This document shows, in pieces, positions 1 to 35,474 of a DNA stretch of 35,474 nucleotides. Origin of the DNA: Caldifarciminota bacterium. GTDB taxonomy: Bacteria; Hydrothermota; Tepidihabitantia; SM23-42. A program made the translations under genes and the position numbers. The stretch spans positions 1 to 35,474 of the forward strand of contig JALVOT010000004.1 of NCBI GenBank assembly GCA_027026255.1, given 5' to 3'. How positions within the stretch are numbered: the stretch's first letter is position 1; every line of letters starts with the position of its first letter. The notes beneath the pieces were generated by a model that saw only the letters and a list, made by a program, of their open reading frames with translations, did not search any database and was not told the origin of the DNA.

Positions 1-2
1 TT

Positions 3-251
3 GAGTATGCTAAAGAGGTGATGCCCGAACTTAATCGAGACATTGCCTTATTTCCACCGGTAATTTTAGATAATCTCAGTAGTAGCTCTTTCTGGAAAGG
101 TGGTAAGGATGTGTGTGCACATTACATCAATGCAAACGTTAACAGACATCGTTACCAGTTTAGATATAATTTGGTCATAAAAAATCTTAATTCATCAGTG
201 AACTGGAAACGCATTCGAGGATTGCTCAATGGTGCAATTGAGCAATTTTGA
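3..251 (+). CDS. C-terminal part of an unrecognised protein, cut by the window edge
   Basis: The frame is open from the window edge to a TGA at 249-251 (82 residues), so the gene starts outside the window. The internal GTG at 18 and ATG at 21 need not be real starts. I do not recognise the family. The protein is soluble-looking and basic near its end, and closes with GLLNGAIEQF. From residue 44 on (about position 132) the DNA is also present at 24560-25138 and 27694-28272, so the C-terminal third of this ORF belongs to repeat family A, while positions 1-131 are unique. Either the repeat carries a captured gene end, or this is the longest surviving copy of a mobile-element gene and the other copies are truncated derivatives. 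The sequence does not decide between these. Confidence 0.4.
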   Translation, partial: EYAKEVMPELNRDIALFPPVILDNLSSSSFWKGGKDVCAHYINANVNRHRYQFRYNLVIKNLNSSVNWKRIRGLLNGAIEQF

Positions 252-693
252 GACCGGGGAATTTTGTTTATGAATAAAGATTCAGGGATAAATCTGACAG
301 AATGAATTTAAAATTTAAAAAACTTAAACCCCTGACTCCTCTCCACTTTTTTCATTGTGTTTCCTGAAATAATTGCAATGGTATTCTGGACAGAATGAAC
401 TTCCCTGAAATCATTAAACTAAGACGAAAAATATTCAACAACTTCGTTTTACTTTTTTTTATATTATTTTATTGGTCATTTAAAAAATTTCTCTACCATC
501 TTCGCCCGGTTCCATTTTTCTCAGCGCGGGCGGTATTTCCATTTTTTTCAGTGCGGGCGGCGTCCCCGCCGCCGGCTGGAGGTTTGTCATTCTCAACTCG
601 TTTCATACTCGCCAGACGCCCTGTCTCGGGGCGAAACGCCCCCGGCTATATTGTATTTACAAAAAACCGGGACAAAAAGTGGAGAGGAATCAG
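132..693 (+). repeat. Repeat family A, copy A1
   Basis: About 560 bp, matched in inverse orientation by 24560-25138 and 27694-28272. One boundary shared by all copies is GCAAACGTTAAC at 132. The other is the GAGAGGAATCA segment near 692. Inside lies a sub-element bounded by inverted repeats, TGACTCCTCTCCACTTTTT-like at 333-352 and its complement at 674-692, which gives a MITE-like body of about 360 bp. The GC-rich core has hairpins at 553-575 (GGCGGCG / CGCCGCC type) and at 621-643 (a variant of the GGGGCG/CGCCCC hairpin). Short open frames inside the repeat are low-complexity and are not taken as genes. No other gene is seen between 252 and 768. Confidence 0.85.
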
Positions 694-768
694 ATGGTAT
701 CCACCCCGGTAAGGTTTTTGGGATTGGAGAAATAAGAAAGTTTATTAACTATGTAAAAACAGCAATTG

Positions 769-3700
769 CTATTGCAGCACCACAACCTTTTTTACACCAT
801 TATAGTCATCGGTTTGAAGGCACACAAAATAGATACCGGCACCAACTTTTTGACCTGCATTATTTCTTATATCCCAATCATCTACGTAGCATCCTGCTCT
901 AATCCGAGAAGAATTAACAATCGTGCGCACCAGCCTCCCAGCAATATCATATATCTTTATAGATAATTTTGTATTATGACCGACCTGATATCGAATCGCC
1001 ATATCCTTAATTGCCGGATTGGGATAAAGACTGACAATCTCTGTCCTGTCTGAATTTTTTAATAACCTCAACTCTTCTTCAATTCCCGGATTGACGAAGA
1101 TTCCAAAGAAGTGCATAATTGAATCGAGCAGTGCAGAACGGGTAGAAACTCCGCTTCCATCAATCAATCCACCAAGTTCAAAGGATGTCCCTACAGTTCG
1201 ATATGCTCCTGCATCCCGGGCAACACCGCAATCATAATTATCATCACCGTCTTTAAAGATCAAAAAGGCATCTGAACCCCGGGAAGAGATATGGTCGATC
1301 CGGGAATTTTCACCACCATAAGAGAAATTCATTCCCACCGTAAATGTGCTGTCCTGACCAAGAACCGGGCCCAAATCATTTGAACCGTCAGAGGTCGGGC
1401 TGATACCGAATAATGGACCAAAATCATAACCACCATGGGATGGATCATAATACCAGACATTCCCACCCTCTAAATATAACCTGCCATCCTGATTCTGGAG
1501 AAAATTAACCAATGCCCGAGCTTCAGGACTATTGTTTCGCAGCAGATAATTATCCGGATAAATTCCCGCACATACAAATACTGTCTGATACTTACTCAAA
1601 TCCTGGGCGAGGGTTGTGCCGTAATCACCAGCATAACCCAACTCAGTAAGCAAGGAATCTATCTGCTGGCCAGGAACGGGTGTCGGGTCGGGGTTCCAGA
1701 CATAATAATGTTTCCTGCCCACCGCAATATCAAGCTCAACTGTATCATCATAATTATCCGAAGAAACAAAAAGTTCAAAATGGGCCGTATGACCATTTGG
1801 AGTTGATGAAGATGCAGAGATATTAAAATGATCTGAGCTGTTTGTCCGCTCAGAATCCGGCATTATATTGCCAAATGTTCCGATTGAATCATTAATCACG
1901 ATATAAGTATCATCGGTGCGCAGTATACTATGGGTGTTTGTCGCCTCACGAGCTCCACTATTATGAAGTGTTACCACAAGGTCGGCAGTTTCGCCCGGCT
2001 CTAAAATACCATTATTACCATCTAATATCTGATAATCTGCGATATCAAGATTCGGCGAATTGGCCGAATGAACACTCTTAACTGCATCAAGGTCAAATCC
2101 TGCATATTGGCCGCTGGTTGAATTTCCATCATCAACAATCTTTACATATCGTGCCTCACTCAGCCCTGCTGCTGAAAGGTCAAAATTTGAAGTTCCGGTT
2201 GCGTGACCGCAGGAATGCCAGGTGCCATCCCAGGTATCACTTACAAATACCTCATAGCCTTCATCATTACCATCATCACCCTCATAAACCGTAAAATCAT
2301 AACCTGACGAATTTCTGATTGGAGTATTACGCCCCATATCCAGAACAATAAAACCTTCCCGGCCCAGAGAGAAGAAACGATTGTCCGCCAGCCCCAATGC
2401 AAATCTTGGCCTTGTTTTATTGCTGTCTTCAGCATGCCTTGAATATCCACAAAGCACAACCCGAAATGCGTAAAGATATGTAGAATCACTGCTGAGCAGG
2501 ATATCTCCAAGATTGATACTTCCGGTTGCCGGAACATTCACACCCCTGATAACCTTTGGGGCATAGTTGTTTGCCGAAACCCGCACATCATAGGTTCCCG
2601 GTGCAATCATCTTATGAAAGTCACCGAGATTGGGGTCGGTATAGATATCAATCCTCTCGGGATTTAAAAACTCTATGCGTGCATATAAAGGATTGCCGGT
2701 CGTTGAATCCTTTACTACTCCTTCAATACCCCAGCCCGCCCTTTCACAGACATCCATCAGGGCATCACGATTATTATAGCAGATCTGATCAATAGCCGCT
2801 GAACCTGAAGGTTCCTTAGTCTCTATGGTCCAGGCCAGGGCACCACTCACGCCGGTCGTATAATCCTGCAAAGAACCGGTAACCTGATACCAGTCATAGC
2901 CATTAATAATATTCAGATTTGCCGAATCTGCATAAATCTGGGAAATTGTAATAATATAACCGCTATCCGCTGGATCAGCCGGGTGATAATCCCAGGGATA
3001 GTTGACATACTGGGCAACTGAATGATAATTGAATTCAATGCTGATATTATTTTCTTCAAGGTGGGCTATAAAAACCTTATTTTCAATCTGCGACGATGGA
3101 CCGGGGCTGCCGCCCCAGCCGTTCCAGAAATATCCGTAATCACGATTCAGGTCCACACCATTGGCATTCTTTCTTGTTCCCGCCTCCTTTCCATCAGGGT
3201 TCAAAACAGGTAAAATCCAGAATTCACGATTATCCACCAGATTCCGCACCTGAGGATTGCCAGAGTAATTGGTCAAAAGATATCTTAAAAAATATAAGGT
3301 TATCTCAGTCCCGATATGCTCATCACCATGTATATTTCCAGCAAGTCGGATCTCGGGTTCCGATTCCTCAATTTTTGGATTATCAGTAACCCTCATCGCC
3401 CAGATCGCCCTGCCCTGAACACTGAAACCGATTGTATCCAATCGACAGATATCTGGATAATTTGCAGCAAATGAATCGAGCACGGCATAGACCTGAGCAT
3501 AGGTGTGGTAAAATCCCCGTTCAAATATCTCTTTTTTGTATCTTTTATAATCCGGAATCATTATTTCAACCCGGTAACCAGCATCTTTTAATATTTTAAT
3601 CTCTTTATCAGTGACCAAAGCCTTTACATAATCCCTGCCGGCATCAATAATTGTGATTTTGAATCTGTTCAACTTGTAAACCTCATTGTGCCTGATTAAT

Positions 3701-3786
3701 GGAATCTTAACCAGTCTTATTGTATCATTATCAGAAAAGGCACGGGCTATTATAGCCACTAATAATATAAATATATATTTCTTCAT
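769..3786 (-). CDS. Secreted M14-family zinc carboxypeptidase with C-terminal sorting-like domain
   Basis: Predicted extracellular metallocarboxypeptidase of 1005 aa. It has a signal peptide (residues 1-18, KK then a hydrophobic run ending RAFS) and an N-terminal propeptide-like region. The M14 domain spans about residues 90-345: zinc ligands H153 and E156 (HGDE), third ligand H255 (FNYHS), substrate-binding NRD at 214-216, and catalytic Glu E322 (WTIETKE). A carboxypeptidase-regulatory-like beta domain (about 352-425), a discoidin-like or surface beta domain (about 430-570), a CARDB-like segment, and a further alpha/beta domain follow. The C-terminal 85 residues are the FlgD/Por-type beta tail (YPNPA, IKIYDIAGRLVRT, AGIYFV), probably for outer-membrane export or anchoring. 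It is the last gene of a three-peptidase run, 66 bp after the S8 gene. The ribosome-binding site is weak. The M14 call is firm; the substrate is unknown. Confidence 0.9.
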   Translation of the reverse strand: MKKYIFILLVAIIARAFSDNDTIRLVKIPLIRHNEVYKLNRFKITIIDAGRDYVKALVTDKEIKILKDAGYRVEIMIPDYKRYKKEIFERGFYHTYAQVYAVLDSFAANYPDICRLDTIGFSVQGRAIWAMRVTDNPKIEESEPEIRLAGNIHGDEHIGTEITLYFLRYLLTNYSGNPQVRNLVDNREFWILPVLNPDGKEAGTRKNANGVDLNRDYGYFWNGWGGSPGPSSQIENKVFIAHLEENNISIEFNYHSVAQYVNYPWDYHPADPADSGYIITISQIYADSANLNIINGYDWYQVTGSLQDYTTGVSGALAWTIETKEPSGSAAIDQICYNNRDALMDVCERAGWGIEGVVKDSTTGNPLYARIEFLNPERIDIYTDPNLGDFHKMIAPGTYDVRVSANNYAPKVIRGVNVPATGSINLGDILLSSDSTYLYAFRVVLCGYSRHAEDSNKTRPRFALGLADNRFFSLGREGFIVLDMGRNTPIRNSSGYDFTVYEGDDGNDEGYEVFVSDTWDGTWHSCGHATGTSNFDLSAAGLSEARYVKIVDDGNSTSGQYAGFDLDAVKSVHSANSPNLDIADYQILDGNNGILEPGETADLVVTLHNSGAREATNTHSILRTDDTYIVINDSIGTFGNIMPDSERTNSSDHFNISASSSTPNGHTAHFELFVSSDNYDDTVELDIAVGRKHYYVWNPDPTPVPGQQIDSLLTELGYAGDYGTTLAQDLSKYQTVFVCAGIYPDNYLLRNNSPEARALVNFLQNQDGRLYLEGGNVWYYDPSHGGYDFGPLFGISPTSDGSNDLGPVLGQDSTFTVGMNFSYGGENSRIDHISSRGSDAFLIFKDGDDNYDCGVARDAGAYRTVGTSFELGGLIDGSGVSTRSALLDSIMHFFGIFVNPGIEEELRLLKNSDRTEIVSLYPNPAIKDMAIRYQVGHNTKLSIKIYDIAGRLVRTIVNSSRIRAGCYVDDWDIRNNAGQKVGAGIYFVCLQTDDYNGVKKVVVLQ

Positions 3787-3852
3787 TATTTTTTATTGAT
3801 AATCAGGTTATAGGTGAAAAGACATTTTGTCTGCCCACCTTAATTGTTATCA

Positions 3853-6800
3853 TCATCTCAGGAGTATCGTTTTTTCAACCTGCTGCTGATTCTCAGTGTA
3901 GACCTGAATGAAATAAACACCGGAAGATACCTCTCGATCGTTATCATCCATTCCGTCCCAGATAATCTGATTTAAAGGCCCGGCAGATAATCTATCAAAT
4001 TTTCGAATCAGGCGACCGGCAGCATCAAAGACTCTCAACTCAGCCTTATCCAGAGCGTCCGGGCTTATTGTATAATTGATTATGAATAACTTTGAAGATA
4101 TCGTAGGGTTGACATTCAAATAAAGCACATTGGTTCCAGCACCCGGTTTTTTCTCTGCCGCCCCACTGAAGTTTGTTAGATTACCAACCTCCCAGTCAAG
4201 AAGTGCCGGTTCACCCGGAGACTTTGTAATCCGATAAAGGAGTGCCCTTAACCTGAGTGTATTATAAGTAACTGTATCAGTAATATTCGCCAAAGAAACC
4301 GTATCAGTGACAAAGTTTGTAAAATTACCGGTTGAATTATTGGGAATTAATGCATCCGGCACTAATCGCCAGGTCGTGCTGTCAAAGTATTCAATCTGTA
4401 TACCGATTGAATCGCCGGCATTAGCCTTATGCCAGACAACATTTCCCCAATACCTACGCGGGTAGGTGGTGGAGAGGTCATTATAGATAACCGGTGAACT
4501 AACCACATCTCCAGAGTTATTCTGGTATGTATAAGAAAAAGAGAAAAGGATATTATCACAGGCGCTTGCCTTTCCCCAATTGAATGTGGATGCTCTGTCA
4601 TGATACATCCATTCAGCCTGAATCGAATCTGCAGGAAGGTGAGAGGTGAGATCAATCGTCACCGTTCTACTTATACTTGATGTATAGGAGGCGACCGTAT
4701 TCCAGCCACCCCAGGAATTACCGCTGAAGAATCTAACTTTCACATCAAGAACCTCACCGGTCTCGTTTTGACGAAAACCACAACCGTATCGTAATCGTAA
4801 ATTCGCCGCTGCAGAAGGAATATGGACCGCCGGTGAAATAAGTTCTTCATTATTATTAACTGTCCCATAACCTGCATCATCGTCTGAATAAAAGGCATAT
4901 CTTGTTCCGTAATCAGGTGGAGCATAATCACCGATATCCTGAGTGGTTCCGCCCTGCCATTTAATACCATCCCCGTTCCCATCAATCACGACCCAGCCTG
5001 CCGGAATACCTGATTCAAAGTCTTCAAATAAGAGTGTATCTTCAACAAAACCCGAAGATTGAAGCACAATGCTGTCACCCTGGATCCGGGTCATATTAAA
5101 GGTATCTACAACAAATTGCTCACCGGTTGTCTGAAACCAGGCACAGGTGTTTCCCGAAAGTGCAGTATTAACCGTAAAGGAACGAGAATCAGTATCCCTT
5201 GACCAGTATCCAGAACTCGTTGTATCACTTGCCCGCACTTTCCACCAATAGGTCTTTCCATTGGTTAACGCTGATGGAAATTTAAACTGTGCAACCGCAC
5301 CGCTGGCATAAGGAGAAGTAGTAATACTTTCCGGATGAGAAAACAATATATCCGTATCCCAGTATATCCTGTATATTACATCATCATTTTGGGGATCAAC
5401 TGTAGTAAATTTAAAAGTCGGGGTCAAATCAGGCAATTCAGCAAAGTTAAATGGACTGATAATAGTCGGGGTGGACGGCACCGTCGATTCTGGTGTGGCA
5501 TTAATTGCTGCCAAAGCATCAATCCTGCCGGCACCAAAAGCATTATCCTTACCGCTCGGACCAAGGTCAACCGCGGTCGTCTCAAGGATAGAATCAATCT
5601 GGGCACGTGTGAGATTATAATTCTTCTGAAGCATCAGGGCAACAGTCCCCGCAGTATGGGGAGTCGCCATTGAGGTGCCGCTGCCATTTAAATAACCATT
5701 ATTGTTATTGTAAGCGCAGGACTTGATATCCACCCCGGGAGCTGAAACATCAGGTGCGGTAAGACCCGGCGGATAACGATAATCATTAAAATTACTCACC
5801 GTATCCCAGCTCACCGGACCCCGACTGGAAAATGAAGCAATTGTATCGTTAACATCAGTTGCTCCGATACTCACCACATTGGACAGCGCACCGGTTGCCC
5901 CATTACCCGGATTCCGCCACGGCGGCGGCACATCACCGGGACAGCGAAGATTATTGGGCGGGCCTGCATTATTACCCTCATTACCGGCCGCAACAATCAT
6001 TATTATCCCTGCTGAACCAACATTATTACAAGCCGTCCGCCAGGTAGAACGCCTCGGACTCCAGGAATAGCTCCAGCCCGAGGACATTGAAATCAAATCA
6101 CCGCCATTGGAAGGTGAAAGCGGGGGTGAAACAACAAATTGCATTGCATCCCAGATCTGATTCTCCCCGGTAGTATCGGCTACCGACCGTACCCGCAAAG
6201 CCATAATCTGGGCATCCGGTGCCACACCACACTGCGAACCGGCTGTGCCGTCCGAAGCAATCGAACCCGCACAATGGGTGCCGTGCCCCCGAACATCCAT
6301 CGGGTCGTTATTATTATTTTCAAAGTTCCAGCCGTGATTTGGATAATTTGAATCGGTCCACATATGATCAGCAAGGTCCCTGTGCCTGTAATTAACGCCT
6401 GTATCAATAAGACCAACCACAATCCCGGCACCGGTATAGCCTAAAGCCCAAACCCGATTGGCACGAATCTTTAAAACCCCCCAGGCAATCTCACGGGTTT
6501 TGTCCTGAGGCACACTTGCCATCTTAAGCTTCTCAATCTCAAACGGTCTGAGGTCATAATCAATATAAAAGATATAATTACGCTTCTCCACCTCTCTAAT
6601 TATCTCTTCGACTGCCTCACAGTATATCGCATTAACAATCCAGAATGACTTTATATTTTTCACCTTGTTCTCTTTTTCCGCCTGGCGTAAAAATGCAAGC
6701 ATCTCTGCCTGGCGAATTCGGGAAAAATCCTTCAGCATCCGGGCGACCTTAACCCTTCTTTCGGGTCTGAATAATCCCCTGACCTGTGCCTCAATAAGCC

Positions 6801-6948
6801 GGGCATCTACCTGCTCCTTAAAGACGATATCAATCGGTATCAGCTCGCCCGAGCGTGTCTTTGAGATAACCTTTTTAAGGTCCGGACTTAAAAGGGCGAA
6901 TGCCGGAATAACTCCGATTAAAAACAACAACAGCATCAAACGCTTCAT
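3853..6948 (-). CDS. Secreted subtilisin-like serine peptidase (S8) with C-terminal sorting-like domain
   Basis: Predicted extracellular subtilase of 1031 aa. A signal peptide (1-18) is followed by an inhibitor-like prodomain to about residue 145. The S8 catalytic domain runs from about 165 to 490. Triad: D182 (LIDTGVNYRH), H222 (GHGTHCAG), S426 (GTSMATPH), with oxyanion Asn N323 (AAGNEG). Downstream are an FnIII-like module (about 500-600), a jelly-roll or MAM-like beta segment with DTLLFEDFESG near 640, and the C-terminal FlgD-like tail (RVFDAAGRLIRK, SGVYFIQV). The start is the ATG at 6948, preceded by AAGGAG with a good spacing. It lies 14 bp downstream of the second M14 gene and is probably cotranscribed. 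All catalytic residues are present, so it should be active. It may process itself or degrade external protein together with the two carboxypeptidases. Confidence 0.92.
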   Translation of the reverse strand: MKRLMLLLFLIGVIPAFALLSPDLKKVISKTRSGELIPIDIVFKEQVDARLIEAQVRGLFRPERRVKVARMLKDFSRIRQAEMLAFLRQAEKENKVKNIKSFWIVNAIYCEAVEEIIREVEKRNYIFYIDYDLRPFEIEKLKMASVPQDKTREIAWGVLKIRANRVWALGYTGAGIVVGLIDTGVNYRHRDLADHMWTDSNYPNHGWNFENNNNDPMDVRGHGTHCAGSIASDGTAGSQCGVAPDAQIMALRVRSVADTTGENQIWDAMQFVVSPPLSPSNGGDLISMSSGWSYSWSPRRSTWRTACNNVGSAGIIMIVAAGNEGNNAGPPNNLRCPGDVPPPWRNPGNGATGALSNVVSIGATDVNDTIASFSSRGPVSWDTVSNFNDYRYPPGLTAPDVSAPGVDIKSCAYNNNNGYLNGSGTSMATPHTAGTVALMLQKNYNLTRAQIDSILETTAVDLGPSGKDNAFGAGRIDALAAINATPESTVPSTPTIISPFNFAELPDLTPTFKFTTVDPQNDDVIYRIYWDTDILFSHPESITTSPYASGAVAQFKFPSALTNGKTYWWKVRASDTTSSGYWSRDTDSRSFTVNTALSGNTCAWFQTTGEQFVVDTFNMTRIQGDSIVLQSSGFVEDTLLFEDFESGIPAGWVVIDGNGDGIKWQGGTTQDIGDYAPPDYGTRYAFYSDDDAGYGTVNNNEELISPAVHIPSAAANLRLRYGCGFRQNETGEVLDVKVRFFSGNSWGGWNTVASYTSSISRTVTIDLTSHLPADSIQAEWMYHDRASTFNWGKASACDNILFSFSYTYQNNSGDVVSSPVIYNDLSTTYPRRYWGNVVWHKANAGDSIGIQIEYFDSTTWRLVPDALIPNNSTGNFTNFVTDTVSLANITDTVTYNTLRLRALLYRITKSPGEPALLDWEVGNLTNFSGAAEKKPGAGTNVLYLNVNPTISSKLFIINYTISPDALDKAELRVFDAAGRLIRKFDRLSAGPLNQIIWDGMDDNDREVSSGVYFIQVYTENQQQVEKTILLR

Positions 6949-6962
6949 AGATTCTCCTTAAT

Positions 6963-9158
6963 TTATTTTAAGCAAACAATCTTTCTGATACAGGTATCAT
7001 TTCCGGTATCCAGCTTGAGGAAGTAAATGCCCGGGGCTATATCATTCTCTCGGCCCCAGGTTATTTGCGAATGGTGCAAATTCTTGAATACTTTCAACAA
7101 CCTTCCGGTAGTATCATAGATTTTGAGTTCGGCTGATGGTCCATCGTATTTAATCACCGATGAATGGTAGAATGGATTGGGGTGTATCGAAAGTTTAAAT
7201 CTAATGGATTCAGGCTTCTGCTTTGTATCTTCAGTAATTCCAACAACTACATCCGCCTTTTCCAGCTGCGAATAGTCACCCCAGCCATAAGTGGTATTAT
7301 AACCCTTTACATAATAGTAGTATTCACCTTCTGGATGATTGGTAAATCTATAAGAGGTATCAGTAATACTTAAAGAAATCGTATCGACTTTCATAAACTG
7401 ACAGACTGGTGAGATATCATCAACATAAAAACCGGTTCTTAAGGTGTTACCGTCGGTCATTGAACGAAATCTGAAATAGACCGATTTTCCTTCCCGGGAA
7501 GAAAGGGATAAAGCCTTTCTAATCCACCCACCGGAATTCCCTGTATAGCGCATTGTATCGATACAAAACCACTCCTTTGTATTTTCTGAAACCTCAACTA
7601 CTGCAACATCACAGTTCAATTCTAAATCATACCAGCACCAGAAAATCAGAGAATCTCCGGGCTGAACAATATATGGATATGCGGTTCTGACTGCATGGTT
7701 CATATTATTGCTGTTGCCTGAGAAAAATGAATAAGACCCGGAATGTGAGCGGGTGTTCGTAAGTGTAAAGCCTTCAAGAATCCATCTTGAGGTTCCAGAT
7801 TCTAAATCATCCTCAATTACTGAAGGGTTTGAAAGCTCAACCAACGCCCATTTAACCGGATGGTTATCATAACTGTTCTTTGCATGCCAGTAAATAGTAA
7901 AATCGGCATTGACCGCACCTAAGGGATAGATTATCGGCGGCGGCACAAATCCCTCGGCAACCAGAATCAGAGAATCCGCAAATCCGGCCAGATACTTTGC
8001 CGCCTTGAATACCTGTCTTGAGATATTATCCAGGTCGCTCTGGGATTGATAAAATGATGTTCCAATCTCTGCCCCATAGAATAAAGCAGATAAACCCGCC
8101 ACCCATTTATTGTATCCATACACCCAATCCCGGGTATTACCGCAGGTTGGATAGGGATTATTATAGGATCGACCCGGATGATAGGTTCCACCACCAAGCC
8201 GATGCATCATTCCTGCCATATATGCACCCTTATTATCATACAGTATTGAATCCGGTGTGCCTTCACCCTTATAACCCCAGGGGTACATCACCTGTTCCCC
8301 ATAACTATGTAGAGAAAATCCAGTAGTAATCTTATGCTTACGAATATATGCGGCATAACCACGCACCTCATCACCGCTGAATGCATAAGCGCCGCAGAAT
8401 GTTTGTTGGGAAGGATAATGGGAAACCTGGCGTTCATCTGCAGCACCCCAATAACCATCAATTTCACCGTTGACCGCACCGCCGTAATTACGATTCGGAT
8501 CAGTGCCGACAGCACCACCAAAAGGTTCTCTGTTTTTACGCCACCGTCTCTGACCTGGATAATCATAGACATAACCATCCACATTAATCAGCGGAAAACA
8601 ATAAATCTGTGTAGTATTTATGATTTCTGTAATTTCTGGAACAACGCCGTAAGATTTGAGCATTGAATCGGCGAAAAAGAGCACCGCCTGGGGTGTTGCC
8701 CATTCCCTTGAATGATGGCAACCATCAATGGTAAATCCTGGCTCATCTTCTTCAACCCCGACATTATCCGAAATTTTAATTCCATAAATTCTTCTTCCTT
8801 CATAGGTGGTCAGGGGCAATGAATCGAGCATACATATTTCTGGGTATCTGTGGGCAAGACGCCGGAGTGAATCATTTATTTCTGCATAAGAAAGATAAGA
8901 ACCACGCATTTTTTTCTTTTCATATTCAAGGCTGTGCACTGTTACCTCATAAGGAAATCCTGAAGCAATTACCCTTTGTAAACCCTGCTCATCAACCACC
9001 AGGTCATACCATTCACCATACCTGCCCGCAGCAATATCCATCGGTTTTTTGGAAATACGCATCAGGTCCTTCCAGGAATGACAATACACCCTCACAATTT
9101 TATCCTGGGCAACGCCGAGAATAAAAAAACAAAATATAATCAACAATAACCTCTTCAT
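6963..9158 (-). CDS. Secreted M14-family zinc carboxypeptidase, carboxypeptidase T/A-like, with C-terminal sorting-like domain
   Basis: First gene of the peptidase run, 731 aa from the ATG at 9158. That start is preferred to the GTG just upstream because GGAGG sits 4 nt before it. Signal peptide at residues 1-18. A propeptide-like region runs to about 85. The M14 domain covers about 88-400: ligands H149 and E152 (HHSRE), third ligand H284 (FSLHSYGE), an Arg-rich RRWRKNR at 204-210, PNRNYGG at 221-227, and catalytic E364 (YGAEIG). This pattern is closer to carboxypeptidase T/A than the downstream paralogue. After it come a jelly-roll-like segment (DDLESGTSRW near 450) and the FlgD-like tail (HPNPF, KIYDTTGRLLK, GIYFLKL). 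The three peptidases together could trim proteins from internal cuts to free amino acids outside the cell. Confidence 0.92.
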   Translation of the reverse strand: MKRLLLIIFCFFILGVAQDKIVRVYCHSWKDLMRISKKPMDIAAGRYGEWYDLVVDEQGLQRVIASGFPYEVTVHSLEYEKKKMRGSYLSYAEINDSLRRLAHRYPEICMLDSLPLTTYEGRRIYGIKISDNVGVEEDEPGFTIDGCHHSREWATPQAVLFFADSMLKSYGVVPEITEIINTTQIYCFPLINVDGYVYDYPGQRRWRKNREPFGGAVGTDPNRNYGGAVNGEIDGYWGAADERQVSHYPSQQTFCGAYAFSGDEVRGYAAYIRKHKITTGFSLHSYGEQVMYPWGYKGEGTPDSILYDNKGAYMAGMMHRLGGGTYHPGRSYNNPYPTCGNTRDWVYGYNKWVAGLSALFYGAEIGTSFYQSQSDLDNISRQVFKAAKYLAGFADSLILVAEGFVPPPIIYPLGAVNADFTIYWHAKNSYDNHPVKWALVELSNPSVIEDDLESGTSRWILEGFTLTNTRSHSGSYSFFSGNSNNMNHAVRTAYPYIVQPGDSLIFWCWYDLELNCDVAVVEVSENTKEWFCIDTMRYTGNSGGWIRKALSLSSREGKSVYFRFRSMTDGNTLRTGFYVDDISPVCQFMKVDTISLSITDTSYRFTNHPEGEYYYYVKGYNTTYGWGDYSQLEKADVVVGITEDTKQKPESIRFKLSIHPNPFYHSSVIKYDGPSAELKIYDTTGRLLKVFKNLHHSQITWGRENDIAPGIYFLKLDTGNDTCIRKIVCLK

Positions 9159-9222
9159 CACGCCTCCTCTCTGCTCATAGGGTCAAGCCTTTCCAGTATA
9201 AACCCTTGATTTTAATCAAATA

Positions 9223-9250
9223 ATTATAACAATTATATCCCCCCTGTCAA
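9223..9250 (-). promoter_or_regulatory. Promoter of the secreted peptidase operon
   Basis: On the minus strand a perfect TTGACA (9245-9250) and a perfect TATAAT (9223-9228) are separated by 16 nt. Transcription should start near 9216, leaving a leader of about 57 nt with GGAGG before the start codon at 9158. It can drive all three peptidase genes. Confidence 0.85.
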
Positions 9251-9315
9251 TATTCTGCTGTACCGGGTAATATTTGGGACTGTGTATAAACTTTTCCTGG
9301 AAAAGATAAAAAAAT

Positions 9316-9376
9316 GGTGTATCCTTCCTTATGGTCGGATAATATGGGTTAAATGACCTTGAAAAAAGGATACACC
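9316..9376. repeat. 11-bp inverted repeat next to the transposase remnant
   Basis: GGTGTATCCTT at 9316-9326 is the exact complement of AAGGATACACC at 9366-9376. It lies directly before the GTG of the IS256-type remnant, so it may be the old left end or a regulatory hairpin of that insertion sequence. No matching right end was found. Confidence 0.5.
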
Positions 9377-9784
9377 GTGAACAACCCATCTGGATTATCT
9401 GAGACCAACTTTAATGAAATCTTTCGTGATGTCAAGGTGCGTTCTCGGGATAATATAATATTAAGGAGGTGTTGAGGGACAAATGGTTTGAAGGAGGTAT
9501 TAGAGGATGCGATGAAGGCTGAGGTAGTTGATTATTCGAAGACACGGCGTTATCAGGTGGAGTATTTAGGGAAGGTTAAAGGTATTTATTTAGCGGGTAG
9601 TTATCGGGTGGCGGTGAAGTGGTTTAAGGTATGGTGTCGGCGCTGGTGTGATAAGGTGCCTAAGGCGGTCAGGTGTTTAGAGCGGGATATTGAGAATTTA
9701 TTAGTTTTCTATGAACAAAATAACTGCCAATGTGTTTTAGCACTAAATTACCATTTATCTGAAGAAGAATTATTAGAAGAATGA
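9377..9784 (+). pseudogene. IS256-family (Mutator-type) transposase remnant
   Basis: One reading frame runs from a GTG at 9377, is stopped by TGA at 9473-9475, and continues from about 9488 to a TGA ending at 9784. The part before the stop (NNPSGLSETNFNEIF) and LKEVLEDAMKAEVVDY look like the N-terminus of an IS256 transposase. The later part, VKGIYLAGSY... then VPKAVRCLERDIENLLVFYE, matches the late region of that family. The segment between them, with most of the DDE catalytic core, is missing, and the usual RTTNxIE C-terminus is absent. It is therefore a dead, internally deleted element with an in-frame stop. The wider -35/-10 context does not suggest current expression. Confidence 0.75.
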
Positions 9785-9807
9785 TTGACATATCCTATCT
9801 CCTTTTT

Positions 9808-9836
9808 CCGGGTGGTGGTTAAAGTCCACCACCCGG
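9808..9836. terminator. Strong stem-loop between the transposase remnant and the small secreted gene
   Basis: A perfect 11-bp stem (CCGGGTGGTGG / CCACCACCCGG) with a 7-nt loop, placed between two convergent genes. Neither side carries a clean run of U, so it may act as a bidirectional terminator or an RNA-stabilising hairpin rather than a textbook intrinsic terminator. Confidence 0.55.
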
Positions 9837-9844
9837 AATTGTCT

Positions 9845-10186
9845 TTATTTCTTTGGACTGTATGGACGATAGCGATAGAGAACGAAATTCACACGTTTCA
9901 TACCGTTATTTATTGTCACATATTTATCTAACGACTGCCACAATTTACCATTGATTACCTTGGATGCTACCATGATGTACCTGCCATTTGGTAACCAGGG
10001 TACCCAGTATCCACCGCTTTTCGTGGTATAAACATAACCTGTATCTGGACCCCACCATTGAACCTTGGCATGGTACTCACCATTATTACTATTATAGCGT
10101 TTAACATCTCCATAGGGCCCACCATTAGCCCATACCAGAGTGCTGAACAAGAATACTGCAATCAATCCAAGCCATATCCCTTTCAT
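9845..10186 (-). CDS. Small secreted protein under a sigma54-type promoter
   Basis: 113 aa. The start codon has a good Shine-Dalgarno (AAGGAG, 6 nt spacing). Residues 1-20 are a clear signal peptide (K, then GLIAVFLFSTLVWA, cleavage near WANG). The mature part of about 93 residues is rich in Tyr, Trp, Gly and Asn, and its pattern (GRYIMVASKVINGKLWQS... then NNGMKRVNFVLY) resembles a single carboxypeptidase-regulatory or transthyretin-like beta sandwich. I do not recognise a family. There is no cysteine or obvious catalytic motif. It is not obviously cotranscribed with anything: upstream there are 334 bp holding a sigma54 promoter and palindromic sites, then the activator gene. It could be a secreted structural, adhesive or stress-responsive protein; the function is unknown. 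Confidence 0.75.
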   Translation of the reverse strand: MKGIWLGLIAVFLFSTLVWANGGPYGDVKRYNSNNGEYHAKVQWWGPDTGYVYTTKSGGYWVPWLPNGRYIMVASKVINGKLWQSLDKYVTINNGMKRVNFVLYRYRPYSPKK

Positions 10187-10341
10187 GATTATCTCCTTAA
10201 TATTATAATATTATAGACTTTTTTTATTTATCAAGAATCGACCCCGGAGAAAGAAGACCTCAGTTGCCCAACACGGCTCAGGGATCAGGGTCGAATCCGA
10301 ATCCATTATAAGCAGAGCACGACCCCTCTGCCTATTCTATA

Positions 10342-10357
10342 TGCAAAACCCGTGCCA
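10342..10357 (-). promoter_or_regulatory. Sigma54 (-24/-12) promoter for the small secreted gene
   Basis: Minus-strand TGGCACGGGTTTTGCA matches the RpoN consensus TGGCAC-N5-TTGCA at every defined position. Transcription would start near 10330 and run toward the gene at 10186, giving a leader of about 144 nt. A sigma54 activator is encoded directly upstream, and palindromic sites lie at enhancer distance. Confidence 0.88.
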
Positions 10358-10396
10358 GATTAAAGGTTTGAAATTTCAAGTTTTTTGTACTTAAGA

Positions 10397-10511
10397 GTCT
10401 CATTCCGTGAGACAGCTTTTATAATCTTACCTTCAAATCGAAGTAAATACAATCCAAGTATATATTTATTTAATTCTCACTCAGTGAGACGGACATCTCA
10501 ATAAATAAGAC
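10397..10511. promoter_or_regulatory. Three palindromic enhancer-type sites upstream of the sigma54 promoter
   Basis: Site 1 (10397-10413) is GTCTCATTCCGTGAGAC, a perfect 6-bp dyad. Site 2 (10474-10490) is TTCTCACTCAGTGAGAC, with one end mismatched. Site 3 (10495-10511) is ATCTCAATAAATAAGAC, a degenerate copy. Centres are 77 and 21 bp apart, the latter two helical turns. They lie about 75, 152 and 173 bp upstream of the predicted start point, the normal range for activator binding to a sigma54 promoter. They probably bind the Fis-type helix-turn-helix protein encoded next door; that is inference. Confidence 0.75.
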
Positions 10512-10520
10512 AAATCCTGT

Positions 10521-11450
10521 TTACACAGAGCTTCGCTCTTTATTTGCAATCTTAAGATACCGATAAAGCTGCGCCCGAGAAATCTTAAGCATCTGACAGG
10601 TCGATCTGATATTCCGATTATTCATCAAAAAATGCTCATAAATCAATCGTGCCTTATACTGCTTGGTCATCTCATTAATTGAACCAATTTTTCTGTTTTT
10701 AATACATAATCCTTCTACATCAATATATTCTTTTTCACAGGTTAAATAAGCCTGAATGAGAATTTTCTCCAGTTCCCGCACATTACCAGGATAATCATAC
10801 GATATCATCCGCTCCATCGCAGAACTCGTTAATCCATCAACATTTCCAGGATATCTCTTTTTTATTCTGGTAAATAAATGCTTAATAAGGCCTGGTATCT
10901 CACCCCTGCGCTCCCGTAACGGAGGAATCGTAATTACCGGGGCACTTATCCTGTGATATAGATCCTCCCGAAACTGGCCATTCCTGACCATCTCCTTGAG
11001 ATTTCGATTCGTCGCAAAGATAAACCTAACATCAACCTTTCTCTCCCTGTTGGTACCCAGTGGACAAACCTTCTTTGTCTCTAAAACCCGCAAAAATTTA
11101 CCCTGCACCTCAAGCGGCAAATCACCAATCTCATCCAAAAAAAGTGTGCCCTTAGAAGCCTCAATAATCTTACCATTATAGTCCTTACAGGCATCAGTAA
11201 ATGCACCCTTTTTATAACCAAATAATTCAGATTCAAATAATGGTGCAGGTACAGCCAAACAGTTAACCACAATAAATGGAGATAATCGCCGGGAACTGGC
11301 ATTATGAATCGCTGAGGCAAAGAGTTCTTTTCCAGTTCCGGTCTCGCCCAATAATAATATATCTATATCCTGTAAAGCAAGCCGCCGGGCAAATACTTTT
11401 ATTTCCTCTAAACCTACGATATCATCAAAGGTATAAGGTGCAGACTCCAT
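10521..11450 (-). CDS. Sigma54-dependent activator lacking a receiver domain (PspF-like)
   Basis: 309 aa from the ATG at 11450, which has AAGGAGG just upstream; an upstream TTG would start inside that Shine-Dalgarno. The AAA+ domain begins almost at residue 1, so no sensory domain is present, as in PspF. Walker A GETGTGKE (35-42), sigma54-contact loop GAFTDA (82-87, a common variant of GAFTGA), Walker B GTLFLDE (101-107), and sensor/arginine-finger region FREDLYHR. The C-terminus is a Fis-type helix-turn-helix (NIRSTCQMLKISRAQLYRYLK). Without its own sensor it must be controlled by a partner protein, by its own level, or be constitutive. The perfect sigma54 promoter and dyads immediately downstream of its gene make the small secreted protein the obvious target. 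It overlaps the 3' end of a short upstream ORF. Confidence 0.92.
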   Translation of the reverse strand: MESAPYTFDDIVGLEEIKVFARRLALQDIDILLLGETGTGKELFASAIHNASSRRLSPFIVVNCLAVPAPLFESELFGYKKGAFTDACKDYNGKIIEASKGTLFLDEIGDLPLEVQGKFLRVLETKKVCPLGTNRERKVDVRFIFATNRNLKEMVRNGQFREDLYHRISAPVITIPPLRERRGEIPGLIKHLFTRIKKRYPGNVDGLTSSAMERMISYDYPGNVRELEKILIQAYLTCEKEYIDVEGLCIKNRKIGSINEMTKQYKARLIYEHFLMNNRNIRSTCQMLKISRAQLYRYLKIANKERSSV

Positions 11451-11697
11451 CACAACCTCCTTCAACCAAAATCCCGGGATTATAATTGCTTGTGTTATAT
11501 GAAAAATCCTTTAATGGAATGACACAAAATCCTGCGGTCTGGAATGTAGTAATTACTCCGTATCCGGTTGAATCCTGACAGAATCCAAACCGGTTAACAA
11601 CCCTCTCCATCAGTATCTGGACAGGGCAGCAAAGAGGACCAGGAAGCATTACAGCAAAAACCCTCAAGCCCATAACTGCCTTACTTTTCAAATTCAT
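11425..11697 (-). CDS. Possible small hypothetical protein overlapping the activator start
   Basis: An ORF of 90 codons starting at the ATG at 11697, preceded by AAAGGAG at a suitable distance, and overlapping the first 26 bases of the activator gene in another frame. The protein has a basic start and a moderately hydrophobic stretch (VFAVMLPGPLCCPV), five or more cysteines and a Gly-rich end (VEGGCDGVC). I recognise no family. The good ribosome-binding site, and the promoter near 11813-11840 with only this ORF between it and the activator, support translation. If real, it would be translationally coupled to the activator and could be its missing sensor or leader peptide. It could also be a chance ORF. 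Confidence 0.4.
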   Translation of the reverse strand: MNLKSKAVMGLRVFAVMLPGPLCCPVQILMERVVNRFGFCQDSTGYGVITTFQTAGFCVIPLKDFSYNTSNYNPGILVEGGCDGVCTLYL

Positions 11698-11812
11698 CAC
11701 AACTCCTTTCTTTACTATAATCCTTATTACCGTATCAATCCGGGCAGACTACCACCCCTGTCGCTTACATTCAGAACTTTAATTTTTTGCTTTTCATAAA
11801 AAATTTCTTTAC

Positions 11813-11840
11813 ATTTTATCTGAAATCTCCCGGAAGTCAA
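11813..11840 (-). promoter_or_regulatory. Promoter for the small ORF and sigma54 activator
   Basis: Minus-strand TTGACT (11835-11840), 16-nt spacer, TAAAAT (11813-11818). The expected start is near 11806, about 108 nt before the ATG at 11697. The -35 box lies 13 nt from the TGACTCC end of degenerate repeat A4. Confidence 0.6.
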
Positions 11841-11853
11841 CCACTAAAATTTC

Positions 11854-12028
11854 TGACTCCTTTCCACTTTTGTAATACTTGTGGTATGTATTATCATAGT
11901 AGAAAAAGAAGGATCCACCTGCGAAAAAATCAAGGGTTTATCTTCACCCAGCATATCAATTTAGAAAAGCAAAAAAAATTATTAAAAAGTTATTGAGTAT
12001 TTCTCGTTCTGATTCAACAATCTCCTGA
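11854..12028 (-). repeat. Repeat family A, degenerate copy A4
   Basis: It begins with TGACTCCTTTCCACTTTT, like the end of the full copies, and finishes with GTTATTGAGTATTTCTCGTT...CAACAATCTCCTG, a diverged version of the GTTGTTGAGTATTTTTCATC...AACAATTTC segment seen at about 24832 and 27961. The GC-rich core is absent. An older, internally deleted copy. Confidence 0.6.
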
Positions 12029-12103
12029 ATGACTGAAATACCACTTATAACTAATCCAGCAGGCACAATAAAAAAAGTAGAGAGAATTCAGGTAAACCAG
12101 GCA

Positions 12104-12131
12104 TTGACATCAACTCCAATATCCATAGAAT
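12104..12131 (+). promoter_or_regulatory. Promoter placing the ubiA-like start codon at the transcript end
   Basis: TTGACA (12104-12109), 16-nt spacer, TAGAAT (12126-12131), then only 5 nt to the ATG at 12137. No Shine-Dalgarno is present. The mRNA would begin at or within a base or two of the start codon, i.e. leaderless. Confidence 0.75.
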
Positions 12132-12136
12132 CTACT

Positions 12137-12949
12137 ATGGCCTATCTCACCCTTATTCGTCCAGTAAATTGTCTGCTCGCATTTATTTCCGTACTGATCG
12201 GCGCCTGGGCCGGAAAGGGAATCTCTATCACCACATCACTAATCACTGCAGGAATTATCGGTTTTCTTATCAGCGCATTCGGTAATATGATTAATGACCT
12301 TAATGACATTGATATCGACCGCATCAATAATCCTGAAAGACCACTTATCACCGGCAAGGCGAATAAAAGAACCGCATCTGTTATGTCCATCATCTCAGCG
12401 GGTCTGGGCTTGTTGCTCAGTCTGGCTTTAGGGATGAAACCCCTTATCCTTGTGCTCATAGTCATTGTTCTTCTTTATCTTTATGCAGTTAATCTAAAAA
12501 AGAAACCGGTTGCAAACTTTGTTATTGCATTTATTGCCGGGTTAAGTTTTATCCTGGGCGGTATTATCGTGGAAAATCCGTTATCAATCTTCCCCTTCTT
12601 ATTTTCAATATTTATCCATTTCCCCAGGGAAATTGTTAAGGATATCATCGACATAAAAGGAGATAGGGCGGCCCGGGTCCGGTCATTACCAATCATCCTG
12701 AACCCATTAAAGGCACAGGGTATCACAATCATCTCTTTGATTTTATTATTGATGATAATACCCATCCCGTTTTTATTAAACCTGTTCTCCCTGACTTATA
12801 TATTAATTGCTGTGATTGGAACATTTCCGATTATTATATTTATTATTTTTCACTTAAGAAAAGAGATGGCACAGGCTGAACTCAAGCGAATCAGTAATCT
12901 ATTAAAACTCTCAATGGCGATCGGCCTTGTTGCTATATCATTATCATGA
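12137..12949 (+). CDS. UbiA-family prenyltransferase, resembling digeranylgeranylglyceryl-phosphate synthase
   Basis: Integral membrane prenyltransferase of 270 aa with about 8-9 hydrophobic segments. I choose the ATG at 12137 (MAYLTLIRPVN, the usual UbiA beginning) rather than the ATG at 12029, because the promoter fits this start and the upstream region overlaps repeat A4. First Asp-rich motif NDLNDIDIDRINNPERP. Second motif REIVKDIIDIKGDRAARVRSLP. These Mg-diphosphate-binding motifs look more like the archaeal-type enzyme (NDYFDYEID...NRP; REIVKxxED..GD) than MenA or the ubiquinone UbiA, so an ether-lipid or related isoprenoid acceptor is plausible. Its stop overlaps the uppP start (ATGA). 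The family is sure; the substrate is inferred. Confidence 0.85.
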   Translation: MAYLTLIRPVNCLLAFISVLIGAWAGKGISITTSLITAGIIGFLISAFGNMINDLNDIDIDRINNPERPLITGKANKRTASVMSIISAGLGLLLSLALGMKPLILVLIVIVLLYLYAVNLKKKPVANFVIAFIAGLSFILGGIIVENPLSIFPFLFSIFIHFPREIVKDIIDIKGDRAARVRSLPIILNPLKAQGITIISLILLLMIIPIPFLLNLFSLTYILIAVIGTFPIIIFIIFHLRKEMAQAELKRISNLLKLSMAIGLVAISLS

Positions 12950-13695
12950 TTAAGATAATTATTCTGGGCATTGTTCAAGGGCTTACTGAATTTTTACCCA
13001 TATCAAGCTCCGGTCATCTGGCAATCTTAGAAAAATTATTCGGTATCGGTGAAGTAGTGACCATCACCGCATTTTTACATTTTGGCACATTCCTTGCAGT
13101 GCTTGTCTTCTTTTACCGACCAATTCTAAAAATAATTACAGGAATTTTTAAGGGTGATAAAGAACAGCTCTATTATCTATTTAAAATTATCCTCGGGTCA
13201 ATACCCATCGCCATTGTTGGCATCTTGTTCCGGAGCGAAATTGAGGCATCATTCAAAGACATTAAGGTAATTACACTATTTCTGGGGATTACCGGTGTGG
13301 TATTACTCCTGACCTCCCTGGTAAAAAAAGAAAAAAACAGGGTTTCATTTCTAAATGCAATACTCATCGGTATCAGCCAGATGTTTGCAGTGCTGCCAGG
13401 AATTTCCCGGTCTGGTTTTACAATCTCTGCCGGTTTATTCTCAAAGGTCAGTCCGGATAATGCATTCAAATTTTCGTTCCTTCTATCCCTGCCTGCGGTT
13501 TTCGGCGCCAATCTCTTAGAACTGAAAAATATTTCGCATATCGAAAATCCCTTTGCTGTAATTATCGGATTGGCTTGCAGTTTTTTGTCCGGATTGATTG
13601 CCCTGAAAATTCTGCGCGGCCTTGTAAACCGCAAATTTCATCTCTTTGGCTTCTATTGTCTGATATTAAGTATTGTTCTATTAATTTTATTTTAA
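12946..13695 (+). CDS. uppP: Undecaprenyl-diphosphatase
   Basis: 249 aa, a polytopic membrane protein that dephosphorylates undecaprenyl diphosphate to recycle the lipid carrier for peptidoglycan and surface polysaccharides. It has both BacA/UppP signatures: GLTEFLPISSSGHLAI near residues 11-26 and AVLPGISRSGFTISAG near 147-162, which supply the catalytic Glu, Ser/His and Arg. The length is slightly under the usual 265-275. It overlaps the prenyltransferase by 4 nt (ATGA), so the two are translationally coupled, an isoprenoid-lipid pair. Confidence 0.95.
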   Translation: MIKIIILGIVQGLTEFLPISSSGHLAILEKLFGIGEVVTITAFLHFGTFLAVLVFFYRPILKIITGIFKGDKEQLYYLFKIILGSIPIAIVGILFRSEIEASFKDIKVITLFLGITGVVLLLTSLVKKEKNRVSFLNAILIGISQMFAVLPGISRSGFTISAGLFSKVSPDNAFKFSFLLSLPAVFGANLLELKNISHIENPFAVIIGLACSFLSGLIALKILRGLVNRKFHLFGFYCLILSIVLLILF

Positions 13696-13709
13696 ACAAG
13701 GAGGCAGTA

Positions 13710-14183
13710 ATGAAAATTTTGGTTGGCTATTATTCAAGAACCGGCAATACAAAAAAGATGGCTGAGTCGATTGTAAAGGGAATAAAAAAAGAGATTGATA
13801 CGGTTGCTCTGAAAGAGGTAAAGGATATTGAACCGGATGAGTTGTTAAATTATGATGTCCTTATCTTTGGTTCACCCACATATTATGGAACAATGGCGGG
13901 AGAATTGAAAAAACTCTTTGATGACAGTGTCCGACACCATGGAAAACTTGAAGGAAAACTCGGTGGTGCATTTACCTCAAGCGGAATGATGGCAGGTGGC
14001 GGTGAGACAACAATATTCAGTATCCTTGAAGCGATGATGATTCACGGAATGATTATCAAAGGTGACGCCCATCTTTCCCATTATGGTCCGGTCGCAATTG
14101 GAAAACCGAACCCGGATGCAGCGGAACACTGTATAAAGTACGGCCAAAAGATTGCCCGGCTGGCAAAGAGACTTTTCAAATAG
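13710..14183 (+). CDS. Flavodoxin-like FMN protein
   Basis: 157 aa with a strong GGAGG Shine-Dalgarno before the ATG at 13710; the frame is open further upstream but overlaps uppP. Flavodoxin fold with phosphate-binding SRTGNTKK (residues 9-16), FMN loop GSPTYYGTMAGELK (about 54-67), and a second loop with SGMMAGGGETT, as in short WrbA/NAD(P)H:quinone-reductase-like flavodoxins. It probably transfers electrons or reduces quinones in the cytoplasm. It is 14 nt after uppP and probably the last gene of that operon. Confidence 0.88.
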   Translation: MKILVGYYSRTGNTKKMAESIVKGIKKEIDTVALKEVKDIEPDELLNYDVLIFGSPTYYGTMAGELKKLFDDSVRHHGKLEGKLGGAFTSSGMMAGGGETTIFSILEAMMIHGMIIKGDAHLSHYGPVAIGKPNPDAAEHCIKYGQKIARLAKRLFK

Positions 14184-14318
14184 TTGTTGCAAAATTGCAC
14201 TTGTTGTCGCAGTTTTGCAACAATTGATGTAATCACTGATTAAGCCTGAACCCTTATTATATCAGGATTTAGACCACCCTGCCTATCTCCTCATCTAAAT
14301 TGTTGCGTAGTTGCAACA
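14184..14318. repeat. Cluster of TTGTTGC/GCAACAA palindromes
   Basis: Directly after the flavodoxin stop an 11-bp inverted repeat (TTGTTGCAAAA at 14184-14194; TTTTGCAACAA at 14213-14223) encloses an 18-nt loop, and a third related palindrome TGTTGCGTAGTTGCAACA lies at 14301-14318. The first may serve as a terminator or processing hairpin for the ubiA-uppP-flavodoxin mRNA. From 14319 to 14504 nothing further is seen. Confidence 0.45.
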
Positions 14319-14504
14319 GGTTGGCAAACTTTAAAAATCAAATATACCCAGAACAGATGAAATTTCAGGACATTATTACAACCAATTCAGGCATAAATTT
14401 TGCATATAAGATAATAAGTGGTGTGGGTGAAGTCTGAGTAGATTCTGTAAATTTATCCAGACAATAATCGTGCCAGGGTTTACACCCACACCTCTTTACA
14501 TATC

Positions 14505-14762
14505 GTTATATGTTGTCGATGCCGGTCTGGTTATAGGTTGTGGTTAATCGGTTAGAACCTTAAAACATTAAAATTTACGAACAACGAAACCGTCCGACGA
14601 TACGGGCTTCGATGCCCAACAGCTTACAACGATCTGTATTTTCGTTTATTTAGTTTGTCTGGTGCGTAACATCCCGACTTGCAGTGCCTCGGGGCGGGAC
14701 GCCCCTGGGCTTACTCATTTTACAGCGCGCAGTGTGTTTATTACAGCGAAGCGTTTTTTCTG
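14505..14762 (+). repeat. Repeat family B, copy B1
   Basis: Matches 21218-21545 in inverse orientation: TCGATGCCGGTCTGG, then ACGAAACCGTCCGACGA, then the shared GC module CCTCGGGGCGGGACGCCCC (14687-14705), then ACAGCGCGCAGTGTGTTTATTACAGCGAAG in pieces. Compared with B2 it lacks a GC-rich insert of about 70 bp. No credible ORF. Confidence 0.8.
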
Positions 14763-14837
14763 GTTTGTTTAGTGCTTTAATTTGAAATTCCATTCGCGAC
14801 AGCGAATAACTTCCAGGGCAAAACTCTCACTTCGTCA

Positions 14838-15073
14838 TGGATCGTGCATCAAAGTTCGGTTTTTTCTACGAACAACGATACCGTCCGACGAGACGGGCTT
14901 CGATACCCAACAACTTACAACGATGTGTATTTTCGTTTATTTAGTTTGTTTGGTGCGTAAATCTGATATTTCATTATCACTGGATTGCGCATCAAGAATC
15001 GGTTTTTTCTACGAACAACGATACCGTCCGACGAGACGGGCTTCGATACCCAACAACTTACAACGATGTGTAT
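14838..15073 (+). repeat. Tandem partial units of repeat B
   Basis: Two units, starting at 14838 (TGGATCGTGCATCAA) and 14981 (TGGATTGCGCATCAA), period about 143 bp. Each contains TTTTTTCTACGAACAACG and ACCGTCCGACGAGACGGG, and they share about 90 bp with the centre of copy B1 at 14573-14660. The second unit is truncated just before the speD-speE stop. They are non-coding as far as can be seen. Confidence 0.8.
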
Positions 15074-15094
15074 TATAACCTTTGTTCTAATGAA

Positions 15095-16171
15095 CTATTT
15101 CTTTACCCGGGCGGTGGCAAAAACCCAGTATTCACAGAATGAAGGGATAAATGTCTGGGTAAATTTTATATCACGAAAATGTTTAGAAAAGAGTTTTTTA
15201 AGCAGTTCCATTGTATCGGTATCAAAAACTGAGCAGCATTGAACCGAAATTACGCCGTTTTTGTTCAAACTACTTTTAATCTTACTGAAGAGCTGGTCAA
15301 GAAAATCAAAACGGTGCATTTTGGTCATCGCTTCTGGATGCATTGTTAGATCATAAACGATTGCATCAAAATTATGGACGGTGGAAAGGTATTTATTGGC
15401 ATCTTCATTTATAATCTCAACATTCGGCTGGGAAAAGGCGTCCTTACAAATACTGGGCAGATACTTTTTTGCTGCGGAGATAACCTCTTTATCAATATCA
15501 ATCAGAACCGCCTTTTTAGGTTTATATTTTAGAACCTCATATAAAGTGCCGCCGTCACCTCCGCCGAGTATTGCCACATTATTCAATTTCCTTTTTGCCT
15601 TAGCCAGGGGTAAAATCATTGCTTTATTATAGAGGTCAGCATCATATTCAGCAATCTGGATATCTTTATCCAAAAACATTATTCTTCCAAAATTTTCATT
15701 CTCGATTATATCAATCTTCTGATACTTTGTAGTCTTACTCAGTAATTTCTTTTTTATGTGGTATTTAATCTCAAAACCGCTTGATGTAAAAGAGGTAATC
15801 CAATCTTTCTCTTTTATCTCAATAGGATTCCCCCTTTGCAATTCAACCGTTCTTACGATTCTGGGTTTGAATCTTTCCCTTAAGAACTTTAATAATGCAA
15901 ACGGTTTTTCCCTTTCTGCTGAGCAGGTGAAGATATCCAATGAAATATGGCTCGCCTCAGGATAGGTATGAATCGCAATATGGGATTCAGTAACAATTGC
16001 AATTGTCGTAACACCCACCGGATTAAATTTATGGCTGCTGATAGTTACTACGCCGATACCGGACTTTTTTAATCCGGCGCGCAGCGCCTGTTCGATCCTC
16101 TTTTTATCATTAAGAATTTTTTTCGCACAATAAATAAATTCTGCGACGATATGGATGCCGTAAGGTTTCAT
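15095..16171 (-). CDS. Fusion of S-adenosylmethionine decarboxylase-like and spermidine synthase-like proteins
   Basis: 358 aa. Residues 1-125 are a SpeD-type proenzyme: TESHIAIHTYPE (61-72), with S63 the serine that should become the pyruvoyl group on self-cleavage after E62, H68, and the catalytic Cys C83 in DIFTCSAE. Residues about 130-358 are SpeE-like: GGGDGG (203-208) for decarboxylated AdoMet and acidic D225. Where SpeE normally has DSxDPxGP, this has YDLTMHPEA (273-281), so one catalytic Asp seems replaced. The fusion would make the aminopropyl donor and use it, or use another diamine or product. The promoter leaves no leader before the ATG at 16171. SpeD relatives that decarboxylate ornithine or arginine are known, so the first activity needs testing. 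Confidence 0.85.
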   Translation of the reverse strand: MKPYGIHIVAEFIYCAKKILNDKKRIEQALRAGLKKSGIGVVTISSHKFNPVGVTTIAIVTESHIAIHTYPEASHISLDIFTCSAEREKPFALLKFLRERFKPRIVRTVELQRGNPIEIKEKDWITSFTSSGFEIKYHIKKKLLSKTTKYQKIDIIENENFGRIMFLDKDIQIAEYDADLYNKAMILPLAKAKRKLNNVAILGGGDGGTLYEVLKYKPKKAVLIDIDKEVISAAKKYLPSICKDAFSQPNVEIINEDANKYLSTVHNFDAIVYDLTMHPEAMTKMHRFDFLDQLFSKIKSSLNKNGVISVQCCSVFDTDTMELLKKLFSKHFRDIKFTQTFIPSFCEYWVFATARVKK

Positions 16172-16178
16172 AGTTGAT

Positions 16179-16206
16179 AATATACAGAAAATTGGGACAA
16201 AGTCAA
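16179..16206 (-). promoter_or_regulatory. Promoter of the speD-speE fusion, leaderless
   Basis: Minus-strand TTGACT (16201-16206), 16-nt spacer, TATATT (16179-16184), then 7 nt to the ATG at 16171. The start point would fall at about the A of ATG, and there is no Shine-Dalgarno. The -35 box overlaps the last codons of thrC (stop at 16203). Confidence 0.7.
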
Positions 16207-17405
16207 GATTTTTTGTTTATATTTAAGAGCAGGTCTTTACCCAACCACAGATGCATATATTTCAGCCCGGATGCGGTATTAAAGAGGACAACCCTTTCAT
16301 CATCACCGATCCAGCCCTGGTCGCGAAGATGGCGAAAGGCAACAAATGTTGCGGCACCTTCAGGACATAAGAAAATCCCCTGGGTCTGTGCAATGGTTTG
16401 AATCGCCCTTAATATCTCCTGATCAGAAACGGCGACTGCGGTTCCCTTACTCTCTCGCAGCGAATTTAAGATAAGAAAATCTCCGATCGCTGAAGGCACC
16501 CTCAGACCTTCGGCAATCGTTACCGGCTCAGGCCAGGGTTCTGCAAACTTCTTTTTATTATTAAATGCCCGAACAATCGGGGCACAACCCCGGGATTGAA
16601 CCGCAACCATTCTGGGAAGTTTAGAATTTACCCAGCCCAGCTTTTGCAGTTCCTCAAAAGCCTTCCACATACCGACCAAGCCGGTTCCACCGCCGGTGGG
16701 ATAGATTATAACATCAGGCAGTTCCCAGCCCAACTGCTCAGCCAGTTCTAATCCCATAGTTTTTTTACCTTCAATCCGATATGGCTCTTTCAGGGTCGAG
16801 ATGTCAAATCGCTCATACTTTATATTATCCTCGTGTGCAACCCGGGCGCAGTCTGTAATTACACCATCAACCAGTTGAACATTAGCTCCCCGGGCAATAC
16901 ATTCAACCACAAATGTCTTGGGTACATCCCTGGACATATATATATATGATTTTAATCCACCCATAGATGCATAGGCACTTAATGCAACACCGGCATTACC
17001 CGCCGAGGGCATTGACAATTCATTAATACCCAGTTCCTTCGCCTTTGATACTGCAACTGAGAGGCCGCGTGCCTTGAATGAACCGGTAGGGTTCTGCGCC
17101 TCATCCTTGATAAACAGATTATAAAACCCGAATTGCCTGCCCAACTCCCGGGTATAGATAAGCGGAGTATATCCTTCACCCAGACTCAAGATATTGTCCG
17201 GGTCATCAATGGGTAGAAGTTCTTGATATCGCCAGATATTTGGTGCCCGGGACAAAAGGTCATCGCGTCTCAAAACCTTACGCAGCTGTTTCAGATTGTA
17301 GATAACAATAATGGGCTTACCACATACCGGACATAGATTCCAGATAAGGTTCGGCTCCAACCTCTTTCCACAATAGGAACACTTAAGATAATTCACATAC
17401 CCCAT
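16203..17405 (-). CDS. thrC: Threonine synthase
   Basis: Pyridoxal-phosphate enzyme converting O-phosphohomoserine to threonine, 400 aa from the ATG at 17405, which has GGAAAGGGG upstream. A longer open frame to 17513 runs into repeat A5 and is not used. An N-terminal zinc ribbon (C9, C12, C25, C28) is followed by the fold-type II PLP domain: Schiff-base Lys K111 in NPTGSFKARG, SAGNAGVALSAYA for substrate binding, PTGGGTGLVGMWKA as the phosphate-binding Gly loop, and NTASGLKY near the end. The zinc ribbon places it in the class common in archaea and many bacteria. A single gene with its own promoter. Confidence 0.93.
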   Translation of the reverse strand: MGYVNYLKCSYCGKRLEPNLIWNLCPVCGKPIIVIYNLKQLRKVLRRDDLLSRAPNIWRYQELLPIDDPDNILSLGEGYTPLIYTRELGRQFGFYNLFIKDEAQNPTGSFKARGLSVAVSKAKELGINELSMPSAGNAGVALSAYASMGGLKSYIYMSRDVPKTFVVECIARGANVQLVDGVITDCARVAHEDNIKYERFDISTLKEPYRIEGKKTMGLELAEQLGWELPDVIIYPTGGGTGLVGMWKAFEELQKLGWVNSKLPRMVAVQSRGCAPIVRAFNNKKKFAEPWPEPVTIAEGLRVPSAIGDFLILNSLRESKGTAVAVSDQEILRAIQTIAQTQGIFLCPEGAATFVAFRHLRDQGWIGDDERVVLFNTASGLKYMHLWLGKDLLLNINKKS

Positions 17406-17430
17406 AAATAACCCCTTTCCAATATAAACT

Positions 17431-17458
17431 ATTATACAAAAGTCTAAGCACTTGTCAA
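17431..17458 (-). promoter_or_regulatory. thrC promoter
   Basis: Perfect TTGACA (17453-17458) and TATAAT (17431-17436) with a 16-nt spacer on the minus strand. The start near 17424 gives a leader of about 19 nt with the Shine-Dalgarno. Repeat A5 begins 13 nt upstream of the -35 box. Confidence 0.85.
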
Positions 17459-17471
17459 TAAACTGAATCAC

Positions 17472-17625
17472 TGACTCCTCTCCATTTTTTATCCCGGTTT
17501 TTTGTAAGTACAATATAGCCGGGGGGCGTCTCGCCCCGAGGCAGGGCGCCTGGCGGGCTGTAAGAATGACAAACCTCCAGCGGGCGGCGGGGACGCCGCC
17601 CGCGCTGAGAAAAATGGAACCGGGT
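17472..17625 (-). repeat. Repeat family A, short copy A5
   Basis: About 150 bp: TGACTCCTCTCCATTTTTT, ACAATATAGCC, the GGGGGGCGTCTCGCCCC hairpin (17521-17542), and a perfect 10-bp stem GCGGGCGGCG/CGCCGCCCGC with a GGGA loop (17580-17603). It lacks the distal half of the long copies. 17626-17708 is unique sequence without a gene. Confidence 0.85.
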
Positions 17626-17708
17626 GAAGTCAGACTGAATCATCCTGCTGAACCTTACAATTCCCGCCCTGCCTGAAATGTGAAGTTTATAAAGAAATCA
17701 ATTCTCCC

Positions 17709-17736
17709 TTGAATTATTTGATTAAAAGAATAGAAT
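17709..17736 (+). promoter_or_regulatory. Promoter of the GNAT-lpxB operon, leaderless
   Basis: TTGAAT (17709-17714), 16-nt spacer, TAGAAT (17731-17736), then 4 nt to the ATG at 17741. The expected start point lies within the ATGATG of the gene. No Shine-Dalgarno. Confidence 0.65.
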
Positions 17737-17740
17737 AGGG

Positions 17741-18187
17741 ATGATGAAAATGAAGATTGAAATCAAACGGTTTCAGATTAAGGACTATGACGCCCTCATT
17801 AAACTGTGGAATGAAGCCGGTCTGCCCCATAAACCAGAAGGGCGGGATAGAAAAACACATATTGCCCGGGAGATAAAAAATAAAAAGAACTGCATCTTTT
17901 TAATCGCCTGGCATAATAAGCAAATGGTCGGCTCGGTTCTGGGAACACATGATGGTCGAAAAGGCTGGATCAATCGCCTTGCGGTTCATCCTGAATATCG
18001 CAATCAGGGGATTGGAAAAAGACTGGTTAAGACAATCGAAAAGGAATTGCACAAACAGGGCATCGGTATAATCGCCTGCCTGATTGAAGACTGGAATACC
18101 GACTCAATAAAATTTTTTACACGGCTTGGTTATATTCACCATCCGGATATTAGATATTTTACCCGGCGTGATTATAAGGAGATATAA
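17741..18187 (+). CDS. GNAT-family N-acetyltransferase
   Basis: About 148 aa with a typical GNAT fold. The beta4-alpha3 acetyl-CoA loop is LAVHPEYRNQGIGKRLV (near residues 85-101) and the C-terminal NTDSIKFFTRLGY matches the usual end motif. It acetylates an unknown amine, possibly a metabolite or a protein N-terminus. First gene of a five-gene operon; its TAA overlaps the next ATG by one base. Start codons at 17741, 17744 and 17750 are all possible; a leaderless transcript favours the first two. Confidence 0.9.
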   Translation: MMKMKIEIKRFQIKDYDALIKLWNEAGLPHKPEGRDRKTHIAREIKNKKNCIFLIAWHNKQMVGSVLGTHDGRKGWINRLAVHPEYRNQGIGKRLVKTIEKELHKQGIGIIACLIEDWNTDSIKFFTRLGYIHHPDIRYFTRRDYKEI

Positions 18188-18840
18188 TGATTATACCATT
18201 TAAGGATAAAGATATTGAGTTTAAACCGACCAAGATTATCGGGGTGGCGAGAAATTATAAGGCACATGCAGAAGAGATGAATGCTAAGGTGCCGACCCGG
18301 CCGGGGATATTTCTCAAACCCTGTTCTGCACTGATTGGTAACCAGGAACCGGTGGTTATCCCGGATTCTTCTCAACGCGTGGATTATGAAGTTGAACTCG
18401 GCGTGATTATAAAGAGACGGTGTAAAGATATCGATGAATCAGCTGCTGAAAAATTTATAATGGGCTATACAGTAATTGTGGATGTTACCGCGCGTGATCT
18501 TCAGGCCGAGGCGAAAAGGTCCGGAATGCCCTGGACCATAGCCAAGGGCTTTGATACATTCGCCCCGGTTGGACCCAGGATTATTCCTGCAGAAGAGATT
18601 AATCCTGAAGCCCTTGATATCTGGTTGAAGTTAAATGGTGTATACAAACAGAAAAGCAATACAAAAAATATGATATTCTCAATTCCTTTTCTTATCTCGT
18701 TTATCTCTTCAATAATGACCCTGGAACCGATGGATCTTATCGCCACCGGCACACCTGAAGGTGTAGGTCCGATGAAACCAGGGGATATTGTTGAGGCCGG
18801 GATTGAAGGGATCGGAACCCTTGGATTCAGTGTGAAATAA
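18187..18840 (+). CDS. Fumarylacetoacetate hydrolase-family protein
   Basis: 217 aa, the usual size for the short FAH family (acylpyruvase, fumarylpyruvate hydrolase, oxaloacetate decarboxylase). Motifs: GVARNYKAHAEEM near residues 19-31, metal ligands in YEVELGVII (about 68-76), DVTARDLQ, AKGFDTFAPVGP, and GTPEGVGPMKPGD with the last conserved segment. It should bind Mg or Mn and cleave a C-C bond of a 2-oxo acid. The substrate cannot be deduced; the operon partners give no clear pathway. Starts on the last base of the GNAT stop. Confidence 0.93.
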   Translation: MIIPFKDKDIEFKPTKIIGVARNYKAHAEEMNAKVPTRPGIFLKPCSALIGNQEPVVIPDSSQRVDYEVELGVIIKRRCKDIDESAAEKFIMGYTVIVDVTARDLQAEAKRSGMPWTIAKGFDTFAPVGPRIIPAEEINPEALDIWLKLNGVYKQKSNTKNMIFSIPFLISFISSIMTLEPMDLIATGTPEGVGPMKPGDIVEAGIEGIGTLGFSVK

Positions 18841-18876
18841 TCCTTGACTTCCTTTCCCTTTCTATTAAAATTGGTT

Positions 18877-19089
18877 ATGCATAATTTTGGTCGACTCCTC
18901 ATCATCTCCGGGTTAATCTTCATAATCATCGGTGTTCTGCTTCTATTTGCACCCCGTATCGGGTTGTTCAAGCTGCCCGGTGATATTGTAATAAAACACG
19001 GCCCTTTTGTAATAATGTTTCCACTTGTAACAAGCATAATTATATCAATCATATTGACGATACTGCTTAACCTGTTTTTTCATAAATAG
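18877..19089 (+). CDS. DUF2905-family small membrane protein
   Basis: 70 aa from the ATG at 18877 (MHNFGRLLII). The reading frame is open from a TTG at 18844 but the family starts at this Met. Two transmembrane helices (about 4-27 and 44-67) flank the conserved FKLPGDIVIKHGPFVIMFPL, which is the DUF2905 signature LPGDI..... FYFPL. Function unknown; common beside lipid or ruvB genes in other bacteria. Its stop directly abuts the lpxB start. Confidence 0.85.
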   Translation: MHNFGRLLIISGLIFIIIGVLLLFAPRIGLFKLPGDIVIKHGPFVIMFPLVTSIIISIILTILLNLFFHK

Positions 19090-20091
19090 ATGCTCAACCA
19101 GCTTACTGGCAATCGTATATTTATCAGTTCAGGGGAGCCATCCGGAGACCACTATGCCCAATTCCTGGTAAGAGAATTAAAAAAAAATCATCCCGATCAG
19201 ATTATCTACGGATTTGGCGGCAAAGAACTGCACGAGGCCGGAGTAAAATTAATTCCTGGACTTAATCAGGTAAAGACATTCGGGCTTGATTCAGCAATTT
19301 TTACTTTAAAAAAAAATTACTATCTCCATCATAAAATTGCCCGGGCGATATATCGATTCCGACCGGAAGTTTTTATTGCGGTTGCCTATCCAGGTATGAA
19401 CCTTTTGCTCTGCAGCTATGCAAAAAAACTCGGGCTCAAGGTATACTACTTTTTACCTCCCCAGATATGGGCCTGGGCGAATTTCAGAAAATATCTTATA
19501 AAAAAGTGGGTTGATGAAGTGATTTCCGTCTTTCCCTTTGAATACAATTTTTATAAGAACCTGGGAATAAGGGTCATATATTTAAAAAATCCGCTGGTTA
19601 ATTCTGTAAAGGATTACAAAAGGAATGATTTTCAAACCCGGATCGGCTTTATGCCGGGTTCCCGACCCCAACAGATAAAGAAAAATTTTAATGTGGTAAT
19701 TGAATTGATAAAAAAAATCAATCAGCAGAATCAGGAAATTCAATTTTATCTAATCCTTTATGATAAAGAGATTATACAGGATATCCAGATTCCAGAATAT
19801 CTAAGGGTTGTTACAGAAAATCGCTATCAGGCGATGAAAAACTGTGACCTGCTCATTATCAGTTCAGGAACTGCATCACTCGAAGCCGGATTGATGTCCA
19901 TACCGCAGATATTTTTTTACCGCGCATCGCCTCTTGATTACTACATCTTTAAAAAATTTTTAAGGATAAAAGAGTATAATCTTGCCAACCTCTATTTTAA
20001 TAACCGGGATGTGCCGGTATTTATCTCCCCGAATCAGCAATATCTTCAAAAGGTTCTCTATAGCGAAGTCAAAAATCGAATGTTGATATAA
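19090..20091 (+). CDS. lpxB: Lipid-A-disaccharide synthase
   Basis: Glycosyltransferase family 19 enzyme that joins UDP-2,3-diacylglucosamine and lipid X into the lipid A disaccharide on the inner membrane. 333 aa, shorter than the usual 370-390. Motifs: FISSGEPSGDHYA (11-23), YGFGGKELHEAG, VAYPGMNLLL, FLPPQIWAW, FMPGSRPQQIKK, and SSGTASLEAGLMSIPQIFFYRASPLDY near 256-282. The first half is complete; the C-terminal tail is short. The other lpx genes are not in this window. Presence implies an LPS-type outer membrane. It overlaps the next gene by one base. Confidence 0.92.
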   Translation: MLNQLTGNRIFISSGEPSGDHYAQFLVRELKKNHPDQIIYGFGGKELHEAGVKLIPGLNQVKTFGLDSAIFTLKKNYYLHHKIARAIYRFRPEVFIAVAYPGMNLLLCSYAKKLGLKVYYFLPPQIWAWANFRKYLIKKWVDEVISVFPFEYNFYKNLGIRVIYLKNPLVNSVKDYKRNDFQTRIGFMPGSRPQQIKKNFNVVIELIKKINQQNQEIQFYLILYDKEIIQDIQIPEYLRVVTENRYQAMKNCDLLIISSGTASLEAGLMSIPQIFFYRASPLDYYIFKKFLRIKEYNLANLYFNNRDVPVFISPNQQYLQKVLYSEVKNRMLI

Positions 20092-21161
20092 TGAGATTGC
20101 CTGAAATAATCGAATCAGAAATCTTAAACTCAACAGAGTTCGCATCACGATATAAAGAACTGAGATTAAAACTTATTAAACTCTCTGATGAATTTTCCCG
20201 ATTTAAAAAGACAAAATCACCATACCGTGATGCCTATACCGTGTATAACTTTCCGATGAACCTGATGAAGACAATATTTTTAATCAAAAGACTTACAAAA
20301 TTCTATCCGGAATCACTCCCGGCTGATACCATTCGGGTAATTGATATCGGATGTGGTGAAGGTGCTGGTATGTTTGGTGTATATCTTGGAATCGGACATA
20401 AAAAATTCTATCTTAAAGGGATTGATGCTTCATCAGATGCCCTGAAACAGAGTCATCGATTCGCCCGTGCCCTGCAGAAAAAAGACCCCAATCTGCATAT
20501 CAGTTATACCAGACGAAGACTCGGTTCTAAACTGTTGAAGGAGCAGAAAAACAGGTATGATTTTGTTCTTTTTATCAATGCACTTGCCGAAATTATCCCG
20601 GCTGATAAAATCGGGCTCGATTTTATTAAATCTGCCTTCAGATTGCTTAGTAAAAACGGTTTTATAATAATCATTGAACCGGCATTAAAAAAGCACTCCC
20701 GACGATTGATGCAGCTGCGGGAATTGATTATTAAACATAACTCCGGTAATATTATACTCCCCTGTCTGCACCAGAATACCTGCCCCCTGCTCAAGATAAA
20801 AAGGGAGTGGTGCCATTTTGTGATTCCCTGGGAACCACCGGATTTTATGCAACTTCTTAATAAAGGGTTGAATCGGGAAATTGATCGATTAAAATTTTCT
20901 TATCTTATAATTTCCCGGTCCGGACAAAAAATATCAGGGTATACAGTCATCAGCCGATTGCTGACTGAGAAAGGAAAGAAAAAGGTCTTTATCTGCACCG
21001 GTCAGGACAGGATTGAATTGATGCGATTGAATCGCGACCGGAGCCAGAAAAATTCCCGATTCGATGCGGTCAAATCCGGAGATTTCATTGAGATTAAAAA
21101 TTTTATCCAGAAAGGTTCCCTCTGGCAGATAAAAAAAGATACAGAAGTTAAGATTATTTAG
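20091..21161 (+). CDS. Rsm22-like SAM-dependent methyltransferase
   Basis: 356 aa. N-terminal helical region, then a Rossmann methyltransferase core: VIDIGCGEGAGMFGVY (about 83-98), LKGIDASSDAL, FVLFINALAEI. The later part has the Rsm22 (mitochondrial ribosomal assembly factor) signature EPALKKHSRRLMQLRE... then PCLHQNTCPLL and EWCHF, with cysteines that in relatives may bind an iron-sulfur cluster. Probably an rRNA or ribosome-assembly methyltransferase, but this is by family only. The C-terminal 60 residues look like an OB-like or beta domain. Last gene of the operon. Confidence 0.8.
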   Translation: MRLPEIIESEILNSTEFASRYKELRLKLIKLSDEFSRFKKTKSPYRDAYTVYNFPMNLMKTIFLIKRLTKFYPESLPADTIRVIDIGCGEGAGMFGVYLGIGHKKFYLKGIDASSDALKQSHRFARALQKKDPNLHISYTRRRLGSKLLKEQKNRYDFVLFINALAEIIPADKIGLDFIKSAFRLLSKNGFIIIIEPALKKHSRRLMQLRELIIKHNSGNIILPCLHQNTCPLLKIKREWCHFVIPWEPPDFMQLLNKGLNREIDRLKFSYLIISRSGQKISGYTVISRLLTEKGKKKVFICTGQDRIELMRLNRDRSQKNSRFDAVKSGDFIEIKNFIQKGSLWQIKKDTEVKII

Positions 21162-21217
21162 CGGCTTGATTTTCGAATTTACTTTTTTGAATATAAATGG
21201 ATAAAAGAAAGACTGTC

Positions 21218-21545
21218 CCAGAATAAAAAAATGCTTCGCTGTAATAAACACGCTGCGCGCTGTAAAATGAGTAAGCCCAGGGGCGCCCCGACCCGCCGGG
21301 CGAGGACGCCCGGCAAGCTTTTTCTGTAGCCTGGCGTGCTTCTCCCAGCTGAGGGGCGTCCCGCCCCGAGGCACTGCAGGTCGGGATGTTACGCACCAGA
21401 CAAACTAAATAAACGAAAACGCAGATCGTTATACGCTGTTGGGCATCAAAGCCCGTCTCGTCGGACGGTTTCGTTATTCGTGGTTTTTGGTCTTCAGCCG
21501 ATTAACCACAACCTATAACCAGACCGGCATCGACATCGTATAGCG
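21218..21545 (-). repeat. Repeat family B, copy B2
   Basis: Inverse copy of 14505-14762 with an extra GC-rich insert of about 70 bp (around 21283-21350: CGACCCGCCGGGCGAGGACG, CCGGCAAGC). It contains the shared hairpin GGGGCGTCCCGCCCC at 21353-21373. Together with B1 it makes an inverted pair around the speDE-thrC-lpxB region. Confidence 0.8.
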
Positions 21546-21573
21546 AATAACGATTCTGTATAACGAGATTCTC

Positions 21574-21629
21574 CCCGACAAAAAGAGGTCGGGCAGGCGG
21601 CGCTCCGGGCCCTCTGAATAACAGAGGGC
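21574..21629. other. Two hairpins in a gene-free stretch
   Basis: CCCGAC/GTCGGG (21574-21593, 8-nt loop) and GCCCTCTG/CAGAGGGC (21609-21629, 5-nt loop). They lie just beyond repeat B2. From 21546 to 21798 no gene is seen; the hairpins could be terminators of the lpxB operon or parts of a larger repeat. Confidence 0.4.
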
Positions 21630-21798
21630 ATAAATATCGGACTGACACCAAGGCAGGGAAATTTTTCAGGAATCCATTAGAAAAGAATCGATGTTGAGAA
21701 GTTACGAAATTGCAAGGTTGGGAAATCATCAGTCATCAGGATTGGCGCGGATAACTAAAAATTGCGAACCTACAGGATACCGGATAAAAGAATAATAA

Positions 21799-22030
21799 TT
21801 ATATTTGCAAAGTTTTCCAGGAGTAGTTCATAATGTCGTCCCTGAGTAAAAAGTTATCTTCAGTGATAGAAATTATCGCCTTTACTCCGATATTTTTTGC
21901 TATCCTGGAATTCCTCCCCATTCTTGAAGGTTGTTTTACCTGACTGACGCGGACCAGTAATCGTCACCGCCGGAAAGGTCTTTGCTGCCCTGATAATCGT
22001 CTTTGCAAGCATTCTTTCGATAAACTTCAT
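21799..22030 (-). pseudogene. Remnant of an AAA ATPase (DUF4143-type)
   Basis: From an ATG at 22030 with GGAG upstream, the protein begins MKFIERMLAKTIIRAAKTF then PAVTITGPRQSGKTT, the classic start and Walker A of the ATPase-plus-DUF4143 family (normally about 380-450 aa). Within a few codons the similarity ends. In a shifted frame a C-terminal-like piece AKNIGVKAIISITEDNFLL runs to a TAA at 21799-21801. The bulk of the gene has been deleted and the halves are out of frame, so it is dead. Confidence 0.6.
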
Positions 22031-22344
22031 CTTATTCTCCGGACACATTACACCCTGAATATTTAATATATCAAGTTAAAAAATAAGGGAAAAGTCCCTC
22101 GCGGGTTCGGGGTAAATAAACTTATCTCTTCCTCTCTCTGTCATTCTGAATCCACCACCTTCCCTGTTCACGATGACCTGGGCCGGATTAATTAAGTGGA
22201 TATAGCAAAAAACGAACAGAAATCAGAGAATTTCTGTAATACACATCGCTATAAATTTATAACATCTTGTGCTGGCAATTCAGGAAGAAAAGGTTTAAGA
22301 AATTAAAAGTAATGCAGGATTACAAAACAATTTTTTATCTGGAT
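22031..22344. other. Gene-free stretch
   Basis: No ORF with a plausible ribosome-binding site, no tRNA and no repeat shared with the rest of the window. A weak hairpin GGGAAAAGTCCC occurs near 22088. Probably decayed sequence left with the adjacent ATPase remnant. Confidence 0.4.
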
Positions 22345-23832
22345 TTAATAGACAAATGAACTGCCTCCGATAAATTCTCGTAAAATACTGTTTGACGGCA
22401 CATCCCTTTCCTTCAAATCATAGAATAGATTCAAAAAATTTATTAATCTTTTTGCCTCTTCATATTCCGGGGCATCCGGCTTTATTCGACGAAGAATCGG
22501 CAGACAGAGTTTTTTCAGCACCGCAGGCTCATAGATTAAGGCGGAATTGAACATCTCATCGGCCTGTTCCTGGAATGGATAGATATTCTTCTCTTCACCC
22601 CGGCGCACCGAACTCCAGTGTCTTAACACCCCTTTGATATGATAACCACGATAATGGGTATCGCGCACAATCCTTCTCAACATCCTTGTATCCGTGGTGG
22701 AAACCCTGTTATGGTCGTCAATGTTGAGCTGAGTCAGGGCACTTATATAGATTTTGAATCTTAAAGAAGCAAGGATACGATAGGTTAACCTGTCATTAAG
22801 GCAATGAATCCCTTCAAGTAATATTACACCATTGTCTTGCAGATATATCATACGTCCCTTATTCCTGCGGCCGGTGATAAAATTGAATCGGGGCATTTCA
22901 ATCACCTTCCCCTGTAAAAGCCGGCAAAGATGCTGATTCAACAATTTTATATCTACAGCATTTATCGATTCAAAGTCAAGCCTGCCGAATTTATCCCTCG
23001 GTGTCCTGGAATGGGGAAGAAAATAGTCGTCGGTAGATATGGAAACCGGCCTGATGCCATTGACCAACAACTGAATCGCAAGTCGTTTTGTAAATGTTGT
23101 TTTACCAGCACTACTGGGCCCGGCAATCAAAACCAATTTACTCTTCTTCTTTGTAATCTGATCCGCAATATAGACAATCTTCTTTTCATGCAGTGCCTCA
23201 CTCACCTTAATGATTTCCGAACCCAGACCATTTTTTATCTTGTGATTCAACTGACCCAGGTCACTGATACCCAGAATCTGTGCCCATTCCTCATGTTCAG
23301 AAAAGATTCGGGCAAGCCGGGGTTGGGGAACATATTCAGGTAAGATTGATAAATCCTGCCAGACTGGAAAGACCATAATAAATCCCGGGAAAAAATATCT
23401 GAGATAGAATTTATCCGCCTTTCCTGTATTATTAAAGGGTGGAACAAGAAAAAGGTCATAGAAATCAAGGAGTGAATAGACCATAATCCTGGAAACCCGA
23501 ATATTCTTCAAAAGAACAACCTTATCCTTGAGACCCAATCGCTCAAAGAGTTTTATCGCCTTTGGCCGGCTCATTTTCTGAGACTTTATCGGAATATTTT
23601 CTGCTATGATTTCACGCATCTTTTTATCGATGCGCTGGATATCTATCGGTTTTACCCTTCTATGCAGAAGACAATAATACCCCTGGCTTATTGAATGCTC
23701 AATACGCAGATTTGCTTTGGGATAAAGTTTTTTTATCGCCACATAAAGAATAAAAGAAAGGGTGGACTGATAACTGCGCCACCGGTTCAGTTTTTCTAAA
23801 TCTTCAAGTCCTTTTATGTCCTGCTCAAACAT
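22345..23832 (-). CDS. Uridine kinase-like protein with a threonyl-tRNA-synthetase-like N-terminal domain
   Basis: 495 aa. Residues about 1-200 resemble the second additional (SAD) domain of ThrRS/AlaRS (IEHSISQGYYC, in place of DHSFADGFY). Then a P-loop uridine kinase/phosphoribulokinase-type domain: Walker A GPSSAGKTTFTKRLA, STDDYFLPHSRTP for the nucleoside side, GRLDFESINAVD, and VILLEGIHCLND as Walker B. Proteins with this arrangement are annotated as nucleoside kinases; most also have an N-terminal TGS domain, which is missing here. It should phosphorylate a nucleoside with ATP or GTP. The ATG lies inside the end of yggS (19-nt overlap), so the two are coupled. Confidence 0.82.
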   Translation of the reverse strand: MFEQDIKGLEDLEKLNRWRSYQSTLSFILYVAIKKLYPKANLRIEHSISQGYYCLLHRRVKPIDIQRIDKKMREIIAENIPIKSQKMSRPKAIKLFERLGLKDKVVLLKNIRVSRIMVYSLLDFYDLFLVPPFNNTGKADKFYLRYFFPGFIMVFPVWQDLSILPEYVPQPRLARIFSEHEEWAQILGISDLGQLNHKIKNGLGSEIIKVSEALHEKKIVYIADQITKKKSKLVLIAGPSSAGKTTFTKRLAIQLLVNGIRPVSISTDDYFLPHSRTPRDKFGRLDFESINAVDIKLLNQHLCRLLQGKVIEMPRFNFITGRRNKGRMIYLQDNGVILLEGIHCLNDRLTYRILASLRFKIYISALTQLNIDDHNRVSTTDTRMLRRIVRDTHYRGYHIKGVLRHWSSVRRGEEKNIYPFQEQADEMFNSALIYEPAVLKKLCLPILRRIKPDAPEYEEAKRLINFLNLFYDLKERDVPSNSILREFIGGSSFVY

Positions 23833-24512
23833 TTATAATCCCGGGTTCCGAATATTGCAGTTCCCACCCTTATCATATTGGAACCCTCTTCAATGGCAAT
23901 CTCAAAATCTGAGGTCATCCCCATTGAAAGGATAGGAAACGGCTGGTCACAGGCCTGGGCAAGTTCATCACGGAGCTCGCGTAGAATTTTAAAACAGGGT
24001 CTTGACGCCTCAGGGTCCTGAATCGCCCAGCCCGGCCCGATGGTCATAAGCCCTAAGATATTTATCTTTTTAAATTGCTTTATATTATCATAAAACTGGA
24101 AAAGTTCATCCGGACTGATACCAAATTTTGATGGTTCCTTTGAAGTATTGACCTCAATAAGGCAGTCTACGGGTTTTTCCGCCCGTCTTTCAATCTCCCG
24201 GGCGAGCTTTACAGAATCGAGGCTGTGAATCAATTTAAAAATCTTGAGGGCATCCTTAACCTTGTTGGTCTGGAGGTGTCCGATCATATGCCATTCCACT
24301 ATGTTGCCCAGTTGGGCGAACTTCTCTTTTGCCTCCTGAACCCGATTCTCACCGATAATCTTTATTCCGGATTTCGCCGCCTCAAGAATCTTCTCCGCAG
24401 GGAATGTCTTGGCAACCGCCACGATCGTAATCTCTTCAGGTCTGCGTCCGGCCCGGGCAGCTGCATCAGTAATCCGCTTCTTCAGTATTTCAATATTTTC
24501 CTTGATAGCCAT
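23814..24512 (-). CDS. yggS: YggS/PROSC-family PLP homeostasis protein
   Basis: 232 aa, single TIM-barrel PLP-binding protein without known enzymatic turnover, involved in pyridoxal-phosphate balance. K35 in VAVAKTFP is the PLP lysine. Family motifs GENRVQEA, WHMIGHLQTNK, IEVNTSKEPSKFGI, LMTIGP, and SMGMTSDFEIAIEEGSNMIRVG with IFG at the end. Normal length. Starts at the ATG 24512 with no Shine-Dalgarno because the promoter is directly upstream. Confidence 0.95.
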   Translation of the reverse strand: MAIKENIEILKKRITDAAARAGRRPEEITIVAVAKTFPAEKILEAAKSGIKIIGENRVQEAKEKFAQLGNIVEWHMIGHLQTNKVKDALKIFKLIHSLDSVKLAREIERRAEKPVDCLIEVNTSKEPSKFGISPDELFQFYDNIKQFKKINILGLMTIGPGWAIQDPEASRPCFKILRELRDELAQACDQPFPILSMGMTSDFEIAIEEGSNMIRVGTAIFGTRDYKCLSRT

Positions 24513-24518
24513 CGCCCA

Positions 24519-24546
24519 ATTATACGAATTTAACAGGTTATGTCAA
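24519..24546 (-). promoter_or_regulatory. yggS promoter, leaderless
   Basis: Minus-strand perfect TTGACA (24541-24546) and TATAAT (24519-24524), spacer 16 nt, then 6 nt to the ATG at 24512. The transcript should begin at the start codon. Repeat A2 begins 13 nt upstream of the -35 box. Confidence 0.85.
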
Positions 24547-24559
24547 TTGGGGTTTAAGC

Positions 24560-25138
24560 TGACTCCTCTCCACTTTTTGTCCCGGATTTTTGTAAACTAT
24601 ATTACAATATAGCCGGGGGGCGTCCCGCCCCGAGGCAGGACGCCTGGCGAGCTGCAGGAGATTCTGAAACGAGTTAAGAATGACAAACCTCCAGCGGGCG
24701 GCGGGGACGCCGCCCGCGCTGAGAAAAAAGGGAACGCCGCCCGCACGGAAAAAAATGGAGGCATTACCAGCACTGGTGAAAATTGAACCGATGACCAATA
24801 AAATAATATAAAAAAAGTAAAACGAAGTTGTTGAGTATTTTTCATCCTGGTTTAACAATTTCATGGAAGTTTATTCTGTCCAGAATACCATTGCAATTAT
24901 TTCAGGAAACACAATGAAAAAAGTGGAGATGAGTCAGGGGTTTAAGTTTTTTAAATTTTAAATTCATCCTGTCAGATTTATCCCTGAATCTTTATTCATA
25001 AACAAAATTCCCCGGTCTCAAAATTGCTCAATTGCACCATTGAGCAATCCTCGAATGCGTTTCCAGTTCACTGATGAATTAAGATTTTTTATGACCAAAT
25101 TATATCTAAACTGGTAACGATGTCTGTTAACGTTTGCA
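24560..25138 (-). repeat. Repeat family A, copy A2
   Basis: About 579 bp. It starts TGACTCCTCTCCACTTTTT (24560-24578) and its inverted partner AAAAAAGTGGAGATGAGTCA is at 24916-24935; a further 200 bp carries the same gene-end fragment as positions 132-275. Hairpins: GGGGCGTCCCGCCCC at 24615-24637 and the 10-bp GCGGGCGGCG stem at 24694-24717. Same orientation as A3, so the exporter cassette lies between direct repeats. Confidence 0.9.
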
Positions 25139-25146
25139 ATCAACTA

Positions 25147-25175
25147 TTGACTTTTTAGCCTTCATCGTGTATATT
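25147..25175 (+). promoter_or_regulatory. Possible outer promoter of the exporter cassette
   Basis: TTGACT (25147-25152), 17-nt spacer, TATATT (25170-25175), starting 8 nt outside repeat A2. It would give a leader of about 140 nt to the gene at 25324. A second promoter lies closer to the gene. 25176-25290 is otherwise without a recognised feature. Confidence 0.5.
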
Positions 25176-25290
25176 CCTTCTGGTATTTCTATTGTCATAG
25201 GTGCACCTATTTTTTCAAGACCTGATTTCAACCATCTAATTTTGATTAAACCACCCCCTTTCGGTAAGATTATTTTTGATGAAAAACAGC

Positions 25291-25318
25291 TTGAACTATT
25301 TGTTATAATAGATATAAT
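25291..25318 (+). promoter_or_regulatory. Promoter of the exporter operon, leaderless
   Basis: TTGAAC (25291-25296), 16-nt spacer, TATAAT (25313-25318), then 5 nt to the ATG at 25324. Same geometry as the ubiA, yggS and speDE promoters. An overlapping TGTTATAAT at 25301-25309 could act as an extended -10. Confidence 0.65.
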
Positions 25319-25323
25319 TTACT

Positions 25324-25719
25324 ATGTTTAAGGTAAAGATTATCCGTTACTCTTATATTATCATTCTCATTATCTTCGGAATATTTCTCTGGATTTCATT
25401 GGCAACAAAGGTTTCAATATATTATAAAATTGAAGGCTATGCAATCGGTAATAATTTTATCGGCAGTATAAAAGATAAAGGATTTTCTTCAATAGAGAAT
25501 ATCATTAACAATGAATATATATTAAATATCAAAAACAGAAAGATTACAATTACCCCGAGAACTATAGAAAAAAAAGGAGATGGTTTTAAAGTTACCGGCA
25601 CAGTTGACGGTTTATCACCGGCAGAAAATCTGCTATTTAGCTATAAAATATTAGTCTCATCTGATAAATTACTTATCTCCTGGATAATCGAGAAATCTTT
25701 TAAAAGGGCGATATTTTGA
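25324..25719 (+). CDS. Membrane-anchored protein of the exporter cassette
   Basis: 131 aa. One transmembrane helix (about residues 9-29) follows a short basic start. The remaining 100 residues should lie outside the membrane and look beta-rich (YYKIEGYAIGNNFIGSI, LNIKNRKITITPR, GFKVTGTVDGL, YKILVSSDKLLISWII). The topology recalls a shortened HlyD-type adaptor, but there is no coiled coil or lipoyl repeat, so I do not assign it. Its TGA overlaps the TTG start of the exporter gene by 3 nt, so they are coupled and probably act together. The DNA is clearly more AT-rich than neighbouring genes. Confidence 0.7.
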   Translation: MFKVKIIRYSYIIILIIFGIFLWISLATKVSIYYKIEGYAIGNNFIGSIKDKGFSSIENIINNEYILNIKNRKITITPRTIEKKGDGFKVTGTVDGLSPAENLLFSYKILVSSDKLLISWIIEKSFKRAIF

Positions 25720-27437
25720 AGTTTAGTCAACTTAAAAAGGTATTTCAAATTTCCAAACCGTCATGGTCTTTTATACCACTGATCTTCTTTTTTCTTGTTC
25801 TATATACAACCTTTACAGGAGTTAGAGCTGTCTTATATGTATTCCTGATTGATGAAATAGCAATAAATGGTCAGACACAACTTTTTTTAAAAATCTTATT
25901 ACTGCTTATCTTAACAAATAGCATCCGTTTAATTGCACCGTTTTATTATCACTATCTTATTGAAATTTTTTGTAACAAACTGAGATTTAATCTTTATCTG
26001 AATATTTCAAGACATATTCAGAATCTACCCCTTAAATATTTCAGAAAAATGAATAGTGTCTACCTTTCAAATCGTATTATAACCGATATCGATACATTAA
26101 CAGATACAATCTCGGCGAGAATTTTCGAGTTCATCGCCAGCCTTCTTACTTTACTGATTGCAATTCTCATTGGTCTAAATTTAAGCTGGAAGATTACGCT
26201 ATTTATAATTATATGTCAACCGATTTATCTGTTCTTTATTCATAAGGGTTCTAAAAAATTGCAGCGTTATTCAGCTGATTTACAGGAAGCAAAACCGGTC
26301 TTAGCAAAACAATTACAAGATAATTTTGCCGGTATTTACGAAATAAAATCTTATAACTTTCAACCTTTTTCATTTATTTGGATAGGTAAAACTTTAAAAA
26401 AGTATATATACGCACTCTTGAATCGTAATATCTATTCGCAATTCTATTCATTTTACTGTTCTGCGGTTTTGCTCGGATTGATAGTATTTGTCGGATTCGA
26501 ATTCCTGGGTATTTATCTTATCATAAGAAAAGAATTTACTATCGGTGGATTATTTGCATTTCAAATGATTTTACTTAATATCATTGGTCCCTTACGGGGA
26601 ATAATCAATATAAATGTCAACTTTCAGTCAGCAATGGCCTCGGTAAAGAGGATTTTATCAATCTGGGAAGAAAAAACGGCTCATCCTGAAATGGGTAAAA
26701 TAGTCAGGATAACCGGGAATATAGTCCTGGAAAATATAGCTTTCTCTTATGACAAAAAACCAGTACTTAAAGACATAACAGCAGAGATTAAAAGTGGTGA
26801 AAAGGTTGCGATTGTTGGAAGGACCGGAGCCGGCAAAACAACATTAGTGAATCTGATTCTGAAATTTTTACAACCTACTAAAGGCAATATTTATATAAAC
26901 AATAAAAATCTAAATGATATTGATACCAATCATCTTCGTTCTTGTATTGCAATTGTACCACAGAATGTTTATATATTCAATTTATCACTTAGAGATAACT
27001 TAAAAATCGGCAACCCCTCGGCTTCTGATGAAAAACTTGAACATATAATAGACACTGCGGGTTTAAGAGAAGTATTTAATCGGCTTCCAAACGGCCTTGA
27101 TACCAAAATCAGCGCAATGGGAACAGATTTATCTGGTGGTGAAAAACAGAGAATCGGTATCGCCCGGGCAATATTGAAAAATCCTGATATCTTGATAATG
27201 GACGAGGCCCTTTCCCAGATTGATTCCTATACTGAAGAAATCATTAATCAAGCAATACAAAAAAACTTCAAAGGAAAAACAATAATTACTATCGCTCATC
27301 GCCTTTCTACAATCAAAAATTGTGATCGAATCCTGGTTCTTGATAATGGAAAGATTGTAGCCCAGGGGCATCATGAAAGACTGGTTAAGACTTCTATAGA
27401 GTATCAAAAATTATATAAAGAACAATTTTTAATTTAG
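25716..27437 (+). CDS. ABC-type exporter, fused membrane and ATPase domains
   Basis: 573 aa half-transporter of the MsbA/bacteriocin-exporter type; it should work as a homodimer. Six transmembrane helices in residues 1-310, with no N-terminal C39 peptidase domain. ATPase domain: Walker A VGRTGAGKTT near 366-375, Q-loop IVPQNVYIF, signature LSGGEKQRIGIARA near 472, Walker B ILIMDEALSQID (Ala-Leu-Ser instead of Thr-Ser), and H-loop AHRLSTI near 527. The start is a TTG overlapping the upstream stop; no better start is seen. The substrate is unknown: lipid, peptide or drug. The repeat-bounded, AT-rich setting suggests acquisition as a cassette. Confidence 0.9.
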   Translation: MKFSQLKKVFQISKPSWSFIPLIFFFLVLYTTFTGVRAVLYVFLIDEIAINGQTQLFLKILLLLILTNSIRLIAPFYYHYLIEIFCNKLRFNLYLNISRHIQNLPLKYFRKMNSVYLSNRIITDIDTLTDTISARIFEFIASLLTLLIAILIGLNLSWKITLFIIICQPIYLFFIHKGSKKLQRYSADLQEAKPVLAKQLQDNFAGIYEIKSYNFQPFSFIWIGKTLKKYIYALLNRNIYSQFYSFYCSAVLLGLIVFVGFEFLGIYLIIRKEFTIGGLFAFQMILLNIIGPLRGIININVNFQSAMASVKRILSIWEEKTAHPEMGKIVRITGNIVLENIAFSYDKKPVLKDITAEIKSGEKVAIVGRTGAGKTTLVNLILKFLQPTKGNIYINNKNLNDIDTNHLRSCIAIVPQNVYIFNLSLRDNLKIGNPSASDEKLEHIIDTAGLREVFNRLPNGLDTKISAMGTDLSGGEKQRIGIARAILKNPDILIMDEALSQIDSYTEEIINQAIQKNFKGKTIITIAHRLSTIKNCDRILVLDNGKIVAQGHHERLVKTSIEYQKLYKEQFLI

Positions 27438-27442
27438 CCACA

Positions 27443-27696
27443 ATGCAGCTACTATTTATATTTATAATTCTCTCAAAAAAAATTGAAGTATATAACGCTC
27501 AAACACCAATCAAGATTGTTCTGGGGAAGAAGAGAAAAATACTCTACTAATTTTGTTACTATCAATTATTACGCTTATAATTGGAATCAAGGGTTTTCGG
27601 CTTATCAATCTCGAAATTATTGAATTCTATTTCTCAATCCTCTGCCCCGATTATCTCTTTCTCTACGTTCTAATTCCTGGTTTGAATGGGGTCTGA
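27443..27696 (+). pseudogene. Possible broken small membrane protein after the exporter
   Basis: An ATG 5 nt after the exporter stop opens a 35-aa frame (27443-27550: hydrophobic LLFIFIILSKK then basic KIVLGKKRK). In another frame, 27496-27696 is open (CSGEEEKNTLLILLLSIITL... then LCPDYLFLYVLIPGL), with a likely membrane helix but no ATG; its TGA is formed by the first bases of repeat A3. The two might be halves of one frameshifted gene truncated by the repeat, or the short one might be an exported peptide. No family is recognised, and there is no ribosome-binding site. Confidence 0.3.
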
Positions 27697-28272
27697 TTCC
27701 TCTCCACTTTTTGTCCCGGATTTTTGTAAACTATATCACAATATAGCCGGGGGGCGTCTCGCCCCGAGGCAGGACGCCTGGCGAGCTGCAGGAGATTCTG
27801 AAACGAGTTAAGAATGACAAACCTCCAGCGGGCGGCAGGGACGCCGCCCGCACTGAAAAAAATGGAGGCGTCACCAGCACTGGTAAGAATTGAACCGGGC
27901 GAAGATGTTAGAGAAATTTTTCAAATGACCAATAAAATAATATAAAAAAAGTAAAACGAAGTTGTTGAGTATTTTTCATCCTGGTTTAACAATTTCATGG
28001 AAGTTTATTCTGTCCAGAATACCATTGCAATTATTTCAGGAAACACAATGAAAAAAGTGGAGAGGAGTCAAGGGTTTAAGTTTTTTAAATTTTAAATTCA
28101 TCCTGTCAGATTTATCCCTGAATCTTTATTCATAAACAAAATTCCCCGGTCTCAAAATTGCTCAACGGTGCAATTGAGCAATCCTCGAATGCGTTTCCAG
28201 TTCACTGATGGATTAAGATTTTTTATGACCAAATTATATCTAAACTGGTAACGATGTCTGTTAACGTTTGCA
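27694..28272 (-). repeat. Repeat family A, copy A3
   Basis: About 579 bp, closest to A2. It starts TGATTCCTCTCCACTTTTT and the inverted partner is near 28048-28068; it ends GTTAACGTTTGCA. Hairpins at 27751-27771 and 27828-27851 (one mismatch in the second). Differs from A2 by compensating indels in the middle (about 27855-27935), so it is not a recent exact duplicate. Confidence 0.9.
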
Positions 28273-28281
28273 TTTATATTC

Positions 28282-28309
28282 TTGACTTTTCAGTTTAGTT
28301 GGATATTAT
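28282..28309 (+). promoter_or_regulatory. Promoter of tRNA-Thr and tRNA-Tyr
   Basis: TTGACT (28282-28287), 16-nt spacer, TATTAT (28304-28309), 13 nt before the tRNA. It starts 9 nt outside repeat A3. Confidence 0.75.
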
Positions 28310-28322
28310 TTATCCAGGTTTC

Positions 28323-28394
28323 GCCGGGATAGCTCAGTGGTAGAGCAGGGGTTTTGTAAACCTCAGGTCGGGGGTTCGAATCCCTTTCCCGGCT
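28323..28394 (+). tRNA. tRNA-Thr (TGT)
   Basis: Acceptor GCCGGGA/TCCCGGC, D arm GCTC..GAGC, anticodon loop TTTGTAA with TGT, T arm GGGGGTTCGAATCCC. CCA is not encoded. Confidence 0.95.
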
Positions 28395-28408
28395 CAGAAA
28401 AAGTTATT

Positions 28409-28491
28409 GGGCAGGTACCCAAGTGGTCAACGGGGGCAGACTGTAAATCTGCTGGCGAAGGCCTTCGGAGGTTCGAATCCTTCCCTGCCCA
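28409..28491 (+). tRNA. tRNA-Tyr (GTA)
   Basis: Acceptor GGGCAGG/CCTGCCC, anticodon stem CAGA/TCTG around GTA, long variable arm (GGCGAAGGCCTTC region), T loop GTTCGAATC. It is 14 nt after tRNA-Thr and followed by a T-rich run. CCA is not encoded. Confidence 0.95.
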
Positions 28492-28494
28492 TTT

Positions 28495-29727
28495 TTATTT
28501 TCCGGCGATGGTCGATTTTATCAACCCGGCAAGTTTTTGAGTAAGTTTCTCTCTTGTATATTCTTTATAAGGGTTCTTACCCTGCATAATCCTTCCCTCT
28601 TGAAAATCCTGATACACCCTTAAAATCTGATTTTTCATACCATTAATGTCATTGAAATCATAAACCCATCCGGGATAACCTTTTTTAAATGCACTCTCCA
28701 AAAGATGAATGCCTTTTGATCGGCCGCAGACAATTATTGGTAACCCTGAAGCAAGATATTCATTCTGCCTTGAAGGAAAGAAGAATTCACTTCCTGTGGT
28801 TATCATTATCGCAAGATGGGATTCACAGAATTCTTTTAGCGCCCGGGTATAGGAAAGATGGCCGAAGATACGGGTAAAGCCGTACTGTTTAATCATTTTA
28901 ATATACGCCTTTTCAATATTACCGATGAATTTAAACTGGACCCGAGCTGAGCTTATCCCTGTCTCAGACAAAAATCGGGCGGTTGCCTGGAGCACGGTAT
29001 CCGGGTTGCGCTCCTCACGCACCGTGCCCAGATATGCGAGCGTAAATTTTTCTTCTTTTTCTCTTATTTTAAAATCATCCGGGTCATAGCCGTTCGGTAT
29101 TACTGTAATCTTTTTAAAAAGTTCCGGGAACTTTTCTAACAACTCAGCTTTTATATTTTCATCAACAACAACAATCTTTGCAGCATATCGGGTTACCTTT
29201 GTCTCCCAGGATGAGACGAACCGACGCTGTATCTTAAGATATTTAATAAATGGAAATTCAAGCCAGGCATCACGAAAATCAAGGATTAAAGGCACCTGCC
29301 TCTTCCTTGCGATGTAGTAACCAAGGATGAATGAGCTGAACGGCGGTCCGGTAACAAGGATTGCATCAAATCTTATATCCTTTACTGAAGCGCAGGCAAA
29401 CGGTATCCAGCCCACTTTATTATCGGGAAAGTTTATTAACTGTCTTATCGGTTTTTGCCAGTCTTTATGCCGAAATTCAGTTTTACCCAGAAGATATAAA
29501 ACCCGTGCCGGGTCAAAGGTTTCGGTTCTCAAGACCTTAAGATTTTTCAAGTCATTACCCAGCTCTTTATCCAGACTGTGATAGGCGATATTCTTTCTGG
29601 TCAAGATAATCGGATTAATCCCAAATCGGGGAAGGTATTTGGCGAATTTTACCGGCCTTATTGAACCAGGACCACCAAGTGGTGGCCAATAATAACTTAT
29701 GATTAATAAATTAATCTCATCGGCCAT
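28495..29727 (-). CDS. Glycosyltransferase family 4-type protein
   Basis: 410 aa from the ATG at 29727. Two Rossmann-like halves: acceptor side SYYWPPLGGPGSIRPVKFAKYL (about 10-31) with the Gly loop, VTGPPFSSF and DFRDAWLEFPF; donor side ITVIPNGYDPDDF, LAYLGTVREERNP, and the late SRQNEYLASGLPIIVCG (near 340), which supplies the sugar-nucleotide Glu. It resembles putative wall/LPS mannosyl- or N-acetylglucosaminyl-transferases that act on surface polysaccharide. Last gene of the gltX operon; it starts a few bases after the TPR gene and ends 3 bp from tRNA-Tyr, convergent with it. Confidence 0.88.
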   Translation of the reverse strand: MADEINLLIISYYWPPLGGPGSIRPVKFAKYLPRFGINPIILTRKNIAYHSLDKELGNDLKNLKVLRTETFDPARVLYLLGKTEFRHKDWQKPIRQLINFPDNKVGWIPFACASVKDIRFDAILVTGPPFSSFILGYYIARKRQVPLILDFRDAWLEFPFIKYLKIQRRFVSSWETKVTRYAAKIVVVDENIKAELLEKFPELFKKITVIPNGYDPDDFKIREKEEKFTLAYLGTVREERNPDTVLQATARFLSETGISSARVQFKFIGNIEKAYIKMIKQYGFTRIFGHLSYTRALKEFCESHLAIMITTGSEFFFPSRQNEYLASGLPIIVCGRSKGIHLLESAFKKGYPGWVYDFNDINGMKNQILRVYQDFQEGRIMQGKNPYKEYTREKLTQKLAGLIKSTIAGK

Positions 29728-29730
29728 CAA

Positions 29731-30717
29731 TCAAAATATCCGACTCAAAAGACCATACGCCTCACGGCAGTATTCTTTTATCTGGGGATATTTTTTTGAA
29801 TATTTTCTATAGCCGATTACCTGTTTTAATGCCTGCCTGGCCCCGGTATTATCATTCAATTTATAGAGACATTTACCGATAAATAGTTTACACTGGGCAA
29901 GGTTTGCATAGTTTTTATCATTCAGTTTTTCGTATATATTATATAATTTTTCATATATTTCCAGGGCAACCTTATATTTTTTTTCATTAAATTTCAGATA
30001 GGCCTTACTCCATAAGAATATTCTTGATGGATACTCCTGCAGCAGACTATCAATATAGGCGGTTGCAGTATCATACTTACCTTCTTCTCCATAGATGAAT
30101 GCCAGAGAATTTCGGGCGGTAGGACCGCAATAGATACTCTTTTCTGCGGCAATATGTAGCTTCCTGATTGCCTCATTGACATCACCGCCAGCCAGTTTTA
30201 AAATCGGCAAATATTTAGATGCCCTCGCCCAGAAGTATTCATAGGTGCCGGCAACAAGATATGCATCATAGAATGTCGAATCATTTTTGATTATCCCTTC
30301 CATAATCCTGCCGCCTTTCACCCCGAGTTTAAAGGTCTTAAAATAATTCTTTTTGTAGCCCTCAAGTACCGCCTGATATGCATAGGCACTTCCTAAATAA
30401 AATTCTGCCCAGAGATTTTCTTCTTTTTGTAAAATTGCTTCAGCCCGGTACCGGGTTTTTTTAATCAATTCTCGATACTCTTTTTCCCGGGTAAACTGGC
30501 ATTCATCTAACATCTGAAATTGTAATAGTGCAGCTTTAAAAAAATAGCCAGCCGGATTTTCCGGATACTGATTTATTACAATATCAAATTTTGCTCGTGC
30601 GGAATCGAACTTTTCAACATAGGCATACTGCAGTCCGGATAAAATTATTTTTTGAATCTCTAAAGTATTTAAATCTTCCACCTGAAAAAGATAATATGAT
30701 AAAAAGAGAGCAATCAT
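29731..30717 (-). CDS. TPR-repeat protein
   Basis: 328 aa, mostly helical. A short N-terminal hydrophobic run (IALFLSYYLF) may be a weak signal or anchor. At least four TPR-like pairs can be read: YAYVEKFDSARAKFDIVINQYPENPAGYF, LAFIYGEEGKYDTATAYIDSLLQEYPSR, KAYLKFNEKKYKVALEIYEKLY, and CKLFIGKCLYKLNDNTGARQALKQVI, given here in parts by position about 30-60, 205-235, 240-265 and 280-305. It probably is a scaffold or envelope assembly factor. Its ATG overlaps the stop of the nucleotidyltransferase (TGATG). Confidence 0.82.
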   Translation of the reverse strand: MIALFLSYYLFQVEDLNTLEIQKIILSGLQYAYVEKFDSARAKFDIVINQYPENPAGYFFKAALLQFQMLDECQFTREKEYRELIKKTRYRAEAILQKEENLWAEFYLGSAYAYQAVLEGYKKNYFKTFKLGVKGGRIMEGIIKNDSTFYDAYLVAGTYEYFWARASKYLPILKLAGGDVNEAIRKLHIAAEKSIYCGPTARNSLAFIYGEEGKYDTATAYIDSLLQEYPSRIFLWSKAYLKFNEKKYKVALEIYEKLYNIYEKLNDKNYANLAQCKLFIGKCLYKLNDNTGARQALKQVIGYRKYSKKYPQIKEYCREAYGLLSRIF

Positions 30718-31697
30718 CAGGGGAATACAATTACTGAGGAATTGCCGACATTCAATTTTTTGAATCCACCTTTAACCAGGGCGTTTTCGCCAATAATTGA
30801 CTCCTTTAATCGGACATTTTTTAATATCGCTGAACTGTTGACGATAGAATCGGTAATCATTGTTCCTTCAATTACCGCCTTTTCAGCGATTGATACATTG
30901 GGTCCGATAATAGAATTCTTTATTACTGCTGAATCTGCGATATAGACCGGAGAAAATATGACACAGGTTTTTCTTTTTTTATAGTGATGGTTTTTTTTGA
31001 GGAGATGGCGATTAGTCTCCAGCAGGGAATCCGGGGTTCCGCAGTCATACCATTTTTTTATCTTCACAACCCGAAATTTCTCTCCCTTATTGAGCAGATA
31101 TTTTAAGGCGTCGGTAAGCTGGTATTCATTCTTTGTCTTTATCCCCTTTTTCATAATATATCGAACCGCATTATAGACAAGTTCAATCCTGCGAAAATAG
31201 TATAGTCCGATAATAGCAAGATTGGAACGCGGTGCCTTAGGCTTTTCCTCAAGGTCAATAACCTCATCGCCTTTGGTCTCTACGATACCAAACCGTTCAG
31301 GGTCTTCAACCTCTTTAACCGCAAGAACACTGCAGTCATAATTGTGAAAGTCTTTTATATCAAAATCGATGATTGTATCACCAAGCCATACTACTGCAGC
31401 ACCCTTTAATCCGACCGCTCCGGTGTATACTGCATGGCCTAAGCCAAGCCTTTTTTTCTGAGCGGCAAACTTAAAGTTATATGGATATGATTTGGAAAAT
31501 TGCGCAATTGCCTCACCCCTGGTACCCAGAACAAGGACGAGTTTATCAACCTTAATATCCTGAAATTTATCGAGGATATGCCCCAGGATAGGTTTACCGG
31601 CAACATATAATAGACTCTTTGGTAGAATATGGGTATGGGGTCTCAGCCTTGTCCCCTCTCCGGCGACCGGAATTATAACATTCATCTTATCAAGCAT
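30717..31697 (-). CDS. Sugar-nucleotide pyrophosphorylase with left-handed beta-helix tail
   Basis: 326 aa. N-terminal nucleotidyltransferase: VAGEGTRLRPHTHILPKSLL (11-30, signature with the metal and triphosphate residues), GKPILGHILD, LGLGHAVY, VWLGDTIIDFD with the catalytic Asp, and DLEEKPKAPRS. The C-terminal 80 residues have hexapeptide-like repeats (VYIADSAVIKNSIIGPN, then VSIAEKAVIEGTMI). This is the architecture of long RmlA-type glucose-1-phosphate thymidylyltransferases and mannose/glucose-1-P nucleotidyltransferases; the nucleotide is not resolved. It supplies activated sugar, fitting the glycosyltransferase two genes on. Starts at ATG 31697 or at the Met four codons later. Confidence 0.88.
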   Translation of the reverse strand: MLDKMNVIIPVAGEGTRLRPHTHILPKSLLYVAGKPILGHILDKFQDIKVDKLVLVLGTRGEAIAQFSKSYPYNFKFAAQKKRLGLGHAVYTGAVGLKGAAVVWLGDTIIDFDIKDFHNYDCSVLAVKEVEDPERFGIVETKGDEVIDLEEKPKAPRSNLAIIGLYYFRRIELVYNAVRYIMKKGIKTKNEYQLTDALKYLLNKGEKFRVVKIKKWYDCGTPDSLLETNRHLLKKNHHYKKRKTCVIFSPVYIADSAVIKNSIIGPNVSIAEKAVIEGTMITDSIVNSSAILKNVRLKESIIGENALVKGGFKKLNVGNSSVIVFP

Positions 31698-31706
31698 AAT
31701 CAGAAC

Positions 31707-32645
31707 TTATAGGGTGTCAAGATATGACTTTAATTCATTAAGGTCCGTATAAAGGGCGGTTGAGGCCAATTTGAGGCCCGGATCGATCTTTGCGGTAAGG
31801 TCTTTAAGAATTTTTGAGGGACCGATTTCAAGCAGATTTTTATAGCCGTTTGCTTTTAGATTTTCTATCGCCTGAACCCAATTCACCTGGGAAAGCATCT
31901 GTTTTTTTAATGCCTGTTTTATCTGCTCAGGGTCAGTGAGCATCTTCTGTTCGGTGATCGAATAGAATTTATGAGCAGGCTGTTTAAATTCTATGGTCTC
32001 CAAAAATTGGTTGAACTCCTTTGAAGCATCCTCAAGATAGGGGCTGTGCCAGGCACCACCCACTTTTAAGGGAATACCCCGACCCTGATGTTGAACAACA
32101 ATCTGCGCCACCTTCTTTATACCCTGTTTTGAACCGGAGATTACTATCTGGTTCGGTCCGTTGATATTGGCAATCACCACCGGTTCGGAAATTTCCTTAG
32201 AGACTTCATCACATATCTTTGCCAGTTTTTCCTGGTCAAATTTTATGATTGCCATCATTGCCCCTTTACCACCAGCCCTTTCCATTACCTCACCCCGCTT
32301 CTGGATAATTCGAATCCCGTCTTCAAATTTGACAATCTCACAATAGATTATAGCGGTCACCTCACCGAGACTATGACCCAGTGCAACCTCGCCAGTAATC
32401 CCGATATCCTCCAGGACCTTTGCATAGGCTAAGGAGATAAGGCTTATCGCCGGCTGGGCGATTGAAGTCCGGGCTGCAGTATCTGCTGCCTTATCACCCC
32501 ATAAAAATGGGGTGATATCATAACCCAGAATTTGACTTCCCTTTTCAATAATCTCCTTTGCCTGAGGATATGTGCTGCATAATTGCTTACCTACGCCAGG
32601 TCGGAATGCACCCTGGCCATCAAAAAGAAAGGCAATCTTTTTCAT
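31707..32645 (-). CDS. fabD: Malonyl-CoA:ACP transacylase
   Basis: 312 aa from the ATG at 32645 (GGAGG upstream). It loads malonate onto acyl carrier protein for fatty acid synthesis. Nucleophile S92 in ALGHSLGEV, catalytic His in GAWHSPYLEDA (about 200), GQGAF in place of the usual GQGSQ near residue 10-14, and NGPNQIVISG near 160. Normal length. It sits between acpS and the sugar nucleotidyltransferase with gaps of 9 and 15 nt. Confidence 0.95.
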   Translation of the reverse strand: MKKIAFLFDGQGAFRPGVGKQLCSTYPQAKEIIEKGSQILGYDITPFLWGDKAADTAARTSIAQPAISLISLAYAKVLEDIGITGEVALGHSLGEVTAIIYCEIVKFEDGIRIIQKRGEVMERAGGKGAMMAIIKFDQEKLAKICDEVSKEISEPVVIANINGPNQIVISGSKQGIKKVAQIVVQHQGRGIPLKVGGAWHSPYLEDASKEFNQFLETIEFKQPAHKFYSITEQKMLTDPEQIKQALKKQMLSQVNWVQAIENLKANGYKNLLEIGPSKILKDLTAKIDPGLKLASTALYTDLNELKSYLDTL

Positions 32646-32660
32646 CAATCCTCCTATCCT

Positions 32661-33035
32661 TTATTTTGTAATAACAACCACACCGACGGCAAGTTCCTTT
32701 GTATGGCTGATGCTTATAAATATATTTTTTATGGATAATGAATCTGCAATCTCTGCAGTTCTCCCTTTTAATTTAATATATGGTGCCCCGGATTTTTCAT
32801 TCAGGACAATCACCTCATTAAATTTAACACCCTGACGCCATCCGGTTTTAATCGCCTTGAAGAATGCCTCCTTTGCGGCAAATCGTCCAGCCAGTTCTTC
32901 AAAGCGAAGCTCTCCCCGTGCCGATAACTTAATCTCATCCGGGGAATAGATATTTTCCAGAAATTTTTTTCTGCGCGTTATCGCCGATTTAATCCTGGAC
33001 ACCTCGATTATATCAATACCGATACCGATAACCAC
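32661..33035 (-). CDS. acpS: Holo-ACP synthase
   Basis: 124 aa 4'-phosphopantetheinyl transferase that activates ACP. GIGIDIIEVSRI (4-15) has the Mg-binding Asp; RFAAKEAFFKAI (about 51-62) has the second acidic residue; SISHTKELAVGVVV is the C-terminal signature. It abuts the JAMM gene stop, making a fatty-acid pair with fabD. Confidence 0.97.
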   Translation of the reverse strand: MVIGIGIDIIEVSRIKSAITRRKKFLENIYSPDEIKLSARGELRFEELAGRFAAKEAFFKAIKTGWRQGVKFNEVIVLNEKSGAPYIKLKGRTAEIADSLSIKNIFISISHTKELAVGVVVITK

Positions 33036-33590
33036 CTATTTTTTTTCCTCAACGATGCCGGTTATTGAAGGGCATTTAACAACCACCCTCTGGTATTTTC
33101 TGCCCACCCCTGGTTTACCTATATAATAACCACCAATCTCAATACGATATTCAGCTATCGTGCCGGTGAGGATGCCGCGACGATTTTCATACCAGTTTAC
33201 AGACCTTCCTTTTAGATTCACTGCACAGATGATATTCAGTTCACCCGGGATAGAAGACATCAAATCTGCATTGGAAGGGATGACCGTTGCCGGACTATTG
33301 CCAAACACAGTATGGGAATGGAAATCACCGATATACTCAAACCCTTCTGATAATCGCTGGAGGATTTCATTTATCCGCTGCACCTTTTCTAAATTCAGGG
33401 TTGCATGGGCAAATCCGCTTTCTGCAGTCTGATAGGGAATTGCATACTCCACCATAAATTTATTTTCGCCCTTAATTCCAATCAGATACCCGATCGTCTC
33501 TTTACGAAAAACCTCAACCGAAGAAGAGACGATGGTGAGGAATGCAGGCAGACTCAAAAATGCTTCCACCAGAGGTTTATCTTCAGCCAT
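33036..33590 (-). CDS. JAMM/MPN-domain metalloprotease-like protein
   Basis: 184 aa from the ATG at 33590, which has GAGGAG upstream inside gltX (8-nt overlap). The JAMM zinc site can be read: E31 (RKETIGYLIG), H91 and H93 (GDFHSHTVFG), S106 and D109 (SNAD). The gap between HxH and SxxD is 12 rather than the common 7 residues. In bacteria such domains remove ubiquitin-like proteins or process sulfur-carrier proteins or cysteine conjugates, but the target here is unknown. It lies between gltX and acpS in an operon for tRNA charging and fatty acids. Confidence 0.8.
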   Translation of the reverse strand: MAEDKPLVEAFLSLPAFLTIVSSSVEVFRKETIGYLIGIKGENKFMVEYAIPYQTAESGFAHATLNLEKVQRINEILQRLSEGFEYIGDFHSHTVFGNSPATVIPSNADLMSSIPGELNIICAVNLKGRSVNWYENRRGILTGTIAEYRIEIGGYYIGKPGVGRKYQRVVVKCPSITGIVEEKK

Positions 33591-35034
33591 TTTTCTCCTC
33601 ATAGTTTTTTATAATTTTTTTGATTCTTTTCAGACAGCGTTCCTTACCAATCAATTCCAGGGTGAGAAATAATCCTGGACCGCCTTCCTTTCCAGTAGTA
33701 AAAACCCTCAGCGGATGGATAAGGTTGCGTGCCGGAATATTTTTTTCCTTAACGAATCCTCTCAGCGATTCTTCTATATGCGCGCCATCAAAATCGGTTA
33801 TCGTCTCCATAATCCGGGAAAATTCTTTAACTATTTCAATCGTCTCTTTGTGTAGATGCTTTTCTAAAGCCCGGGGTTCGTATTCAAAATCCTCAACAAA
33901 GAAATATCTTCCTGCTTTATCGATATCGGCAAGAACCTTTAATCGCTTTTTTATCGCACCACATACCCTTAAAATCCATTCCCGCTTTTTATCGAGTTCT
34001 GCCGGAGTGATGAATTTGAATTTAATGAGAAATGGCTTGAGGCTTTCTAATAATTCTCCATCACTCATTCGATAGATATACTGGCCGTTCATCCATTCGA
34101 GTTTCTGAATATCAAAAATGGCATTGGCCGGATTTATCCTCTTCAAAGAAAATCTCTGAATGATTTCTTTGATTGACATAATCTCTTTATCATTACCCGG
34201 GGACCAGCCTAAGAGGGCGAGAAAATTGACCATCGCCTCAGGAATAAACCCCTTTTCTTTATATGCCATTAATGATACCGCACCGTGGCGCTTTGATAAT
34301 TTTTTACGGTCTTCACCAAGAATCAGGGGCAGGTGTGCAAATTCTGGTTTTGAAAAATTGAGTGCTTCATATAAAAGTATCTGTTTTGGTGTATTTGTGA
34401 TATGCTCGACCGCCCTGATTACATGGGTTATGCCCATTTCATAATCATCGACCGCACAGGCGAGGTTATAGGTGGGTATACCATTCTGCCTCAGGATGAT
34501 AAAATCTTCGATATCGGCAAAATCCCGTTTTATCTCTTTATGGATTAAATCATAAAATACTACCGGATGGTCAGGGACGAGAAATCTTACCGCCTTTGGA
34601 TGGTTTGCCCGTTCCTTTTCTTTTTTTTGCTCGGGTGTGAGATTAAGGCATCTGCGGTCATATTTCCAGGACTGTTTATTTTTCAATGCGGCTTCCCGCT
34701 CCCTTGCTAAGTCCTCGGGCCGGCAATAGCAATAATATGCGTAGCCTTTATCAATAAGTTGCTGAACATATTTTTTATAGATGGCTAATCGTTCAGATTG
34801 GAAATACGGTCCTTCATCCCAGTTTAGTCCAAGCCAGCCTAAACCATCAAGGATTGTTTGAATCATCTCCTTTGAGGAGCGCTGCACATCAGTATCCTCA
34901 ACCCTTAAGATAAATTTACCTTGATTGTGTCGGGCAAAGAGCCAGTTATAAAGGGCGGTTCGGGCACTGCCGAGATGGAAAAATCCGGTCGGGCTCGGCG
35001 CCATTCTCACCCTTATTTCACTATCTTTTTTCAT
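33583..35034 (-). CDS. gltX: Glutamyl-tRNA synthetase
   Basis: Class I synthetase charging tRNA-Glu, 483 aa. HIGH motif as HLGS (20-23, after APSPTGFF), KMSKS as KLSKR (245-249), zinc site C102, C104 and C129 (YCYCRPEDL, then DRRC). Helical anticodon-binding domain at the C-terminus (about 340-483). Full length. No Shine-Dalgarno is seen; TATAAT lies 3 nt before the ATG (minus strand), so a leaderless start is possible, although no good -35 box fits. Otherwise it is expressed by read-through from the two tRNA-Ser genes. Confidence 0.96.
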   Translation of the reverse strand: MKKDSEIRVRMAPSPTGFFHLGSARTALYNWLFARHNQGKFILRVEDTDVQRSSKEMIQTILDGLGWLGLNWDEGPYFQSERLAIYKKYVQQLIDKGYAYYCYCRPEDLAREREAALKNKQSWKYDRRCLNLTPEQKKEKERANHPKAVRFLVPDHPVVFYDLIHKEIKRDFADIEDFIILRQNGIPTYNLACAVDDYEMGITHVIRAVEHITNTPKQILLYEALNFSKPEFAHLPLILGEDRKKLSKRHGAVSLMAYKEKGFIPEAMVNFLALLGWSPGNDKEIMSIKEIIQRFSLKRINPANAIFDIQKLEWMNGQYIYRMSDGELLESLKPFLIKFKFITPAELDKKREWILRVCGAIKKRLKVLADIDKAGRYFFVEDFEYEPRALEKHLHKETIEIVKEFSRIMETITDFDGAHIEESLRGFVKEKNIPARNLIHPLRVFTTGKEGGPGLFLTLELIGKERCLKRIKKIIKNYEEKNG

Positions 35035-35063
35035 AAAATTATAGTCAATGCAAAAATAAAACC

Positions 35064-35151
35064 GGAGAGGGGGAGATTCGAACTCCCGGTCCGTTTTTAC
35101 ACGAACAACCGCTTAGCAAGCGGGCGCCTTCGACCACTCGGCCACCTCTCC
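35064..35151 (-). tRNA. tRNA-Ser (GCT)
   Basis: On the minus strand: acceptor GGAGAGG/CCTCTCC, anticodon loop TTGCTAA with GCT, long variable arm, T loop GTTCGAATC. CCA is not encoded. It is about 30 nt upstream of gltX. Confidence 0.94.
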
Positions 35152-35209
35152 AAAATTCTGGAAAGCGGATTTCCGGTAAACAAGACGCGAAATCCTGTTT
35201 TTAAAAAAC

Positions 35210-35292
35210 GGAGGGCGAGGGATTCGAACCCCCAAGGGATTGCTCCCGGCGGATTTCAAGTCCGCTGCCTTACCAGTTAGGACTAGCCCTCC
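35210..35292 (-). tRNA. tRNA-Ser (TGA)
   Basis: On the minus strand: acceptor GGAGGGC/GCCCTCC, anticodon loop CTTGAAA with TGA, long variable arm (CGGGAGCAATCCCTTGG region), T loop GTTCGAATC. CCA is not encoded. First of the tRNA-Ser pair. Confidence 0.94.
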
Positions 35293-35376
35293 GAAATTCT
35301 GAGCCCTTCCCGGTCCAAGATTTAAAGCCAGAACGGCTGAAAAATTATTCTTGTGCACTCAATATCTCGTATCTGT

Positions 35377-35404
35377 ATTATAACTAATTTTAAAAATTTG
35401 TCAA
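35377..35404 (-). promoter_or_regulatory. Promoter of the tRNA-Ser genes and probably gltX operon
   Basis: Perfect TTGACA (35399-35404) and TATAAT (35377-35382), 16-nt spacer, minus strand. The start near 35370 gives about 78 nt of precursor before the first tRNA. Confidence 0.85.
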
Positions 35405-35451
35405 TCTCTGGCTTTTTATTTCCCCATATTTATATTTGAGATTAATAAGTA

Positions 35452-35474
35452 AGCTGAGGGGCGTCCCGCCCCGA
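35452..35474 (+). repeat. Edge of another repeat with the shared GC hairpin
   Basis: AAGCTGAGGGGCGTCCCGCC followed by CCGA matches 21347-21370 in copy B2 apart from the first bases. The window ends inside it, so its size and family cannot be settled; B-like is likely. Confidence 0.6.

Follow-up and report, generated by a model that had tools for sequence, protein, structure and literature searches.

The window, here meaning the whole analysed stretch of 35,474 nucleotides, belongs to a 2.1-Mb genome that is 99% complete. This genome contains rpoN, on whose presence the preliminary description had made its reading depend, and encodes ten full sigma54 activators, about six of which sit near a sigma54 promoter. 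On the minus strand of the window, a putative sigma70-type promoter is followed by a 91-aa ORF, an activator gene, three dyads, a palindrome, a sigma54 promoter, a 155-nt leader, and a 113-aa gene. Behind this gene come a hairpin with a 13-bp stem and then the remnant of an IS256-type element. The coordinates originally given were correct. The features are as follows:

9400..9784, plus strand: IS256/Mutator-type transposase remnant bounding the unit, on the opposite strand to the cargo gene
9806..9838, no strand assigned: hairpin with a 13-bp stem after the cargo gene, a possible terminator, with a T-rich tail on the plus side
9845..10186, minus strand: cargo gene for a 113-aa secreted protein, with signal peptide and mature part of about 93 aa; orphan, perhaps one beta-sandwich domain
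10342..10357, minus strand: sigma54 -24/-12 promoter, TGGCAC-N5-TTGCA, with TATA behind it, a feature shared by several further promoters of this genome
10370..10377, minus strand: GAAATTTC palindrome, 12 bp upstream of TGGCAC, a proposed lineage-specific additional promoter element
10397..10413, no strand assigned: predicted enhancer dyad 1, a perfect match to GTCTCA-N5-TGAGAC, with its centre at -27.5 relative to the palindrome
10474..10490, no strand assigned: predicted enhancer dyad 2, one mismatch, 77 bp from dyad 1
10495..10511, no strand assigned: predicted enhancer dyad 3, two mismatches, 21 bp from dyad 2, aligning with a perfect dyad of genome G026
10521..11450, minus strand: sigma54 activator, 309 aa from ATG 11450, with AAA+ domain (GAFTDA), lid, and helix-turn-helix, without a sensor domain
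11425..11697, minus strand: 91-aa ORF, 5' remnant of a decayed gene for a secreted toroid (SQHop cyclase-like)/CARDB protein, homology ending at about 11470
11813..11840, minus strand: putative sigma70-type promoter, TTGACT-N16-TAAAAT, in the same place as TTGACT-N16-TAGTAT in genome G001; likely drives the remnant and the activator

Pieces of the transposase remnant recur at 83-93% identity elsewhere in the same genome (C3:141521-142508). Three consecutive secreted peptidases are encoded at 769-9161 of the window, namely an M14 carboxypeptidase, an S8 subtilase, and another M14 carboxypeptidase; both M14 ORFs carry Por_Secre_tail-type C-terminal sorting domains.

The 113-aa gene, which has a ribosome-binding site and the hairpin behind it, is the sole gene on the transcript, as the preliminary description had stated. 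Its product was also rightly described there as a protein of no known family. Among 150 related genomes only weak matches were found, two of them to the N-terminal domains of receptor-like proteins, and no homologue was found in collections of genome and viral contigs, plasmids, phages, and PHROGs, or in the PDB. The score against CarboxypepD_reg (PF13620) was 14.5 bits, below the gathering cut-off of 32.3 bits; hhalign to two CarboxypepD_reg-type domains gave a probability of 57%. No kinship with the two downstream carboxypeptidases was seen. The structure prediction that had been suggested for the small protein gave a single-sequence model with pLDDT 48.6, which is unusable. Very tentatively, the protein may form one beta-sandwich domain. 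The gene has a low but positive coding score (0.125 bits per codon, between the 1st and 5th percentile of real gene pieces). Because this low score is combined with orphan status, the gene may be young or decaying. A structured leader RNA between promoter and gene was considered and rejected (no Rfam match, fold z-score -1.3).

The -24/-12 promoter at 10342-10357 was confirmed, with the sequence TGGCACGGGTTTTGCA. It fits TGGCAC-N5-TTGC(A/T) upstream of a gene in an rpoN-bearing genome. The perfect TGGCAC-N5-TTGCA form occurs at nine sites in the 2.1-Mb genome; one (13083) is intragenic and the others are mostly promoter-like. When one mismatch was allowed, 40 genomic sites were found, compared with six for the reversed-pattern control. 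In genome G000, three near-identical sigma54 promoters (L018, L019, and L021; C5:5893, C8:128931, and C8:153248) head ORFs of about 70-90 aa that encode a Fis-like helix-turn-helix on its own.

The palindrome GAAATTTC lies upstream of sigma54 promoters of this lineage. Seventeen of 150 genomes contain the combination GAAATTTC-N(9-39)-TGGCAC-N5-TTGC, with 32 occurrences in all (reversed control, 0), and it is nearly confined to the family and order of the window. The palindrome itself has a background frequency of 23 in 400 kb. The gap to TGGCAC is exactly 12 in 17 of 30 loci (binomial 3.6e-18 against a flat gap, a value inflated by near-identical copies), and the remaining gaps group at 13-14, 20-22, and 30-34. 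In the sigma54 promoters of this family and order (the window and loci L128-L157), the distance from the palindrome down to TGGCAC is either 12 bp or larger by about one or two helical turns. rpoN was found in 64 of 70 relatives, and most rpoN-bearing relatives outside the order have sigma54-type sites without GAAATTTC. A search of one literature library for a link between GAAATTTC and sigma54 found no paper. We propose, as a reading with about even chances, that in this bacterial order GAAATTTC is a third core element of sigma54 promoters at about -46 to -39, recognised either by a protein or by the alpha subunit of the polymerase. It would set a fixed geometry together with rigid enhancer positions, the dyad centres lying at distances of 27, 105, and 127 bp from the palindrome in one arrangement and of 49 and 120 bp in the other. 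The A3T3 core of the palindrome could also act as intrinsically bent DNA.

All three dyads reported earlier were recovered, with none, one, and two mismatches for dyads 1, 2, and 3, respectively; dyad 3 is eroded. The perfect GTCTCA-N5-TGAGAC occurs once in the 2.1-Mb genome, and forms with at most one mismatch are found in only five places genome-wide. Since a 400-kb sample held no dyad with at most one mismatch and 12 with two, about 0.005 dyads with up to two mismatches would be expected in the 163-bp gap, where three were observed. By sequence comparison, the dyads cluster between the activator gene and the promoter, and are private to the 10342-10357 promoter. Their centres lie 27.5, 104.5, and 125.5 bp from the palindrome.

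The activator ortholog in G026 has a recognition helix identical to that of the window activator (SRAQLYRYLKI), so the same dyads were predicted in the G026 genome. The prediction held. G026 contains three GTCTCA-dyad clusters: in two of them three dyads are perfect, and the remaining one has a pair of dyads with one mismatch each. The seven other genomes searched had only scattered isolated sites. The dyad spacings are 21 and 79 bp in the G026 modules versus 21 and 77 bp in the window. When the four modules were aligned, the starts of dyad 3, dyad 2, dyad 1, GAAATTTC, and TGGCAC were at 20/41/118/154/174 in the window and at 21/42/121/157/178 in the G026 modules, and the degenerate dyad 3 of the window coincided with a perfect G026 site. 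The third G026 module is a hybrid, in which a dyad of the TGACA type takes the place of dyad 1. In each of the three G026 modules (L253-L255), the interval from dyad 2 to dyad 1 contains two perfect DnaA-box-like sequences (TGTGGATAA), which are absent in the window. No GTCTCA dyads were found beside the activator orthologs themselves; in G026 they are at other loci. The sensor-less G025 ortholog has no sigma54 promoter or dyads directly beside it, and the sensor-less G003 ortholog has a module about 12 kb away.

The arrays of G011 and G003 use TGACA/TGTCA half-sites at comparable positions from the palindrome (-27/-105/-126.5, -27/-106.5/-127.5, and -27/-112/-133). One G011 copy (C86:11343) differs, with dyads at -27 and -48.5. 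There is also a second class of promoters with dyads at about -49, some with another at about -120. A dyad centre falls in the -27 band in 8 of 24 distinct promoters and in the -49 band in 9 of 24 (shuffles, about 0.1); because the 24 promoters were chosen by their palindrome and some of them are related copies, these counts are not fully independent. The cargo in G026, G011, and G003 is mostly peptide maturation, including radical-SAM/SPASM maturases, an M50-type maturation protease, and a 47-aa Cys-containing peptide, and in one G026 module it is a secreted metallophosphoesterase; these matches are at superfamily level, below the equivalog cut-offs, and one cargo is unreadable at a contig end. 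On the evidence of these alignments, the enhancer geometry is kept across genera while half-sites and cargo change. On G011 contig C86 (L089, about 8826-11871 of the reverse complement), a sigma54 promoter with TGACA dyads precedes genes for the 47-aa Cys-containing peptide, a radical-SAM/SPASM enzyme, and an MFS-like transporter. This candidate new peptide-maturation cluster is 1.9 kb from the activator ortholog.

The activator belongs to the sigma54 AAA+ proteins (PF00158, E=1.1e-61), with the AAA lid and the motifs GETGTGKE and FREDLYHR (Walker motifs and arginine fingers). ATG 11450, with its good ribosome-binding site, is a likelier start than TTG 11465. As the preliminary description had noted, the sigma54-contact loop reads GAFTDA in place of GAFTGA, and no N-terminal domain was found; the AAA+ domain begins within the first residues, as in type Ic (sensor-less) activators. 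The Fis-type helix-turn-helix described there is recognisable at the C-terminus by alignment with those of the orthologs and 4L4U, although the Pfam HTH_8 match is below cut-off (E=0.044). The nearest relatives share 52-62% identity and are mostly about 600 aa or longer. A GAF domain is present in both close orthologs scanned (G026 and G011), and in a quick tree the G025 and G003 activators likewise begin at the AAA+ domain. No trace of a GAF region was seen upstream of the window activator. The description as PspF-like is therefore not supported as a lineage: the activator comes from a GAF-type clade and lost its sensor. The equivalog scores were 211 versus the 443.6 bits required for PspF, with no psp neighbour, and 272 versus the 476 bits required for NorR, with no GAF domain. 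In five family genomes (L089, L093-L095, and L097), the activator ortholog is preceded by an ORF of 78-80 aa that resembles an AsnC-type ligand-binding domain standing alone; this ORF is absent in the window.

About 4% of sigma54 activators are without a signal and/or DNA-binding domain (PMC3162934). In NorR, which requires three enhancer sites, removal of the GAF domain leads to constitutive activity, and the G266D variant, with the same loop change to GAFTDA, fully escapes GAF repression (PMC2941729). Because it has no sensor and carries the loop that frees NorR, the window activator probably works at any time that it is expressed. GAFTDA occurs in 11 of 11 clade members, while GAFTGA is found in nearly all outsiders. 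Since the GAF-bearing orthologs share GAFTDA, the loop alone is no proof of lost control in this clade.

The 91-aa ORF (11425-11697) had been proposed as a sensor coupled to the activator. In favour of this, the ORF is equipped with a ribosome-binding site, and it overlaps the beginning of the activator gene. However, it matches the N-terminus, signal peptide included, of a 426-aa secreted ORF in same-genus G001 (43% identity, E=1.8e-14). This relative is intact, and carries squalene-cyclase-like alpha/alpha-toroid and CARDB domains; the window ORF is the decayed 5' end of such a gene. DNA similarity (67% over 336 columns) also reaches the region upstream of the gene, including the promoter, and ends just before the activator (about 11470). 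No other clade member has the ORF beside its activator, and its coding score is weak. A sensor role is therefore extremely unlikely. Origin of the ORF as a remnant of the activator's own GAF region was also considered, and no similarity was found. The TTGACT-N16-TANNAT box is in the same position in the window and G001; as a sigma70-type promoter it is a consensus match only, positionally conserved in one relative. Since the homology ends at the ribosome-binding site of the activator, the activator appears to have captured the promoter of the decayed gene. The simplest reading of this region is that the gene decayed and that its promoter has come to serve the activator.

Taken together, these comparisons suggest that the locus is probably a rewired member of a lineage-specific sigma54 promoter module. 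An activator of the GAF-sensor/AAA+/helix-turn-helix clade has lost its sensor, and its gene now follows the putative promoter and the initial codons of a secreted-protein gene that decayed. The activator would bind the three dyads as a hexamer, loop to the sigma54 polymerase, and use ATP to open it at TGGCAC-N5-TTGCA. One small secreted protein, predicted to be beta-rich, would thereby be switched on. The signal would be read by the captured promoter, and the activity of the activator would follow its own expression. It is very likely that the activator drives the 10342-10357 promoter. Its activity is somewhat more probably ungated by a signal than gated. The chances that the captured promoter is the real input are evenly balanced. 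Most likely, judging from the sequence, the sensor-less and expression-controlled activator drives only the 113-aa gene. The idea put forward in the preliminary description, that one secreted protein has a sigma54 unit of its own, is supported by the private dyads, the three-site geometry recurring across genera, and the helix-based dyad prediction in G026. The remark made there that no such pairing was familiar holds for the cargo, which has no homologue, but is overstated for the arrangement: activators near a sigma54 promoter are common in this genome, and nearly the same geometry occurs in related genera.

Several other explanations might be considered. The unit could be the decaying leftover of a lost peptide-maturation regulon, in which the regulator and promoter survive and the 113-aa ORF is a non-functional stand-in. 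Most readable three-site modules in G026, G011, and G003 drive radical-SAM or M50-protease peptide-maturation genes, while no Radical_SAM match was found among the scanned window ORFs. The lost sensor, the eroded dyad 3, the orphan cargo with its low coding score, and the flanking IS and pseudogene remnants also fit decay. The promoter, palindrome, dyad 1, and AAA+ motifs are nevertheless intact, as are the ribosome-binding site and signal peptide of the cargo gene, and we consider this explanation unlikely, though deserving some weight. PspA is an inhibitor of PspF, and a similar unlinked inhibitor protein that senses envelope stress might hold the sensor-less activator off. The domain layout is shared with PspF and the cargo is predicted to be exported; however, the PspF equivalog cut-off was missed, the activator descends from the GAF clade, and no psp gene adjoins it. 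Such control is quite improbable. With ten full activators in the genome, another one might open the 10342-10357 promoter while the window activator serves other promoters. This is very unlikely, since the genome has no second dyad pair and the site geometry is shared with modules of the activator's own clade.

Enhancers in model bacteria are freely movable, and sigma54 enhancers are a textbook case of position-tolerant control. The near-constant site distances seen here contrast with this view. Because the activator-site distances are near-constant across genera and the palindrome has a preferred distance from the -24 box, the question of what fixes sigma54 enhancer geometry becomes testable. 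The rewired activator may also be regarded as a natural version of laboratory GAF-deletion mutants: its sensor is lost, and its input apparently now enters through the promoter of its own gene. Moreover, the dyads of this regulator clade predict new peptide-maturation clusters.

The locus can be compared with several known systems. It resembles NorR/norVW in that a GAF-clade sigma54 activator has three enhancer sites upstream of one promoter (PMC2941729). Either the GAFTDA variant or GAF deletion makes NorR signal-independent, and the window activator combines GAFTDA with the absence of GAF; NorR, however, keeps its GAF sensor and GAFTGA, whereas the window locus has no sensor, other dyads, a putatively captured promoter, and an orphan secreted target. 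The PspF/type Ic activators also consist of an AAA+ domain and a helix-turn-helix without a sensory domain (PMC3162934), but the window activator arose independently by sensor loss within the GAF clade and has no pspA partner. In the PilR-pilin-like and other local pairs of the window genome, an activator likewise adjoins a sigma54 promoter with GAAATTTC; for example, a response-regulator activator adjoins a prepilin-like gene at C14:205002 (L022). These activators keep a receiver or other sensor, and their targets are of recognisable families. The three-site modules of G026, G011, and G003 are nearly the same in dyad geometry, palindrome, and promoter, and orthologous activators are present in the same genomes. 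They differ in that the activator keeps GAF in G026 and G011 (in G003 it is lost too), the activator gene is not directly beside the modules, and the cargo is different, mostly radical-SAM peptide maturases.
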